Below, in pieces: positions 1 to 64,000 of a stretch of 64,000 nucleotides of DNA (the first letter of the stretch is position 1; each line of letters opens with the position of its first letter). Below the pieces are notes generated by a model. That model was given only the letters and a program-made list of their open reading frames with translations. It ran no database searches and had not been told where the DNA came from. Origin of the DNA: Thioalkalivibrio halophilus (GTDB lineage Bacteria > Pseudomonadota > Gammaproteobacteria > Ectothiorhodospirales > Ectothiorhodospiraceae); NCBI RefSeq assembly GCF_001995255.1, contig NZ_MUZR01000014.1:5254-69253 (forward strand), read 5' to 3'. The translations under genes were made by a program, and so were the position numbers.

Positions 1-116
1 CCGGGGGCGAAGGCATCGAGGTGCTGGAGGTGCGCACCGGGGCCGAGGCGGAGCGTTTGCGCCAGCGCCTGGAGGCCCGGGAGGATCCCTCCGCGTCGGC
101 CGAGGGCGGGGAATGA
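1..116 (+). CDS. C-terminal end of an unidentified protein
   Basis: An open frame enters from the left edge (codons from base 3) and stops with TGA at 114-116. The visible 37 residues are charged and Glu/Arg-rich (an LRQRLEARED-like helix) and end in a Ser/Ala/Gly/Glu tail. No family can be named from so short a piece. It converges on the thioredoxin-domain gene, whose stop codon lies only a few bases further on. Being in frame up to the edge and having similar codon use to its neighbours are the only support. Confidence 0.5.
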   Translation, partial: GGEGIEVLEVRTGAEAERLRQRLEAREDPSASAEGGE

Positions 117-123
117 TCGCTTC

Positions 124-1689
124 TTAATCCTCGCCCGGCATGCCGCGCTGCAGGGCGGCGAATCCGAGCGCGATGTCATCGGGGTCGGCACCGGGATGGA
201 TCTGCAGCTGGGCTTCCACGGCCGCCGGGTCCACGTGGCTGGCCGCCACCGCCTCCGCCGGCAGGTAATGCAGCCACCAGGCCAGTGCGGCCTGGGTGGG
301 TACCTCGGTCCAGGGTTCGAGTTCCCCGTCCAGTCGCTCGGCATGGGCGTTCAGATCCTCGTCGAAGAACGGCTGCAGCCGGTCCAGGCGCGCCTGCGGG
401 TCGGGTTCGCCGGCGGCGGTGTCCGTCGGATTGCGCTCCAGCGCCCGGGCGGCCCGGCGCAGTTCCAGACGGGCGATTTCCGGCCAGATCTGCGCGGGCA
501 GATAGCCTTCCAGTTTGGGCTGGCCCTCCTCAGTGACCGCATGCAGGAAACCCGCCGGGATGCCCAGATAGGCATCCACACCGCGCAGGGCGGTGTCGGC
601 CCACTCGAGCAGCTCGTCATCGTCGAAGATCCGCGCACTGGCGGCCAGTGCCGCGATGGCCTGCCCCGAGGTATGGGCGTAGGTCGTGCGATCGACCCGC
701 GGCGGATCGGTGGCGCGGCGTTCATCCGGATCCAGTCGGTAATAGGCATTGTCGGCGTACTGGGAGTTGCCGAAGCGCCGCTGGTCCTCGTCCCACATCG
801 CATCGCGCAGCCAGCGAATCACGTCTTCCGCGATCTCGCGGTAGCGTTCATCGCCGGTTTCTTCCCAGGCGTGGGCGAACAGCCACAGGAACGCGGCATT
901 CTGATCCAGGCGTTTGGAGGTCTCCAGGGCCCGGTCCGGGTCGCGCTGGTCGAAGTCATAGAAGAAAAAGAAGCCGCCATCCACCGGGTCGTGCAGGTCT
1001 TCGGCCACCTGATCCAGCAGACCCGGCATGCGCCCGGCCCATTTCTCCTGATCCAGCAGGAAGCGGTAGGTCCAGGGTTGCGGGCGCTTGCTCAGGGTAC
1101 CGAACAGCGCGCTGCCGCTGAGGCGGTCAGCGTCGGCGACGTACACCTGGTCGAGCATCTCAAGAAAGCCGTCGACCGTGGTGATCGGCTCCTCGGCGGG
1201 GGTTTCCTCGCGCCCCGTCACCGACACCACCCGCTGCTGGCGCTCCAGGATCCGGTACAGGCCGTCGGCGCGGATATGCCCGGTGAAGCGCGAGATCACG
1301 TCATCGTCCGGGGTGGTGATGACCACGAAGGGCAGACCGCGGCCGCCATAGCGCGTGAAGAGGTCGGCGCGCCGATCCAGGTCGATCAGGACCGGGACGT
1401 ACTCCTCGTTCAGGATGTCCACAACCATGGGGTTTTCCAGTGACTCGTTCTGGAAGTCGATGCACCAGGTGCACCATTGCCCGTGGAAGTAGAAGAACAG
1501 CGGCTGGTTCTGATCCTCGGCCCGGTCGAACAGTTCGGGATCGAAGCTGTTCCATTCGATCTGCGAATCCGCAGGGTAGTCTTCCGCCGACGCGGCACCG
1601 ACGAACAGCCACAGCGCCGCGATCAGCAGGGTACCTGCGGCGCGCAAGCCGTTGCGGGCAGATGAAACGTGTTGAGTTGCGGTTCCCAT
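124..1689 (-). CDS. Periplasmic thioredoxin-domain protein with six-hairpin (YyaL/SSP411-like) C-terminal region
   Basis: This is a 521-residue protein. The ATG at 1689 was chosen because an AGGAG lies just upstream and a signal peptide follows (hydrophobic stretch about 18-34, ending GAASA). A thioredoxin-like domain comes next with a WCTWC active site (about residue 80) and a cis-Pro-like GLPFV. The rest is an alpha-helical segment with FFFFYDFDQRDP and repeated aromatic helices, like the six-hairpin glycosidase-fold half of YyaL/SSP411 proteins. The CXXC suggests an extracytoplasmic thiol-redox role; the target is unknown. The gene converges on the fragment at the left edge and diverges from the RpfE-like gene. 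Confidence 0.75.
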   Translation of the reverse strand: MGTATQHVSSARNGLRAAGTLLIAALWLFVGAASAEDYPADSQIEWNSFDPELFDRAEDQNQPLFFYFHGQWCTWCIDFQNESLENPMVVDILNEEYVPVLIDLDRRADLFTRYGGRGLPFVVITTPDDDVISRFTGHIRADGLYRILERQQRVVSVTGREETPAEEPITTVDGFLEMLDQVYVADADRLSGSALFGTLSKRPQPWTYRFLLDQEKWAGRMPGLLDQVAEDLHDPVDGGFFFFYDFDQRDPDRALETSKRLDQNAAFLWLFAHAWEETGDERYREIAEDVIRWLRDAMWDEDQRRFGNSQYADNAYYRLDPDERRATDPPRVDRTTYAHTSGQAIAALAASARIFDDDELLEWADTALRGVDAYLGIPAGFLHAVTEEGQPKLEGYLPAQIWPEIARLELRRAARALERNPTDTAAGEPDPQARLDRLQPFFDEDLNAHAERLDGELEPWTEVPTQAALAWWLHYLPAEAVAASHVDPAAVEAQLQIHPGADPDDIALGFAALQRGMPGED

Positions 1690-1861
1690 GTCGGGCTCCT
1701 GGACCGCGTCTCGCGGTCGACTCTTTCGTAAAGCATAGACCCTGGCTGCGGGGCTTCTCCATGATCGCCGCGCTCGGCTGCTACCATGCGCAGGTTCATC
1801 CGAGGGATCCTTGCATGAGAGACGAAAGCGCGCGGTTGGCTGTTCCGCGGAGGTGGCTGCG

Positions 1862-2842
1862 ATGAGCGACGTGCGGATTCTGGTGCCGGGGCTGCGCGAT
1901 GCCCTGGTGGCGGCACGCGCCGCCGGGGGCGGCGGGCTGGCGGTACGCTGGCTGCGGCAGCTGCTCGCGCGTTCGCGCGCGGCGACGCCCGGTGAAACCG
2001 TCACGGGGGTGCGACCGGACGAACCGCCCGGCTGGGAGCGGACCCTCGCGCAGGCGCTGGGATATACGGAACCCGGAAACGGAGGAGAGACGGGGTCCGC
2101 CTTGCGTACCTGGCTGGCCAGTCCGGTAGCACTGAATGCCGGCATGCGGGATCTGACCGCCCGTCCGGTGGACGGGGTCGCCGATACCGATCGGGAGGCC
2201 CTTTGGGCGGCCGCCGCACCGGAGCTGGAAAAGGTCGGGGCGCGGCTGGACCAGTCGCCGCAGGGCTTGTGGCTGCTGTCGATGGCCGCCGCGGGTGCCG
2301 ACGGCACCCGCAGCCCGTCGGCAGGCTGGGGCCGGCCGATGCCGGCCGCCGGCCTGGACAGCGAGGCCGCCCGCTGCCTGCAGGTGCTGGGCAACGCGAT
2401 CCAGATGGCCTGGTTTCAGCATCCGGTCAACCAGCAGCGCGAACAGAGCGGTCTGGACCCGGTGCAGGGGCTGTGGTTCTGGTCGCCGGGCGAGCCGCCG
2501 CCCGCTGCGCCGGCCGTGCGGGTCGCCGGCGGCGGCATCCACGGCCGCTGGCTGGCGGAGACCGCGGGGGCGGACTGGAATCCCGATCCGGCGTCGGGTG
2601 GCGACGTGATCGTGATGGATTCGCTGGACGGTCCGGCGAGCCCGGAACGCATGGCCGCGCTGCTGACCTCGCTGGTGCTCGAGGTCATCGCCCCGCGTGC
2701 CGCCGGCCTGCGCTTCGGCCGAACCGGGCGTCTGGAGATCGAGGATCCACTGCTGCCACCGGCGGAGGGCCCGCGTCGCATCCTGCGCGGACGCGATACC
2801 TGGGCGCTGTGGCGCCGGCGGATGCCCTGGCCCGGTCTGTAA
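1862..2842 (+). CDS. RpfE-like regulatory protein (phosphoglycerate-mutase-related family)
   Basis: The product has 326 residues, starting at ATG 1862 behind a GGAGGT ribosome-binding site. It begins VRILVPGL and carries the GLWFWSPGE and VIVMDSL segments typical of the RpfE family, which is distantly related to phosphoglycerate mutases. The assignment rests on these motifs and on context: rpfE sits just upstream of prfB and lysS in the Xanthomonas rpf region. The biochemical role of the family is poorly defined. No signal peptide or membrane segment is seen. The prfB promoter lies about 40 bp after the stop. Confidence 0.6.
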   Translation: MSDVRILVPGLRDALVAARAAGGGGLAVRWLRQLLARSRAATPGETVTGVRPDEPPGWERTLAQALGYTEPGNGGETGSALRTWLASPVALNAGMRDLTARPVDGVADTDREALWAAAAPELEKVGARLDQSPQGLWLLSMAAAGADGTRSPSAGWGRPMPAAGLDSEAARCLQVLGNAIQMAWFQHPVNQQREQSGLDPVQGLWFWSPGEPPPAAPAVRVAGGGIHGRWLAETAGADWNPDPASGGDVIVMDSLDGPASPERMAALLTSLVLEVIAPRAAGLRFGRTGRLEIEDPLLPPAEGPRRILRGRDTWALWRRRMPWPGL

Positions 2843-2879
2843 CTCCGTGCATGAGTGATACCACGCAGGCGGCCGGGCT

Positions 2880-2888
2880 TGGTATACT
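2880..2888 (+). promoter_or_regulatory. Extended -10 promoter for prfB-lysS
   Basis: A TATACT box at 2883-2888 is preceded by TG-N (an extended -10), 29 bp before the prfB start. The -35 region is weak, as is common for extended -10 promoters. It lies between the rpfE-like stop and prfB, so prfB-lysS need not depend on readthrough. Confidence 0.5.
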
Positions 2889-2917
2889 CTCGGGCTTTTT
2901 CCGCACGGGGACACACC

Positions 2918-4016
2918 ATGGAACTGAGTCCGCTCTACAGCCGGATCGAAGACCTGCAAGGCCGCATCGACGGCCTGAGGGGGTATCTTTGACTACGCTG
3001 GCAAGGAAGAACGGCTGGAAGAAGTCCAGCGCGAGCTGGAAGAAAACCCGGACATCTGGAATCAACCGGAACAGGCCCAGGCCCTGAACAAGGAACGGGC
3101 CCAGCTGGAGGGCATCGTCCTCAACATCCGCGAGATCACGGATGCACTGAAGGACAGTCGCGAACTGCTGGAGATGGCCGAGGCCGACGATGACGCGGAA
3201 ACCGTGTCTTCGGTCGAGGCGGATGTCGCGGGGCTGACCGCGCGCGTCGAGGCCCTGGAGTTCCGCCGCATGTTCTCCGGCGAGATGGACGAGGCCAATG
3301 CCTACGTCGACATCCAGGCCGGTTCCGGCGGCACCGAGGCGCAGGACTGGGCCAACATGCTGCTGCGGATGTATCTGCGCTGGGCCGAGAGCAAGGGTTT
3401 CAAGGTGGAGGTCACCGAGCTCTCCGAGGGCGAGACCGCGGGGATCAAGAGCGCGACGGTGCGTGTCGAGGGCGACCATGCATTCGGCTGGCTGCGCACC
3501 GAGACCGGCGTCCACCGCCTGGTGCGCAAGTCGCCGTTCGACTCCGGCAACCGCCGCCATACCTCGTTCGCGTCGGTGTTCGTCTCGCCCGAGGTGGACG
3601 AGAACATCGAGATCGAGATCGATCCGTCCGACCTGCGCGTGGATACCTACCGTTCCTCCGGGGCCGGCGGGCAGCACGTCAACACTACCGACTCGGCGGT
3701 GCGCATCACCCACGAGCCGACCGGCATCGTGGCCGCCTGTCAGGCCGGACGCTCGCAGCACAAGAACCGCGAGATGGCGATGAACCAGCTGCGGGCCAAG
3801 CTGTACGAGCAGAAGATCCAGGAGCAGAACGCGGCCAAACAGGCGCAGGAAGAGACCAAGTCGGACATCGGCTGGGGCAGCCAGATCCGCTCCTATGTCC
3901 TGGACCAGTCGCGGATCAAGGATCTGCGCACAGGCGTGGAGGTCGGCAACACCCAGGGCGTGCTCGACGGCAACCTCGATCCCTTCATTGAAGCCAGCCT
4001 CAAGAGCGGGCTGTAA
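2918..4016 (+). CDS. prfB: Peptide chain release factor 2, with programmed +1 frameshift
   Basis: RF2 recognises UGA and UAA stop codons and triggers peptide release on the ribosome. The reading starts at ATG 2918, runs 24 codons and meets an in-frame TGA at 2990-2992. The site AGGGGGTATCTTTGAC is the classical autoregulatory frameshift: an internal Shine-Dalgarno (AGGGGG), CTT in the P site and UGA followed by C. Skipping T2990 resumes at GAC 2991 and gives 365 residues, the usual length. The SPF stop-recognition tripeptide (in VRKSPFDS) and the GGQ catalytic motif ([10 protein letters not shown]) are intact. lysS follows 17 bp downstream, the same order as in Escherichia coli. Confidence 0.98.
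2978..2993 (+). promoter_or_regulatory. RF2 programmed +1 frameshift site
   Basis: The 16 bases read AGG GGG TAT CTT TGA C. The AGGGGG acts as an internal Shine-Dalgarno, CUU slips onto UUU and the UGA-C context is poorly terminated. When RF2 is scarce the ribosome shifts +1, giving negative feedback on RF2 amount. Confidence 0.97.
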
Positions 4017-4033
4017 CCCCCGGAAAACCCTCG

Positions 4034-5524
4034 ATGACCGAAACAACCGACGAGAACAAGCTGATCGCGCAGCGCCGCGCCAAGCTCGACGAGCTGCGCA
4101 CGGCCGGCAACGCCTTCCCCAACGACTTCCGCCGGGATGCCCTGGCCGGCGAGCTGCACGCCACGCACTATGAAACCGAGGGCGAGGCGCTGGAGGCCGA
4201 GGGCATCGAGGTCTGCGTGGCCGGGCGCATGATCGGCAAACGGGTGATGGGCAAGGCCAGTTTCGTGCGCCTGCGGGACATGAGCGGGGACATCCAGCTG
4301 TTCGTGCAGCGCGATGCCCTGCCGGAAGGGGTGTATGCGGCCTTCAAGCAGTGGGATTTGGGCGACATCGTCGGCGCGCGCGGCACGCTGTTCCGTACGA
4401 AGACCGGCGAGCTGACCGTCAATCTGACCGAATTCCGCCTGTTGACCAAGGCCCTGCGGCCGCTGCCGGAGAAGTTCCACGGCCTGACCGATCAGGAGGC
4501 GCGCTACCGCCAGCGCTACGTGGACCTGATCACCAGTCCGGAATCGCGCGAGCTGTTCCGGCGGCGTACGCGGATCATCCGCTTCATCCGTGACTACTTC
4601 GAGGATGCGGGCTTTCTCGAGGTGGAGACCCCGATGATGCAGGTGATCCCGGGCGGGGCCACTGCACGCCCGTTCGTCACCCACCACAACGCGCTGGACA
4701 TGCCGCTGTACCTGCGCGTGGCGCCGGAGCTGTTCCTCAAGCGCCTGGTGGTGGGCGGGTTCGAGAAGGTCTTCGAGATCAACCGCAATTTCCGCAACGA
4801 GGGGCTGTCCACGCGGCACAACCCCGAGTTCACCATGCTGGAGTTCTACGAGGCCTTCGTGGACCACCATGCGCTGATGGATCGCACCGAGGCGCTGCTG
4901 CGCGGGCTGTGCGAGCACGTGCTGGGGACCACCACCGTGGAATACCAGGGCGTGACCTACGAGTTCGGCAGACCGTTTGCGCGCATGACCGTGCGCGAGG
5001 CGATCCTCGCCCACAACGACGATATCGCGGATGCCGACCTCGACGACATCGAGCGCGTGCGCGCGCACTGCGAGCGCAAGGGCATCGAGGTGAAGCCGGG
5101 GTTCGGTCTCGGCAAGCTGTGGACCGAGCTGTTCGAGGCCACCGCCGAGCACCAGCTGCACGACCCGACGTTCATCACCGCCTATCCCACCGAGGTCTCG
5201 CCGCTGGCCCGGCGCAACGACGACAACCCGTTCGTCACCGATCGCTTCGAGCTGTTCGTGGGCGGGCGCGAGATCGCCAACGGGTTCTCCGAGCTCAACG
5301 ATGCCGAGGATCAGGCCGAGCGTTTCCGCGAGCAGGTCGCGGAGAAGGACGCGGGTGACGACGAGGCCATGCATTTTGACGCCGACTTCATCCGCGCCCT
5401 GGAGCACGGCCTGCCGCCCACCGCCGGGGAGGGCATCGGGATCGACCGCCTGGTGATGCTGCTGACGGACTCCAGCTCCATCCGCGACGTGCTGCTGTTC
5501 CCGCACATGCGCCCCGAAGCCTGA
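4034..5524 (+). CDS. lysS: Lysyl-tRNA synthetase, class II
   Basis: This 496-residue enzyme charges tRNA-Lys in the cytoplasm. The N-terminal OB-fold anticodon-binding domain spans about residues 45-150 ([21 protein letters not shown]). The class II catalytic core has motif 2 ([15 protein letters not shown]) and motif 3 ([13 protein letters not shown]). Length and order match LysS (505 residues in E. coli). It is read with prfB after a 17-bp gap and converges on the GGDEF-EAL gene with only 5 bp between the stop codons. Confidence 0.97.
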
Positions 5525-5529
5525 GTCCC

Positions 5530-7632
5530 TCAGCGTTTGTCCGGGGCGATGACGCCCCGTGCGAGCAGCCCGGCGCACTGTGCCGCGGGAGCGGGGCGGG
5601 CGAGCAGGAACCCCTGGAGAGTGTCACAGCCGGCGGCTTCCAGGAAACGCTGCTGTTCGAGGTTTTCCACGCCTTCGGCGACGGTCTCCAGGTTCAGGTT
5701 TGCGGCAAGGCTGAGCACCGTGCGCACGATGGCCTCGCCACTGCCGCCATTGTCGAGGTCGCGCACGAAGCTGCGGTCGATCTTGAGTACGTCCAGCGGG
5801 AAACGCTGGAGGTAGGCGAGTGACGAGTAGCCGGTGCCGAAGTCGTCCAGGGCCACCCGCAGCCCCATGTCGCGAAATGCCCCCAGGGTGTGGATGACCC
5901 GCTGGACGTCGGCCATCAGCATGCTCTCGGTCACCTCGAGCTCCAGCGCATCGGCCGGCGTGCCGGTTTCGGCCAGGATCCGGCGGATCCGGCGCGGCAG
6001 ATCCTGATCACGGAACTGCGGGGCGGCCAGGTTGATGGAGATCCGTGGTGAGGGCAGTCCGCTGGCCTTCCAGCGCTGATGCTGCAGGCAGGCCTCGCGC
6101 AGGATCCATTCCCCCAGTTCACGGATCAGTCCGGTTTCTTCCAGTACCGGGATGAAGGTCCCCGGCGACAGCACCTGTCCGTTGGGATCCTGCCAGCGGA
6201 GGAGGGCTTCGAGACCGGTGATGCGCCCGTTCCCGGCCTCGACCCGCGGCTGATAGTGCAGGAAGAAGCCTTCCTGGCGGTAGACGGCGCGCCGGAGCTG
6301 GCCTTCCAGGGCGACCCGTGCGCGCGCCGTGGTGTTGCGCTCGCCGGAACAGAAACGCAGCCCGTTACCGCCTTCCCGCTTGGCCTGATCCATGGCGGCA
6401 CCCGCGCGGCGCAACAGCTCGTGGGGTTCGCTGCCATCGTCGGGGTAGAGGGCCGCCCCGGCCGACCCGGGAACGTAGACCTCTTCGCCATCGATCGCGA
6501 ACAGTTCCTTCAAATGATCCACCAAACCGGCCGCCTGGCGGACCAGGGTTTCGGCCTCGGCACTGTGGCCCAGTACGATGCCGAATTCATCGCCACCGAT
6601 ACGCGCCAGGGTGTCGCCTTCCTCGAGGGCACCTTCCAGACGCTGGCTGACACGCTGCAGCAGTGCGTCGCCGGTGGTGTGCCCCAGCCCCTCGTTGATC
6701 CCCTTGAACCGGTCGAGCCCCAGGTGCACAACCAGCAGGGGCCAGCCGCGGCCGCAGGCGTATTCCATGCTTTCGTTCAGCCGCTGCAGGAACAGTTCGC
6801 GGTTGGGCAGGCCGGTCAGGGGGTCGTGCCAGGTCAGGTATTGCAGGCGGTCTTCGGTCTCGCGGCGTTCGGTGATGTCGTGCACGATCCCGGCCATGCG
6901 CCGTGGGCGGCCATGGTCGTCGAAACTCACGGTGCCGCGCTGGTAGACCACCCGCGTGGTGCCGTCCGGTCGGCGAATGCGGTGTTCGATGTCATATTCC
7001 GGACCATCGGGGCGCAGAGCCGCGTTGACCGCCTGCTGAACGTGTTCCCGGTCATCCGGATGCACGACCGTTATGAAGGACTCGTGATTGGCGCCCCACT
7101 GCTCCCGGGTCATGCCGAAGATGCGGTAGACCTCGTCCGACCAGCGGATTTCGTCGTTTTCGAAATCCGAGATCCAGGAACCCAGATGGGCGATGCGCTG
7201 CGCCTCGGCGAGTTCGGCCTCGCGCTGTTCCAGCGCTTCGCGGGCACGGTGGCGCTCGGTGGAGTCAATGCCCAGGGTCTGCAGGTGGGTGATCCGCCCA
7301 TGCTCGTCAAAGAAGGCACGGGAGGTCCACTCGACCCAGCGCTGTGTACCGTCTGCCCGAATGACCGGGTTCTCGATGATCCGGACCGGCTGTTCCGGCG
7401 TGAACCGGGCCAGGTCGGCGAGGTTGGCCTCCTGGTGTTCGGGGGGCAGATCCTCGATCCAGCGCCGGCCGACCAGATCGGCGCCGAAGTATTCCCGCGC
7501 CATGCGGTTGGCGAACAGGATGGTCGTGTCCGGCCGGTACACCGTGATGATGTGCGGGTGGTCCTCGATCAGGCTGCGGTAATCGATGACCAGCGTATCG
7601 TCGGGCCCGTATTGCTGTTGATCCGTTTTCAT
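5530..7632 (-). CDS. PAS-PAS-GGDEF-EAL cyclic-di-GMP signalling protein
   Basis: This 700-residue protein has no signal peptide or membrane segment. Two PAS/PAC sensory units come first (about 15-140, including GRRWIEDLPPEHQEANL, and 150-275). A GGDEF diguanylate cyclase domain follows (about 275-440, RIGGDEFGIVLG, motif intact), then an EAL phosphodiesterase domain (about 445-690) with EALLRW, ESMLM, DDFGTGYSSL and LKIDRSF. Both catalytic signatures look complete, so it could make or degrade c-di-GMP depending on its PAS input. Gene pair and operon partners are absent: it stands alone, convergent with lysS. Confidence 0.93.
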   Translation of the reverse strand: MKTDQQQYGPDDTLVIDYRSLIEDHPHIITVYRPDTTILFANRMAREYFGADLVGRRWIEDLPPEHQEANLADLARFTPEQPVRIIENPVIRADGTQRWVEWTSRAFFDEHGRITHLQTLGIDSTERHRAREALEQREAELAEAQRIAHLGSWISDFENDEIRWSDEVYRIFGMTREQWGANHESFITVVHPDDREHVQQAVNAALRPDGPEYDIEHRIRRPDGTTRVVYQRGTVSFDDHGRPRRMAGIVHDITERRETEDRLQYLTWHDPLTGLPNRELFLQRLNESMEYACGRGWPLLVVHLGLDRFKGINEGLGHTTGDALLQRVSQRLEGALEEGDTLARIGGDEFGIVLGHSAEAETLVRQAAGLVDHLKELFAIDGEEVYVPGSAGAALYPDDGSEPHELLRRAGAAMDQAKREGGNGLRFCSGERNTTARARVALEGQLRRAVYRQEGFFLHYQPRVEAGNGRITGLEALLRWQDPNGQVLSPGTFIPVLEETGLIRELGEWILREACLQHQRWKASGLPSPRISINLAAPQFRDQDLPRRIRRILAETGTPADALELEVTESMLMADVQRVIHTLGAFRDMGLRVALDDFGTGYSSLAYLQRFPLDVLKIDRSFVRDLDNGGSGEAIVRTVLSLAANLNLETVAEGVENLEQQRFLEAAGCDTLQGFLLARPAPAAQCAGLLARGVIAPDKR

Positions 7633-7794
7633 CCTTGATTCCTGCCTGGTACCCGACCGCTATTGGCTCATTATGGCGATGGGAATCCGCCCGGTGCAAT
7701 CGCGCCGGATCCGCCCGGCGAGTCCGGTTGCGCGAAACGCCATGCGCAGATCGGGTATCCTTGTGAATCTGAATCCGTACTCAGGGAGCCATCA

Positions 7795-8175
7795 ATGCAG
7801 CCCTTTGCCTCGCGCAATGTCTTCGGTGAGGAACTCGAGCCCTGTGGCCGCGACCCGGTGACCGGGTTCTATCGCGACGGGCGCTGTGCCACCGGACACG
7901 ACGACACCGGCATCCATACGGTCTGTGCCGAAGTGACGCAGGCGTTTCTCGATTATTCCCTGGCGCAGGGCAACGATCTGGTGACGCCGATGGAGGCCTT
8001 CGGCTTCCCCGGGCTCAAGCCCGGAGACCGGTGGTGCCTGTGCGCCGGCCGCTGGGTGGAGGCGTATCGGGCCGGCGTGGCGCCGGGGGTGTATCTGCGG
8101 GCGACCCACGAGGAGACCCTGGCGATCATCCCGCTGGACGTGCTGCAGGCGCACGCGCGGGATCCGGCAGAGTAG
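7795..8175 (+). CDS. DUF2237 family protein
   Basis: A 126-residue protein starting at ATG 7795 with GGGAG upstream. The N-terminal NVFGEELEPCG, the TGFYRDGRC segment and GLKPGDRWCLCAGRW match the small, highly conserved DUF2237 family, whose function is unknown. Conserved Cys residues (EPCG, GRCAT, CLCA) hint at metal or redox chemistry, but this is inference. The start was placed here because upstream codons in the same frame lack family similarity. Confidence 0.85.
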   Translation: MQPFASRNVFGEELEPCGRDPVTGFYRDGRCATGHDDTGIHTVCAEVTQAFLDYSLAQGNDLVTPMEAFGFPGLKPGDRWCLCAGRWVEAYRAGVAPGVYLRATHEETLAIIPLDVLQAHARDPAE

Positions 8176-8197
8176 CGCGGACGCGTTCGCGGGCGCC

Positions 8198-8764
8198 TCA
8201 GACGGGGCGGGCCAGATACCAGCGGATGACCGCCCAGTCGTAGGCCGCGTGCGCGATCATCACCACCACCAGGTTCTCGGTCACGTGGTACACCCAGCCG
8301 AGATACAGGCCGATGAGGGTGGCGAAGACGAAGTACAGATGGCTGACGTAGTGCGCCAGCCCGAACAGCACCGAGGCCAGCAGGATCGCGGCCCCGGGCG
8401 GCAGGTGCAGACCCAGCCACTGCTGTAGCACGCCGCGTACCAGGAGCTCCTCGCCGACCCCGGCGAGCACCGCGATCAGCACTACCGAGCCGGCCGGGGC
8501 CCCGCGAAACAGCAGATCCAGGAATTCCTGCAGCTGTGCCCGAATGTCGCGAAACGCCGGGTGGTCGGTCCAGCCCAGCACGGCGACCAGCAGGAACATC
8601 GGGGTGGTGACCAGCAGGCCCAGGGCCACGGCCTCGATGCTCCAGTCCATCGCGCCCAGCAGCGGCACTCCGGCGAGCGCCGCCAGCGCGAACGCCACGG
8701 GGATGAGTGCACCCTGGAACAGGGCTCCGGCGAGCAGTGGATGACGGGCGATGAACGGTCGCAA
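8198..8764 (-). CDS. CPBP-family intramembrane metalloprotease (CAAX protease/Abi type)
   Basis: About 188 residues, with several hydrophobic segments. The glutamic protease motifs GEELLVRG (EExxxR), FGLAHY and a late His (MIAHAAYD) place it in the CPBP/Abi family of membrane proteases. Bacterial members have been linked to bacteriocin self-immunity and envelope processing; no substrate can be read from the sequence. The start is uncertain. The frame can open at TTG 8764, with no clear ribosome-binding site and no ATG upstream. It converges on the DUF2237 gene. Confidence 0.8.
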   Translation of the reverse strand: MRPFIARHPLLAGALFQGALIPVAFALAALAGVPLLGAMDWSIEAVALGLLVTTPMFLLVAVLGWTDHPAFRDIRAQLQEFLDLLFRGAPAGSVVLIAVLAGVGEELLVRGVLQQWLGLHLPPGAAILLASVLFGLAHYVSHLYFVFATLIGLYLGWVYHVTENLVVVMIAHAAYDWAVIRWYLARPV

Positions 8765-8853
8765 GGTGGCGGGAGGGGCAATGGTTGGTTGCGGGTGAGC
8801 GGGTCGGCCGGCCGGGCGATCGCCGCGGCCGGCCGTCCGCCCGGGGCTTTGCC

Positions 8854-9237
8854 TCAGGCCAGGCGCGCGCGGTGGTCGAGGATCACGCGCACGCCGTGAC
8901 GCTTGCCGCCGGGCAGGGCACCGAGCACGTCACGGCGCTCGGACTCCGCCAGGTGTTCGCAGGCCTGCGCCAGACCATGGCTGGGCAGACGGTCGGCCAG
9001 CCGCGCCAGGGTGGCGGGGTCCAGCGCCTGCAGCACCTCGGCCTGCGCCCGTTCGGTCAGCTTGAGGAAGCGCATGCGGGCGGCGGCCAGCTGGCCGGCC
9101 TCCAGTGCGCCCTGGATGCCGGCTACGGCGGGGTCGGGGCGCATGTCGGCCCAGTGCACCCCGGGTACGGCGCTTTCACCGCGGAATTCGGCGCCGGTGT
9201 GGAAATCCTGCACGGTATCCATTGCCAGTTCGGTCAT
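8854..9237 (-). CDS. Hypothetical helical protein
   Basis: A 127-residue protein with a good AGGAG before ATG 9237. The second half is built of short amphipathic helices (LARLADRLPSHGLAQA, LAESERRDVLGALP) that resemble the superhelical N-domain of MgtE-type proteins, although no MgtE channel follows. There are no membrane segments, signal peptide or cysteines. The function is unknown. It is the last gene before a 530-bp gap. Confidence 0.65.
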   Translation of the reverse strand: MTELAMDTVQDFHTGAEFRGESAVPGVHWADMRPDPAVAGIQGALEAGQLAAARMRFLKLTERAQAEVLQALDPATLARLADRLPSHGLAQACEHLAESERRDVLGALPGGKRHGVRVILDHRARLA

Positions 9238-9767
9238 GTTCGGTCTCCTCGCATCGGTTCGGTGAAACGGAAAAACACACGATGCGAAGGCCGTCCGGAG
9301 GTCCCCGATCGGGGAGCGGGCGGTGGGGCAGGCACGACCCGGTCGCTACCGGGATGTGCGGGAACCCGTATCCGGCGTGTATCCACGTCACGACGGACCG
9401 GGTTCCGGGGCCTCGTTCAGACGAGGAGGCGGCGGGTCCGGGTCCGACGGACAGCTGGATACACGTCATCCGCCGCGCCGGCGGCCTTCGTGCATCGGCA
9501 ACTGCAACTGTCCATGGGTGTCGTCATACCTCGTATGGCTCAACATGCGCTCGTGGCACCCGGCCACGAACGGGCGCGAATCATAGCGAAAGCGCGGGTG
9601 GCGAAACAAGCCTTGCGGCGGTGTGCGTTGACAGGTTCCGATGCGGGTTATAGTTTGACCCGTTTCCCGGCGCGCGCCGGATCAGGGTGCGCGTATCCTG
9701 ATCGCGCCGGTCGCCAGCGCCGCAAAGCCTACGCCCGGTGATCCCGGGCCCAATCAGGAATCGACCC
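9238..9767. other. Long intergenic region with inverted repeats
   Basis: No credible gene is seen in these 530 bp. Visible structure: GGAACCCG (9361-9368) with CGGGTTCC (9399-9406); GTGTATCCA (9377-9385) with TGGATACAC (9456-9464); and a compact hairpin TCGTGGC/GCCACGA (9551-9569). The right end holds a likely promoter for alaC. The paired repeats could be an untranslated structured RNA or merely terminators of both flanking units; nothing decides this. Confidence 0.4.
9628..9654 (+). promoter_or_regulatory. Candidate sigma-70 promoter for alaC-hom-thrC
   Basis: TTGACA at 9628-9633 and TATAGT at 9649-9654, with a 15-bp spacer, about 115 bp before the alaC start. Both hexamers match well; the spacer is shorter than optimal. 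Confidence 0.5.
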
Positions 9768-10970
9768 GTGACCGACGTCTTTCCCCGCATCGAGCGACTG
9801 CCCCCCTACGTCTTCAACATCGTGAACGAGTTGAAGGCCGAGGCACGAGCTCGCGGCGAGGACATCATCGACTTCGGCATGGGCAACCCGGACCAGCCGA
9901 CTCCGAAACACATCGTCGACAAACTGACCGAGGCGGTACAGCGCGGCGACACCCACCGTTATTCGGTGTCGCGCGGGATCCCGCGGCTGCGGCGTGCCGT
10001 CACCCGCTGGTATCAGGATCGTTTCGATGTAGAACTCGATCCGGAAACCGAGGCGATCGTCACCATCGGCTCCAAGGAAGGCCTGGCGCATCTTGCGCTG
10101 GCCACCCTGGGGCCGGGGGATGCGGTACTGGTGCCGAACCCGGCGTATCCCATCCACCCCTATGGCTGCGTGATCGCCGGCGCCGACGTGCGCCACGTGC
10201 CGCTGACGCCGGACGTCGATTTCTTCGCCGAGCTGGAGCGGGCGATCCGCGATTCCTGGCCCAAGCCGAAGATGCTGATCCTGAATTTCCCGGGGAACCC
10301 GACCACGCAGTGCGTGGATCTGGAGTTCTTTGAACGGGTGGTGGAGATCTGCCGCGAGCACGGGATCTGGATCGTGCACGACCTGGCCTACGCCGAGATC
10401 GCGTTCGACGGCTATCGGGCCCCCTCGATCCTCGAAGTGCCGGGCGCCAAGGACATCGCGGTGGAGTTCTATACCCTGTCCAAGACCTACAACATGCCCG
10501 GCTGGCGGGTCGGTTTCATGTGCGGCAACCCCACGCTGGTGGCCGCCCTGGCGCGGATCAAGTCGTATCTCGACTACGGCACCTTCACGCCCATTCAGGT
10601 GGCGGCGATCTCCGCGCTGGAAGGCCCGCAGGACTGTGTCGAGGAGATCCGCGAGACCTATCGCGTGCGCCGCGACGTGCTCTGCGACGGCCTGAACAAG
10701 CTGGGCTGGGCAGTGGAAAAGCCGAAGGCGACCATGTTCGTCTGGGTGCCGATCCCCGAGCCCTATCGCGAGATGGGGTCGCTGGAGTTCGCCAAGAAGC
10801 TGCTGCGCGACGCCAAGGTGGCGGTCTCGCCCGGGATCGGCTTCGGCTCCTACGGGGATGACCACGTGCGCTTCTCCCTGATCGAGAACGAGCAGCGCAC
10901 GCGCCAGGCCCTGCGGGGGATCAAGGCGATGTTCCGGGCGGATTCCGTCCTCGCCGATGCCTCCGCGTAA
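9768..10970 (+). CDS. alaC: Alanine-synthesising aminotransferase AlaC
   Basis: A 400-residue PLP enzyme that makes alanine from pyruvate and glutamate. Similarity to E. coli AlaC is visible along its whole length: [13 protein letters not shown] at the start, [29 protein letters not shown] and the PLP-lysine segment [16 protein letters not shown] 9768, preceded by AGGA, fits the family start; an in-frame GTG at 9738 would add 10 residues lacking similarity. hom follows after 63 bp and then thrC, a common proteobacterial arrangement that couples alanine with aspartate-family amino acid synthesis. Confidence 0.93.
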
Positions 10971-10992
10971 CCAGGCATTCGAAGACCAAAAC

Positions 10993-11011
10993 CCGGATGC
11001 GGTGCATCCGG
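10993..11011 (+). other. Perfect hairpin in the hom leader
   Basis: CCGGATGC (10993-11000) and GCATCCGG (11004-11011) form an 8-bp stem with a 3-base loop between alaC and hom. There is no U-tract, so it looks more like a processing or mRNA-stability element than a terminator. No leader peptide rich in Thr or Ile codons is evident. Confidence 0.45.
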
Positions 11012-11033
11012 ACGATCAGGGAAACAGGATCAT

Positions 11034-12341
11034 ATGACGCCGGTAAAGATCGGAATTCTCGGACTGGGTACCGTGGGCTGTGGCACGGTGAACGTGCTGG
11101 CCCGCAACGGCACCGACATCGCCGGGCGCGCCGGACGCGGGATCGAGGTCGTGGCCGCGGCAGCCCGTGACATCGAGCGCGAGCGCGACTGCGACACTTC
11201 CGGAATCCGCCTGACCACCGACCCTGGCGTGGTGGTTGACGACCCCGAAGTCGAGGTGGTTGTCGAGCTCATGGGCGGTACCGAAACCGCGCGTGATCTG
11301 GTCCTGCGGGCGATCGATGCCGGCAAGCACGTGGTGACCGCGAACAAGGCGATGATCGCGCTGTACGGCAACGAGATCTTCGAGCGGGCCCATGCGCGCG
11401 GCGTGATGGTGGCCTTCGAGGCGGCGGTGGCCGGTGGCATCCCGATCATCAAGGCGATCCGCGAGGGGCTGGCGGGCAACCGTATCGAGTGGCTGGCCGG
11501 GATCATCAACGGGACCGGCAACTTCATCCTGACCGAGATGCGCGACAAGGGTCGTGACTTCGAGGACGTGCTGGCGGAGGCTCAGTCGCTGGGTTACGCC
11601 GAGGCCGATCCGACCTTCGACGTGGAGGGCATCGATGCGGCCCACAAGCTGGCGATCCTGGCCTCCATCGCCTTCGGCATCCCGCTGCAGTTCGATCGCG
11701 TGGCGGTCGAGGGCATCAGCGGGATCACCCGCGAGGACGTGAGCTTCGCCGCCGAGCTGGGCTATCGCATCAAGCACCTTGGCATCGCCCGGCGCATGGA
11801 CAACGGCTACGAGCTGCGCGTGCATCCGACCCTGATTCCGGAACGCCGGCTGATCGCCAATGTCGACGGGGTGATGAACGCGGTGCTGGTGCAGGGCGAC
11901 GCGGTCGGCCCGACGCTGTACTACGGCGCTGGCGCCGGGGCCGAGGCCACGGCCTCGGCGGTGGTGGCCGATCTGGTCGACGTGGTGCGCGCCCTGACCA
12001 CCGATCCCGAGAACCGCGTGCCGCATCTGGCGTTCCAGCCGGATGCGCTGTCGGATCACCCGGTGCTGGCGATGGAAGACGTACACACCTCGTTCTACCT
12101 GCGCCTGCGTACCCAGGACCGGCCGGGCGTGCTGGCCGATATCACCCGCATCCTCGGCGAGCACGGCATCAGCATCGAGGCCATTCTGCAGCGCGAACCC
12201 GATCCGCAGCGCGGCGAGGCCACTATCATCATGCTGACGCACGCGGTGCGGGAAGGTGCGATGAACGAGGCCATCACCGCGGTGGAGGCACTGCCGCACC
12301 TGCTGACGCCGATCACGCGCATCCGCATGGAAGCGCTCTGA
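11034..12341 (+). CDS. hom: Homoserine dehydrogenase
   Basis: A 435-residue enzyme reducing aspartate semialdehyde to homoserine with NAD(P)H. The Rossmann motif [10 protein letters not shown] is at the N-terminus, followed by the family signature GGTETARD...[10 protein letters not shown] and the catalytic region [11 protein letters not shown]. The C-terminal 90 residues ([27 protein letters not shown]) form an ACT domain, the usual site of feedback by threonine. This is the monofunctional type, without a fused aspartokinase. thrC follows 37 bp later. Confidence 0.96.
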
Positions 12342-12378
12342 ACAATCGACTGATCCGATCCACGACACGAGAATCCGC

Positions 12379-13521
12379 ATGGCCCACGGACACCGCTACA
12401 CCGGCCTGATCGACCGTTACCGCGATCGCCTTCCGGTCCACGACGACACCCGCGTGATCTCCCTCGGCGAGGGCGCCACGCCGCTGATCCGCCTCAACAA
12501 CATCCCGCGCGAGCTGGACAGCGAGGTGGAGATCTACGTCAAGTACGAGGGCCTGAACCCCACCGGTTCGTTCAAGGACCGGGGCATGACCATGGCCGTC
12601 ACCCGCGCCGTGGAAGAGGGTTCGCGGGCGATCGTCTGCGCCTCTACCGGCAACACCTCGGCCGCCGCCGCGGCGTATGCCGCCCGCGCGGGGATCACCG
12701 CGTTCGTGGTGATCCCGGACGGCAAGATCGCGATGGGCAAGCTGGCCCAGGCGATGATGCACGGGGCAACGGTGATCCAGATCGCCGGGAATTTCGACGA
12801 TGGCATGCGCCTGGTCAAGGAAGTCGCCTCGAACACGCCGGTGACCCTGGTCAATTCGGTCAATCCGTACCGTCTGCAGGGCCAGAAGACTGCGGCGTTC
12901 GAGATCATCGAGGAGCTGGGTCGGGCACCGGATTATCACTGCCTGCCGGTGGGCAATGCCGGCAACATCACCGCGCACTGGATCGGCTACAGCGAGATGG
13001 CCGCCCGCAGCAGCGAGGACGTGACCGACGCCTGCGCCTACTGCCAGGGGCACTGCAAGTATGCCGGCGGCGGCATGGTCGGGAACCGGCCGCACATGGT
13101 GGGCTATCAGGCCTCGGGTTCGGCGCCGTTCATGCGCGGGGCCATGGTGGACGATCCCGACACGGTCGCGACCGCGATCCGCATCGGCCATCCGCAGTCC
13201 TGGGACATGGCGTGGAAGGTGCGCGAGGAATCGGGTGGCTGGTTCGACGAATGCGCGGACGACGAGATCCTGGCCGCGCAGAAACTGCTGGCGGAGAAGG
13301 AGGGGGTGTTCTGCGAACCGGCCTCCGCTGCCTCTCTGGCCGGCGCCCTGCGCGACATTCGCTCGGGGCGAATCCCGGCGGGGTCCACCGTGGTCTGCAC
13401 GCTCACCGGTAACGGGCTCAAGGACCCGGACACCGCGATCAGTCAGAGCGTGGTCCAGCCGACGCGGGTGCCCGCGGAGCTGGACGCCGTGTCGCAGGCG
13501 ATCCGCGACAACCTCGCCTGA
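12379..13521 (+). CDS. thrC: Threonine synthase
   Basis: A 380-residue PLP enzyme converting O-phosphohomoserine to threonine. The PLP-lysine motif is [11 protein letters not shown] (about residues 56-66), and the phosphate-binding loop is GNAGNITA. It is of the shorter fold-type II class seen with stand-alone hom genes rather than the long E. coli form. A Cys/His segment, [13 protein letters not shown] (about 218-230), is a recognisable family feature. It is the last gene of the alaC-hom-thrC run and is followed by a stem-loop. Confidence 0.95.
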
Positions 13522-13537
13522 AACCGTTCACCTGAAG

Positions 13538-13563
13538 CCGCGGGACCGATTCCGGCCCCGCGG
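13538..13563. terminator. Stem-loop between convergent thrC and the PPIase gene
   Basis: CCGCGGG (13538-13544) and CCCGCGG (13557-13563) pair across a 12-base loop. No T-run follows on either strand, so its efficiency as an intrinsic terminator is uncertain. Its position between two stop codons favours a bidirectional end signal. Confidence 0.4.
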
Positions 13564-13569
13564 GCAGGG

Positions 13570-14448
13570 TCAGTTCGCCGGGCGTTCGGGGATCTCGATC
13601 CGGGCGGCTTCGCGCAGGCGTTCGATCTCTTCCTGGATCGCGCGGCTTTCCAGGATCTCGATCAGTTCGGCCCGCACGTCTTCCATGGGCGGCGGGTCGA
13701 CCGGGCGCGTCTCTTCCAGCCGGATCAGGTGCCAGCCGAAGCGGCTTTCCACCGGATCCGTCGTCGTCTCGCCGGGTTCCAGGCGCTGCACGGCATCGCT
13801 GAAGGCCGGCACCATGCGGCCGGCTTCGAACCAGCCCAGGTCACCTCCGCGTTGGGCGGAGCCGGGGTCGGTTGAATGCGCTTCCGCCAGCTCGGCAAAC
13901 GACACCCCGTCCTCGAGTTCGGCCAGCAGGTCCCGGGCGGTTTCCTCGCTCTCGACCAGGATGTGGCGGGCGCGGTACTCCTCGGCGGCCATCTGCTCCA
14001 CCTGGCGTTCGTATTCGGCGCGCAGGTCGTCCTCGGTGAGTTCCAGCTCGGCCGTCATCCGTTCCATCATCTCGGAGGCGAGGAAGTTGGTGCGGACCAT
14101 CTCGAGGATCCGGCGCGTTTCTTCTTCCTCGTGCAGGCCACGCCGCTCGGCTTCCTGGCGCAGCAGCCGCAGGCTGATCAGCTCGTCGAGCACGCCATCA
14201 TCGCCGGCCATCCCGGGGGCGTCATCCAGCCCGGAATAGGTGAAGACATCGGCCCGGGTGATCGGTTCGCCATCGATGCGTGCGAGGATTTCGGCGTCTT
14301 CGGTGGTGGTGGCGGCACCGGTTTCGTGGCCATTGCGTTCGTCATCCCGGGGGCCGTCGCCGCAGGCGGCGAGTGAGGTAACGGCGACCAGGATGGCGGC
14401 CGCGAGCAGGCCGCGGGGTGCGGGCAGTGGAAACGTTGATGCGGCCAT
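13570..14448 (-). CDS. Parvulin-type peptidyl-prolyl isomerase lipoprotein (SurA/PrsA-like)
   Basis: A 292-residue protein with a lipoprotein signal peptide: a hydrophobic stretch 14-28 and lipobox LAAC. A helical SurA-N-like chaperone segment follows (RIDGEPITRADVF, LISLRLLRQEAE), then a parvulin domain (about 165-255) with RARHILVESEE and STDPGSAQRGGDLGWF. It probably assists folding of periplasmic or outer-membrane proteins from the inner face of a membrane. Its ATG directly follows the TGA of the YciI gene, so the two are likely translationally coupled. Confidence 0.87.
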   Translation of the reverse strand: MAASTFPLPAPRGLLAAAILVAVTSLAACGDGPRDDERNGHETGAATTTEDAEILARIDGEPITRADVFTYSGLDDAPGMAGDDGVLDELISLRLLRQEAERRGLHEEEETRRILEMVRTNFLASEMMERMTAELELTEDDLRAEYERQVEQMAAEEYRARHILVESEETARDLLAELEDGVSFAELAEAHSTDPGSAQRGGDLGWFEAGRMVPAFSDAVQRLEPGETTTDPVESRFGWHLIRLEETRPVDPPPMEDVRAELIEILESRAIQEEIERLREAARIEIPERPAN

Positions 14449-14745
14449 TCAGAACACCTGCTTGAAGGGGCGGACATCCACCGAGGCATACACCCCGGCC
14501 CGGACATAAGGATCGGCATCGGCCCATTCGCGGGCCGCTTCCAGAGACGGGAATTCGGCGACGATCAGGCTGGCGCTGAAGCCGGCCGGCCCCGGATCGG
14601 GGCTGTCGATCGCGGGGCACGGCCCGGCCAGCACCAGGCGTCCGGTATCGCGCAGGGCCTGCAGGCGTTCCAGGTGTTCCGGACGCGCCGCCAGGCGGGC
14701 GTCCAGCGAATCGGGGGCATCGTGGCCCTGGATCATGTAGAGCAT
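14449..14745 (-). CDS. yciI: YciI family protein
   Basis: A 98-residue protein. Starting at ATG 14745 (MLYMIQG) gives the same N-terminus as E. coli YciI; an in-frame ATG two codons upstream is possible. [33 protein letters not shown] and [14 protein letters not shown] match the family, including the conserved His and Asp of its ferredoxin-like fold. The biochemical role is not established. The downstream PPIase gene begins at the base after its stop codon. Confidence 0.88.
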
Positions 14746-14858
14746 CGGCATTCCGTGTCGGGGGACAGGCGGACATTGTAACGTCACGGGCGGGTGCGGC
14801 GTGATGGTCGGGTCACAGTTGCGCTACACTGCGCGCTTTGTCCGATCTGCGGTTCCCC

Positions 14859-15479
14859 ATGAGTACGTTCGCGATCCACCCCGAGAATCCCCAGCCACGG
14901 CTGATCCGCCAGGTCTGCGACCGGCTGCAGGAAGGTGCGGTGATCGCCGTGCCCACCGATGCCTGCTATGCGCTGGCGTGCCTGCCCGGTGACAAGACCG
15001 GCGCCGATCGCATCCGCCGCATCCGCGAGGTGGACGAGACCCATCATCTCACCCTGCTGTGCCGTGACCTGTCCGAACTGGGGGTGTACGCCAAGGTGGA
15101 CAACAGTGCCTTTCGGCTGATGAAGAACCGGACTCCGGGGCCCTACACCTTCATTCTCCCCGCCACCCGCGAAGTCCCGCGGCGGCTGCAGCATCCCAGG
15201 CGCCGGACGATCGGACTGCGGGTGCCGGACAGCCCCATCGTGTCCGCGCTGCTGGCGGAACTCGGTACGCCATTGATGTCCGCCACCCTGCAGCTGCCGG
15301 GGGACGACACCCCGCTGACCGAGGTCTGGGAGATCGAGGAACGGCTGGGGCACGCCGTGGATGCCATCATCGACGGCGGGGCGGGGACACTGGAGGCGAC
15401 GACGGTGCTGGACCTGACCGGCGAAGGCGTCGAAGTGGTACGTCACGGGCTTGGCGACGCGGCCTTCCTGGATGAATAG
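14859..15479 (+). CDS. yciO: YciO, Sua5/TsaC-related RNA-binding protein
   Basis: A 206-residue protein of the YrdC/Sua5 superfamily. It is nearly colinear with E. coli YciO: IHPENPQPRLIRQ, VPTDACYALAC, DLSELGVYAKVDN, RLMKNRTPGPYTFIL and RRRTIGLRVPDSP. TsaC relatives make threonylcarbamoyl-AMP for tRNA t6A; the role of YciO itself is less settled. The start was placed at ATG 14859 by that alignment. It lies divergent from YciI, and the next gene starts 2 bp after its stop. Confidence 0.88.
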   Translation: MSTFAIHPENPQPRLIRQVCDRLQEGAVIAVPTDACYALACLPGDKTGADRIRRIREVDETHHLTLLCRDLSELGVYAKVDNSAFRLMKNRTPGPYTFILPATREVPRRLQHPRRRTIGLRVPDSPIVSALLAELGTPLMSATLQLPGDDTPLTEVWEIEERLGHAVDAIIDGGAGTLEATTVLDLTGEGVEVVRHGLGDAAFLDE

Positions 15480-15481
15480 TC

Positions 15482-16852
15482 ATGCGTAAATGGATCATCC
15501 TGGTCCTGGTGCTGCTGGCCGTGGCCGCACTCTGGCCCTGGTACGTCGGGGGGCAAGTGGAAGACACCCTCAGCGCCGAGATGGACCTGGGGGCGGGCGG
15601 CCTGGAACTGCGCCACGAACCCGGAATCTACGAGCGGAGCTATCGTGAGGCGCGGTCCGAGGGAACGTTGCACGTCAGGGATGGTACGACGACCTACGAG
15701 ATCCCCTTGCGGCATGAAGTTCGGCACGGGGTTCTCGGAGCGAGGGTCGAGACCCGGCTGGATCACGCGGCCCTCGACGATGCCCTGGCTGACCATGCCG
15801 CGCTGGCTGCCGTGCTGCAGCGGCTGAAACCGGAAGCGGAAAGTCGGAGTGGCCTCGGAGGCGGCGTGACGACGCGCGTGCAGGTGCAGGGAACGCGGCT
15901 GGATATTGCGCAGTGGTCCGCCGTGGCGGAAGACCGGGAGTCGGAGAGCCCCCTGTGGCTGGAATTCGAGGAGGCGTTGGGCCAGTTCGCGTGGTCGGAG
16001 GAGCAGGCGATGGCGAGTCTGTCCATCCCGCGTCTGCGACTCGACCACGCGGACGGGACCCTGGTGTTCGAAGGTCTGCGGCAGGTCCTTGCGCTGGAAC
16101 CGGACGCCGACGGGGTCTATGGCGTGCTTCCGGATTATGAAGGCGGCGTGGCGGCCGACCGGATGGAATGGACGGGGCCGGGATGCGAGGGCAGTCTGCT
16201 TCTGGAACGTGCCCGGATCAACGCGTTCCAGAGCACCCATGGAGACCGGCTGGACTCCCGTGCGCGCCTGGAAATCGACCGGATGACCGTGACGCGGGGC
16301 ACCCAGCGTGTCGTGCGCCACAGCGGGCCGATGGATCTGCAGCTGGGGCTGGAGCGCTGGGACCGCGCAGCCGTGGAGCAGCTCGCCGGAACCCTGCGTG
16401 ACCCGGCGCACCGGCGCCAGGAGGCCGAGCAACGCCGCGATCTCACCCATGCCGCGATGATCGATGCCGTGAGCCAGTCGCTGGAGCGCAGCCCGGCGGT
16501 GACGCTCGGGGCGATCATGAACGACGAGCCGGAGCGTCGGCTGGAGCTGGAGGGCAACCTGGTCTTTTCCGGGACGCCCGACGGCTTCCGCATGCGCCCG
16601 GTGGAAGCGATCGCGCTGGACATGCAGGCCGCGGTCGGGCTGCAATGGCCCGAGTCGCTGGTCGGGCTGGCCGACCCGCAACCGTTCAATCGGGTTCTGG
16701 CCGCGGCCGAGGCGGATGCCTGGCTGGAACGGGACGGCGAGATCCTGAGCGGGACTCTGGCGATGCGGGACGGCCGCATCCACGTCAACGACCGGGATCG
16801 TACGGCCAGCGCCCTGGGCCTGCTGTTCGCCGCCGCCGGCGGCATGTTCTGA
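15482..16852 (+). CDS. DUF945 (YdgA-like) membrane-anchored protein
   Basis: A 456-residue protein with one N-terminal hydrophobic anchor (residues 4-22) followed by VGGQVEDTL, the typical opening of the DUF945/YdgA family. The rest is predicted beta-rich and extracytoplasmic, with HEPGIYERSYREARS and a C-terminal region ending GLLFAAAGGMF. E. coli YdgA is an inner-membrane protein without a firm function. It starts immediately after yciO and is followed by trpS after 49 bp. Confidence 0.8.
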   Translation: MRKWIILVLVLLAVAALWPWYVGGQVEDTLSAEMDLGAGGLELRHEPGIYERSYREARSEGTLHVRDGTTTYEIPLRHEVRHGVLGARVETRLDHAALDDALADHAALAAVLQRLKPEAESRSGLGGGVTTRVQVQGTRLDIAQWSAVAEDRESESPLWLEFEEALGQFAWSEEQAMASLSIPRLRLDHADGTLVFEGLRQVLALEPDADGVYGVLPDYEGGVAADRMEWTGPGCEGSLLLERARINAFQSTHGDRLDSRARLEIDRMTVTRGTQRVVRHSGPMDLQLGLERWDRAAVEQLAGTLRDPAHRRQEAEQRRDLTHAAMIDAVSQSLERSPAVTLGAIMNDEPERRLELEGNLVFSGTPDGFRMRPVEAIALDMQAAVGLQWPESLVGLADPQPFNRVLAAAEADAWLERDGEILSGTLAMRDGRIHVNDRDRTASALGLLFAAAGGMF

Positions 16853-16901
16853 CACCGACCACCTCAGTCTCATCAGTCAACCATCAGGAAGGATCGCGAC
16901 C

Positions 16902-18122
16902 GTGACCACCAATCAGGGGACGAACCAGCGTGTCATCTCGGGGATGCGGCCCACCGGGCGCCTGCACCTCGGGCATTATCACGGGGTCCTGAAGAACTGG
17001 ATCGAGCTGCAGCACAACTACGAGTGCTTTTTCTTCGTTGCCGACTGGCATGCGCTGACCACGCACTACGAGGACCCGGGCGACCTGCAGCAATACGTGA
17101 CCGAGATGGTGATCGACTGGCTGGCCGCGGGGGTGAGTCCGGGATCGGCCACCCTGTTCGTGCAGTCGCGCGTGCCGGAACATGCCGAGCTGCATCTGCT
17201 GCTGTCCATGATCACCCCGCTGGGCTGGCTGGAGCGGGTGCCGACCTGGAAGGACCAGCAGGAACAGCTGCGCGAGAAGGATCTGGCGACCTACGGGTTT
17301 CTTGGCTATCCGGTGCTGCAGAGTGCCGACGTGCTGGCCTATCGCGCCGGCATGGTGCCGGTGGGCGAGGATCAGGTCTCGCACCTGGAGGTCACGCGCG
17401 AGCTGGCGCGGCGCTTCAACCATCTGTACGGGCGCGAACCCGGGTTTGCCGAAAAGGCCGAGCAGGCCGTGGACAAGATGGGCAAGAAGGCAGCCAAGCG
17501 CTACCGCGATCTGCGCAAGCGCTTCCAGGAGCAGGGCGAGGACGAGGCCCTGGAGGTCGCCCGGGCGATGCTGGAATCCCAGCAGAACATCTCGCTGAAG
17601 GACCGCGAACGGCTGTTCGGCTATCTCGAGGGCGGGGGCAAGATCATCCTGCCCGAGCCGCATCCGAAGCTGACGCCCACCGCGAAGATGCCCGGGCTCG
17701 ACGGGCGCAAGATGTCCAAGAGCTATGGCAACACCATCAGCCTGCGGTCCGAGCCGCAGGAGGTGGAAAGCCAGATCCGGACCATGCCCACCGATCCGGC
17801 GCGGGTGCGCCGCACCGATCCGGGGACGCCGGAAAAATGCCCGGTGTGGGAGCTGCATCAGGTCTACACCGGCGAGGAAAAGCGGGGCGAGCTCTACGAG
17901 GGTTGCACCACCGCCGGGATCGGCTGTCTGGACTGCAAGAAGCCCCTGATCGCGGGCATCCAGGAGGAGCTGGAGCCGATCCAGCAGCGCGCGCGCGAAT
18001 ACGCCAGTGATCCCGGGCTGGTGCGCTCGATCATGGTCGAGGGCTCGGAGGCCGCGCGCGAAGAGGCGCGCGAGACCCTGGAGGAGGTCCGGCGCGCGAT
18101 GGGGCTGGACTACCTGCGGTAG
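16902..18122 (+). CDS. trpS: Tryptophanyl-tRNA synthetase
   Basis: A 406-residue class I synthetase beginning at GTG 16902 behind AGGAAGG. The HIGH-type motif is GRLHLGHYHG and the KMSKS loop is GRKMSKSYGN. It has an insertion of about 70 residues (around 185-255, rich in Lys/Glu/Gln) before the KMSKS region compared with the 334-residue E. coli enzyme; this long form is known in Pseudomonas and relatives. A C-terminal CLDCKK pair is present. scpA begins 5 bp later. Confidence 0.95.
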   Translation: MTTNQGTNQRVISGMRPTGRLHLGHYHGVLKNWIELQHNYECFFFVADWHALTTHYEDPGDLQQYVTEMVIDWLAAGVSPGSATLFVQSRVPEHAELHLLLSMITPLGWLERVPTWKDQQEQLREKDLATYGFLGYPVLQSADVLAYRAGMVPVGEDQVSHLEVTRELARRFNHLYGREPGFAEKAEQAVDKMGKKAAKRYRDLRKRFQEQGEDEALEVARAMLESQQNISLKDRERLFGYLEGGGKIILPEPHPKLTPTAKMPGLDGRKMSKSYGNTISLRSEPQEVESQIRTMPTDPARVRRTDPGTPEKCPVWELHQVYTGEEKRGELYEGCTTAGIGCLDCKKPLIAGIQEELEPIQQRAREYASDPGLVRSIMVEGSEAAREEARETLEEVRRAMGLDYLR

Positions 18123-18127
18123 AGCCG

Positions 18128-18967
18128 GTGAGCGAACACGCCGAAGACGCCAGCGTCGACCCCGTTGATCCGGCCGCCGCCGGGGAGGGCGAGCACGTCT
18201 GGCGGGTTCACGGCGAACCGGTCGCGGAGCTGCCCGAGGACCTGTACATCCCTCCGGATGCGCTGGAAGTGTTCCTCGATTCCTTCGAGGGGCCGCTGGA
18301 CCTGCTGCTGTACCTGATCCGCCGGCAGAACCTCGACATCCTGGCGATCCCCATCGCCGAGATCACGCGCCAGTACATGGCCTACATCGAGGTGATGCGT
18401 GCCCTGCGCCTGGAGCTGGCGGGCGAATACCTGGTGATGGCGGCACTGCTGGCCGAGATCAAGTCGCGCATGCTGCTGCCACGCCCGGCGGAGTCGGGCG
18501 AGGAAGACGCCGGCGACCCGCGCATGGCGCTGATCCGTCAGCTGCAGGAATACGAGCAGTTCAAGACCGCGGCCGAACGCCTGGACGCACTGCCGCGCAT
18601 GGAGCGGGATTTCTTCGCCGCCGGCGCCGCGACCGACGCACTGGAAGGCCCGCCGCCCCCGGCGCCGTCGCTGGATGCCTTGATGGATGCGCTCGCCGGG
18701 GTGATGCGGCGTGCCAGCCTGAACGCCCACCACCACGTGGCGACCGAACAGCTGTCGGTGCGCGAGCGCATGACCCGGCTGCTGCACGAGCTGGACAGCG
18801 AGACCTTCACCGACTTCGTCGGCCTGCTGGAACGGGCCGAGGGCCGCCAGGGCGTGGTGGTGTCGTTCCTCGCCATCCTCGAGCTGGCCAAGGCGGGGCT
18901 GGTGGAGTGGGGGCAGAGCGAACCCTACGCCCCCATCCGCCTGCGTCGGCGCGGCGGCGACGCCTGA
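18128..18967 (+). CDS. scpA: Segregation and condensation protein A
   Basis: A 279-residue kleisin subunit that works with ScpB and SMC in chromosome condensation. The N-terminal motif FEGPLDLLLYLIRRQNLDI and LAGEYLVMAALLAEIKSRMLLP are diagnostic. The C-terminal winged-helix half contains VVVSFLAILELAKAGLVEW. It begins with GTG right after trpS. The partner scpB is usually the next gene; here the strand switches to an efflux operon, so scpB must lie elsewhere or be absent. Confidence 0.93.
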   Translation: MSEHAEDASVDPVDPAAAGEGEHVWRVHGEPVAELPEDLYIPPDALEVFLDSFEGPLDLLLYLIRRQNLDILAIPIAEITRQYMAYIEVMRALRLELAGEYLVMAALLAEIKSRMLLPRPAESGEEDAGDPRMALIRQLQEYEQFKTAAERLDALPRMERDFFAAGAATDALEGPPPPAPSLDALMDALAGVMRRASLNAHHHVATEQLSVRERMTRLLHELDSETFTDFVGLLERAEGRQGVVVSFLAILELAKAGLVEWGQSEPYAPIRLRRRGGDA

Positions 18968-19016
18968 CCCCGACGCGCCCCGCCGCCCCGTGCCCCCCCC
19001 TTCCGCGGGGCTGCGG

Positions 19017-22000
19017 TCAGCTCGCGTGGTGGGTGGACGTGGCGCCGCGATCGAATGCCCCCTCGTACAGGCGCAGCAGCGCCGGGATCACGAACAGTAC
19101 CAGCACCGTGGCCACTGCCAGCCCAAACACGATCGAGATCGCCATCGGGATCAGGAACTGCGCCTGCACCGAGCGCTCGAACAGCAGCGGGGTGAGGCCC
19201 GCGATGGTGGTGACCGAGGTCAGGATGACCGCGCGCAGGCGCTGGCAGGAGGCCTCGATGATCGCCTCGCGCAGGGCCAGACCGCTCTCCCGCAATCCCT
19301 GGTAGAAGCTGACCAGGATGATGGAGTTGTTGACCACGATCCCGGTCAGGCCGAACAGGCCGAACATCGACAGCACGGTCAGCTCCACCCCGAGGATCCA
19401 GTGGCCCAGCAGGGCCCCGAGGATCCCGAACGGGATGATGGCCATCACGATCAGCGGCCAGCCCCAGGAGGCGAAGACCCAGGCGAGGATGATGTACATC
19501 AGGCCCAGCGCCAGCACCAGGCCCGTGCGCATGTCGGCAAACGTCTCCTCCTGATCCGCCGCGCGGCCCTCGAAGGACCAGTCCACCCCGTGGCGCTCGG
19601 CGACCGCGTCCAGCGGACCGTCTTCCAGCGCGGCGCGGATGCGCGCGGCATTGTTCACCGAGCGGTCGACTTCGGTGGATACCTCGATCGCGAGGCGGGT
19701 ATCGGCATGCCGCAGGGTCTCGAAGCCGGGACGGGATGCGAGTTCCGCCACGTTCTCCAGCGGGGTCAGCTCGCCGTCCGGCAGGCGGATCTGCAGGCGG
19801 TCCAGGCTTTCCGTCGCGTGGCGTTCGTCGTCGGGCAGACGCACGCGTACCTCGACCTCCTCCAGGCCATCCTGATAGATCTGCGCCAGATGGCCGTCGT
19901 AGGCGTCGCGCAGCTGCGCGCCGATCTGCTCCGTGGTCAGTCCGAGGGCGCGGCCTTCCGGCAGGATGCGGAAGGTCAGCTGCTCGCGGCCGAACGGGGT
20001 GTCGTCCTGGGTGGCGAAGGTGCCCGGGAACTCGTCGAACAGATCGGCCACGTCCAGTGCCGCGTCCTTGAGGATATGCGGGTCATCGCCGGTCAGACGC
20101 ACTTCGAGATCGCGCCCGGGCGGGCCGGCCTGACGCTCGTCAATAGAAAAGGTCTCGATGCCGGGGGCCTCGCGGACGTTGTCCCGCCATGCCTGGATGA
20201 ACGCCCGGTTGCGCACCTCGCGGGCCTCCGGCGAGATCAGCTCGACCTGGATGTTGCCGAACTGGTCGCCCTGCGGGGCGTTGCCGTCGCCGGGGTCGAT
20301 GCCGCGTCCGAGCCGGGTCACCGAGGCACGCACCAGGCCGCCGCCGAGTTCCTCGTCGGTTTCCTCCAGCGCCTGTTCGACGTGGATGAGGAACTCTTCG
20401 ACCCGTTCCGGCGGGGTGCCGGCCACGAAGTTCACGCCCGCGTTGACGACCGTGCCCTCGGGCGAGGGGAAGAAGGTGAAGCCGATGCGTCCGGATGCCG
20501 CCAGGCCGATGGCCAGGATCACCGCCCCCACCGCCAGGGCGAGGGTGACCCCGGAGTGGTCCACGGCGTGCGTGACGGCACGGCGGAACGGGCCGTTGCG
20601 CAGGTTCTCGAACCCCCGGTCGAAGCGCGCCCGCAGGCTGCCGGCCGGCGGTTCCTCGAGGCGATCCATCACGCCCTTGAGATGGGCCGGAAGGATCAGG
20701 AACGCGATCAGCAGGGTGGCCACGATCACGCAGATCACCACCAGCGGGATGTCGAACAGGATGTTGCCGATGATCCCGCCGATCAGCATCAGTGGCATGA
20801 AGGCCGCGACGGTGGTCAGTGACGCGGCGACGACCGGACCGACCATGCGCTGAGCACCCTGACGTGCCGCCCGACTGGCCGACAGGCCCCTCTGATGCAG
20901 GCTGTAGGCGTGCTCGGAGACGACGATGGCGTTGTCGACGATGATCCCCAGCGACATGATGAAGCCGAACAGCGACATCATGTTGATCGAGCCACCCACC
21001 AGCCACAACACCACGAATGCGGCGGTGAAGGCGATCGGGATGCCGAGGGCGACGCGCAGGGCGATGTGGCGGTTCAGGAACAGGAACAGGATCCCGAGCA
21101 CCAGCAGGAGTCCCCCGGCACCGTTTTTCAGCAGCAGGGTGATGCGCTCGGACAGCAGCTCCCAGAACGCATCGGTTTCCTGCAGCTCGACACCCGGGGG
21201 CAGGGCGGGCCGGGTGCGCTCCAGCCACTGTTCGAGGATGCGCGCGGATTCCAGGGCGTCGCCGGTCTCGCTGCGCATCAGCTGCATCTCGATGGCCCGC
21301 GTACCCTGCGAGCGGACACGCACCTCGCCGTCCCGGGGGCGCAGGTCGATGTCGGCGATGTCGCCCAGCAGCACCCGACCGCGTTCGGGGTCGCCCTGCA
21401 GCACCAGGCGTTCGAAGGACACGATGTCGCGTGCCTGCTCCAGGCTGCGCAGCTGTCGGGCGGTGTCGTCGCGTCCGACCGAGCCGGCGGGCATGTCGCG
21501 GCTCATGCCGGCGATCGCGGCGCCGATGTCGGCCAGGGTCATGTCCAGGCGGTAGAGATTGAAGGCCGGCACCTGGATGGCCATCTCGTCTTCCGTGAGG
21601 CCGGTGAATTCGACCCGCGCGATGCCGGCGTCCAGCAGCTCGCGTTCGTATTGCCGGGCCAGGGTCCGCAGCTGTTCCGGGTCGTCGGGGCCGGTGATCA
21701 GCAGGCGCGAGACCGGTTCGTAGTTGATCACCTGATTGACGATCGGGGTCTCGGCATCCGCCGGCAGGTTACGCTGCTGATCGACCCGGTCGTTGACCTG
21801 TTCCAGCGCGTGCGACATGTCCGCGCCGGGTTCGAACTCCAGGGTGATGGTCGCCACCCCCAGCGCGGAGGTGGAGGTCATTTCGCGCAGGTCGTCGACC
21901 GTGCGCAGGTCCTGCTCCAGCGGGTCGGTGATCGACTGTTCCACGTCTTCGGCGGCAGCGCCCGACCACACGACCTGGACCGTGATGATGTCGAGATCAA

Positions 22001-22187
22001 AATCGGGGAAGAACTGCGAGTTCAGCTGGTTCAGGGCATAGGCGCCCGCCAGCAGCATCAGCGCGATCAGCAGGTTGGCGGCCAGGCGGTGTTCCAGGAA
22101 CAGCCGGATCGGACCGCGACCGGCCGCGCCCTCCGCATCGCCCCCGGCCGCGGCGCCACCCGGCATGGGTGCGCTGGTTTCACTCAT
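19017..22187 (-). CDS. RND efflux permease (AcrB superfamily), first system
   Basis: A 1056-residue inner-membrane proton antiporter. TM1 is at about 29-50 after a Gly/Ala-rich cytosolic leader. A large periplasmic loop follows, then a TM cluster about 355-500 with GIIVDNAIVVSEHA (one of the two canonical TM4 acidic positions is Asn), a second periplasmic loop, and a final TM cluster with LFGLTGIVVNNSIILV. It overlaps the adaptor gene by 8 bp, so the two are coupled. No outer-membrane channel gene is adjacent. The substrate cannot be read from the sequence. Confidence 0.9.
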   Translation of the reverse strand: MSETSAPMPGGAAAGGDAEGAAGRGPIRLFLEHRLAANLLIALMLLAGAYALNQLNSQFFPDFDLDIITVQVVWSGAAAEDVEQSITDPLEQDLRTVDDLREMTSTSALGVATITLEFEPGADMSHALEQVNDRVDQQRNLPADAETPIVNQVINYEPVSRLLITGPDDPEQLRTLARQYERELLDAGIARVEFTGLTEDEMAIQVPAFNLYRLDMTLADIGAAIAGMSRDMPAGSVGRDDTARQLRSLEQARDIVSFERLVLQGDPERGRVLLGDIADIDLRPRDGEVRVRSQGTRAIEMQLMRSETGDALESARILEQWLERTRPALPPGVELQETDAFWELLSERITLLLKNGAGGLLLVLGILFLFLNRHIALRVALGIPIAFTAAFVVLWLVGGSINMMSLFGFIMSLGIIVDNAIVVSEHAYSLHQRGLSASRAARQGAQRMVGPVVAASLTTVAAFMPLMLIGGIIGNILFDIPLVVICVIVATLLIAFLILPAHLKGVMDRLEEPPAGSLRARFDRGFENLRNGPFRRAVTHAVDHSGVTLALAVGAVILAIGLAASGRIGFTFFPSPEGTVVNAGVNFVAGTPPERVEEFLIHVEQALEETDEELGGGLVRASVTRLGRGIDPGDGNAPQGDQFGNIQVELISPEAREVRNRAFIQAWRDNVREAPGIETFSIDERQAGPPGRDLEVRLTGDDPHILKDAALDVADLFDEFPGTFATQDDTPFGREQLTFRILPEGRALGLTTEQIGAQLRDAYDGHLAQIYQDGLEEVEVRVRLPDDERHATESLDRLQIRLPDGELTPLENVAELASRPGFETLRHADTRLAIEVSTEVDRSVNNAARIRAALEDGPLDAVAERHGVDWSFEGRAADQEETFADMRTGLVLALGLMYIILAWVFASWGWPLIVMAIIPFGILGALLGHWILGVELTVLSMFGLFGLTGIVVNNSIILVSFYQGLRESGLALREAIIEASCQRLRAVILTSVTTIAGLTPLLFERSVQAQFLIPMAISIVFGLAVATVLVLFVIPALLRLYEGAFDRGATSTHHAS

Positions 22188-23508
22188 CGCCGGCGTCCTG
22201 CGGCTGGAGGTCCGGGTCGCCTTCGCGCACGGCTTCGGCCGCGGTGGGGAGGTCCTCGTCGTCCTCGACCTCTACGCGCAGGCCATCCACCGCATTGGGC
22301 AGGCGGGTGGCGATCAGGACGTCGCCGGCCGACAGGTCCGGATTGCGGACCAGCGCCAGGGTGTCCCCGGCCTCGCTGCGGTATTCGCCCAGACGTTCAA
22401 CCTTCAGGGACTGCAGGCGGCCGTCGATTACGCGGAACATGGTGTCGCGCCCGTACAGGGCCTCGAACGGAACGGCCAGGCTGTCGTCTTCCTCGGGCAG
22501 GCGCAGGTCCAGTTCAAGGAAGCGGTTCAGACCCAGCGAGCGCCCGCCTTCGCGGATCGCAAACACGCCGTGCGAAGCGCTGGCGCCAGGCCGGGTTTCG
22601 CCTTCGATGCGGACCAGTTCGCTGGTGATCTGGCGGCCGCCGTTGCGGGCCGAGGCTTCCAGCGTTCTCCCCTCCGCCAGCAGCGCCTCCAGCCGCGGCT
22701 CCAGCGACACGGGAAGTCCGGCCCGGATCTCCACGTCGTCCACGTCGAACAGGCGCACCAGTTCGTCGCCCACCCGGGCGCGTTCGCCCGGGGAGGTCCG
22801 GACGGCGGTCACGCGGGCATCGAACGGGGCGCGGATCTCGGTGCGTTCCAGGTCCAGTTCGGCCTGTTCGACCGCGGCCCGGGCGCGATCCAGCCGCGCC
22901 TCGGCGCCGGCGATGCGCATGGGGGCATCCGCGATCGCTTCTTCCCGGTTCTGTACTGTAAGTTCGGCCTGTTCGAGACGTTCGCGGGCATCGTCGACAT
23001 CTCTGTCGGAGCCCATGTCCCGCTCACGCAGGTTGCGGGCCCGGTCGAGGCCGCGTCGGGCAATGTCCCGCATTTCACGTTCGCGGATCAGGGCCTCGCG
23101 GTCGTAACGCGCCCGGAGTTCCTCGCTCTCGAGGGCCCCCTCAAGTTCACGCACCTCCGCTTCGGCCTGGCGCAGGGCGAGGCGGGCGTCGGCCGGGTCG
23201 ATCCGGACCAGGAGGTCGCCTTGCTCCACATGCTGTCCGATGCGGGCGGAAACCGTTCCCACGTCCCCCTGAACGGCGGCCCGCAGGGTCGCATCGCTGG
23301 CCGATGCGCTGCGTCCGTAGAGCATGACGGAAGGCCGATGGGTGCCCGGTTCGGCGACGAACCCCCGTACTGGCCAGGAACGTTCCTCACCCGCGGGTGC
23401 GGGCGCCTCGGGACCGGTAGCGCGCAGGATCATGAATCCCGCCACGCTGAGCGCGAGGATCAGTACGGGGATGAGGGCACGGCCGACTCGCGGCATGACA
23501 CGGGACAT
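22180..23508 (-). CDS. RND periplasmic adaptor (membrane fusion protein), first system
   Basis: A 442-residue protein starting at ATG 23508; an in-frame ATG five codons upstream of MPRV was preferred, although its ribosome-binding site is weak. An N-terminal anchor (about 10-28) is followed by a lipoyl half (VQGDVGTVSARIGQHVEQGDLLVRI), a long coiled-coil hairpin of about 120 residues rich in Arg/Glu, and the second lipoyl half (IRAPFDARVTAVRTSPGERARVGDELVRL). It links the permease to an outer-membrane channel. The sigma-54 activator gene lies 172 bp upstream on the same strand. Confidence 0.88.
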   Translation of the reverse strand: MSRVMPRVGRALIPVLILALSVAGFMILRATGPEAPAPAGEERSWPVRGFVAEPGTHRPSVMLYGRSASASDATLRAAVQGDVGTVSARIGQHVEQGDLLVRIDPADARLALRQAEAEVRELEGALESEELRARYDREALIREREMRDIARRGLDRARNLRERDMGSDRDVDDARERLEQAELTVQNREEAIADAPMRIAGAEARLDRARAAVEQAELDLERTEIRAPFDARVTAVRTSPGERARVGDELVRLFDVDDVEIRAGLPVSLEPRLEALLAEGRTLEASARNGGRQITSELVRIEGETRPGASASHGVFAIREGGRSLGLNRFLELDLRLPEEDDSLAVPFEALYGRDTMFRVIDGRLQSLKVERLGEYRSEAGDTLALVRNPDLSAGDVLIATRLPNAVDGLRVEVEDDEDLPTAAEAVREGDPDLQPQDAGDE

Positions 23509-23680
23509 GCAGTTCTCGCTCGGGTCCTGGGCTGGATGGGGCGCGGGCCTGACGCCCGGGCCTTGGAGACGGTGCACCGGTTGAAGTTCCCGTCCGCGGG
23601 AGACCGGTATCAGTGTCTCCTGATATGGCCAATCCTAACATCGGCGGCGCGAGGGCCGCAGGCACGGGGAATGCTTTTTC

Positions 23681-24664
23681 TCAGGCCAGGTTATAGCGAT
23701 GCAGCTTGCGCCACAGGGTCGTGCGGTCGATCCCGAGACTGCGCGCGGCCCGCGAGCGGTTGCCATTGTGAGCGGCAAGGGCCTGACGCAGGCGCCGCGC
23801 CTCTTCGGACTCCCTCGGGGATACCTGCGGGGCCGCGTCCGTGGGGGACGCCTCCGGAAAAGCCGTTGCCGGGGCGGCGGCCTCCGCCGGTGGTGAAACG
23901 GTCCCGGGAGGCCGGCCTTCGGGCAGGGGGAAATCCTCCACGTGACCGTTCACCGCGTGCAGCTGGAGGCAGGCGAACACGTTCTCCAGCTCGCGGAAAT
24001 TGCCGGGCCAGGGGTGGGCTTCCAGTTTGCGCCTTAACGCCGGCGCCAGCTTCAGCGCGTGTTCCTCGATGAAGCGGTCGAGGGTAGCGGCCAGATCACG
24101 CGGCCGGGTCCGCAGGGGCGGCAGCTCCACCGTGGCGACAGCCAGGCGGTAGAACAGGTCGGCGCGGAACTGTCCCGCATCCACGCGGGCCTGGAGGTCC
24201 TGATTGGAGGCGGAAAGGATGCGTACGTCCACCTGCCGCGTGGTGTTCTCGCCCACGCGTTCGAACTGGCCATCCTGCACCGCGCGCAACAGCTTGGCCT
24301 GCAGACGCAGCGGCAGTTCACCGATTTCGTCGAGGAACAGGGTGCCGCCGTGGGCCGATTCGAAACGACCCTCGCGATCGCTCACCGCGCCGGAAAAGGC
24401 CCCGCGCACATGGCCGAACAGCTCCGATTCCAGCAGCTCGTCGGGGATGGCCGCGCAGTTGACTTCGACGAAGGGTCCGGCGGCCCGCGGGCTCCATTCA
24501 TGGATGCCCCGGGCCAGGCGGGTCTTGCCGGTTCCCGACTCGCCCAGCAGCAGCATGCGAATGTCGCTGCCCGCCGCCCGGCGGGCGAAGACCATCTGGT
24601 GATGGCAGTCCGGATCGGCCGAACGGAACGCGTCCGGCAGCCCCTCCCCACGATTCATTTTCAT
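23681..24664 (-). CDS. Sigma-54-dependent transcriptional activator lacking a sensory domain
   Basis: A 327-residue AAA+ enhancer-binding protein. Only about 20 residues precede the ATPase core, so there is no receiver, GAF or PAS domain, as in PspF. Walker A is GESGTGKT (41-48), the sigma-54 contact loop is GAFSGA (88-93, Ser replacing the usual Thr) and Walker B is [12 protein letters not shown] Pro/Ala-rich linker leads to a Fis-type HTH at the end ([20 protein letters not shown]). ATG 24664 has AGGA 5 bp upstream; ATG 24658 is possible. It is divergent from the large plus-strand run, with three palindromes between, the nearest only 38 bp before its start. Confidence 0.93.
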
Positions 24665-24701
24665 CGCCTTCCTCTCCGGGAAACTCACCCGGAGTATGGC
24701 A

Positions 24702-24719
24702 GCGGCGTTGCAACGCCGC
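24702..24719. promoter_or_regulatory. Palindrome 1: probable activator site
   Basis: An 18-bp perfect palindrome, GCGGCGTTGCAACGCCGC, sharing the GTTGCAAC core with two further copies. Its centre is 38-48 bp upstream of the activator start codon, so it could also serve autoregulation. Confidence 0.6.
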
Positions 24720-24725
24720 CACCGC

Positions 24726-24735
24726 TGTTGCAACA
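24726..24735. promoter_or_regulatory. Palindrome 2: probable activator site
   Basis: TGTTGCAACA, a perfect 10-bp palindrome whose centre lies 20 bp (about two helical turns) from palindrome 1. Confidence 0.65.
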
Positions 24736-24786
24736 AAAAAATTTACGAAGTAACAGATGCTTATATTCGAATTCCCGGGTAGCGCG

Positions 24787-24796
24787 TGTTGCAACA
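24787..24796. promoter_or_regulatory. Palindrome 3: probable activator site
   Basis: TGTTGCAACA again (extended to GTGTTGCAACAC, 24786-24797). Its centre is 61 bp from palindrome 2, close to six helical turns, so all three would face the same side of the DNA. It lies about 65 bp upstream of the -24 element, a usual enhancer distance. Confidence 0.65.
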
Positions 24797-24859
24797 CCCT
24801 GAGTGTGTGGTGTTTTTTTCACGAAGACAAATATCTGAAATTCAATAATATTCTAATAT

Positions 24860-24875
24860 TGGCATTTCTATTGCT
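24860..24875 (+). promoter_or_regulatory. Sigma-54 (-24/-12) promoter
   Basis: TGGCATTTCTATTGCT matches the TGGCAC-N5-TTGCW consensus with exact spacing; the GG is at 24861-24862 and the GC at 24873-24874. It is embedded in AT-rich DNA (24735-24880) that contrasts with the GC-rich surroundings and could bend or bind IHF (ATTCAATAATATT at 24839-24851 is a loose match). The start codon of the adaptor gene is 74 bp downstream. Confidence 0.8.
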
Positions 24876-24949
24876 TGTATCGGGGCGTGCTTTTCTCTAC
24901 AACGAAACAAGACCAACGGAACAGGCACGCTGTCGGGGGGGAGGTGCGA

Positions 24950-26098
24950 ATGACGCTGATGCGAACGGCCAGCCTGATGCTGTGCATGGTCGCCCTGGTT
25001 GGTACGGCCGGGGCGCAGACCGCCTGGACGCCGGCCCAGAGCCCGGGAACCACGAGTCCGGACAATACCGGGGTCCATGTTGCTCAGCCGCTCGCCGCGG
25101 AGCGCCATACCGTCAGCGGCACGGTGATCCCGTTCAGTGAAGTGACCCTGCGGGCGCAGTCGGGTGGCCGGGTGATCGCGGTCGAAGGGGTCGAGGGCGA
25201 CCGCTTCGAAGCGGAAGAAGAACTGGTCGCGATCTCCGACGATCGCCTGCAGGCCCAACGCCAGGCGGCGCTCGCCGAGATGCGCACCACCGAGGCGGCG
25301 ATCCGCGAAGCACGCATGCAGTACGACCGCGAGGTCATTTCCCCGCGCTCACAGGACATCGGGCAGATGCCGGGCATGGGCATGCCGTCGATGTTCGACC
25401 AGATGTTCACGCGCAACATGGGGCAGTTCATGGGATTCGGTGACCCGACCCTGGACCGCACTACGGATCTCTTTTCCCGCCACATCGGCGTCGATCAGGC
25501 CCGGGCGCGCTGGGAGCAGGCCCGGGCCCGCGTCGAGGAGCTCGACGTCGCGCTGGAGGACACCCGCTCCCGTGCTCCGTTTGACGGGGTGATCATGCAC
25601 AAGCACGTGGAACAGGGCGATACCGTTCAGCCCGGGCATCCTCTGGTCACCTTCGGGCACCTGGATTATCTGCGGGTGGAGGCGGCCGTGCCGGTTCGCC
25701 TGGTGCGTCAGCTGGACGTGGGCGACATCGTTCCGGTGACGCTCGACGGGCATGCCGAAGAAGTCAGCGCCCGGGTCTCGCGGATCTTCCCGCTGGCCGA
25801 CCCGCAACGCCATACCGTGACCGTGAAGTTCGATCTGCCGCAGGAGGTCCGCGGCGGCCCGGGCATGTACGCCGAGGTGCATCTGCCGGGCGAAGTGACG
25901 CGCGAAGACCGGGTGGTGATCCCGGAGAGCGCGATCATCCCGGGCGGGGCCCTGCCGCGCGTGGCCGTGCTGGATGCCGATGACGAGGTGCGCATCCGCA
26001 TGGTCCGGCTGGGGGCGTCGCGTGATGGCGGCGTGGTCGTGACCTCGGGGCTGGAGCCCGGGGCGCGGGTGCTGCGGCACCCCGGCGGCCGCCATTGA
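24950..26098 (+). CDS. RND periplasmic adaptor with Met-rich insertion, second system
   Basis: A 382-residue exported protein; ATG 24950 follows a strong GGAGGT. The signal peptide ends GTAGAQ (about residue 24). Lipoyl halves are at about 55-100 (SGGRVIAVEGVEGDRFEAEEELVAI) and 205-245 (DTRSRAPFDGVIMHKHVEQGDTV). Between them the hairpin is short and carries a Met/Phe/Gly-rich stretch (residues about 140-170, MPGMGMPSMFDQM then NMGQFMGFGDP). Beta-barrel and membrane-proximal domains follow. It is the first gene after the sigma-54 promoter and precedes the permease by 42 bp. Confidence 0.88.
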   Translation: MTLMRTASLMLCMVALVGTAGAQTAWTPAQSPGTTSPDNTGVHVAQPLAAERHTVSGTVIPFSEVTLRAQSGGRVIAVEGVEGDRFEAEEELVAISDDRLQAQRQAALAEMRTTEAAIREARMQYDREVISPRSQDIGQMPGMGMPSMFDQMFTRNMGQFMGFGDPTLDRTTDLFSRHIGVDQARARWEQARARVEELDVALEDTRSRAPFDGVIMHKHVEQGDTVQPGHPLVTFGHLDYLRVEAAVPVRLVRQLDVGDIVPVTLDGHAEEVSARVSRIFPLADPQRHTVTVKFDLPQEVRGGPGMYAEVHLPGEVTREDRVVIPESAIIPGGALPRVAVLDADDEVRIRMVRLGASRDGGVVVTSGLEPGARVLRHPGGRH

Positions 26099-26140
26099 TG
26101 CGCTTCGAAATCGAACAATGACAGGACGTTCGCGCCAGAC

Positions 26141-29100
26141 ATGAGCGACCAGGAACCTCGCAACCAGGAACGGCCCGGCGATCACGCGACCGATCCCGGC
26201 ATCGCCGGGCGCATGGCCCGCGCCTTCGTCCATTCGCCGCTGTCGCCGCTGCTGCTGCTGGCCAGCATCGCGATCGGCATCCTCGGCCTGGTCGTCACGC
26301 CACGCCAGGAAGACCCGCAGATCTCGGTCCCGATGGTCGACATCATGGTGGAGTATCCGGGCGTACCGTCGGAGCAGGTGGCCAGTCTGGCCGCGCGGCC
26401 GCTGGAACGTCTGATGAGCGAGCTCTCGGGTGTCGATAACGTCTACTCGGTCTCGCAGCGAGGCGAGGCGATGGTTACCGTCCAGTTCGACGTCGGCGAG
26501 GAAATGGAATCCTCGGTGGTCAAGGTGCACGACCGGCTGATGTCGAACCGCGATCTGATGCCTCCGGGGGTCAGCGAACCGATGGTCAAGCCCAAGGGTG
26601 CGGATGACGTGCCGGTGGTGACGCTGACCTTCTGGTCGCACGAGGTCGATGACGCGATGCTGCGCCAGATCGCCCTGGACGCGCAGCAGCAACTCAACGA
26701 GGTACCCGACACCGCGCAGAGCTTCGTGGTCAGTGGCCGCGAGGAAAAACTGCGCATCGAGGTGCGGCCGGAACGGCTGGAAGGTTACGGGGTCACCCTG
26801 GATCAGATCGCGGGTGCGGTGCGTCAGGCCAATTCCGAACGCGGCGCGGGCGCGATCGAGGCGGGTGGACGGCACATGTCGGTGCACACCGGTTCGTTCC
26901 TGACCAGTGCCGAGGATGTCGAACGCCTGCTGATCTCGGTGGAAGACGGTCGCCCGGTGTATCTGCGCGACGTGGCCGACGTGAGCTATGGCCCGGGGGA
27001 GGTGGATCGCTTCGTGCGTCACTATTCCGGCCCGGCCGCCGAGGCACCCGATGCCGCACCGGAGGGTGCGTCCGCCGTGACCCTCGCGATCGCCAAGAAG
27101 CCCGGCAGTAACGGGGTCACGGTCGCCAATGGCGTGCTCGAACGCCTGGAGCGCCTGAAAGGCTCCGCCATCCCCGACAACGTGGGCGTCGAGATCTCGC
27201 GCGACTACGGCAAGACGGCCAACGAAAAGGTCAACGAGCTGATCTTCAAGCTGTTTGTCGCGACCTTCGCGGTGACCCTGCTGGTGGCGCTGTTCCTGGG
27301 GCTGCGCGCGGCACTGGTGGTGCTGATCGTGATTCCGGTTGTGATCCTGTTCACCGTGTTCAGCGCGTGGCTGCTCGACTACACCATCGACCGGGTGAGT
27401 CTGTTCGCGCTGATCTTCGCGATCGGGATCCTCGTGGACGATGCCATCGTCGTGGTGGAGAACATCTACCGCCGCTGGCTGATGAAGCGCGGCCTGGATG
27501 CCGAAACCAACGTGGATGCGGTACGCGAGGTGGGCAACCCGACGATCCTCGCGACCTTTACCGTGATCGCTGCACTGCTGCCCATGGGCTTCGTGTCCGG
27601 GATGATGGGTCCCTACATGCAGCCGATCCCGGTTCTGGGGTCGGTCGCCATGCTGTTCTCGCTGGTCGCGGCCTTCGTGTTCACCCCCTGGCTGACCCAG
27701 CGGCTGCGCCCGAGCATGGCCTACCTGGAGAAGGCCACCGAAAAGGAACACCGGCAGGCCGAGCGGCTGGGTACGTTCTTCCGCCGGGTGATCCCCGGGC
27801 TGGCGGACAATCCCGCCCGGGGCTACGCCTTCCTGGCCGGTATCGTGGTGGTGTTCTTCCTGATGGCCAGCCTGTTCTACACCACGGATGTCCGGGTGAA
27901 GATGCTGCCGCTGGACAACAAGCCCGAATTCCAGGTGATGATCAATTTCCCCGAGGGCACGGCGCTGACCGAGACCGCCTCGCTCAGCGAAGCGATGGTG
28001 TCCGAGCTGCGGGAGTTCGAGGAAGTGACCGGGCTGCAGGCATATGTCGGCACTGCGGCGCCGTTCAATTTCAATGGTCTGGTGCGTCATTACTACCTGC
28101 GCCAGGACCCCTGGCTGGGCGATATCCAGGTTCAGCTGGTGGACAAGGGCGATCGTGCGCGCTCCAGCCACGAGATCGCCACCGAGGCCCGTGAGCGTCT
28201 GACACCGCTGGCCCGCGAAGCCGGCGCCCGCATCGAAGTGGTGGAGATGCCGCCGGGGCCCCCGGTCCTGCAGTCGGTGGTCGCCGAGGTGTATGGCCCG
28301 GATGCCGATACCCGGCGTCAGGTCGCGCGCGACCTGGAAGGAATGTTCCGTGGGGCCGAACACGTGGCGGACGTCGACAGCTTCCTGCAGGCCCCGCACG
28401 ACGTCTGGCATTTCGACGTGGACCGCGACAAGGCCCTGCGCCGCGGTGTCACCGTGGAGACCGTGAACCAGACGCTGGAGACCGCGATCGGTGGCCGGGT
28501 CCTGGGCGACATCAAGGCGCGTTCGCTGGTGGAGCCGCACCTGATCGAGCTGCGCCTGCCACGCCCCACGCGCTCCGATATCGGGCGTCTGGAACAGCTG
28601 CCGGTGGCCTCGCAGCATGGCGGGACAGTCAGCCTGGGCGAGCTGGGTCGGTTCGTCGAGCGCCCGCAGGACGAACCCATCTATCACAAGAACCTGAGGC
28701 CGGTGGAGTATGTCACCGGCGAAGTGGTGGGGCGTCTGGCGGCGCCGGTCTACGGGATGCTCGAGGTGCAGGAACAACTCGCCGATTACGAGCTTCCCGA
28801 CGGCAGTCGGGTGCAGCCGCACTGGCTGGGACCGCCGCCGAACGACGGTTCCACGGCGTTCGAATGGGCCGGCGAATGGACGGTTACCTACGAGACCTTC
28901 CGCGACATGGGCATCGCGTTCGCCATCGCCCTGATTCTCATCTACATGCTTGTGGTCTGGGAGTTCGGGAACTTCGTGCTGCCGGGCATCATCATGGCCC
29001 CGATCCCGCTGACCCTGATCGGGATCATCCCGGGCCACTGGCTGTTCAACGCCGAATTCACCGCGACCTCGATGATCGGGTTCATCGCTCTCGCAGGGAT

Positions 29101-30025
29101 CATCGTGCGCAATTCCATATTGCTGGTCGATTTCGGTCGCCAGGCGGTGGATCAGGGACATGACGTCCGCGAGGCGATGATCCTCGCCTGTCAGGCGCGC
29201 ACGCGGCCCATCATCATCACCGCGTTCGCGCTGCTCGCCGGTTCCAGCGTCATCCTGTTCGACCCCATTTTCCAGGGCATGGCGATCTCGCTGATGTTCG
29301 GGACCATCGTGGCCACGCTGCTGACCCTGGTCGTTATCCCGCTGGGCTGTATCTCCGGGCGGCGCGCGTTCTGTCCCGCCTCGCTGGAAGACGGCGACGG
29401 CACCAACGGCTCCGGCTGTGCTACCCCGACGAGTGGCAGTGCCGGGACCGGCCGTGACGACAATCCCTTCGGCCCGGCCGAGGGCGGACCGGTCACACGC
29501 GCAGTCCAGTATCTCGGGTTGTATCTGCGCTGCCTGGCCGCCGCCTTCGTCGAGGGCATGCGCGATCTTTTCCTCGCCTTGTTGAAGCTTCTGCGCGGCC
29601 GTTTCGGGGCGCGCCCGGGGCCGGGGCCGGGGCCGGGCGGTGGCCCGAGATCCGGCGGTTCCGGCTCGGGCTCCGGGCCTTCTCCAGCCCCGTCGTCCGG
29701 TCCTGCGCCGGGTCCCCCCGCGTCGGGGGCCTCGGACGGCCCCTCCGGCCGTGGAGCGGACGCGGGTGCGAACGCCGAATCCGCGCCGGACGAGGGCCAT
29801 GGATCGAAGGAGGGGGGTACGGCCGAGCCCCGGAAATCCGGCAGGGATACCCGTTCCGACGGATCGGAGAGCGCCGGGACGGAGACTCCGCAGGATCACG
29901 ATTCCACCACCACGGAACAGAAGTCGGAACCCGGGGAAGACGGAAAAGAACCGTCTTCCTCGGGGGCGGGCCCCGGTGCACGCCATTCGGGTGGCCGCCG
30001 ACGCCGGGGTATTCGGCTGAAATGA
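26141..30025 (+). CDS. RND efflux permease with long disordered C-terminal tail, second system
   Basis: A 1294-residue inner-membrane transporter. The AcrB-type core covers about 1-1065: TM1 (about 32-55), TM4 with GILVDDAIVVVENIYRR (both canonical acidic residues present) and the TM10-12 cluster ending VVIPLGCIS. The remaining 225 residues have no counterpart in AcrB. They comprise a Cys-containing linker, an amphipathic or hydrophobic segment (about 1117-1160, LYLRCLAAAFVEGM) and about 135 residues of Gly/Pro/Ser then Asp/Glu/Ser-rich low-complexity sequence ending in a basic RRRRGIRLK. The tail should be cytosolic. It is followed after 30 bp by the first Gly/Tyr-rich protein gene. Confidence 0.9.
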   Translation: MSDQEPRNQERPGDHATDPGIAGRMARAFVHSPLSPLLLLASIAIGILGLVVTPRQEDPQISVPMVDIMVEYPGVPSEQVASLAARPLERLMSELSGVDNVYSVSQRGEAMVTVQFDVGEEMESSVVKVHDRLMSNRDLMPPGVSEPMVKPKGADDVPVVTLTFWSHEVDDAMLRQIALDAQQQLNEVPDTAQSFVVSGREEKLRIEVRPERLEGYGVTLDQIAGAVRQANSERGAGAIEAGGRHMSVHTGSFLTSAEDVERLLISVEDGRPVYLRDVADVSYGPGEVDRFVRHYSGPAAEAPDAAPEGASAVTLAIAKKPGSNGVTVANGVLERLERLKGSAIPDNVGVEISRDYGKTANEKVNELIFKLFVATFAVTLLVALFLGLRAALVVLIVIPVVILFTVFSAWLLDYTIDRVSLFALIFAIGILVDDAIVVVENIYRRWLMKRGLDAETNVDAVREVGNPTILATFTVIAALLPMGFVSGMMGPYMQPIPVLGSVAMLFSLVAAFVFTPWLTQRLRPSMAYLEKATEKEHRQAERLGTFFRRVIPGLADNPARGYAFLAGIVVVFFLMASLFYTTDVRVKMLPLDNKPEFQVMINFPEGTALTETASLSEAMVSELREFEEVTGLQAYVGTAAPFNFNGLVRHYYLRQDPWLGDIQVQLVDKGDRARSSHEIATEARERLTPLAREAGARIEVVEMPPGPPVLQSVVAEVYGPDADTRRQVARDLEGMFRGAEHVADVDSFLQAPHDVWHFDVDRDKALRRGVTVETVNQTLETAIGGRVLGDIKARSLVEPHLIELRLPRPTRSDIGRLEQLPVASQHGGTVSLGELGRFVERPQDEPIYHKNLRPVEYVTGEVVGRLAAPVYGMLEVQEQLADYELPDGSRVQPHWLGPPPNDGSTAFEWAGEWTVTYETFRDMGIAFAIALILIYMLVVWEFGNFVLPGIIMAPIPLTLIGIIPGHWLFNAEFTATSMIGFIALAGIIVRNSILLVDFGRQAVDQGHDVREAMILACQARTRPIIITAFALLAGSSVILFDPIFQGMAISLMFGTIVATLLTLVVIPLGCISGRRAFCPASLEDGDGTNGSGCATPTSGSAGTGRDDNPFGPAEGGPVTRAVQYLGLYLRCLAAAFVEGMRDLFLALLKLLRGRFGARPGPGPGPGGGPRSGGSGSGSGPSPAPSSGPAPGPPASGASDGPSGRGADAGANAESAPDEGHGSKEGGTAEPRKSGRDTRSDGSESAGTETPQDHDSTTTEQKSEPGEDGKEPSSSGAGPGARHSGGRRRRGIRLK

Positions 30026-30055
30026 GCAATCACTGAAAGAACCTCAAGGAGGTTA

Positions 30056-30799
30056 ATGATGAAGAAGCGATTTAATGCACGCATGCTCGGTCTGGCCATG
30101 GCCGGCGCCGCAGTGGTCTCGATGTCCGTGCTGGGCGCGGCCCAGGCGGAAGAAGGGAACCCGGGCGCTCAGGGTCAGCCGATGGGCCAGCATGCTCCGG
30201 TTCCCGGTCCCTGGGGCCAGCCGGGTCCGTATGGACAGGGCATGGGCGGGCATCAGGGCGGCGAGATGATGCAGCGTCGCGATGCCTCCGGTGACTTCAG
30301 CTTCGGCATGTCCGGGCGCAGCCACGGGCAGGGCTACGGCCAGGGCCGCGGTCAGGGATATGGCCAGGGCCGCGGTCAGGGATATGGCCAGGGCTACGGT
30401 CAGGGTTACGGCCCGGGACATGGTTATGGCCCGCGGTATGGATACGGCCCGGGCCATGGTGCCGGCTATGGTCCGCAGCAGGGTCATGGCCCCGGCATGA
30501 TGCACGGTCCCGCGTACGGTCCCGGTTATGGTCCCGGTATGCAGGGTCCCGGAGGCTACGGCCAGATGCCGGAATTTGATCCCGAAGATCTGCCGGAGGA
30601 CATGCCGGAAGAGATGCGCGAGCGTATCGAGCGCATGCAGGCCGAGCGGCAGGAACGCATCGAGGAAATGGAAGCCATGCGCGAGGCCCGAATGGAAGCC
30701 ATGAAGAAGGGTCGCCAGGCCTACATGGAAGAGATGGAACGCCAGCGCGAGATGCGCATGGAGCAGATGGAAGAGCGTCGCGACTCGGGGGACTACTGA
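30056..30799 (+). CDS. Exported Gly/Tyr/Gln-rich repeat protein, sulfur-globule-protein-like (copy 1)
   Basis: About 247 residues. AGGAGG sits before two adjacent ATGs (30056 and 30059; the second has better spacing). The signal peptide ends at GAAQA (about 31). The mature part has three zones: a Gly/Gln/Pro region; GYGQGRGQ and GYGPG repeats (about 85-175) introduced by GDFSFGMSGRSHGQGYG; and a C-terminal Glu/Arg/Met-rich helix (about 185-243), likely coiled coil, ending in RRDSGDY. Regular Gly/Tyr repeats and an export signal resemble Sgp proteins of purple sulfur bacteria. That is similarity of style and of a short motif shared with the gene at 31363, not proof. Confidence 0.7.
   Translation: MMKKRFNARMLGLAMAGAAVVSMSVLGAAQAEEGNPGAQGQPMGQHAPVPGPWGQPGPYGQGMGGHQGGEMMQRRDASGDFSFGMSGRSHGQGYGQGRGQGYGQGRGQGYGQGYGQGYGPGHGYGPRYGYGPGHGAGYGPQQGHGPGMMHGPAYGPGYGPGMQGPGGYGQMPEFDPEDLPEDMPEEMRERIERMQAERQERIEEMEAMREARMEAMKKGRQAYMEEMERQREMRMEQMEERRDSGDY
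30330..30440 (+). repeat. Tandem 24-bp coding repeats
   Basis: The unit CAGGGCCGCGGTCAGGGATATGGC recurs nearly unchanged and degrades into GGCTACGGTCAGGGTTACGGC-type units. It encodes the GYGQGRGQ repeats of the exported protein and is a likely site of length change by slippage. Confidence 0.75.
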
Positions 30800-30849
30800 G
30801 CACCGGGTGACGCATGGGAGCGAGGCGAATGGCGTTCGGAGGTGACGGC

Positions 30850-31266
30850 ATGCAGCGGGGAGCAACAGCGGGGCGGAGCGTCCTGCTGGTGGCCCTGGTG
30901 ACGGTCGGGCTGATGGTGGCCGCTGCGGCTGCCGAGGCCCGGGAACGTCACAACCCGTGGCATGCCGGACCGCCATCCGCGGCCGATGCGGGAGAGCCGG
31001 GAGGCTTCACCCGGAGCGAACCCCGGTCGGCTGGATCGTTCCCTCCGCCGGACTACGATCCGGCGCGGCGGGGACGCGAGGACCGCTCGCGCGTTCCCGC
31101 AGGTGAAGCACGCCCGGGTCCCGGGATGTCGCCCTACGGTTACGGGTCCGGTCCGTATCCGTATGGCGGCCACCGGGGACCGGGGGCAAGTGAACCGGGC
31201 ATGTCAGGATATGGATTCCCGTTCTTCGGCGGCCCGGGTTCATGGGGACCCTTTTCGGGGCCCTGA
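30850..31266 (+). CDS. Exported Gly/Pro-rich protein (copy 2 position)
   Basis: A 138-residue protein. ATG 30850 follows GGAGGTGA at ideal spacing; upstream in-frame ATGs lack this. The signal peptide has a hydrophobic core, LLVALVTVGLMVAAAAA, and cleaves near AEARE. The mature chain is low complexity: Arg/Asp/Pro-rich first, then SPYGYGSGPYPYGGHRGPG and GYGFPFFGGPGSWGPFSGP. The terminal FPFFGGPG element recurs as MPFFGGPG in the protein encoded at 31363, which suggests the two are related. No catalytic motif is visible. It probably belongs to the same structural set as its neighbours. Confidence 0.6.
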   Translation: MQRGATAGRSVLLVALVTVGLMVAAAAAEARERHNPWHAGPPSAADAGEPGGFTRSEPRSAGSFPPPDYDPARRGREDRSRVPAGEARPGPGMSPYGYGSGPYPYGGHRGPGASEPGMSGYGFPFFGGPGSWGPFSGP

Positions 31267-31270
31267 ATCA

Positions 31271-31286
31271 CCTGCCTTCGGGCAGG
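31271..31286 (+). other. UUCG tetraloop hairpin between two Gly-rich protein genes
   Basis: CCTGCC-TTCG-GGCAGG is a perfect 6-bp stem capped by a C(UUCG)G tetraloop, an exceptionally stable RNA fold, 4 bp after the stop at 31266. No U-run follows, so it is more likely a 3'-end protecting or processing element than a terminator. Confidence 0.55.
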
Positions 31287-31362
31287 GGCCGGTGCGTGAC
31301 CGCCCTCCGCGCATCGGTGGCAGAAATGGGAGGGCATGTCTCCGAGAGGAGGAGGTAACACT

Positions 31363-31800
31363 ATGAGCAAGTTTCTGAAAGCAGCCGTTCTTGCGGCATC
31401 CATGGCCGGTCTGGCCGCTGCCCCGATGATGGCTTCCGCGCAGTGGGGCGGCCCGGGGTATGGCGGCCCGGGCTACGGGGCTCCGTACGGTCCCGGTTAT
31501 GGCTATGGCCCCGGCTACGGTGGCATGCCGTTCTTTGGCGGTCCGGGTTACGGCCGCGGCCACAACATGGGCGACATGATGGGCGACATGATGGGCGATT
31601 TCGATTTCTCCGCCCGCGGTCGCGGTCATGGTCACGGCTACGGTCACGGGCGTGGTGACGGCTACGGCTATGGTCGTGGTCAGGGCTACGGTCCCGGCTA
31701 CTATGGCCATCCGGGCTACGGTTACGGCCCCGGGTACGGCTATGGCCCGCAGCAGGGCATGCCGCAGCAGGGCATGCCGCAGCAGCAGCAAGAGCAGTGA
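31363..31800 (+). CDS. Exported Gly/Tyr-rich protein, sulfur-globule-protein-like (copy 3)
   Basis: A 145-residue protein, with ATG 31363 behind AGGAGGT. The signal peptide cleaves near MASAQ (about 26). The mature chain is GYG/GPGYG repeats interrupted by an acidic Met/Phe core, [19 protein letters not shown] (about 67-85), and ends in GMPQQ repeats and QQQQEQ. The GDFDF...[10 protein letters not shown] core and the flanking Gly/Tyr repeats resemble proteins annotated as sulfur globule (CV1-type) family, structural components of the envelope around periplasmic sulfur deposits. A silk-like or cell-surface role is the alternative. Strong terminator hairpins follow. Confidence 0.72.
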
Positions 31801-31807
31801 TCTGCTC

Positions 31808-31825
31808 GCACGGGCTCGCCCGTGC
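31808..31825 (+). terminator. First of two tandem hairpins after the Gly/Tyr-rich gene
   Basis: GCACGGG and CCCGTGC pair over a CTCG loop. It stands 7 bp after the stop codon and directly before a stronger hairpin, so it probably acts with that one rather than alone. Confidence 0.5.
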
Positions 31826-31831
31826 ATGATC

Positions 31832-31861
31832 GGCTGCCCGGTTCGCCGGGCAGCCCGTTTT
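31832..31861 (+). terminator. Intrinsic terminator before the parA-like gene
   Basis: A perfect 10-bp stem, GGCTGCCCGG/CCGGGCAGCC, with a TTCG loop, followed two bases later by TTTT. It separates the exported structural proteins from the cytosolic and membrane genes downstream. The parA-like start is only 26 bp later with no obvious promoter, so downstream expression probably relies on partial readthrough. Confidence 0.75.
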
Positions 31862-31887
31862 CGAATTCAATGGATCCGGGAGCCGCA

Positions 31888-32514
31888 ATGCTGACCGTGG
31901 TGGCCAACCTGAAGGGTGGAACGGGCAAGAGCACCGTCGCTTTCAATCTCGCGCTCTGGCTGCTCGCGAAAGGGCACCGCGTGCAGGCCGTGGACCTGGA
32001 TCCGCAGGGGACTCTCGGCGATGTCCTGGAAGTGCGGCAGGAGGAGGGGTACAGCCCCGCGCTCCCCGCCACGACCGATGCCGACGTCGCGCTGGGTCGG
32101 CAGGGGGATTTCGATCACTGGCTGGTGGACGTCGGGCCCTCCGCCATGGACACCCTGATGCAGGCGGTCGCCGCCGCGGACCGGGTGCTGATCCCGGTGC
32201 CGCCCAGTCAGGCCGACGTCTGGTCCACTCACCGTTTCGTGCGCGAGATCCAGGGGCGTCGGACCGATCGCGACACAGGCCCCGGCATCGAGGTATTCAT
32301 CAATCGCGCCGACACGCACCAGTTCGTGCGCGAGACCGAGGAGACTGCGGAGGCCCTGCAGCAGATCGAGGGTATCCGTTTTCTGCGCCCTCGGCTGAAG
32401 CAGCGCACGGCCTTCCGTCGGTCGTTCAGCGAGGGTCTCGCGGTGAACGAGCTGGAGCCATCCGGCAAGGCGGCGGAGGAGCTGGATCGACTGGCCCGGG
32501 CAATTTTCGGATAA
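31888..32514 (+). CDS. Orphan ParA/MinD-family ATPase
   Basis: A 208-residue cytosolic ATPase. ATG 31888 follows GGGAG; an upstream in-frame ATG (31870) is less likely. The deviant Walker A is NLKGGTGKST (residues 8-17), the A' region is VDLDPQGTL and Walker B is HWLVDVGPS. There is no N-terminal HTH, no ParB gene and no parS-like array nearby, so it is of the small orphan type that positions cargo such as carboxysomes, chemoreceptor arrays or conjugation machinery. Two membrane coiled-coil proteins and a dynamin-like GTPase follow at 35-55 bp gaps, suggesting an envelope-associated cargo. Confidence 0.85.
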   Translation: MLTVVANLKGGTGKSTVAFNLALWLLAKGHRVQAVDLDPQGTLGDVLEVRQEEGYSPALPATTDADVALGRQGDFDHWLVDVGPSAMDTLMQAVAAADRVLIPVPPSQADVWSTHRFVREIQGRRTDRDTGPGIEVFINRADTHQFVRETEETAEALQQIEGIRFLRPRLKQRTAFRRSFSEGLAVNELEPSGKAAEELDRLARAIFG

Positions 32515-32549
32515 AAAGGGGCTATCCCCTCCAGGAAACGAGGTGACAA

Positions 32550-33191
32550 ATGGGATCAGGTGAAGACAAGCCGCGCCACGGTTTCATCAATCGCTACTGG
32601 GTGCTGATCGTGATCGTCCTCTGGTTGATCGCCTGGTCCGCCCGTGACTGGCTGGCGCCGGCCGAACCGGAAGATCCGCCCGCGGATTCCGGCGTCGTGC
32701 TCGAGGAAGAGCCCCCTGCCTGGGACGAAGAAGCCGCCAGGGAAGAGGCTGCTCGGGAGGAAGCCGCTCGGCAGGAAGCCGCTCGGGAAGAAGCCGCCCG
32801 GGAAGAAGCCGCCCGGGAAGAAGCCGCCAGGGAAGAAGCCGCCAGGGAAGAAGCCGCCAGGGAAGAAGCCGCGGAGGAGCCGGTGGAGGTCGAGGCGCTG
32901 TTGACCGAAGCGCGGGAGACGTACTGGCGCGAGGGCGCCGCAGCCGCGATGAACATTCTCGAAGACGGGCTGGAGACGCAGGCGTACGAAAGCCGGGAAC
33001 GGGCGGACATCCTCGGGGAACTGGGCAATCTGCAACACGCCACCGGCGACGTTGAAGCCGCCATGGGCAGCTGGGACCGGGCGCTGGAGAAGCTTCCGGA
33101 GGGCGAACGCCGGGCGATGATGGCCCCACTGCGTCCGATCTATGCCCGGCATCATCCGCAAGGGGTGGACCACCTGGAACGGTTCCGCTGA
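32550..33191 (+). CDS. Membrane-anchored protein with EEAAR repeats and TPR-like C-terminus
   Basis: A 213-residue protein. A short basic N-terminus and one TM segment (about 16-32, YWVLIVIVLWLIAWSA) are followed by Pro/Asp/Glu linkers and about ten copies of a five-residue EEAAR repeat (60-110), predicted to form a long charged single alpha-helix. The last 100 residues (AAAAMNILEDGLETQ, ADILGELGNLQHATGDVEAAMGSWDRAL) look like tetratricopeptide helices. This layout suggests a spacer arm presenting a protein-binding head. No enzymatic motif is seen. It sits between the ParA-like gene and a second membrane coiled-coil gene. Confidence 0.7.
   Translation: MGSGEDKPRHGFINRYWVLIVIVLWLIAWSARDWLAPAEPEDPPADSGVVLEEEPPAWDEEAAREEAAREEAARQEAAREEAAREEAAREEAAREEAAREEAAREEAAEEPVEVEALLTEARETYWREGAAAAMNILEDGLETQAYESRERADILGELGNLQHATGDVEAAMGSWDRALEKLPEGERRAMMAPLRPIYARHHPQGVDHLERFR
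32727..32879 (+). repeat. 15-bp tandem repeats encoding EEAAR
   Basis: Units such as GAAGCCGCCAGGGAA recur about ten times in frame, several of them identical at the DNA level. The near-identity implies recent expansion or homogenisation and predicts copy-number differences between strains. Confidence 0.85.
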
Positions 33192-33244
33192 GGTTTGCGG
33201 CACCCTCCACATCACGTGTGCTGTAGTCACCGACCGGAGGAACG

Positions 33245-33793
33245 ATGGGTGCGAAAGACAGGCCAGCTGACGGCGACAGTCAGTATTACGAGGTCAAGGA
33301 CGAGGCGGACGATGCGCAACGACGGGCCCGGCGGCTCGAACTGATCGTCTATGCTTCCCTGGTCGCATTCGTTGTGCTGGCGGTGTACGGTTTCTGGTTG
33401 ATCACCAGCCTGACCCGGGACGTGTCACAGCTGACCGAGGAGATCTCCTCGATGACCCGGGTGGTGGACCGCGACATGTCGGCGATTGTGCGCCACATGG
33501 AGGCGATGGAGGGCCGCATGGTGGATATTGCGGGGTCCACGGCCGAGATGGAGCAGAGCGTTGCGTCCATCAGCGAGGACACCGGCCGCATGAGCACGGA
33601 CATCGGGTCGATGACCCGGGATACCGAGGTGATGGCCGGGTCCGTGATCGGCATGCAGCGCGACATGTGGAGCCTGAATCGCAATGTGGGCGGTCCCATG
33701 GGTATGATGAACATGTTCAACCCACTCTCGGGGCAGGGCGGTCCCTATCCGGGGTCGGGCGGCCCATACCGTCCGCCGTCGGCGCCGCGCTAG
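33245..33793 (+). CDS. Membrane-anchored coiled-coil protein, chemoreceptor-like without signalling tip
   Basis: A 182-residue protein beginning at ATG 33245 after a GGAGG. A charged N-terminus, one TM helix (about 31-54) and a long coiled coil follow (about 55-150), with heptad-spaced Met/Ile/Val (EEISSMTRVVDRDMSAIVRH, MEQSVASISEDTGRMSTDI). This resembles HAMP-proximal or methyl-accepting helices but lacks the conserved hairpin signalling tip. The C-terminus is Gly/Pro-rich (GGPMGMMNMFNP, GGPYPGSGGPYRPP), echoing the exported Gly-rich proteins upstream. It may be an adaptor between the ParA ATPase and its cargo. Function unknown. Confidence 0.65.
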   Translation: MGAKDRPADGDSQYYEVKDEADDAQRRARRLELIVYASLVAFVVLAVYGFWLITSLTRDVSQLTEEISSMTRVVDRDMSAIVRHMEAMEGRMVDIAGSTAEMEQSVASISEDTGRMSTDIGSMTRDTEVMAGSVIGMQRDMWSLNRNVGGPMGMMNMFNPLSGQGGPYPGSGGPYRPPSAPR

Positions 33794-33839
33794 TCGTGTG
33801 CGCGGTCTGCCCCGGGCCCGAACCAATACGGAGATCGGA

Positions 33840-35411
33840 ATGTTCAATCGACCTGGCAGCCGCGTCCGCAAGCAGCTCAAGCTCCTGAGTGACCGTCTGG
33901 CGGAGGAAAACCCGGTCCTCGAGGGCGTGGTCAATCCGTTCCGGGAACTGGATCGGGTCGGATATGCCTCGGGCCTGCTGGATCCGGAAGAAGAGTCCTA
34001 CGCCTTCACCATTTCGTGGTGGCCGATGATCTCGGTCCTGGGGACCTTTTCCTCGGGCAAGTCCACGTTCATCAACGAGTTCGTGGGTGAAACCGTGCAG
34101 CGCAGCGGCAGTCAGGCGGTGGACGACAAGTTCACCGTGATCTCCTATGGCGGCAGCGAACGGGTGCAGGAGCTCCCGGGCCTGGCGCTCGACGGTGATC
34201 CGCGCTTCCCGTTCTATCGGGTGTCCGACGAGATCGAACGCATCACCGATGGCGGCGGGCGCACGGTGGATCATTTCCTGGCCATGAAGACCGCGCGCGC
34301 GGAGCAGCTGCGGGGCCGCATTCTGATCGACTCGCCCGGCTTCGATGCCGACGAGCAACGCACCACCATCCTGCAGCTGACCGACCACATCATCGATCTG
34401 TCGGATCTGGTGCTGGTGTTCTTCGATGCACGGCACCCCGAACCCGGCGCCATGCGCGACACCCTGGAACACCTGGTCAACCGGGTGGCCGAGCGCAACG
34501 ACTTCACCAAGCTGGTCTTTATCCTGAACCAGATCGACACGACCTGGCGCGAGGACAACCTCGAGGAAGTCGTCGCGGCCTGGCAGCGCGCGGTGGTGCG
34601 CCAGGGGAATGCAACCGGGCGTTTCTACTGCATCTACAACGAAAGCGGTGCGGTGGAGATCGGGGACCCGCAGGTGCGGGAACGCTACGAGGAGAAATCC
34701 GCGCACGACCGCGAGGAGATCCACAAGAAAATCCGGGAGATCAGTTCGTCGCGGTCCTATCGCATTATTGGAGCATTGCAGGCGATTGCCGAGTCCATCG
34801 AGATGGATGTGCTGCCGGCGATCAAGCGCAGCCTCGACCGCTGGCGTCGTCGGGTGCTGCAGTTCGACGCGGGCATGATGGGGGTGCTCGTGGCGGTGCT
34901 CGCGGTGATCGGGTATCAGGCGACCGACGGCATCCGTCCGTGGATCGACGGGCGGGTGTGGGGAACTCTGCTGGATAACCCGGTCTGGACCTCGGCGGGC
35001 GTGATCCTGCTGGTGGTGGCTCTGGGCGGGATCCATTTCTTCAACCGGCGCTGGCTGGCGCGGCGAATCGCGCGCGAACTGCCGAAGGAATCGGCGGCGG
35101 GGAACTGGCAGGAGGCCTTCCTCAAGAGCACCCGTCCGATGCGTTCGCTATTCGCGCGCTCGCCGCGCGGACTCGGGCGGCGGCGTCTGGCGCGTCTGCA
35201 TGGTCTCCGCGATCAGGCAGAGGCCTATATCCAGAAGCTCAACAATCAGTTCGTGGACGCACGTCCCGTGGATCCCGGCAGTGGCCGGGCGTCCGCGGCG
35301 GACGTCCACCGTCCGGCGGAGGCGGCCGAACGGCGGCCGGCGCCGGAATCCGGACCGGATCAGGAAGGTTCGGCCGAGGTCAGTGATGCAGGGAGCAACG
35401 GAACGCGGTAG
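33840..35411 (+). CDS. Dynamin/EHD-like membrane GTPase
   Basis: A 523-residue protein. ATG 33840 is preferred over an upstream in-frame ATG because of GGAGATCGGA spacing. The G1 P-loop is GTFSSGKST (68-76), the G3 motif is DSPGF (164-168), and NQID (230-233) stands at the G4 position instead of N/TKxD. The order and flanks (VLVFFDARHPEPG, KLVFILNQID) recall EHD and bacterial dynamin-like proteins. A helical stretch precedes two hydrophobic segments (about 344-360 and 384-401), so it is probably anchored in the inner membrane. The tail is Pro/Glu/Ala-rich and disordered. Such proteins tubulate, bend or fuse membranes. Confidence 0.8.
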   Translation: MFNRPGSRVRKQLKLLSDRLAEENPVLEGVVNPFRELDRVGYASGLLDPEEESYAFTISWWPMISVLGTFSSGKSTFINEFVGETVQRSGSQAVDDKFTVISYGGSERVQELPGLALDGDPRFPFYRVSDEIERITDGGGRTVDHFLAMKTARAEQLRGRILIDSPGFDADEQRTTILQLTDHIIDLSDLVLVFFDARHPEPGAMRDTLEHLVNRVAERNDFTKLVFILNQIDTTWREDNLEEVVAAWQRAVVRQGNATGRFYCIYNESGAVEIGDPQVRERYEEKSAHDREEIHKKIREISSSRSYRIIGALQAIAESIEMDVLPAIKRSLDRWRRRVLQFDAGMMGVLVAVLAVIGYQATDGIRPWIDGRVWGTLLDNPVWTSAGVILLVVALGGIHFFNRRWLARRIARELPKESAAGNWQEAFLKSTRPMRSLFARSPRGLGRRRLARLHGLRDQAEAYIQKLNNQFVDARPVDPGSGRASAADVHRPAEAAERRPAPESGPDQEGSAEVSDAGSNGTR

Positions 35412-35507
35412 GCTTCCGGCTGCTCTGGTTGGTGCCTGCCTGCTGTCGAAAAAAAGCAAAGCGGTCGCGGGACGGCCCAGGGCCGGCTGCACCGAAGGAG
35501 GAGAGCA

Positions 35508-35654
35508 ATGACCGTACTGGCGTGGGTCATGTTTGGGCTGGCGATGATTCTGGTGCCGATTTCCGTCTGGGCCAGTCTTGCCGCCCTGGGCGTTTGCGCG
35601 GGTTGCGCCCTGGTTCGGGACTGGCGACGAGCGCGTCACAACGCCGGACACTGA
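35508..35654 (+). CDS. 48-residue membrane protein
   Basis: ATG 35508 lies behind a near-perfect AAGGAGGAG. The product is one long hydrophobic segment (MFGLAMILVPISVWASLAAL, then GVCAGCALV) with a basic tail, RDWRRARHNAGH, so the C-terminus should be cytosolic. Two cysteines in the second half (CAGC) form a CxxC, which could be redox or metal-active. No family is recognised. The strong ribosome-binding site and position inside the run support a real gene. Confidence 0.65.
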   Translation: MTVLAWVMFGLAMILVPISVWASLAALGVCAGCALVRDWRRARHNAGH

Positions 35655-35678
35655 AGTATCCGCGAATCACGCCATTCG

Positions 35679-35711
35679 GAGCCGGGTGGTGCAGGGGGCG
35701 CCATCCGGCTC
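35679..35711 (+). other. Hairpin in the leader of the DsrE-family gene
   Basis: GAGCCGGGTGG and CCATCCGGCTC form an 11-bp stem with one G-U pair around an 11-base loop, 30 bp before the start codon. There is no U-tract. It may protect the downstream message or mark a processing site. Confidence 0.4.
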
Positions 35712-35741
35712 TGCCACGTATAACAACAGGAGGAAAACTCA

Positions 35742-36215
35742 ATGAGCGACGAACAGAAGAAAATGGCCATCATCGCGACCAAGGGCAGCCTGGACTGGGG
35801 GTATCCCCCGTTCATCCTGGCCTCGACTGCAGCGGCCCTGGGCTATGAGTGCGAGATCTTCTTTACTTTCTACGGGCTGAAGCTGCTGGAGAAAAAGCTG
35901 GATCTTCAGGTGACCTCGCTGGGCAATCCGGGCATGCCGATGCCGATGCCCATGCCGGTTCTTGTGCAGGCCCTGCCGGGGATGCAGAAGATGATGACCG
36001 TGATGATGAAGAAGAAGATGAAGGCGAAGGGCGTCTCTGATCTGGAGGATCTGCGCGATCTGTGCCAGGAGGCCGAAGTGCGGATGATCGCCTGCCAGAT
36101 GACGGTGGATCTGTTCGAAATGGACACCAGTCACTTCATTGATGGCGTGGAATACGCGGGGGCGGCGGCGTTCTTCGAGTTCGCCGGTGATTCCGACATC
36201 TGCCTGTTCATGTAA
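35742..36215 (+). CDS. DsrE2-type sulfur-carrier family protein
   Basis: A 157-residue protein after a strong AGGAGG. It begins KKMAIIATKGSLDWGYPPFILASTA, has GNPGMPMPMPMPV (about 65-77) and PGMQKMMTVMMKKKM, and the family's conserved Cys in MIACQMTVDLF. These are hallmarks of the DsrE/DsrF/DrsH-like DsrE2 group, which in sulfur oxidisers works with TusA and rhodanese in persulfide transfer. Neither partner is adjacent. It is the last gene before the strong terminator and provides the best direct link of this run to sulfur metabolism. Confidence 0.88.
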   Translation: MSDEQKKMAIIATKGSLDWGYPPFILASTAAALGYECEIFFTFYGLKLLEKKLDLQVTSLGNPGMPMPMPMPVLVQALPGMQKMMTVMMKKKMKAKGVSDLEDLRDLCQEAEVRMIACQMTVDLFEMDTSHFIDGVEYAGAAAFFEFAGDSDICLFM

Positions 36216-36240
36216 ACGGGCGGGGCGTTCGCGCCATTCG

Positions 36241-36270
36241 GGCCCCGGAGCCGAGCTCCGGGGCCTTTTT
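36241..36270 (+). terminator. Intrinsic terminator ending the plus-strand run
   Basis: GGCCCCGGAG and CTCCGGGGCC form a perfect 10-bp stem with a 5-base loop, followed immediately by TTTTT. It lies 26 bp after the DsrE-family stop codon and isolates cysM. Confidence 0.9.
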
Positions 36271-36331
36271 GTTGACGGGGTTCACGTCGCATTCGTCGTG
36301 CCCGCGGACCCGCAAAGCCTGCGCGAGTCGT

Positions 36332-36337
36332 TATACT
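36332..36337 (+). promoter_or_regulatory. -10 box for cysM
   Basis: TATACT ends only 8 bp before the cysM ATG, so transcription would begin within one or two bases of the start codon. No clear -35 box and no Shine-Dalgarno are visible. Confidence 0.4.
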
Positions 36338-36345
36338 CTGCGGCC

Positions 36346-37254
36346 ATGAAACGACTGCATCCCGATTCCTTTCCGACGCTCGAGGATTTCGTCGGTAACA
36401 CGCCGCTGGTGCGCCTGCAGCGTCTGGCCGCGGATCTGCCGTCGACCGTGCTGGTCAAGCTCGAGGGCAACAATCCCGCCGGTTCGGTCAAGGACCGCCC
36501 GGCGGTGAACATGATCCGGGCGGCGGAACAGCGCGGTGACATCCGTCCCGGCGACACGCTGATCGAGGCCACCTCCGGCAATACCGGCATTGCGCTGGCG
36601 ATGGCGGCCGCGATCAAGGGCTATCGCATGATCCTGATCATGCCGGACAACATGTCGGCCGAACGGCGGGCGTCGATGAAGGCCTATGGCGCCGAGCTCA
36701 AGCTGGTCACGCGCGAGGAAAGCATGGAAGGGGCGCGTGATCTCGCTCAGGGCATGGCGGACGCGGGAGAAGGCTTCCTGCTCAACCAGTTCGGCAATCC
36801 CGACAATCCCGATGCCCACTATCAGGGCACGGGGCCGGAGATCTGGCGCGACACCGAGGGCACGATCAGCCATTTCGTGTCCTCCATGGGCACCACCGGG
36901 ACCATCATGGGGGTCTCGCGGTACCTGAAGGAGCGCAATCCGGAGATCGAGATCGTCGGCGTGCAGCCGGGAGAGGGGGCTTCCATACCGGGGATCCGGC
37001 GCTGGCCCGAGGCCTATCTGCCGACGATCTTCGAGGCCGCGCGGGTGGATCGCACCGTGGACGTGACCCAGGAGGAAGCGGAGACCACCATGCGCCGGCT
37101 GGCGGCAGAGGAAGGCATCTTTGCCGGGGTGTCGTCCGGCGGCGCGGTGGCAGCCACCCTGAGGCTCGCCGCAGAGGTCGAAGGCGGGACCTTCGTGGCC
37201 ATTATCTGCGATCGCGGCGACCGCTACATTTCCACCGGCGTCTACCCCGACTGA
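36346..37254 (+). CDS. cysM: Cysteine synthase B
   Basis: A 302-residue PLP enzyme making cysteine from O-acetylserine and sulfide or thiosulfate. The PLP-lysine motif is NNPAGSVKDRPA, the substrate loop is EATSGNTGIALA and the phosphate-binding loop is SSMGTTGTIMG. GVQPGEGASIPGIRRW and YISTGVYPD match CysM rather than CysK. The start at ATG 36346 matches the family and has no visible ribosome-binding site. The exonuclease gene begins 7 bp after its stop. Confidence 0.93.
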   Translation: MKRLHPDSFPTLEDFVGNTPLVRLQRLAADLPSTVLVKLEGNNPAGSVKDRPAVNMIRAAEQRGDIRPGDTLIEATSGNTGIALAMAAAIKGYRMILIMPDNMSAERRASMKAYGAELKLVTREESMEGARDLAQGMADAGEGFLLNQFGNPDNPDAHYQGTGPEIWRDTEGTISHFVSSMGTTGTIMGVSRYLKERNPEIEIVGVQPGEGASIPGIRRWPEAYLPTIFEAARVDRTVDVTQEEAETTMRRLAAEEGIFAGVSSGGAVAATLRLAAEVEGGTFVAIICDRGDRYISTGVYPD

Positions 37255-37261
37255 GGCTGGC

Positions 37262-38053
37262 ATGTCCGCTCCCGTACTGGTTTTTGACCTGGAAACGGTG
37301 CCCGATATCGAGGGCGCGCGCCGGCTGTACGATTTTGATGGCCTGACCGACCGGGAGGTCGCGGATGCGCTGTTCGCGATGCGCCGAGCGCAGACCGGCT
37401 CGGAATTCCTGCGCCATCCGCTGCATCGCATCGTATCCATCGGGGTGCTGTACCAGGGCGGGGAAGCGCTCAAGCTGTCGGCCTTCGGCCGCGACGGCGA
37501 GGACGGGCACACGCCGGACGAGGCCGAACTGCTGCGCCAGTTCTTCGGCGTGATCGACCAGCGCACGCCCACGCTGGTGAGCTGGAACGGCAGTGGCTTC
37601 GACCTGCCGGTGCTGCACTACCGCGCGCTGGTCAATGGTGTGCAGGCGCCGCGGTACTGGGAGCAGGGCGACGACGACCGCGAGTTCCGCTACAACAATT
37701 ACCTGTCGCGCTTCCACTGGCGCCATGTCGACCTGATGGATGTGCTCGCGGGTTTCCAGGGCCGCGCGGTGACCGGTCTGGACACCATGGCCAGCCTGCT
37801 GGGTTTCCCCGGCAAGCTGGGCATGGACGGCTCCATGGTCTGGCCGGCATGGCGCGACGGACGCGCCGGCGAGATCCACGACTACGTGGAGCACGACGTG
37901 CTCAATACCTACCTCGTGTGGCTGCGCTTCGAGCACATGCGGGGCCACCTGACCGACGACGCGCTGAAGTCCCGCCAGGACCAGCTGGCGGATTACCTGG
38001 CCGCCAGCCCGGCGGAGCACCACCTTGAATTTCTCGAAGCCTGGCGGGGCTGA
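37262..38053 (+). CDS. PolB-like 3'-5' exonuclease domain protein
   Basis: A 263-residue DEDD-superfamily nuclease. Exo I is VFDLETVPD (residues 7-15), Exo II is VSWNGSGFDLPVL (about 106-118) and Exo III-like is DYVEHDVLNTYLVW (about 207-220). These match the stand-alone exonucleases related to DNA polymerase B. It lacks any polymerase domain. It is placed directly before rlmD, a pairing seen in other gammaproteobacteria. The likely role is single-stranded DNA or RNA trimming. Confidence 0.87.
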   Translation: MSAPVLVFDLETVPDIEGARRLYDFDGLTDREVADALFAMRRAQTGSEFLRHPLHRIVSIGVLYQGGEALKLSAFGRDGEDGHTPDEAELLRQFFGVIDQRTPTLVSWNGSGFDLPVLHYRALVNGVQAPRYWEQGDDDREFRYNNYLSRFHWRHVDLMDVLAGFQGRAVTGLDTMASLLGFPGKLGMDGSMVWPAWRDGRAGEIHDYVEHDVLNTYLVWLRFEHMRGHLTDDALKSRQDQLADYLAASPAEHHLEFLEAWRG

Positions 38054-38057
38054 CGGC

Positions 38058-39383
38058 ATGGGCAAGAAGATCGACCGCACCCCGTTCGAGGCCGTGATCG
38101 AGGACGTGACCCTGGATGGCCAGGGCGTGATCCGGCGTGACGGCAAGGCCTGTTTCGTGCACGGGGCACTGGCCGGCGAGCGGGTGCGCGCGGTGCAGAC
38201 CGGGCGCAAGCGCCGTTTTGATATGGCCGAAGTGGTGGAGGTGCTGGAGCCCGCTGCCGGCCGGGTGGATCCGCCCTGCGCGTTCTTCGGTCTGTGCGGT
38301 GGCTGCAAGCTGCAGCACGCCTCGATCGACCTGCAGCGCGAGATCAAGGAACAGGCCCTTTTCGACGCGCTGGAACGCATCGGTCATGTAACGCCCGAGG
38401 CGCGGTTCGAGCCGCTGACCGGGGCGACGCTGGGCTATCGGCGTACCGCGCGGCTCGGCGCCAAACATGTCCCGAAGAAGGGCGGGACCCTGGTCGGCTT
38501 CCGCGAAAGGGGCAGTCCCTATCTTGCGGAGATGGATCACTGCGAGGTGCTGCATCCGGCGGTGGGGCACCGGATCCGTGCGCTGCGGGACCTGCTGGAC
38601 GGCCTGCAGGCGCGAGACCGGATCCCCCAGATCGAGGTCGGTGTGGATGATGACGACCGCGTGGCGCTGGTGTTCCGTCATCTCGATCCGCTGACCGACA
38701 CCGATCGGGCGCGGCTGGCGACCTGGGCCGACGAGGAAGACATCGGCGTGTTCCTGCAGTCGGGCGGGCCGGAGACTGTGGTCCATCTGGCGGGGCCGGA
38801 TGCCCCGCTGGTTTATCGTCACCCGGATTTCGGCGTCGAGGTGGGCTTCACGCCCATGGATTTCGTGCAGGTCCACCCCGAGGTGAACCGTGCCATGGTG
38901 CGCCAGGCAGTGGCCGCCATGGAACTGGAGCCGGGGCACCGGGTACTGGATCTGTTCTGCGGGCTGGGCAACCTCACCCTGCCGCTGGCCACCCGGACGG
39001 CCGGCGTGACCGGTATCGAGGTGGATGACGCGATGCTGGCACGTGCGGCGGACAGTGCCCGCGCCCAGGGCATTACCAATACCCGGTACGCGCGTGCGGA
39101 TCTGGACGACGCCGAGGCCCTGTCGCGGGCCGACTGGCTGCACGAGGACTGGGACCGGGTCCTGCTCGATCCCCCGCGCACCGGGGCGGCCGCCGCCGTG
39201 GAGGCCCTTGGCCCGCGCCGGATCGAGCGCATGGTGTACGTGTCCTGCAACCCGGCGACCCTGGCCCGTGACGCCGAACGTCTGGTGCATCATCATGGCT
39301 ACCGGCTGGAACGGGCCGGGATCATGGACATGTTCCCGCACACCGCGCACGTGGAATCCATGGCCGTCTTTTCCCGGGCCTGA
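38058..39383 (+). CDS. rlmD: 23S rRNA (uracil-1939-C5)-methyltransferase
   Basis: A 441-residue SAM enzyme. An N-terminal TRAM domain (about 8-65) precedes a 4Fe-4S cluster motif (CAFFGLCGGCK plus a later Cys in DHCEV). The methyltransferase core has LDLFCGLGNLTLPLA for SAM and LLDPPRTGA, and the catalytic Cys is in VYVSCNPATLARD. Its start follows the exonuclease stop by 4 bp. E. coli RlmD (433 residues) has the same layout. Confidence 0.95.
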   Translation: MGKKIDRTPFEAVIEDVTLDGQGVIRRDGKACFVHGALAGERVRAVQTGRKRRFDMAEVVEVLEPAAGRVDPPCAFFGLCGGCKLQHASIDLQREIKEQALFDALERIGHVTPEARFEPLTGATLGYRRTARLGAKHVPKKGGTLVGFRERGSPYLAEMDHCEVLHPAVGHRIRALRDLLDGLQARDRIPQIEVGVDDDDRVALVFRHLDPLTDTDRARLATWADEEDIGVFLQSGGPETVVHLAGPDAPLVYRHPDFGVEVGFTPMDFVQVHPEVNRAMVRQAVAAMELEPGHRVLDLFCGLGNLTLPLATRTAGVTGIEVDDAMLARAADSARAQGITNTRYARADLDDAEALSRADWLHEDWDRVLLDPPRTGAAAAVEALGPRRIERMVYVSCNPATLARDAERLVHHHGYRLERAGIMDMFPHTAHVESMAVFSRA

Positions 39384-39424
39384 GGGAGCGGCCGGATCGC
39401 GTGGTAACTCCAAGGAGGCAGTGA

Positions 39425-40063
39425 ATGCTCGAGATCGTGAAAAGTGGCGGCTGGCTGATGGTGCCGATCCTGCTGTGTTCGGTGCTGGCCGTGGCGATCA
39501 TCCTGGAACGTTTTATCTCGCTGCGGCGAGGGCGAGTGGTACCGCAGGGCCTGCTGGCGCGCGTATGGGAACAGATGCGCGAACACGGCCTGTCGATGGA
39601 GGACATCGAGCGCCTGCGTGAAAATTCCCCGCTGGGGGCCGTGCTGGCCGCGGGTCTGGCGACCCATGACCGTACCCGCCAGATTACCCAGGAAAGCATC
39701 GAGGAGGCGGGCCGACGGGTGGCGCATGAACTCGAACGTTACATGAACACCCTCGGCACCATCGCGATGATCACGCCGCTGCTGGGGCTGCTGGGCACCG
39801 TGGTCGGAATGATCGAGGTCTTCACGGTGGTCACCGAGATCGGCGTGGGCAGCCCGCGGGATCTGGCCGGCGGCATCTCGCAGGCGCTGATCACCACCGC
39901 CACCGGCATCGGGATCGCGATTCCGGCGCTGATCTTCCATCGCTACTTCCGCGGCCGGATCGACGAGCTGGTGCTGGAGATGGAGCAGGAAGCCACCAAG
40001 CTGGTCGAGATCATGCACGGCGAGCGCAGTGCCAGCAGCGTCGAGGCCGGAGGCCGGGCGTGA
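39425..40063 (+). CDS. exbB: ExbB/TolQ-family proton channel
   Basis: A 212-residue protein with three membrane segments (about 10-30, 108-132 and 160-182). The family signature LGTIAMITPLLGLLGTVVGMI is split over TM2, and GISQALITTATGIGIAIPALI is in TM3. It forms the proton channel that energises TonB-type transport or an equivalent envelope machine. AAGGAGG precedes its ATG, and its stop overlaps the exbD start (GTGA). The exbB-exbD pair before lpxK and kdsB is common in Pseudomonas and relatives. Confidence 0.92.
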   Translation: MLEIVKSGGWLMVPILLCSVLAVAIILERFISLRRGRVVPQGLLARVWEQMREHGLSMEDIERLRENSPLGAVLAAGLATHDRTRQITQESIEEAGRRVAHELERYMNTLGTIAMITPLLGLLGTVVGMIEVFTVVTEIGVGSPRDLAGGISQALITTATGIGIAIPALIFHRYFRGRIDELVLEMEQEATKLVEIMHGERSASSVEAGGRA

Positions 40064-40497
40064 AGTTCCGCCCGCCCACACAACGCGAGGAGCCCGGCGT
40101 CAATCTCACGCCGCTGATCGATGTGGTGTTCCTGCTGCTGATCTTCTTCATGGTCTCCACCACATTCGACCGGCACGCCGACATCGACATCACCCTGCCA
40201 TCGGCCGACCGGGAAGCGGAACAGGTGGACGATCGCGCCTGGATCGACATCGTGGTGGACGCCGACGGCCGTTATTTCGTGGACGGGCGGGAACTGGTGA
40301 ACCGTCGGGTCGAAACCCTGGAACAGGTGCTGGGCGAAGTTCTCGAGGCCCGCGGCGATGACCCCGTGGTGATCCGCGCGGACGCCAGTGCCAGTCACCA
40401 GTCGGTGGTGCGGGCGCTGGACGTGGTGGGCCGCCTCGGTGTCAGCGCGGTGTCGATCGCGACACTGGGTGATGACGGCCGGGCGGCGGACGACTGA
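40060..40497 (+). CDS. exbD: ExbD/TolR-family protein
   Basis: A 145-residue protein starting at GTG 40060 and overlapping exbB by 4 bp. One TM segment with the key Asp (NLTPLIDVVFLLLIFFMV, about 18-35) is followed by a periplasmic domain. It partners ExbB in the proton-driven motor. No tonB gene is adjacent. Confidence 0.92.
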   Translation: MKFRPPTQREEPGVNLTPLIDVVFLLLIFFMVSTTFDRHADIDITLPSADREAEQVDDRAWIDIVVDADGRYFVDGRELVNRRVETLEQVLGEVLEARGDDPVVIRADASASHQSVVRALDVVGRLGVSAVSIATLGDDGRAADD

Positions 40498-40502
40498 GCG
40501 GC

Positions 40503-41651
40503 ATGTACACGACCGAACCGGGATATGGGGCCGGACTGGCGGGAGTCTGGAGCGCGGTCGGGCGGGACTGGCGCCGCGGTGACCGGGCGCGCGCGCTGGC
40601 GCGGCTGGGGTTCCTCAGTCCGCCGGAGGACCGTGGCCGCCTGATCTGGATTCGGGCCGGGGCCGACCCCGAGAGCCTGCGCCTGGGGATCGAGCTGCTG
40701 GGATTCGTGCGCCACAAGCGTCAGGACGTGCGCCTGGTGCTGACCTTCGAGCGCGACTGCCCGGAGCTGTTCGAACAGCACATGCAGCCGTTTCGCAAGG
40801 TGGGCGTGGGGTACGGCCCCTGCGACCGGCCACGGGTCGTGCGCCGCGTGCTGGACCGCTTCCAGCCCGCGGGCATCATCCTGGCGGGCGGCGTGACCCC
40901 GCCCAACTTGCTGGAAGCCACGCAGGCCCCGGTGATCGCGGTGAACGCGGCACCGCCGGCGCGGCCGGCGGCGCGGGGTCTGGAGCTGGCCTGGCCCCGT
41001 GATCCGGAGGAGAGCCGGTGCTGGAGTGATCGCGCCGGCGAGGGAGGTGCCGCGCGGTGGCTGGAACCGGCGGATCCGATGGCGCGTTTCGTCGAAGCGC
41101 AGGCGGACGTGGTCCTGCGCTCGCTGGTGGGTGGCGAGGTACGCCGGCTGTGGTGGTGGCACGGCACTGCGGCCGGCTGGCCGGACTGGCGCGCCGCCTG
41201 GGAGGCCTCCGGTTTCGGGGAGGAGGATATCCTGCTGGCCAGTCTGGAAGAGGATCCCGGTCACCCGCTGCCGGGGCGTTCACTGCGGGTGAGCGAATGG
41301 GATCGCAATGCGCTCGCCCCCGGGAATGTCGTGCAGCTGGACGACCCGCGCTGGTTCGCCGCGGCGGCCAGCGCGACGCAGGCGGTGCATCTGGATGCCC
41401 CGGGATCGCGGGTGTTGTGGCAGGCGCTTGCGGGCGGGACCGCGGTCAGCCTCGGGCGCGAAGGGACCCTGGAATTGCCGGTGGAGGTGCACGCCGATCC
41501 GCAGGCGGTGCTGGCCCGCTGGACCGCGTTGCGCGACGATGCCGCCGTCCGCCGTCAGCTGGGGGATGCCGCCCGCCGCCGGTTCTGGGACGAGCGACGG
41601 CGGGTGGATGACCATTTCGAGACGCTGCTGGCCGAGGTCTGGGACTGGTGA
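40503..41651 (+). CDS. Divergent WaaA (Kdo transferase)-like protein
   Basis: A 382-residue protein between exbD and lpxK. The N-terminal third follows the pattern of the WaaA/KdtA N-domain (GRLIWIRAGADPESLRLGIELL, then VRLVLTFERDCPELFEQH and YGPCDRPRVVRRVLDRFQPAGIILAGG). The expected HAVSVGE motif is lost, and the C-terminal GT-B half is short and altered (SRVLWQALAGGTAVSLG). It may be a non-catalytic or repurposed paralogue in lipid A-Kdo assembly. The function is inferred from faint similarity and from the lpxK/kdsB neighbours. Confidence 0.55.
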   Translation: MYTTEPGYGAGLAGVWSAVGRDWRRGDRARALARLGFLSPPEDRGRLIWIRAGADPESLRLGIELLGFVRHKRQDVRLVLTFERDCPELFEQHMQPFRKVGVGYGPCDRPRVVRRVLDRFQPAGIILAGGVTPPNLLEATQAPVIAVNAAPPARPAARGLELAWPRDPEESRCWSDRAGEGGAARWLEPADPMARFVEAQADVVLRSLVGGEVRRLWWWHGTAAGWPDWRAAWEASGFGEEDILLASLEEDPGHPLPGRSLRVSEWDRNALAPGNVVQLDDPRWFAAAASATQAVHLDAPGSRVLWQALAGGTAVSLGREGTLELPVEVHADPQAVLARWTALRDDAAVRRQLGDAARRRFWDERRRVDDHFETLLAEVWDW

Positions 41652-41679
41652 GCCCGTTGCCGGGGAACGGAGGCCACGC

Positions 41680-42693
41680 ATGAATACCGCCTGGCTGAGT
41701 CGATGGTGGTGGCGGCACTGGAGCCAGCGCGGCCCGGTGGCCGCGACGTTGTATCCCCTTTCGCTGGTCTATGCCGGTCTTGCGGAATACAACCGCATGC
41801 GCCTGGAAGAGATCCGCCGGAATACCCGACTGCCATTGAAGGCCGTGATAGTGGTCGGGAATCTGACGGTTGGCGGCAGCGGCAAGACCCCGATGACCGA
41901 CTGGCTGGCGCGGCGTCTGACGGAGGCGGGTTATCGTCCGGGGATCGTGTCCCGCGGCTATGGCCGGCGTGGCGAGGCGGGGCAGGCGGTGCATCCGGAT
42001 TCGGATCCGGCCGAGGTCGGGGACGAGCCCGTGCTGCTGGCCCGACGGACCCGGCTGCCGGTCCAGGTGGACCGCGATCGCGTGCGTGGCGCACGCGCGC
42101 TGGCCGACCGCGGCGCGGACGTGGTGATCGCCGATGACGGCATGCAACACCATCGACTGCCACGGGATCTGACCGTGTTGATGGTGGACGGACGCCGGGG
42201 CCTCGGCAACGGTCTGTGTCTGCCGGCCGGGCCGCTGCGCGAGCCGAAGGCGGCACGTGCGCGGGCCGATTTCGTCGTGCGGACCGGTGGCGAGGCAGGT
42301 GTCGACGAAATCCCGATGCACCTGGTCCCGGCCTCGCGCCTGCGGCGGGTGGACGGCAGTGACGAGACCATGCGCCCGCGGCTTCTGGGCGGGCAGGAGG
42401 TCCACGCGGTCGCCGGCATCGCCGACCCGGAACGTTTTTTTTCCATGCTGGAGCAGCGCGGCATCTACGTGATCCGGCACCCGTTTCCGGACCATCATCG
42501 CTTTCGCGCGCGTGATCTGGCGTTTGATGACGACCTGCCGGTTCTGATGACCGAGAAGGATGCCGTAAAATGCCGGTCGTTCGCGCAATCCCGTCACTGG
42601 TACTGGCCCGTGGCGGCCAGCCTTCCAGCCACTTTCGAGCCGGCCCTGCTGCAGCGTCTCAGGACCAGCATCCGGCTCCGCCATCTGGGGTAA
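41680..42693 (+). CDS. lpxK: Tetraacyldisaccharide 4'-kinase
   Basis: A 337-residue inner-membrane enzyme that phosphorylates the lipid A disaccharide at the 4' position. An N-terminal hydrophobic or amphipathic segment (about 18-35) is followed by the P-loop [12 protein letters not shown] and then [16 protein letters not shown] and FPDHHRF, all LpxK signatures. It precedes the Trm112-like gene by 7 bp. Confidence 0.95.
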
Positions 42694-42700
42694 GTACAAC

Positions 42701-42895
42701 ATGGACAACCGCCTTCTCGACATCCTCGTCTGCCCGGAGACCAAGGGCCCGCTGAAATACGATCGCGAGAATCAGGAGCTGATCTCGGTTCAGGCCGGTC
42801 TGGCGTACCCGATCCGGGACGAGATCCCGGTGATGCTGGTGGACGAGGCCCGGCGCCTGTCGGACGAGGAAAAGGAACGCTGGCGCGACGTCTGA
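42701..42895 (+). CDS. Trm112/YcaR family protein
   Basis: A 64-residue protein: [21 protein letters not shown], then [20 protein letters not shown], the standard YcaR/Trm112 layout. Only one Cys of the zinc-knuckle pair is kept in the N-terminal part, as in many bacterial members. The position between lpxK and kdsB is the same as in E. coli. Bacterial function is unclear; eukaryotic Trm112 activates methyltransferases. Confidence 0.9.
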
Positions 42896-42902
42896 GGGCG
42901 CC

Positions 42903-43670
42903 GTGGAACCCTTCGTTGTCGTCATTCCGGCGCGGCTGGCCTCCAGCCGTCTGCCGGAGAAGCCGCTGGTGCCGGTCGCGGGCCGTCCGCTGATCGCGCA
43001 TGTCGTCGCGCGTGCGCGGGAGAGTCGTGCCTCCCGCGTCATCGTGGCGGCCGACGATGAACGGGTGCTGGCCGCAGCCCGCGAGGCGGGCGCGGAGGCG
43101 GTGTTGACCGCCGCGGACCTCCCGTCGGGCACCGATCGCATCGCCGCCGTGGCTGCGAGGGAGGGCTGGGGTGACGAATCCCTGGTGGTGAACCTGCAGG
43201 GGGACGAACCCCTGACGCCCGGCGGGGTCCTCGACGAGCTGGCGGCCCTGCTGGCGGAATCGCCGGAGGCCGGGATGGCGACCTTCGGGGTGCCGCTGGG
43301 CAGTGCGGCCGATCTGCACGATCCGAACCAGGTCAAGCTGGTGACCGACGACCACGGGCGGGCGCTGTATTTTTCCCGCGCGCCCATTCCCTTCGACCGT
43401 GAGGCCGCGCGCGCCGGCCGCGACCCCGACACGTCGGCGGCCGTGCGTCACCTCGGACTGTACGCGTATCGCGCCGGGTTCCTGCGGCGCATGAGTGCGA
43501 CCCCGCCTGCGCGTCTCGAACGGCTGGAGCAGCTGGAGCAGCTGCGAGCCCTGGCGATGGGCGCGCATATACGGGTGGGGCTGCGCGCGGAGGCGCATCC
43601 GCCCGGTGTCGACACCCCGAGCGATGTAGAACGCGTGGAAGCCGTGCTGGGGCAGGCGGGAGGTTCATGA
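42903..43670 (+). CDS. kdsB: CMP-Kdo synthetase
   Basis: A 255-residue cytidylyltransferase that activates Kdo for LPS core synthesis. It begins at GTG 42903 with VVVIPARLASSRLPEKPL, and has the SGTDRIA and VVNLQGDEPL motifs and a C-terminal HPPGVDTPSDVERVE. It overlaps the following RND adaptor gene by ATGA (4 bp), so the pump is likely co-expressed with the LPS genes. Confidence 0.95.
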   Translation: MEPFVVVIPARLASSRLPEKPLVPVAGRPLIAHVVARARESRASRVIVAADDERVLAAAREAGAEAVLTAADLPSGTDRIAAVAAREGWGDESLVVNLQGDEPLTPGGVLDELAALLAESPEAGMATFGVPLGSAADLHDPNQVKLVTDDHGRALYFSRAPIPFDREAARAGRDPDTSAAVRHLGLYAYRAGFLRRMSATPPARLERLEQLEQLRALAMGAHIRVGLRAEAHPPGVDTPSDVERVEAVLGQAGGS

Positions 43671-45004
43671 CGGGCGGGTGGCCGCGTCGCCGGACGGCGG
43701 GTTACGCCGCGGGTGTCCTGATACTGGCGCTGGTGTTGACCGGATGTGGCGAGGGGCCGTCGGAGGCGCCCGCACCCGAACGGCCCGTCAAGCTGGTCAC
43801 CGTGAGCGAGCGGGACACTCTCATCGAGCGCCGCTTCTCCGGGCGTACCCAGGCGGCGGAACGTGCCTGGCTGGCGTTTCGCGTCGGAGGGGTGGTCGAG
43901 TCGGTTGCGGTGGAGCGCGGCGAACGCGTGGACGAGGGCGACCTCCTGGCGCGTCTGGACCCGCGCGACTTCGAGCGCCGGGTGCGTGAACTGGAGGGCG
44001 GTCTGTTGGAGGCCCGCGCGGAGCAGCTGATGCTGGAGCGCGGCGCACGCGAGGAAGAACGGCGCCAGCTGGAGGCGCGGCTGGAGGCGGCCGGGGCCCG
44101 CGAGGAACAGGCCGAGTCCGAATACCGCCGGGTGGCGCGCATGCGCGACGACGGTCATGTGAGTCAGTCGGAATATGACCGCGCCCGCCGGGCTCTGCGC
44201 GAGGCCGCGGCGGACCGGCGTTCGGCGCAGGAGGCGCTGACCATCGCGCGGGCCGGCGGCCGCGAGGAGGAGCGCGAGGCCGCCCGGGGCCGGATCCGGC
44301 GCATCGAGGCGCAGCTGGAGCAGGCGCGCGACGCACTGGAAGACAGCGAACTCAGAGCCCCGTTCACCGGTTACGTCGCCGAACGCGATCTGGAACCGCA
44401 TGAACCGGTGCAGGCCCATCACCCGGTGGTCCTGTTCGAGGATCTGGAATCCATCGAGATCGAGGTCGGCATTCCCGAGGGGCTGCTGGCCTGGCGGGAC
44501 CGGCTGGAGGCGGTGGAGGTACGCATTCCGGCGCTGGACGACGCGCGTTTCTCCGCCAGCATCCGGTCGGTCGGGGTGGACGTGCTGCCGGGACGGCAGA
44601 CCTATCCGGTCAAGGTGCGTCTGGAGACCCCCGACCCGCTGACCCTGCCCGCGACGGCGCTTGACCCCGACCGGGTCCTGCCGGGGATGACCGCCGAGGT
44701 CGCCTTCCGGGCGCGCCCCGAACCCGGTGTCGGCGTAGTGCTGCCGCCGTCCGCTCTGGTGGAACACGCGGAGGGCTACGCGGTGTGGGTGCGGGACCCG
44801 GAGGACGGCCGCGTCGCCCCGCGCCAGGTGGAAGTGCTTGGCGCGGATGGTCGCGGGGTGCGCGTGCAGGGTGATCTGGAACCGGGTGATGAGGTCGTCT
44901 CCGCGGGTGCCGGGCGGCTGCGCGAGGGCCAGCGTACCCGTCGGTTCAATGACGAAGCCCCGGCTTCGGGACGCGACACCGGGGCCGGGGGCAACCGGCC
45001 GTGA
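43667..45004 (+). CDS. RND periplasmic adaptor lipoprotein, third system
   Basis: A 445-residue protein. The signal peptide ends in the lipobox LVLTGC (Cys about 27). The first lipoyl half is at about 70-100, followed by an unusually long Arg/Glu-rich coiled-coil hairpin (about 105-225) with the DGHVSQSEYDRARR turn, and the second half ELRAPFTGYVAERDLEPHEPVQ. It is co-translated with kdsB (4-bp overlap) and with the permease (4-bp GTGA overlap). Confidence 0.9.
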   Translation: MTGGWPRRRTAGYAAGVLILALVLTGCGEGPSEAPAPERPVKLVTVSERDTLIERRFSGRTQAAERAWLAFRVGGVVESVAVERGERVDEGDLLARLDPRDFERRVRELEGGLLEARAEQLMLERGAREEERRQLEARLEAAGAREEQAESEYRRVARMRDDGHVSQSEYDRARRALREAAADRRSAQEALTIARAGGREEEREAARGRIRRIEAQLEQARDALEDSELRAPFTGYVAERDLEPHEPVQAHHPVVLFEDLESIEIEVGIPEGLLAWRDRLEAVEVRIPALDDARFSASIRSVGVDVLPGRQTYPVKVRLETPDPLTLPATALDPDRVLPGMTAEVAFRARPEPGVGVVLPPSALVEHAEGYAVWVRDPEDGRVAPRQVEVLGADGRGVRVQGDLEPGDEVVSAGAGRLREGQRTRRFNDEAPASGRDTGAGGNRP

Positions 45005-48000
45005 ATCCGCCCGGCGGCGACAACGCCGGGTCCGGGTTCAACGCCGCGACCTGGGCCATCCAGCGGGCCCGGCTGGTGGTCTTCCTGACGGCCCTGCTGG
45101 TCCTCGGCGGGACCTGGGCCTTCATCGACATGGGCAAGCTCGAGGATCCCGAGTTCACCGTGCCGACCGCGCTGGTGCAGACCGGGTATCCCGGTGCTCG
45201 AGCCACGCGGGTGGAGGAGGAGGTCACCGAGGTCCTGGAGCGCCATATCCAGCAGCTCGACGAGCTGGACGAACTGGAATCGGTCAGCCGCCATGGCGAG
45301 TCGGTGATCTTCGTCCACGTCGACGAGGCTCTGGGGGATCAGGCCCAGCGCCAGGTCTGGGACGAGCTGGAACGCACCGTGCGCGCGGCGGTACCCGATC
45401 TTCCGGAGGGGATCCGCGGTCCGCTGGTAGACGACGACTACGGGGATGTCTTCGGCACCCTGCTGGCGATCCACGGCGAGGGCTACAGCCACCGCGAGCT
45501 GCACGACTACGCCGATGAACTGCGCCGTGAACTGTTGCGCCTGCCCGGGGTGGCGCGGGCCGAGCTGTTCGGCGATCGCGGCGAGCGGATCTTCGTCGAG
45601 ACCCGGCGTTCGCGTCTGGCCGCACTGGATCTGCATCCGGGGGTGATTATCCAGGCCCTGGAGCGCCAGAACGTGGTGGCGCCCGGCGGGGCGATCGAAC
45701 TGGAGGAGGATCGCGTCCGGCTGTTCGTCTCCGGGGTGTTCGAATCGGTGGACGACGTTCGCAACCTGGCCATCCACAACCCCGAGACCGGCGAGCGTTT
45801 CCAGCTGCGCGATGTGGCCGAAGTGCACCGCGGTGACGCCGAGCCGCCGGAGCGCATGCTGCGCTACAACGGTCAGCCGGCGGTGGCGCTGGGGGTGAGC
45901 CCGACCGAAGGGACGAACGTGGTCGCCCTGGGTGACGACGTCCTGGAGCGCATCCAGGCGTTGCGCGGGGATCGCCCGGTGGGGATCGACATCGACACGG
46001 TCAACTTCCAGCCGGAGACCGTGCGCGCGGCCATCCTGGATTTCGGCGGCAATCTGGCGACCGCGGTGGTCATCGTGCTGGGGGTGCTGCTGGTAGCGCT
46101 CGGGTGGCGCACCGGCCTGATCGTCGGCATGGGCGTCCCGCTCACCATCCTGGCGACGTTCTTCGTGATGTGGGTGGCGGGGATCGAGCTGCACCGGGTC
46201 TCGCTGGGGGCCCTGATCGTGGTGCTGGGGATGCTGGTGGACAACGCCATCGTCGTCGCCGAGCTGATGATGACCCGCATCCGGCGCGGCACCGAGCGCC
46301 TGCAGGCGGCGCGCGAGGCGGTCAGCGAGACCGGCGGGCCGCTGCTGATCGGGACCCTGATCGCAGCGCTGGCGTTCTCGCCGATCAGCATGACGCCGAC
46401 CCTGGTGGGCGAATTCACCCGCTCGCTGTTCTGGGTGGTGGCGATCGCGCTGGGCCTGTCGTGGCTGCTGGCGGTGACCCTGACGGCCCTGCTGGCGTGG
46501 CGCTGGTTGCCGGCTCCGGCGAATGGCGATCCGACCGGCACGGAGACGCCCGGAATCGGCACGCAGCTGCTCGCGCTCTATCGCCGGGCGCTCACGGCCA
46601 TGCTGCGCCATCGCCGTCGGACTCTGGCGTCGGTGGTCGGCCTGATGCTGGTCGCGGTCGCGTCCTTTGCGCTGGTACCGCAGATCTTCTTCCCGCCGGC
46701 CGACCGGGCGCAGTTCATGATCGATCACTGGCGGGGAGAAGGGACGCGCATCGAGACCACCGCAGCCGATGTGGCGCGGCTGGAATCCTGGCTGTCGCAG
46801 CACCCCGAGGTGGAAAGCTACACGGCCTTCATCGGCGAGGGGTCCCCGCGGTTCTATCTGCCGATGATGCCCGAGCTTCCCAATCCGGCGCTGGCCCAGA
46901 TCCTGGTGCAGGTCGAAGACGTGGATCGACTGCATGACATCATCGCGGAGACCCGCGAATGGATGGACGGTCGCTTCCCCGGGGCGGAACCTCGGGTGCG
47001 GCCGATGCAGCTGGGGGAGCCCGTGCGCTATCCGGTGGAGCTGCGGCTGTCCGGGCCGCAGGACCGGGCCGAACTGCGCGCCACCGCCGACCGCGTGCTG
47101 GAATGGATGGAAGGTCACCCAGACCTGGAACGGCCCCGGCATGACTGGCGCGAACGCACACTGACGCTGGACGTACAGGTGGATCAGGACCGGGTACGAG
47201 CGGCCGGGCTGTCCAGCGCCGAGGTGGCCGAGACGCTGGAGGCCGGGGTCAGCGGCATGCCGATCGGGGTGTTTCGCGATGGCGATCAGGCCCTGCCGGT
47301 GCTGTGGCGCTTCCCGGAGGACGAACGCCGGGATCTGGCACAGCTGCACACCCTGGAGATCTGGCCGCGCGACGGTGGGGCGGCGGTGCCACTGGGCCAG
47401 GTAGCCGAGGTGGAGCCCGTGTTCGACGAGGCGGTGATCTGGCGCCATGACCGGCGCCCCACCGTGACCCTGCAGGCGGACCTTGCCCCCGGTGCCACCG
47501 CCAGCGGTTTCGTGCGCGAGGCCGACCCGGTGATCGACACCCTGCTGCAGGGCACCGGGAACGCCGGGCGAGTGGAGCGCGCATGGGGCGGCGAGTTCGA
47601 GGCGGCCGCCGATGCCCAGGCCAGCGTGCTGGCGCCGGTGCCCGTCGTCCTGGGGCTGATGGTGGTGTTACTGCTCTGGCAGTTCAACAGCTTCCGCAAC
47701 ACCCTCGTGGTGGCACTCAGCGTCCCGCTGGCGGTGGTGGGCGTGGTCGCGGGTCTGCTGCTGTTCCGGCAGCCGTTCGGTTTCATCGCCCTGCTGGGGG
47801 CAATGAGCCTGGGCGGAATCCTCCTGCGCAATGCGATTGTGCTGGTGGAGCAGGCCGAGCTGGAACGCCGCCGCGGACTGGACCCCCTGGAGGCCCTGAT
47901 CGAGGCCGCGGTCAATCGTTTCCGCCCGGTGCTCCTGACCGCCCTGACCACCATCCTCGGCATGATCCCGCTGGCGCTGTCCGGACCGTTCTGGGCGCCG

Positions 48001-48105
48001 CTGGCCATTGCCGTGATGAGCGGCCTTGCCGCCGGTACGGTGCTGATCCTCGGCGTGGTGCCGGTGCTCTACGCGACGCTGCACCGGCTCCCGCGTCCGG
48101 CCTGA
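45001..48105 (+). CDS. RND efflux permease, third system
   Basis: A 1034-residue transporter starting at GTG 45001. TM1 is at about 24-45; the TM2-6 cluster begins near 345 and includes GMLVDNAIVVAELM (Asn at one canonical acidic position); the TM7-12 cluster includes LGGILLRNAIVLVEQ. The normal end, VPVLYATLHRLPRPA, shows no tail, unlike the second system. No outer-membrane channel gene is nearby. It is closest in style to uncharacterised HAE1-type pumps with a single adaptor. Confidence 0.9.
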   Translation: MNPPGGDNAGSGFNAATWAIQRARLVVFLTALLVLGGTWAFIDMGKLEDPEFTVPTALVQTGYPGARATRVEEEVTEVLERHIQQLDELDELESVSRHGESVIFVHVDEALGDQAQRQVWDELERTVRAAVPDLPEGIRGPLVDDDYGDVFGTLLAIHGEGYSHRELHDYADELRRELLRLPGVARAELFGDRGERIFVETRRSRLAALDLHPGVIIQALERQNVVAPGGAIELEEDRVRLFVSGVFESVDDVRNLAIHNPETGERFQLRDVAEVHRGDAEPPERMLRYNGQPAVALGVSPTEGTNVVALGDDVLERIQALRGDRPVGIDIDTVNFQPETVRAAILDFGGNLATAVVIVLGVLLVALGWRTGLIVGMGVPLTILATFFVMWVAGIELHRVSLGALIVVLGMLVDNAIVVAELMMTRIRRGTERLQAAREAVSETGGPLLIGTLIAALAFSPISMTPTLVGEFTRSLFWVVAIALGLSWLLAVTLTALLAWRWLPAPANGDPTGTETPGIGTQLLALYRRALTAMLRHRRRTLASVVGLMLVAVASFALVPQIFFPPADRAQFMIDHWRGEGTRIETTAADVARLESWLSQHPEVESYTAFIGEGSPRFYLPMMPELPNPALAQILVQVEDVDRLHDIIAETREWMDGRFPGAEPRVRPMQLGEPVRYPVELRLSGPQDRAELRATADRVLEWMEGHPDLERPRHDWRERTLTLDVQVDQDRVRAAGLSSAEVAETLEAGVSGMPIGVFRDGDQALPVLWRFPEDERRDLAQLHTLEIWPRDGGAAVPLGQVAEVEPVFDEAVIWRHDRRPTVTLQADLAPGATASGFVREADPVIDTLLQGTGNAGRVERAWGGEFEAAADAQASVLAPVPVVLGLMVVLLLWQFNSFRNTLVVALSVPLAVVGVVAGLLLFRQPFGFIALLGAMSLGGILLRNAIVLVEQAELERRRGLDPLEALIEAAVNRFRPVLLTALTTILGMIPLALSGPFWAPLAIAVMSGLAAGTVLILGVVPVLYATLHRLPRPA

Positions 48106-48124
48106 AATTGCCGCGGGTCGGGAT

Positions 48125-48853
48125 TCAGTCGTGCAAGCCGAGTATGCGCGGGAGCTGGCCGAGACGGCCCAGACGCGGCGGCGCGGGAACCGGGTGTTCC
48201 CAGGGCAGCGCGTCGGGGTTGTACCAGGCGGCGTTGAGCCCCGCATCCAGCGCCCCGAGGATATCCGCCACGGGGTCGTCGCCGACATGGAGGATGGCCG
48301 GTGCCGGTACGCCGGCACGCCGGCGCGCGTGGTCGAAGATTCGCGGATGGGGTTTGGCGGCGCCCGCTTCGGCCGCGGGAACGGCGAAATCGAAATACCG
48401 CCCCAGGGGCGTGCGGAACACGTCGGCGTTGCCGTTGCTGATGGCGCCGAGGGTGAATCGACCGTGCAGGCGGGCGAGCACCGCGTCGGCCTCCGGGAAC
48501 GGGGTCACCTCGTTGCGGGCATGCCAGAAGACCGCGAAGCCTTCCTCCTCGAGGGTGTCCGGACAGACCTGGCAGCGTTGTGCAAGACCGCGCAGCCATC
48601 GTTTGCGCAGGCGGGTAAGGTCGTGGCGCTCTCCCTCGGGGGCGGCACGCATGAAGCCCGCGCGGTCGGCCACCAGCTCCTCGGGTTCGAAGCGGGCGCA
48701 GACTGCGGGCGCGCGTTCGCGCAGCCAGGCGTAGAAACGGTCTTCGGCATGACGGATGACCGGCATCACCGGCCAGAGGGTGTCGTCCAGATCGAACGTG
48801 ATGCATTCGATCGAATGATCGGGTACGGAGGCGGGTCGAGCTTTCGAATTCAT
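48125..48853 (-). CDS. HAD-superfamily hydrolase (YigB-like)
   Basis: A 242-residue phosphatase with the nucleophile motif TFDLDDTLWP, motif II AISNGNAD, motif III Lys in AAKPHPRIF and motif IV HVGDDPVADILGA. A helical cap of the C1 type lies between motifs I and II. E. coli YigB acts on FMN; the substrate here is unknown. It converges on the third RND system and diverges from cytochrome c'. The start at ATG 48853 has no clear ribosome-binding site. Confidence 0.85.
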   Translation of the reverse strand: MNSKARPASVPDHSIECITFDLDDTLWPVMPVIRHAEDRFYAWLRERAPAVCARFEPEELVADRAGFMRAAPEGERHDLTRLRKRWLRGLAQRCQVCPDTLEEEGFAVFWHARNEVTPFPEADAVLARLHGRFTLGAISNGNADVFRTPLGRYFDFAVPAAEAGAAKPHPRIFDHARRRAGVPAPAILHVGDDPVADILGALDAGLNAAWYNPDALPWEHPVPAPPRLGRLGQLPRILGLHD

Positions 48854-48911
48854 CGAACGTTATTGTCGGAGTTTTGCGTCGAGCGTCGCTTTTCCGAACC
48901 TCAAGCAGGTG

Positions 48912-48917
48912 TAAAAT
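48912..48917 (+). promoter_or_regulatory. -10 box upstream of the cytochrome c' gene
   Basis: TAAAAT in an AT-richer gap, 55 bp before the start codon. A weak TTTCCG at 48891-48896 could be the -35 region but is poorly spaced. Confidence 0.3.
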
Positions 48918-48972
48918 GAAGGGGAATTTTAATCGTGCAGCTTTCATTCTGCCCGAAAAGGAGAATCACAAC

Positions 48973-49431
48973 ATGAAGAAGCTCTTTCTGCGCAGTCTTC
49001 CCGTGGCCCTGCTGGGTGCGATGATGATGACCGGTACCGCTCAGGCGGTCGATCCCGAGGACGCGATCGAGTATCGCCAGGGCGTGTTCAAGGCCTTCAG
49101 CTGGAATTTCGGCCCGATGGCGGGCATGGCCCAGGGCGAGATCCCGTTCAACGAGGAGATGTTCCTGGAGCGTGCCGATCAGCTGGCGCGCCTGGCCGAC
49201 ATGCCGTGGCAGGGCTTTACCGAGGGCTCCGATCTCGGTGAAACCGATGCCATGATGGAGGTCTGGGAAGATCAGGAGACCTGGGAACAGAAGATCGCGG
49301 ACTTCGAAGAAGAGGTTTCGCGCATGACGGCCCTGATCGATGAAGGGGCCGATGAAATGCAGCTGCGCCGTCAGGCCGGCGAGATCGGCCAGTCCTGCAA
49401 GGCCTGCCACGACAGCTTCCGCGCTGACTGA
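48973..49431 (+). CDS. Cytochrome c'
   Basis: A 152-residue periplasmic haem protein. The signal peptide (KKLFLRSLPVALLGAMMMTGTAQA) is about 25 residues, and the C-terminal haem site CKACH is followed by DSFRAD, the cytochrome c' arrangement. The body is a four-helix bundle with an early FSWNFGPMAGM segment. Cytochromes c' bind NO and CO and protect against nitrosative stress; they are common in sulfur-oxidising and phototrophic gammaproteobacteria. AAGGAG precedes ATG 48973, and a terminator follows. Confidence 0.92.
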   Translation: MKKLFLRSLPVALLGAMMMTGTAQAVDPEDAIEYRQGVFKAFSWNFGPMAGMAQGEIPFNEEMFLERADQLARLADMPWQGFTEGSDLGETDAMMEVWEDQETWEQKIADFEEEVSRMTALIDEGADEMQLRRQAGEIGQSCKACHDSFRAD

Positions 49432-49498
49432 TCGGCCGGCGGGGCCACCCGGTGGTATATGCCGCCGGGTCGGCCCGTGCCGAACGGAGACATACCGG

Positions 49499-49527
49499 GG
49501 CCCGTCGCTGCAGCGGCGGGCCTTTCT
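49499..49527 (+). terminator. Intrinsic terminator after cytochrome c'
   Basis: A 10-bp stem (GGCCCGTCGC with GCGGCGGGCC, one G-U pair) around TGCA, followed by TTTCT. Confidence 0.8.
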
Positions 49528-49566
49528 GGTTGCGGGCCGCGCACCGTGCCCGGGCCGCGCACGACT

Positions 49567-50358
49567 TCAGCGTAACCCGGGGGCCGTGGCGTCCTCCGCC
49601 GGGTCCACCCGGATCTCCAGCGATACGTCATCCCGGGCGCGGGTAGTGCGACGGCGAACGGGCGGGTGAACGTCGCGGGCGTCGCTTTCCAGCCGCGAAC
49701 GGATGCCGGCAAAATCGTGCCAGCTCCCGGGCTCCAGGGTGATCTCCGTTGCGACCCGTTCGTGCTCGGCGCCGCGCTGCAGGGGCGTCTGATGGAGATG
49801 GGTGATCGCCACGCGCACGCGGCCATCGGGTTGCATGCGGGGTTCCACGGCGAAGCCGCGCGCCGTGTCGCGATAGATGGGTTCGATGGCCACGCCGGCA
49901 CGGCCGGCAAACAGGCGGTAACCGGCGGGCAGCGTCTCCCCGACCATCAGAACGGCGCGCCCTCCGTCGCGCAGCCGCAGGAACTGCTCGCGGTCCTCGT
50001 CACGTCGGGTGGTAAAGCGTCGGATGCGGCCGGCGGTGTCGTCGTCGTGGTCGCGGTGGCGGCGCACGCGCAGGACCAGATCGGGGGACGCACGGTCGAG
50101 CTCCGCCACCATCTGGCGGATCTCCTCAATCTCGTGCGCCGGCGCCCGCACCAGCAGGCGGAAGCGATCCGGCTGCAGGGTGGCGTCAGGGAACAGTTCG
50201 CGCAGGTCGTGCACCACGGCCTCGGCCCGGCGATTCTGCAAGTCGATGACCGTGACACGGTCGGCCGCGTCGCGAGCCGTGGAACGGAGAGGCAGGGCGA
50301 GGAGGCAGGCGGCCGCGCTCGCCCGCAGGAACCGTCGGCGTCGGTCAGAGATGGACAC
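49567..50358 (-). CDS. Secretin N-domain-like exported protein
   Basis: A 263-residue protein most likely starting at GTG 50358, inside the 3' end of the upstream gene (14-bp overlap). The N-terminus SDRRRRFLRASAAACLLALPL looks like a twin-arginine signal. About 70 residues then match the N1/N2 fold of secretins (VIDLQNRRAEAVVHDLRELF, RLLVRAPAHEIEEIRQMV), but no beta-barrel follows. The second half is beta-rich and of unknown type. It may bind another secretin or act as a periplasmic scaffold. It forms an operon with the PLD-like and GNAT genes. Confidence 0.65.
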   Translation of the reverse strand: MSISDRRRRFLRASAAACLLALPLRSTARDAADRVTVIDLQNRRAEAVVHDLRELFPDATLQPDRFRLLVRAPAHEIEEIRQMVAELDRASPDLVLRVRRHRDHDDDTAGRIRRFTTRRDEDREQFLRLRDGGRAVLMVGETLPAGYRLFAGRAGVAIEPIYRDTARGFAVEPRMQPDGRVRVAITHLHQTPLQRGAEHERVATEITLEPGSWHDFAGIRSRLESDARDVHPPVRRRTTRARDDVSLEIRVDPAEDATAPGLR

Positions 50359-50845
50359 GTCGCAGTTCGTCCGAATCCCGGCCGGCTTCCCAGCTCGCTT
50401 CGAATTCCTCGGCGCGGCGCCGGGTCCGGCCTCGATGATCGGTTTCACCCCGCAGGATGCGCTGGCTGCCCGAACGCGTGAACTGCATCCAGCCGGACTG
50501 ATCGGCGATGACCGTCATCACCAGCGGTGCGTTTTCGTCGGGTTCCAGCACCCGCACGGAGGCCGCGGTGGTCAGGCGCTTGAGCGTGCCGACCAGTTCG
50601 GGCAGACGGTCCTTCAGTGCCAGGTCGTCGTCCACCAGCAGGCGAATGTCGGTGGAGCGGTGGCGCTGGGCCATGCGCGCGAGGGCGCCGGGCAGACCGT
50701 CGTCCGCGACTTCTTCCAGCAGCGTAACGGGGGCGTGGAGCCACAGGATCCGCCCCGCGTTTTCGCTCATCTCGCGCAGCATTTCGCGGGCCTGCCCGCG
50801 CGGGTCTTCCGTGGTCTCCTCGACTTCGCCGCCTTCCGTGCTCAT
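50345..50845 (-). CDS. PLD-like (DUF7931-type) hypothetical protein
   Basis: A 166-residue protein. The pattern RILWLHAPVTLL, ARMAQRHRSTDIRLLVDDD, ASVRVLEPDE and MTVIADQSGWMQF follows the beta-alpha layout of phospholipase D-like halves but lacks the HKD motif, so it is probably non-catalytic. Such proteins commonly sit beside a GNAT acetyltransferase gene, as here (27-bp gap). Function unknown. Confidence 0.6.
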   Translation of the reverse strand: MSTEGGEVEETTEDPRGQAREMLREMSENAGRILWLHAPVTLLEEVADDGLPGALARMAQRHRSTDIRLLVDDDLALKDRLPELVGTLKRLTTAASVRVLEPDENAPLVMTVIADQSGWMQFTRSGSQRILRGETDHRGRTRRRAEEFEASWEAGRDSDELRRVHL

Positions 50846-50872
50846 GCCTTCACCTTTGTTATCCGGCCCGTC

Positions 50873-51325
50873 TTATCCGGCGCGGGCCATGGAATTCCGG
50901 ATGCGTCGCAGCATGCGCCGGTGGGGGATGCCCGCATCCTCGAACGTGTCACTGATGATAAAGAAATCGTGACGGGCATAGAATCCCAGGCGAGTCGCCT
51001 GGGCATTCAGCCAGACCTCGCGCCAGCCATGCCGGATTGCTGCACTCAGGGCGCACTCGAGCAGATGCGAGCCGATTCCGTGGCCACGCCAGGGCTGGCG
51101 CACGGCCATGCGTCCGATCTGGCCGCTGGGCAACAGGCGCAGGGTGCCGATGGGTTCGCCTCCCGGTTCCTCCGCCAGCCAGTGCAGGGCTCCGGCGTCG
51201 AGGCCGTCGAATTCAAGGTCTTCGGGCACCTGCTGTTCCTCCACGAAGACTTCGCGGCGGATCAGGGACAGTGCCTCCCGGTCGGCAGGCCAGCTGGCCT
51301 CCCGAAAGTTGATGCGCTGGGACAT
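50873..51325 (-). CDS. GNAT-family N-acetyltransferase
   Basis: A 150-residue enzyme starting at ATG 51325 behind AGGAGGAGG. It contains IRREVFVEEQQVPEDLEFDG, the acetyl-CoA loop RMAVRQPWRGHGIGSHLL and LNAQATRLGFYARHDF, as in ElaA-like GNAT proteins. The substrate is not known. First gene of a three-gene minus-strand unit. Confidence 0.87.
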   Translation of the reverse strand: MSQRINFREASWPADREALSLIRREVFVEEQQVPEDLEFDGLDAGALHWLAEEPGGEPIGTLRLLPSGQIGRMAVRQPWRGHGIGSHLLECALSAAIRHGWREVWLNAQATRLGFYARHDFFIISDTFEDAGIPHRRMLRRIRNSMARAG

Positions 51326-51382
51326 AACCACCTCCTCCTCGTGGCCGGTTACCCAAGGCCACGCCGGACAGAAGAGTCTAGT

Positions 51383-52639
51383 TCAGACTCGCGTTTCCTG
51401 CCCGTGAGGCAGTCCGCGTTCCGGGCGTTCCATGACGGTCTGCATCAGGTCGACCCGAGCGGAGCTGAAACCGATTTCGCAGTACGCCAGGTAGTAACGC
51501 CACATGCGTAGAAACGCCGGCGAGTAACCGAGGGCCTCGATGGCCCCCCGGGTGCGCATGACCTCACGGTACCAGTGCATCAGGGTGCGGGCGTAGTCGG
51601 CACCGAAGAACGCGCGCTCGGTGACCTGAAGGCCGGCCGCGGCCGCCGCGTCGCCGAAGCGCGCCGGGGTCGGGAGCATGCCGCCGGGAAACACGTACAG
51701 CTGGATGAAGTCCGCGTTGTGGCGGTAATACTCGAACGCGGCTTCCTCGATGGTAATAACCTGAACCGCGGCGCGCCCGCCGGGCCGCAGGCAGCGGTGC
51801 ACCTGCTCGAACCAGGTGGACCACCAGCGTTCGCCGACGGCCTCGAACATCTCGATGGACACGACGTGGTCGAAGGTCTCGTTCAGTTCGCGGTAGTCCT
51901 GCAGACGCAGGTCGACCCGGTCCGCCAGCCCCGCCTGCCGGATCCGCTCGCGGGCGTACTCCAGCTGCTCGTCGGACAGGGTGACGCCGGTTACCCGGTA
52001 GCCGCGCCGGGCAGCGAACTCCGCAAAGCCGCCCCAGCCACAGCCGATCTCGAGGATGTGGGCGCCGGGTTCCGGAGCCAGGCGCGTCAGCAGCCGTTCG
52101 TATTTCTGCTCCTGGGCGCGCTCCAGGGATTCGTCGCTGCGACAGAACAGCGCGGCGGAGTAGCCCATGCCGCGATCCAGCCACAGGCGGTAGAAGTCGT
52201 TGCCGAGATCGTAATGGAAACGGATATTGGCGCGGCTGCCCCGGCGCGAGTTGCGCCGCAGCCAGTGGCGCAGGGCATCCACTCCGCGTTGCCAGGCGGG
52301 GCGCTGGTAGACGTGGCCGAGCCGGTGCTCGTTCTCCATCGCCAGACGCAGCAGGGCATGCAGATCGGGCGTGGTCCATTCGCCGTTGATGAAACCCTCG
52401 GCGAAGCCGATGTCGCCGTGGCGGGCCAGTCGCACAAGCGTGGCCCACGGCCGCCGCAGGTGCCAGACCGCTTCGCTGCCCGGGCCCTGCCCGGCGATCT
52501 CGCGGCGTTCGCCATGCGGACCGATCAGGGTCAGGTGACCGTGGTCCAGTCCATGGATACGTCGCGCCAGCAGATCCAGGGCCCGGCTGGCCGCGGACCG
52601 GGACATGGCAGGAAGCCGTTCGCTGCGTTGCAGTTCCAT
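51383..52639 (-). CDS. cfa: Cyclopropane-fatty-acid synthase family SAM methyltransferase
   Basis: A 418-residue enzyme. The N-domain (about 1-130) includes GDIGFAEGFINGEW. The SAM motif is ILEIGCGWGGFAEFAA, followed by GVTLSDEQLEYA and EMFEAVGERWW. The C-terminal YVFPGGMLPTP and the late HWYR/YLAYCEIGF segment complete the Cfa signature. It adds a methylene or methyl to unsaturated phospholipid acyl chains at the inner membrane. Its ATG overlaps the DUF1365 stop (TGATG). In the company of DUF1365 and an FAD oxidoreductase it may instead start methyl-branched or furan fatty-acid synthesis, as in the UfaM group. Confidence 0.9.
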   Translation of the reverse strand: MELQRSERLPAMSRSAASRALDLLARRIHGLDHGHLTLIGPHGERREIAGQGPGSEAVWHLRRPWATLVRLARHGDIGFAEGFINGEWTTPDLHALLRLAMENEHRLGHVYQRPAWQRGVDALRHWLRRNSRRGSRANIRFHYDLGNDFYRLWLDRGMGYSAALFCRSDESLERAQEQKYERLLTRLAPEPGAHILEIGCGWGGFAEFAARRGYRVTGVTLSDEQLEYARERIRQAGLADRVDLRLQDYRELNETFDHVVSIEMFEAVGERWWSTWFEQVHRCLRPGGRAAVQVITIEEAAFEYYRHNADFIQLYVFPGGMLPTPARFGDAAAAAGLQVTERAFFGADYARTLMHWYREVMRTRGAIEALGYSPAFLRMWRYYLAYCEIGFSSARVDLMQTVMERPERGLPHGQETRV

Positions 52640-53406
52640 CAGCTCATCTCCTTTTCGGGCGGGTCGGGGCGCGGGTGATAGCGCCCGCCGCGCCACCAGA
52701 TCTTCAGGGCCTGCCAGTGGATCAGGAACAGGACCTGGAGGGTCATCCAGGGCATGCGGGCCCACTGGAGCAGCAGGGCGGCGTCGGTCATCGGACGGAC
52801 ATGCCCGTTCTGGGTGGCGACCAGCAGCAGCCGGTCGTCCTGGTATTCGCGGATCGCCACGCGCATCGAGCTGCCTTCGCGCAGTTCGGGCGCGGTCACG
52901 GCGAACGCGTAGCGTGCGTCCATATCGATGAACGGCGAGACGTGAAACACCTTGTCCTTCTCCCCGCGCAGCATGCCCCCCGCGCTGTCTCCGGCCGGCA
53001 GCAGATAATGGTGATGCTGGCCGAAGGTGTTGCGGACTTCCAGCAAAACGGCCTGCAGACGCCCGTCGATGTGATGGCAGTACCAGATGCTCAGGGGGTT
53101 GAAGGCATGGCCGAGGACCCGGGGCGTGGCCTGCAGAAGGATCGCGCCGCCATCCGGCTCCAGTCCGCCCTCGCGCAGCCGGGCCTCGACCCACGGCCGC
53201 CAGGGCGTGCCATCGCGGCGGCCGTGGTCCCGGGTATGCAGGCTGAACAGATTGAAGCGATCCAGCGAGAACCAGCGGCGGTTGCGCGCCAGATCTTCGA
53301 TCCGGTCGATGTCGAACAGCGCGCTCACCACCCGGTAGCGAAAACGGTAGTCCGGCTCGTGCAGGCGACGGTGCATGACATGGCCGGGAAGCAGGGCGGC
53401 ATCCAT
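52639..53406 (-). CDS. DUF1365 family protein
   Basis: A 255-residue protein with the family features GHVMHRRLHEPDYRFRYRV, GHAFNPLSIWYCH, GEKDKVFHVSPF and a C-terminal segment MTLQVLFLIHWQALKIWW. Both ends overlap neighbours by one base (TGATG), so the three proteins are co-translated. DUF1365 nearly always travels with this FAD oxidoreductase and Cfa; the reaction is unknown. Confidence 0.9.
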   Translation of the reverse strand: MDAALLPGHVMHRRLHEPDYRFRYRVVSALFDIDRIEDLARNRRWFSLDRFNLFSLHTRDHGRRDGTPWRPWVEARLREGGLEPDGGAILLQATPRVLGHAFNPLSIWYCHHIDGRLQAVLLEVRNTFGQHHHYLLPAGDSAGGMLRGEKDKVFHVSPFIDMDARYAFAVTAPELREGSSMRVAIREYQDDRLLLVATQNGHVRPMTDAALLLQWARMPWMTLQVLFLIHWQALKIWWRGGRYHPRPDPPEKEMS

Positions 53407-54758
53407 CAGGTTTGTCCCGTCACGGCGGGAACGGAGGTTCCCGCAGGCCACCCGGTGTCCGCCCGGGGAACAGCCAGGGGTTCGGAACCCGCCGCCCAGG
53501 GCATTTCCACTCCCAGTGCGCGCCCCACGCTCCGTGCCGAACGCAGGCCGTCCTCGTGAAAACCGTCGCCCATCCACGCCCCGGCAAAATACAGGCCGTC
53601 CTCGCCCTGGTGTTCGGCCAGTGCAGCACGCGCCCGTTCGGCCGGTGCGTCCATCACCGGGTGTTCCCACAGGAACTCGCCCAGGGTCAGCGAAGGATGC
53701 GGGTCGTACAGGGGGTTGAGGCTGACGATGTAGTTCTCGCGACGCTGCAGCCGGTGCAGGGCGTTCATCCAGTAGGATACCGAGACGCCGCGTTCGCCGG
53801 TTGTGCGTGCGCGAGAAAGGTAGTTCCACGAAGACCAGACCCGCCGGGAGCGCGGCATCAGCCGGGCGTCGGTATGCAGCAGGGCGCGGTTTTCCTGAAA
53901 CTGGCAGGCGGCCAGGCGGGCGCGGGTGGCCGCAGGGCCGCCGTCCAGCAGCCGGCGGGCATCGCCCGCGTGGCAGGCGAACACCACGCGGTCGAACTCT
54001 TCGGGTTCTCCGGGTCCGTGCACCCGCCACTGCGAGGCGCGGGCCTCCACGGCGGATACCGCGCCGTGCGACACCGAGCCGGGGGCCAGACGCTGCGCCA
54101 GACGCCGGACGTAGCTGCGCGAACCGCCGACCACCGTGCGCCACTGCGGGCGGTCGCGCAGATCCAGCAGACCATGATTGAGGAAGAAGCGCAGGAAGCT
54201 GGCCGCCGGGAATTCGCGGATGCGCGCCGGCGGACACGACCAGATGGCCGCGCCCATCGGCAGCAGATAGTCTTCGGTGAAGCCGCGCCCCAGGCGATGA
54301 CGGGCCAGGAACTCGCCCAGCGTGCCCTCCGGCATCTCCTGCCGTGCATTCAGTTCGTGCCCCAGGCGGTTGAAGCGCAGGATATCGGCGACCATGCGCA
54401 GGAACCGCGGACGCAACAGATTGGTGCGCTGGGCGAACAGGGTGTTCAGGTCGTTGCCGGCATATTCCAGCCCGGCGGGTTGTTGTGAACAGGCAAAGCT
54501 CATGTCCGTGGGACGGGTCTCGACGGCCAGCTCCGCGAAAAGGCGGGTGAGCAGGGGATAGTTGCGTTGGTTATAGACCACGAACCCGGTGTCGATGGCG
54601 GTCGGCCCCTCGGGGTCGGCCACATCCACGGTATGCGCATGGCCCCCGAGCTGCGGCGCCTGTTCGAACAGCCGAACATCGTGGCGCTGCTGCAGGATCC
54701 AGGCCGAGGCGAGTCCGGCAATACCGCCGCCGATGACGGCGATGCGCTGTCTTTGCAT
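53406..54758 (-). CDS. FAD-dependent oxidoreductase (amine-oxidase/desaturase-like)
   Basis: A 450-residue flavoprotein. The FAD dinucleotide motif IAVIGGGIAGLASAWIL is at the very start, LFEQAPQLGGHAHTVDV follows, and the late YFAGAWMGDGFHEDGL segment is the second FAD-binding motif. It belongs to the NAD/FAD-binding group found with DUF1365 and Cfa in light- or singlet-oxygen-induced gene sets of other bacteria. It is first in the operon, behind a promoter with an operator-like spacer. Confidence 0.88.
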   Translation of the reverse strand: MQRQRIAVIGGGIAGLASAWILQQRHDVRLFEQAPQLGGHAHTVDVADPEGPTAIDTGFVVYNQRNYPLLTRLFAELAVETRPTDMSFACSQQPAGLEYAGNDLNTLFAQRTNLLRPRFLRMVADILRFNRLGHELNARQEMPEGTLGEFLARHRLGRGFTEDYLLPMGAAIWSCPPARIREFPAASFLRFFLNHGLLDLRDRPQWRTVVGGSRSYVRRLAQRLAPGSVSHGAVSAVEARASQWRVHGPGEPEEFDRVVFACHAGDARRLLDGGPAATRARLAACQFQENRALLHTDARLMPRSRRVWSSWNYLSRARTTGERGVSVSYWMNALHRLQRRENYIVSLNPLYDPHPSLTLGEFLWEHPVMDAPAERARAALAEHQGEDGLYFAGAWMGDGFHEDGLRSARSVGRALGVEMPWAAGSEPLAVPRADTGWPAGTSVPAVTGQT

Positions 54759-54793
54759 GTCCGGGCTCTCCAGCGGCCGGGGTCGATATCGAT

Positions 54794-54823
54794 CTTATAC
54801 AATACCTGTACAATGGCTGTAAA
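54794..54823 (-). promoter_or_regulatory. Promoter with MerR-type geometry for the FAD-DUF1365-Cfa operon
   Basis: Read on the minus strand: TTTACA (-35, 54818-54823), an 18-bp spacer holding ATTGTACAGGTATTGTATA-type repeats, and TATAAG (-10, 54794-54799). The TTGTA repeats and the TGTACA inside a slightly long spacer fit control by a MerR-family regulator (LitR/CarH type). No such regulator gene is in the window. Confidence 0.45.
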
Positions 54824-54843
54824 TGACGCCGAAGGAGACGAGC

Positions 54844-55599
54844 ATGGCGGAGACCAACCCCGACTGGCCCGAACCGGTGCGCCGCGCACTGGAGGAATAC
54901 CCGATCGTGCTGGTGACCTCCGGTCTCAGCGACACCCGCGAAGCGGAGGCCCTGCTGGACCAGCAGCGGCCCGGCGAGTGGACCCGCCTGGAATGGGGCA
55001 TGGGGTCGGCCGGGAACCGCGCGGCGTTCCACCAGTTGCAGCAGGCCACCGGCATGCGCATCCTGCCCCTGGTGGTCACGCGGGAAGGCGCCCTGGGCGG
55101 GGTGCCCGAACTGCGCGCCTGGCTGGGCGATGCCACGCCGGACACGTCACGGACCGACGCGCGAGACCCGGTCCTGACGGTGCTGGGCGCCGGCGGACTG
55201 ATCCCGTTCGTGTTCTTCGGGGCAGGGGCATGGATCGCCCATCCGGAATGGCAGGCTTTCGCACTCAACGCGCTGGCGCTATATGGTGCGGTCATTCTGG
55301 CGTTTCTGGGGGCGATCCACTGGGGCATCCACCTGGCGGACCGTTCCCATCGCGTGGGGCCGCTTTCGGGCCCTGCCTGGGCGGTCATCCCGCCCGTGCT
55401 GGCCTGGCTGGCGGTCCTGCAACCGTTGCCCGAGGCGATCATGACCCTGGCGGTCCTGTTCCTGGGCGTGTTGTGGGTGGACCGGCTGAGCCTGCGTGAC
55501 CGGCGACTGCCGCCGGGCTATCTGACCCTGCGCATGGTGCTGACCACCGGCGCGATCCTCTCCCTGGCCGCGGGCCTGGGGGCGGTCACGGTCGGTTGA
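54844..55599 (+). CDS. Cysteine-less glutaredoxin-like domain fused to DUF3429 membrane domain
   Basis: A 251-residue protein; ATG 54844 is behind AAGGAG. Residues about 15-95 follow a glutaredoxin pattern (YPIVLVTSGLSDTREAEALL, then MRILPLVV) but SGLSD replaces the CxxC and no Cys is present. Residues about 118-250 hold four or five hydrophobic segments, with ALYGAVILAFLGAIHWG characteristic of DUF3429. The fold may sense or bind rather than reduce. folE follows 27 bp later, in a divergent arrangement with the FAD operon. Confidence 0.75.
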   Translation: MAETNPDWPEPVRRALEEYPIVLVTSGLSDTREAEALLDQQRPGEWTRLEWGMGSAGNRAAFHQLQQATGMRILPLVVTREGALGGVPELRAWLGDATPDTSRTDARDPVLTVLGAGGLIPFVFFGAGAWIAHPEWQAFALNALALYGAVILAFLGAIHWGIHLADRSHRVGPLSGPAWAVIPPVLAWLAVLQPLPEAIMTLAVLFLGVLWVDRLSLRDRRLPPGYLTLRMVLTTGAILSLAAGLGAVTVG

Positions 55600-55626
55600 T
55601 CCGATCCGCTCTGATCCAAGGAGAAC

Positions 55627-56253
55627 ATGATGGATGCCGCTTCGCACAGCGACTCGCACAGCGACGAGGAACCCGATAACCGCACGCCGGCCAGCGAACT
55701 GGCCGGGCACTACCGCGAGATCCTGGCCGGGCTCGGCGAGGACCCGGAACGCGAGGGCCTGAAGGACACCCCGCTGCGTGCCGCGAAGGCGATGCAGTAC
55801 CTGACCCGCGGCTACGAGCAGGACCTGGACACCATCGTGAACGGGGCACTGTTCACCTCCGACAACGACGAGATGGTTCTGCTGCGCGACATCGAGCTGT
55901 ATTCGCTGTGCGAGCACCACGTGCTGCCGATCATCGGCAAGGTGCACGTGGCCTACCTGCCGGACGGCAAGGTGATCGGCCTGTCCAAGATCGCACGCAT
56001 CGTCGACATGTTCGCCGCCCGCCTGCAGATCCAGGAAAACCTGACGCGTCAGATCGCCGAGGCCCTGCAGCAGGTCACCCAGGCCAAGGGCGTGGGCGTG
56101 GTGGTGGACGCGCGCCACATGTGCATGACCATGCGCGGGGTGGAAAAGCAGCATTCCTCCATGGCCACCTCGGTCATGCTCGGCGCCTTCCGCGAGGACT
56201 CGCGCACCCGGCGCGAATTCCTCAACCTCATCGGCCGAGGCGGGCGCGACTGA
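55627..56253 (+). CDS. folE: GTP cyclohydrolase I
   Basis: A 208-residue enzyme opening the folate/pterin pathway. Zinc ligands are in LCEHHVLP and MCMTMRGV; also [20 protein letters not shown] and [19 protein letters not shown] precedes two neighbouring ATGs (55627 and 55630). FolE genes recur in light-responsive clusters because photolyases use a reduced folate antenna; here no photolyase gene is in view. Converges on phoU. Confidence 0.95.
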
Positions 56254-56271
56254 GCGTCGGCCCGGAATCGG

Positions 56272-56994
56272 TCAGCGCCGGTCGCCGGTGGCTTCGGCGG
56301 CCATCTGTTCGTAGCTGGTGTGACGCACGTTCTTGCCCTTGACGAAGTAGACGACGTATTCGCAGATGTTGCGGGCGCGGTCGCCGATGCGTTCCAGGGA
56401 GCGGGTGGCCCAGACGATGTCCATCAGGCGGGGGACCGCGTCGGGGGCGGCGGTCATCTGTTTCATCAGCTTGTGGGTGACGGATTCGTACAGGCTGTCG
56501 ATCTGGATATCCTGCTGGGCAACGCGCACGGCCTGTTCGGTGTCCATGCGGGCGAAGGCGTCCAGCGCGCCACGGGTCATGTGGCGCACGTGTTCGCCCA
56601 TTTCCGCGAGATCGCTCATCGGGGCGGTCTGGCGGTCGGCTTCGAGCAGATGCAGGCCCATGCGGCCGATGCGCTCGGCCTCGTCACCCATGCGTTCGAG
56701 ATCGGTGATGGTCTTGATCACCGCGATCACCAGACGCAGGTCGGAGGCGGTGGGCTGGCGCCGGGCGAGGATGTGGGTGCACTGCTCGTCGATCTCGACC
56801 TCCAGCGCGTTGATGCGGTAGTCGGTGGTGATCACGGTCTCGGCCTGTTCGGTGTCGCCTTCGACCATGGCGTTCACCGCATCGGCAAGCTGCTGTTCCA
56901 CCAGTCCGCCCATTTCCATCACGCGCTTGATGATGTCTTCCAGCTCCTCGTTGAACTGCTGGGAGATGTGCTGCTTGAAGAAACTCTTGTCCAT
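56272..56994 (-). CDS. phoU: Phosphate-signalling protein PhoU
   Basis: A 240-residue cytosolic protein with the two-fold PhoU helical repeat (MGGLVEQQLADAVNAMVEGD and MGEHVRHMTRGALDAFARMD). It links the PstSCAB transporter to PhoR and restrains the phosphate response when phosphate is plentiful. Last gene of the pst unit, 14 bp after pstB. Confidence 0.95.
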   Translation of the reverse strand: MDKSFFKQHISQQFNEELEDIIKRVMEMGGLVEQQLADAVNAMVEGDTEQAETVITTDYRINALEVEIDEQCTHILARRQPTASDLRLVIAVIKTITDLERMGDEAERIGRMGLHLLEADRQTAPMSDLAEMGEHVRHMTRGALDAFARMDTEQAVRVAQQDIQIDSLYESVTHKLMKQMTAAPDAVPRLMDIVWATRSLERIGDRARNICEYVVYFVKGKNVRHTSYEQMAAEATGDRR

Positions 56995-57008
56995 GGCGTG
57001 GGGGCTCC

Positions 57009-57836
57009 TCAGCCGAAGCGGCCGGTGATGTAGTCCTCGGTCTGCTTATTCGCGGGCGAGGTGAACAGGGTGTCGGTGTCGGCGTATTCGATCAGTTCGC
57101 CCATGTACATGAAGGCGGTGTAGTCGGATACGCGCGCGGCCTGCTGCATGTTGTGGGTGACGATGACCAGCGTGTAGTCCTTCTTCAGCTCGATCATCAG
57201 TTCCTCGATCTTGAGCGTGGCCAGCGGGTCCAGCGCCGAGCAGGGCTCGTCCAGCAGCAGCACCTCGGGGTCGATGGCGATCGCCCGGGCGATCACCAGG
57301 CGCTGCTGCTGGCCGCCGGACAGGCCGAAGGCGTTCTCGTGCAGGCGGTCCTTGACCTCGTCCCACAGGGCCGCGCGGCGCAGGGACTTTTCCACCACGT
57401 CGTCGAGGCGGCGCCGATTCTTCACGCCCTGCAGGCGCAGGCCGTAGGCCACGTTCTCGTAGATCGACTTGGGGAAGGGATTGGGCTTCTGGAACACCAT
57501 GCCGACCCGGCGGCGCAGCTCGGGTACGTCCACGTTGGCACCGTAGATGTCCTCGCCGTCGAGGCGGATGGTGCCTTCGATGCGGGCGACGTCGATCAGG
57601 TCGTTCATGCGGTTGAAGCAGCGCAGGAAGGTGGACTTGCCGCAGCCGGACGGTCCGATGAAGGCGGTGATCCGGTTCTTCGGGATGCGGATGTCGATCC
57701 CCTTGAGCGCCTGGTCGTCGCCGTAGTACAGCTTCAGGTCTTCTGCGGTCAGGCAGATGTCTTCGCGATCGATGTTCAGGTCGCGCGGGGCCTGCTCCTG
57801 GGGCAGGTTGACGGCGTGGGTCCGGGTGTCACTCAT
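57009..57836 (-). CDS. pstB: Phosphate ABC transporter ATP-binding protein
   Basis: A 275-residue ATPase with Walker [21 protein letters not shown], signature [15 protein letters not shown], Walker [14 protein letters not shown] and the H-loop [14 protein letters not shown]. It powers the PstCA permease. Confidence 0.97.
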
Positions 57837-57879
57837 TTCGGGTACTCCGTGGCGAATGGGGTTCGACGCCGATCGCGTC

Positions 57880-59547
57880 TCAGTCGCTTTCCGCGCGGTA
57901 TTTCTCGCGCAGATGGTTGCGGATGGAAATGGCGGTCAGGTTCAGGACGACGATCAGCAGCACCAGGATCAGGGCCGTGGCGTACACCAGCGGCCGGCCG
58001 GCCTCGACGTTCGGGCTTTTGAAGCCCACGTCGTAGATGTGGTAGCCGAGGTGCATGAAGGCACGGTCCAGGTGCAGATAGGGGAAGGTGCCGTCCACCG
58101 GCAGGTTGGGCGCGAGCTTGACCACGCCCACCAGCATCAGCGGTGCGACCTCGCCTGCGGCGCGCGCCACCGCGAGGATCAGGCCGGTCATCATGGCCGG
58201 CGCGGACAGCGGCACGATCAGCCGCCACAGGGTCTCGGCCTTGGTGGCGCCCAGCGACAGGGAACCGTGGCGTACGCTGCTGCCGATCCGTGTCAGGCCC
58301 TCCTCGGTGGAGACGATCACCACCGGCAGGGTCAGCAGGGCGAGGGTCAGCGATGCCCAGATGATCGCCGGCGAACCGAAGGTGGGCGAGGGCAGGGCAT
58401 CCTGGAAGAAGAGCTGGTCGATGTTGCCGCCGACCAGATACACGAAGAAGCCCAGGCCGAACACCCCGAACACGATCGACGGTACCCCGGCCAGGTTGTT
58501 CACCGAGATGCGGATGATGCGCACCAGCGGGCCCTGTTTCGCGTATTCGCGCAGGTAGATCGCGGCGAGCACGCCGAACGGGGTCACCACGATCGACATC
58601 AGGATTACCATCAGCACGGTGCCGAAGATCGCCGGCAGGATGCCGCCCTCGGTATTCGCCTCGCGCGGGTAGCCGGTCATGAAGTCCCGGAAACTGCCGA
58701 CGTAGTGGCGCAGCTTCGCGGCCGTGCTCATGTCGTTCGGCCACCAGGCGTTCACGATCTGCGACAGCGCGAGGGTGGTGCGCTGGCCATCGGCGGTCTC
58801 CAGCACGATGGCGTAACGGGCGACTTCCTCGCGCAGGGCGTTGCGTTCGGATTCCAGCTCGGCGTATTCGGCGTCCAGGGCCGCCTGTTCCTCGTCGAGT
58901 TCCTGGTGGCGCTGCGCGCGCTGTTCCTCCGGTAGCGAGGTGTCCCGTTCGAGGCCGCGACGGTCGAGCCGCACCCGTTCCATCTGATGATTGACCTGAC
59001 CGATCTCGACCCGCTCGATGCGTTCGAGCTGCTGCACCAGATCGCGGGTCTCCCGGATGCGTTGTTCGAAGGCGGTGCGTGCCGCTTCCCCTTCGGCCAC
59101 GGTCTCGCCGTCCTCGCGGTATTCCCGGATGAAGCCGAAGAAGTCACCCCATTGCAGGCGTTCCAGCACCACGGCGTCGCGCGGGGTGCGGCGTTCGGAC
59201 ATCGCGTCTTCGAGATACCAGCGGAAGTCGCGTGAATCCAGGTCGCGGTTGCCGCGCTTGATCAGGTGGCGCACGACGATTTCCTGACCCTCCGGCACCT
59301 GAAAGCCGGCTTCCCGCGCGGCCTGGGCGGTCATGGTCTCCGAACGTGCGATCTCGCCCATCACGCCCCGCGGCTCACTGTCAGCCGCGGGCTGGTATTC
59401 GAACTCGATGACCTCGGACGGCCAGAAGAACGACAGGCCATTCACCGCGATCATGGTGATCAGCCCGAAGACCATCACCAGGGAGGCGGCGATTGCCCCG
59501 GCATTCAGCCAGATCCACGGGGTGCCGGACTGGAACCAGTGTTTCAT
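57880..59547 (-). CDS. pstA: Phosphate ABC transporter permease, long form
   Basis: A 555-residue protein, about 260 residues longer than E. coli PstA. TM1 (about 15-38) is followed by a periplasmic stretch and a coiled coil (about 165-245, rich in Glu/Arg/Gln). The permease core (about 300-550) contains the EAA-like segment [21 protein letters not shown]. The inserted region separates TM1 from the core, as in the long PstA of Pseudomonas. Confidence 0.92.
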
Positions 59548-59556
59548 CGTTGTTCC

Positions 59557-61827
59557 TTACAGGGTGCTGTATTTGTTCCGCAGGCGCTGGCGCACGATCT
59601 CGGCGATGGTGTTCACCGTGAAGGTGAGGGCGAACAGGACCAGCGCGGCCAGGAACAGGATGCGGTAATGGGTGCCGCCCACCGCGGTCTCGGGCATCTC
59701 CACCGCGATGTTCGCGGAGAGCGTGCGCATGCCCTCGAAGATGTTGAAGTTGACCACCGGGGAGTTGCCGGTCGCCATCAGCACGATCATGGTCTCGCCG
59801 ACGGCGCGGCCGAAGCCGATCATCACCGCCGAGAAGATCCCCGGGCTGGCGGTCAGCAGCACCACGCGCACCACCGTCTGCCACGGGGTGGCGCCCAGCG
59901 CCAGCGAGCCCTGGGTGAGGTGCCTGGGCACGTTGAAGACCGCATCCTCGGAGATCGAGTAGATGGTCGGGATCACCGCGAAACCCATCGCGATGCCGAT
60001 CACCAGGGCGTTGCGCTGGTCGTAGGTGTAGCCGGCGTCGGTCAGCCACTGACGGGCATCTCCGTTGAACATCCAGATTTCCAGATGCGGGCTGATGAAC
60101 ACCGCGAACCAGCCCACCAGGAGGATCACCGGGATCAGGATCGCGGCTTCCCAGCCTGCGGGGATCGCACGGCGTACGCCCTCCGGCAGGACCCGCGTCC
60201 AGACGAAGGCCATCACCAGCATGGCCAGCGGGAGCAGGATCAGGATGCTGGCTACCGCGGGCAGATTCGCCTCGATGAACGGGGCCAGCCACAGGCCCGC
60301 GAGGAAGCCCAGGATGACGGTCGGCAGGGCCTCCATCAGTTCGATGCAGGGCTTGGTCAGGCCGCGCATGCGGCTCGACATGAAATATGCGCTGTAGATC
60401 GCCCCCATGATGGCCAGCGGGGTGGCGAACAGCATGGCGTAGAAGGCGGCCTTGACCGTGCCGAGGGTCAGCGGCACCAGCGAGAACTTGGGTTCGAATT
60501 CGTCGGTGGCGGATGACGACTGCCACACGTAGTCGCCGCCGGAACGGCCCTCGTACCAGACCTTTTGCCACAGCACGTGGAAGGAGACTTCCGGGTGCGG
60601 GTTGGACAGGTCGTTCACGAACCAGCTCTCGGCGTCGTCGATCGCGATCAGCATGCGATTGCGCGGGTCGATGTACGCGCGGTAGAGGGGACGGTCGCTG
60701 AACGTTTGCTGGAGCAGGGTGCGCTGCGAGGTCGGGTAATGGACCGCCAGGGCGCCCGAGGCATCGGTGGTGGCGAACCCCTTGCGGATGTATTCCGGCT
60801 GGGTGTTGGTGACCGCATCGGCATGTTGCGGGAAGTCGCGGACGCGGGTGATGCGGTTCACGTTGTCCTCGTCGCGCACCAGCATGTACTGAGCGACCGA
60901 GCCATCCGAGCCCCCGACCACGATGGAGACCGTCCCCAGGATGTATTCCAGCGAGGTGACCTCGGCGTCGTCCCCGCGCACCACGCGCTGGCTGTCGACG
61001 AGCCGGGCGTTGCGCGGGGTGCTGATGTCGTAGAAATGCAGCCGGCCCCGGTCGTCGCCCACCATCAGGTTGCGCCCGGTAATGTCGACCAGGATGCGGG
61101 TCGGTGTCGCGTCCCCGGGCAGGGAGGGCAGGTCGTGGGCCGAACGGGTGACCTCGGTCTCGCCGGTCATCATCGAGGTGCGTTCCTCGAAGTTGACCAG
61201 TCGCAGGTCACCGTCCTCGGTGGCCGCGGCCACCCGCACGCCGCTGGAGCCTCGCTGGATGCCGACCACGTCAATGGCCCGGCCCTCGGAATCCACGTCC
61301 AGCAGCGCCGAATCCTCGTCTCCCAGGGGGTACACCAGGCCCGGATCGTATTCGCGACCCTGCGGCGTGAAGCGTTCGTTGTATTCGTATTCGATGGCCA
61401 GCACCTGGCCGTTGTCCAGGCCGGCCGCGACCAGGCGCGTGCGCGGTTCGGCCATGCTGAAACTGGTGACCCGTACGTCATCCGGGATCGGCAGCGGCTG
61501 TTCGCGTACCACCTCGCCGCTGTACGGGCGGAAGAAGACCGCCCGACGGTCCTCGGTCAGGCGCACGGCCATTTCGCGATGCCGATTGACCGCCAGGTGG
61601 ATGGTCCCGGTGTCGGCCCCGCCGGGTGCATCGTAGGCCGCGCGTTCCTCCAGCGAGGCGCCCTGGAACATCGGCAGGGTTTCGCTCAGGAGGTAGACGA
61701 ACATCAGGGTCAGGGCGCCGATCACGGCCAGCCCGAAAAATCCGATCAGGTAGCGGGCCGAGGTGTCCTTGGCGCGGCGCCAGCGCTGGAAGCGGTCGAG
61801 GGTGGTGTTCGCGATGGTGCCGGGCAT
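59557..61827 (-). CDS. pstC: Phosphate ABC transporter permease, long form with propeller-like insert
   Basis: A 756-residue protein starting at ATG 61827 behind AGGGGAA. TM1 (about 25-50) is followed by about 400 residues of beta-rich, WD-like repeats (NLMVGDDRGRLHFYDI, TVSIVVGGSDGSVAQYM), expected in the periplasm, then the permease core with GSLALGATPWQTVVRVVLLTA. E. coli PstC (319 residues) lacks the insert. A PhoB box of its own lies just upstream, after a terminator that ends pstS. Confidence 0.92.
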   Translation of the reverse strand: MPGTIANTTLDRFQRWRRAKDTSARYLIGFFGLAVIGALTLMFVYLLSETLPMFQGASLEERAAYDAPGGADTGTIHLAVNRHREMAVRLTEDRRAVFFRPYSGEVVREQPLPIPDDVRVTSFSMAEPRTRLVAAGLDNGQVLAIEYEYNERFTPQGREYDPGLVYPLGDEDSALLDVDSEGRAIDVVGIQRGSSGVRVAAATEDGDLRLVNFEERTSMMTGETEVTRSAHDLPSLPGDATPTRILVDITGRNLMVGDDRGRLHFYDISTPRNARLVDSQRVVRGDDAEVTSLEYILGTVSIVVGGSDGSVAQYMLVRDEDNVNRITRVRDFPQHADAVTNTQPEYIRKGFATTDASGALAVHYPTSQRTLLQQTFSDRPLYRAYIDPRNRMLIAIDDAESWFVNDLSNPHPEVSFHVLWQKVWYEGRSGGDYVWQSSSATDEFEPKFSLVPLTLGTVKAAFYAMLFATPLAIMGAIYSAYFMSSRMRGLTKPCIELMEALPTVILGFLAGLWLAPFIEANLPAVASILILLPLAMLVMAFVWTRVLPEGVRRAIPAGWEAAILIPVILLVGWFAVFISPHLEIWMFNGDARQWLTDAGYTYDQRNALVIGIAMGFAVIPTIYSISEDAVFNVPRHLTQGSLALGATPWQTVVRVVLLTASPGIFSAVMIGFGRAVGETMIVLMATGNSPVVNFNIFEGMRTLSANIAVEMPETAVGGTHYRILFLAALVLFALTFTVNTIAEIVRQRLRNKYSTL

Positions 61828-61890
61828 TCGGTTCCCCTGAAATATCGACGGGCGCGTGACGGTCGTTGGCAGGGATCCTAAGGGCGCGTT

Positions 61891-61919
61891 GTGACAGTCC
61901 GATGACACTGCGGTGACAG
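61891..61919 (-). promoter_or_regulatory. PhoB box upstream of pstC
   Basis: Three 7-bp units on the minus strand, CTGTCAC, GTGTCAT and CTGTCAC, begin exactly 11 bp apart, the PhoB spacing. They lie about 65-90 bp before pstC. Confidence 0.8.
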
Positions 61920-61960
61920 GCATTTGAACGCGCAGCGGCTCGTGCTCAGGGGCATAAACG

Positions 61961-61986
61961 AAAAAGGCCCGGACATTGTCCGGGCC
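61961..61986 (-). terminator. Intrinsic terminator between pstS and pstC
   Basis: On the minus strand GGCCCGGAC/GTCCGGGCC form a perfect 9-bp stem with a 3-base loop, followed by TTTTT. It should uncouple abundant pstS mRNA from the permease genes. Confidence 0.9.
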
Positions 61987-62018
61987 CTGATGCCTCCCCA
62001 TTGCGGGAGGTGCGCCGG

Positions 62019-62987
62019 TTATTCGAGGCCGAGGGCCTCGCGCTGGCGCTTGGCGACCGTCTCGGGCAGCGGGACGAAGCCGTCGCGCACCACGACCTCC
62101 TGGCCTTCCTTCGACAGCACCATCTTCAGGAACTCGGCCTGGCGCGGGGCGAGGCCGTCTTCCGGGTGGTTGTTGACCGCGACGTAGAGGAAGCGCGACA
62201 GGGGGTAGTCGCCGGAAGCGGCGTTCTCGGCAGTCGGCTCGTACAGGGCATCCTCGCTCTCGCCGAGGGCGATGGCGCGGACACCGGAGGTGTTGTAGCC
62301 GATGCCGGAGTAGCCGATGCCGTTGAGGGACTCGGCGACACCCTGGACGACCGAGGCGGAACCCGGCTGCTCGTTCACGGCATTCTTGAAGTCACCGTCG
62401 CACAGGGCGTGCTGGCGGAAGTACCCGTAGGTGCCGGAGACCGCGTTACGCCCGTAGATGGTGATGTCGCGGTTGGCCCAGGAGCCTTCCAGGCCGAGCT
62501 GGCCCCAGCGGTTGATGTCCTCGGCACCGCCGCAGCGGCGGGTGGACGAGAACGCCGCGTCCACCTGTTCGATCGACATCCCCTCGATCGGATTGTCGCG
62601 GTTCACGAACACCGCGATGGAGTCGATGGCCACCGGCACCAGGGTCATCTCGTAGCCGTGGCGCTGCTCGAACGAGGCCTGCTCGCTGTCGCGCGGCTGG
62701 CGCGACATCGGGCCGAAGTCGGCCGTGCCCTCGGTCAGGGCGGGCGGGGCGGTGGAGGTGCCGGCACCCTGGATCTGGATGTTGACGTTGGGGTAGAAGT
62801 CCTGGAACTCCTCGGCCCACAGCGCCATCAGGTTGTTCAGGGTGTCCGAGCCTTCGCTGGACAGGTTTCCGGAGATGCCGCTGACGGTCTGGTAGGCCGG
62901 CAGATCCGGGTCGACATCGGCCATCGCCGGTGTGACGGCAAGGGCGGCGGCCGCGGCGGCGGCCAGAACACTACGCTTGAACAGCAT
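62019..62987 (-). CDS. pstS: Periplasmic phosphate-binding protein
   Basis: A 322-residue protein with a signal peptide ([21 protein letters not shown]). It contains [43 protein letters not shown] and [12 protein letters not shown], as in the PstS group of sulfur oxidisers and pseudomonads. It delivers phosphate to PstCA. First in the pst cluster, preceded by PhoB boxes and followed by a terminator. Confidence 0.95.
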
Positions 62988-63045
62988 GGGTCACTCCCTC
63001 GTGCTTGCTTGACGGTGCGTCGGACCGGTGGGTCCTTGATGCCGG

Positions 63046-63101
63046 ATTATCGGGAGCCATGCTTGCAGTTTGGTGACGGCGACGTGACAGAAGCATGACA
63101 G
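63046..63101 (-). promoter_or_regulatory. PhoB-dependent pstS promoter
   Basis: On the minus strand CTGTCAT (63095-63101), CTGTCAC (63084-63090), CCGTCAC (63073-63079) and a degenerate CTGCAAG (63062-63068) repeat with 11-bp period. They are followed 11 bp later by GATAAT (63046-63051) as the -10. This is a textbook PhoB-activated promoter. Confidence 0.88.
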
Positions 63102-63145
63102 GGGGCTGTAACGGGATTGTCATCGGCGCTTCATACAGTGCACCC

Positions 63146-63772
63146 ATGAAAGCTGATCGTCCCCTTCGCGTCTGGCCCCTGGCCGCCCGTGTCCTGGTGC
63201 GTCCGGGACCGGTGCTGCGCTCGCTCGCCGGTCACGGTCCGCTGCCTTCGTGGCAGGCCGTGTTCCTGCGTTTCTCTCTGCCCCTGGTGCTGACCAGCGT
63301 CATCCTCAGTCAATGGCTTTACGGGCTGATGCCGCCCGCGCTGCCTCCCGAGTCCGTTCCGGATCCGGTGGGCTTCGGCGTCTACAGCGTGCTGGCGATG
63401 ACGGTGGGGGTCGCGGGGCTGACCCTGTCGGCTCACTACCTGGTGGAGCTGTTCCAGGGGCCGACGGGTCCCGAGCGGGCCGCCATGGCCGTGACTCTGG
63501 GGCTGGTCCCGGCGTGGCTGGGCAACGTGGTCGCGGCGTTCCCCTGGCCCTGGGGCAACGGTCTCGCGCTGGCCCTGATCCTGTACAGCCTTGCGCTGCT
63601 GTATGTGGCTCTGCGCGAATTGCTGGGACTGAAACGCGGCAACCGGATCGGCCTGTGGGCGGCCACGCTGTTCTCCGGGGCGTTCATCACGCTGGTCTTT
63701 GGCTGGGCGTTGATGGACCTGATCCCCGGGGCTGCCCCGGAGCTGCGTCTCGGCACGACCTGGTTGATCTGA
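63146..63772 (+). CDS. Yip1-family membrane protein
   Basis: A 208-residue protein starting at ATG 63146. It has five or six hydrophobic segments with the YIP1 pattern (RVLVRPGPVLRSLAG, then AMTVGVAGLTLSAHYLVELFQG and TLGLVPAWLGNVVAAFPW). Bacterial members are uncharacterised. It is divergent from pstS, so the PhoB repeats could influence it as well. Its stop is 2 bp from the phoR stop. Confidence 0.75.
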   Translation: MKADRPLRVWPLAARVLVRPGPVLRSLAGHGPLPSWQAVFLRFSLPLVLTSVILSQWLYGLMPPALPPESVPDPVGFGVYSVLAMTVGVAGLTLSAHYLVELFQGPTGPERAAMAVTLGLVPAWLGNVVAAFPWPWGNGLALALILYSLALLYVALRELLGLKRGNRIGLWAATLFSGAFITLVFGWALMDLIPGAAPELRLGTTWLI

Positions 63773-63774
63773 GT

Positions 63775-64000
63775 TCAGTTTTCGCAGCGCCGCACCGCAT
63801 GCGGCGGGAAATGGCAACTGAAGCGGCTGCCGACGCCCAGTTCGCTGTCGATCTGCAGCTGTCCCTGGTGGCGCAGCAGCACGTGCTTGACGATGGCCAG
63901 GCCCAGGCCGGTGCCGCCGCGATCCTGGCTGCGGGCGTCATCCACGCGGTAGAAACGCTCGGTCAGCCTCTCCAGATGGTGGCTGGCGATGCCGGGACCG
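63775..64000 (-). CDS. phoR: C-terminal part of sensor kinase PhoR
   Basis: The last 74 residues of a histidine kinase, open at the right edge. The HATPase G1 box GPGI, LTERFYRVDDARS, G2 box GGTGLGLAIVKH and the ending GVGSRFSCHF follow E. coli PhoR closely. PhoR phosphorylates PhoB under phosphate limitation. phoB is expected just beyond the window. Confidence 0.85.
   Translation of the reverse strand, partial: GPGIASHHLERLTERFYRVDDARSQDRGGTGLGLAIVKHVLLRHQGQLQIDSELGVGSRFSCHFPPHAVRRCEN

Follow-up and report, generated by a model that had tools for sequence, protein, structure and literature searches.

Why does an RND permease of Thioalkalivibrio halophilus continue for more than 200 residues past the end of its AcrB-type core? 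The gene lies within a window of 64,000 nucleotides, the whole stretch of DNA analyzed here, where its open reading frame spans positions 26141-30025 (+) and encodes a product of 1294 amino acids. The co-evolution of the last seven residues of this product with a small ParA ATPase suggests an answer, namely that bacteria may place a membrane transporter by means of the cell's DNA-surfing machinery.

An RND Pump with a Long C-Terminal Tail

The permease core (aa 1-1068; 26141-29344, +) passes the Pfam ACR_tran cut-off by a wide margin (524 vs. 28 bits, 8.4e-157), with a full-length match to profile positions 7-1015 of 1021 that covers aa 31-1068 only. The Asp pair of the proton relay in TM4 (D433 and D434) is invariant among 18 diverse homologs, and an AF2 model of the C-terminal half matches the folds of AcrD, AcrB, CmeB, and CusA, indicating that the core has an ordinary RND fold. 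The pump shares with AcrB/CusA-type permeases both the ACR_tran domain and an adjoining adaptor gene, here a periplasmic adaptor (MFP) of uncertain start codon (24875-26098, +; Pfam HlyD_D23 6.9e-17, NCBIfam RND_mfp above cut-off) that is syntenic across the genus. Unlike those permeases it carries a 226-residue tail and scores far short of the NCBIfam cut-offs for all named RND subfamilies, the best being NF033617 (464 vs. 1250), with CusA/CzcA at 278 vs. 701. Two further RND permease genes in the window, at about 19068-22109 (-) and 45052-48084 (+), do not belong to the tailed-pump subfamily. A 1545-aa open frame antisense to most of the RND gene (25349-29986, -) is probably a GC-rich shadow frame and no gene.

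The residues beyond the core (aa 1069-1294; 29345-30022), noticed as an extension in an earlier note made from the DNA letters, largely have the composition that note described. A short linker (aa 1069-1116; 29345-29488, +) starts GCISGRRAFC and holds two cysteines, Cys1070 and Cys1083. The GC[IV]SA motif with Cys1070 (29348-29350), a cytosolic-face Cys following the last TM helix, is kept in many tail-less members of the subfamily as well. The extra amphipathic segment proposed earlier corresponds to aa 1117-1155 (29489-29605, +), which AF2, run on the C-terminal half with a 42-sequence alignment, models as one continuous 39-residue helix (pLDDT 78-84). Its hydrophobic moment is 0.39 vs. 0.17 for shuffled sequences (p 0.013), and its charged residues lie on one face except for R1154 at the helix end. 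A hypervariable linker of about 130 residues (aa 1156-1287; 29606-30001, +) comes next, passing from Gly/Pro/Ser-rich to acidic; AF2 gives pLDDT below 50 over most of the modeled tail outside the helix, and the linker is therefore predicted to be disordered. The basic cluster recorded at the tail end proved to be RRRRGIRLK, of which the last seven residues, RRGIRLK-COOH (aa 1288-1294; 30002-30022, +), form a conserved, putative docking motif that had escaped the earlier note.

The C-termini of RND pumps are cytosolic. Given this, the amphipathic character of the helix, and eight motif-bearing tails that lack any hydrophobic helix, the tail is most readily placed in the cytosol. In some relatives the segment matching the tail helix is more hydrophobic and may, from its sequence, be a TM helix. 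An extra TM helix that would carry the tail to the periplasm is unlikely for the window protein, whose helix is amphipathic with a basic flank and has a KD19 value of 1.36, vs. at least 1.94 for the other TM helices of the same protein.

Conservation of the Tail and Its Terminal Motif

Tails of this kind are indeed rare among RND pumps in general, as the earlier note held, but in the pump's own subfamily they are the rule. The pump is present, at 75-100% identity, in 25 genomes of a genus sample comprising 29 other genomes and the window's own, and in all 19 orthologs that could be read to the C-terminus the tail measures 200-390 aa and ends in RRGIRL[K/S/T]. None ends near residue 1065; the more distant relatives that do stop there are those without ParA. 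Among 369 evenly drawn gammaproteobacterial genomes the RND subfamily occurs in 74, and most relatives, across the Gammaproteobacteria and a second proteobacterial class, are also tailed. The same architecture recurs in dozens of families: a core, a short linker bearing Cys, in most cases a helix that is amphipathic or hydrophobic, a hypervariable disordered linker, and a terminal motif lying 0-27 residues before the stop. Motif carriers include Allochromatium, Chromatium, Hydrogenovibrio, Sedimenticola, Thiothrix, and Thiomargarita, all of them sulfur oxidizers.

Over 88 tails the motif has the consensus [KR][KR]xRRGI[R/Q/K]LK, with G and I found in every one, R in 87, and L in 85, and it appears in none of 2000 shuffled tails. 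The 120-380 residues before it are unalignable, the linkers of orthologs differing in both length and composition. The frame nevertheless stays open across this rapidly diverging linker until the same final residues are reached, and dN/dS of the tail is 0.08-0.53 in close pairs; the tail is thus translated and constrained as a protein rather than a product of chance. A lost stop codon or an assembly error that produced a meaningless extension, for which only the low complexity of the tail would speak, has a negligible chance of being the explanation: a frameshift or lost stop is rejected by the orthologs, with the same ending on long open tails in the genus and in dozens of families, and by dN/dS below 1.

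A degenerate DNA pattern of the motif has a single match in the whole T. halophilus genome, that of the pump, and a genome-wide tag can be dismissed on that count. Other RND paralogs with readable C-termini, mostly 39-45% relatives, lack the motif. Two second-copy RND pumps (L114 and L118), likewise motif-free, have tails that end in an apparent helix-hairpin-helix domain (ISGIGPKIEALLNEAGIYHFWQIAEW in L114). Variant or decaying motifs are seen in L292 (genome G253), whose tail ends RRGIRADRKPPK, and in L293, a second RND copy of G130, whose tail ends RRGIRADKKPTK.

Joint Presence and Loss of the Motif and a Small ParA

The candidate partner of the motif is a small ParA ATPase encoded downstream (31822-32514, +), in which homology begins at an ATG at 31888 that may be the real start. 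It has the deviant Walker A sequence KGGTGKST with K31 and K36 invariant; KGG[TS]GKST is found in 49 of 51 orthologs, and both the signature and the catalytic lysine are conserved. The protein scores below the cut-off of the NCBIfam ParA_partition model NF041546 (143.2 vs. 180 bits). Whole-genome searches, made in 40 chosen genomes and then in all 369, place a ParA ortholog in 65 of the latter. Within the genus, no ortholog was found in members without the RND gene (best match 35%).

At the level of genomes, motif and ParA are both present in 67 (18 in the genus) and both absent in 13; five are discordant, and nine are left unassigned, as contigs end within the repetitive tail. Genus loci cut by contig ends, where ParA is assumed rather than seen, all fall within these nine. 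Four of the five discordant genomes look like assembly gaps or variant motifs. In G102 a frameshift puts the motif, still at its expected position, out of frame, and a contig ends in G343, whose sister species carry the motif. G253, an 87% complete MAG, has ParA and an RND pump with the variant RRGIRAD, and G199 has ParA and an RND pump without the exact motif, its second RND copy being truncated. The motif is present and ParA was not found in G134, an 88% complete MAG. Comparison of L103 (from G102) with L104 shows that the frameshift shortens the tail while RGIKLK stays intact in the other frame, the result of either a real change or a sequencing error.

The pairing goes beyond the loss of whole operons, since ParA genes far from the pump still accompany the motif and selective losses occur beside retained neighbors. 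In seven motif-bearing genomes (G130, G046, G328, G276, G061, G222, and G373) ParA lies at a distance from the pump or on a separate contig. In four others (G353, G349, G250, and G126) pump, adaptor, coiled-coil, and dynamin genes are kept and ParA and motif are both absent. A decayed tail without the motif is retained in G186 and G223, which lack ParA, and the tail of Thiofilum flexile ends directly after the helix. On an RND core tree built without the tail columns, nine changes are counted for the motif and nine for ParA; among phylogenetically independent pairs about 6.8 agree and 0.2 oppose, with a median p of 0.016 from only about seven informative pairs.

The association is specific to ParA. 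At the level of loci, motif and ParA are strongly associated (26/6/0/22, p 5e-10), whereas neither the coiled-coil gene (p 0.10) nor the dynamin gene (p 0.08) is significantly associated with the motif. Docking of the tail to the downstream ParA, one of the uses the earlier note had imagined, is in this way strongly supported by evolution, as the terminal motif and the ParA ortholog appear to be gained and lost together. Its alternative, docking to coiled-coil proteins, finds no such support, and the coiled-coil protein CC2 and the dynamin were set aside as partners; the N-terminus of CC2 is unconserved and free of the motif in loci with and without ParA. Of the downstream genes whose correlation with the tail the note proposed to check, ParA tracks the motif; the Gly/Tyr-rich genes were set aside as its determinant, since they often adjoin the pump and yet are undetected in about 40% of motif-bearing loci and present in three without the motif.

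A phylum-wide search recovered the ParA ortholog in at least one other class. Of 20 ParA loci read outside the Gammaproteobacteria, 14 have an RND gene in reach, each with the motif at its end; no RND gene was found within the fetched stretch in the other six. Within the Gammaproteobacteria, six genomes have ParA and no assembled pump. One of these (G228) holds a partial RND gene with the end RRGIRLNPDI, and another (G232) shows the motif at the edge of a contig, a short distance upstream of ParA. G161 has no full RND gene of the subfamily; a free-standing membrane protein (L344, 4368-5417, -) with a hydrophobic N-terminus instead bears a disordered tail of ~280 residues ending KRRGIRLKSLPPNAHT, with KRRGIRLK at its end, and precedes Gly/Tyr-rich secreted genes. 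This gene suggests that the tail may be a module separable from transport. In G277, which also encodes the orthologous small ParA, a Soj-like ParA (KGGSGKTT; L345, minus strand, 294-aa frame) itself ends in RKRGIRLKQYQPGSCVI, a single case. Neither RND gene nor motif was found in G088 and G231, where ParA is present.

A Proposed Tether between Pump and Nucleoid

The partners of ParA/MinD (A/D) ATPases are described as acting through positively charged, disordered N-termini (PMC10241942), and the N-terminal region of ParB as supplying an Arg finger that stimulates ParA (PMC9178275). The pump tail resembles such partners in having a basic peptide, RRRRGIRLK, after a disordered linker and in being co-inherited with a cognate ParA, and it differs in that its peptide is C-terminal and the published ones are N-terminal. 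The tail would seem, with reasonable probability, to be a tether through which a dedicated ParA ATPase gains the RND pump as its membrane partner, or cargo. The pump core would sit in the inner membrane, with the amphipathic helix lying on the membrane surface and the disordered linker extending into the cytoplasm, its length being what a membrane protein would need to reach a nucleoid-bound ATPase. RRGIRLK would dock on the nucleoid-bound ParA-ATP dimer and, by analogy with the basic disordered N-termini of ParB, McdB, and ParG acting on their own ParAs, would probably serve as an ATPase-activating peptide. Cycles of ParA binding and release could then space, recruit, or partition pump complexes along the nucleoid, and the positioned complexes are likely linked to periplasmic Gly/Tyr-rich sulfur-globule proteins. 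That a widespread ParA system positions an efflux pump directly through this tether, and thereby periplasmic assemblies such as sites of sulfur-globule formation, is a broader proposal that we put forward tentatively.

The same co-distribution would also fit a pump that is an anchor and not a cargo, its motif still binding ParA and its tail recruiting the ATPase or linking nucleoid and envelope; ParA would then serve another target, for instance the chromosome, a division site, or sulfur-globule sites. Many linkers are Lys/Ala-rich and histone-like and could bind DNA as well, and the tail of G161 on a non-pump membrane protein implies that the link to ParA does not need transport activity. The repeated independent loss of ParA with the pump kept, within the nine changes on the tree, would be odd for a chromosomal function, and the neighboring genes are envelope genes; on balance we consider the pump unlikely to be an anchor. 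A tail that acts alone, either condensing or attaching its basic low-complexity stretch directly to DNA or membrane, with the ParA correlation a matter of operon hitch-hiking, is less likely again. Its low-complexity composition and the operon arrangement in most genomes are as this would have it, but linker composition shifts freely among acidic, Gly/Pro, and Lys/Ala while seven residues are kept, ParA co-occurs with the motif even when encoded far off, and the coiled-coil and dynamin genes of the same operons do not track the motif significantly. There is a slight chance that some other protein, co-inherited with ParA, recognizes the motif as a signal for docking or turnover, as the tests of co-occurrence covered neighboring genes and ParA only; among the genes tested ParA is the strongest correlate, and short basic disordered peptides are known ParA ligands (PMC10241942). 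The tether to ParA thus remains the preferred reading.

Relation to Known ParA Systems

As a class of mechanism, a ParA with a short partner peptide is already known. The McdA-McdB system of carboxysome positioning and other ParA/MinD cargo systems likewise have a dedicated ATPase encoded with the cargo genes, and McdA-McdB-type partners likewise carry a disordered basic interaction peptide (PMC10241942). Unlike McdB, the putative partner here is a polytopic membrane transporter, whose peptide forms the extreme C-terminus, beyond a disordered stretch of 120-380 residues. The word "efflux" occurs nowhere in the text of a survey of ParA/MinD systems, and efflux cargo is absent from it (PMC10241942). 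By sequence, the closest solved relatives of the small ParA are Soj/ParA and ParF; in the systems to which these belong, Soj-Spo0J/ParB and ParF-ParG of plasmid TP228, the partner acts by way of an Arg finger carried on a flexible terminal segment. Unlike in those systems, neither parS nor a DNA-binding partner resembling ParB was found here, and the putative partner is a pump.

A polytopic pump as partner, the C-terminal tag, and the identity of this ParA appear to be new; no description of ParA with RND pumps or with sulfur globules was found in the literature searched, which excludes most subscription journals. If the tether is real, ParA-based positioning extends to a membrane transporter, the orphan ParA of 65 of the 369 sampled gammaproteobacterial genomes gains a partner, and a seven-residue C-terminal motif becomes a portable luggage tag, easily tested and transplanted. 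The jointly lost motif-ParA pairs are natural knock-outs already at hand.

Operon Neighbors and Sulfur Globules

The genes downstream of the pump include GY1, a Gly/Tyr/Gln-rich secreted protein with a signal-like N-terminus that is syntenic across the genus (30056-30799, +), and GY2, a second secreted protein rich in Gly, Pro, and Tyr (30814-31266, +). A sulfur globule protein follows (31336-31800, +; Pfam SGP PF17228, 38.9 bits vs. a cut-off of 26.7). Beyond ParA lie CC1, a protein that has one TM segment, a run of AAREE repeats, and a C-terminal part that is conserved (32550-33191, +); CC2, a single-TM coiled-coil protein with weak DUF948 similarity that is present in several relatives without ParA and motif (33245-33793, +); and a dynamin-family GTPase (33798-35411, +; Pfam Dynamin_N 7.6e-16).

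Sulfur globules of A. vinosum are periplasmic, and those of Thioalkalivibrio have been described as enveloped (PMC10386293). Any effect of the pump or ParA on globules must therefore cross the membrane. Neither RND nor ParA comes up in the paper on Sgp, the sulfur globule envelope proteins of A. vinosum (PMC10386293). The SGP and Gly/Tyr-rich genes downstream of the pump suggest that the pump complex may belong to a periplasmic sulfur-globule apparatus; if the tether is real, the tail would offer a handle on a possible cytoplasmic organization of periplasmic globules in sulfur-oxidizing bacteria. Gly/Tyr-rich secreted ORFs lie downstream of 42 of 74 RND genes with the motif vs. 3 of 32 without it.
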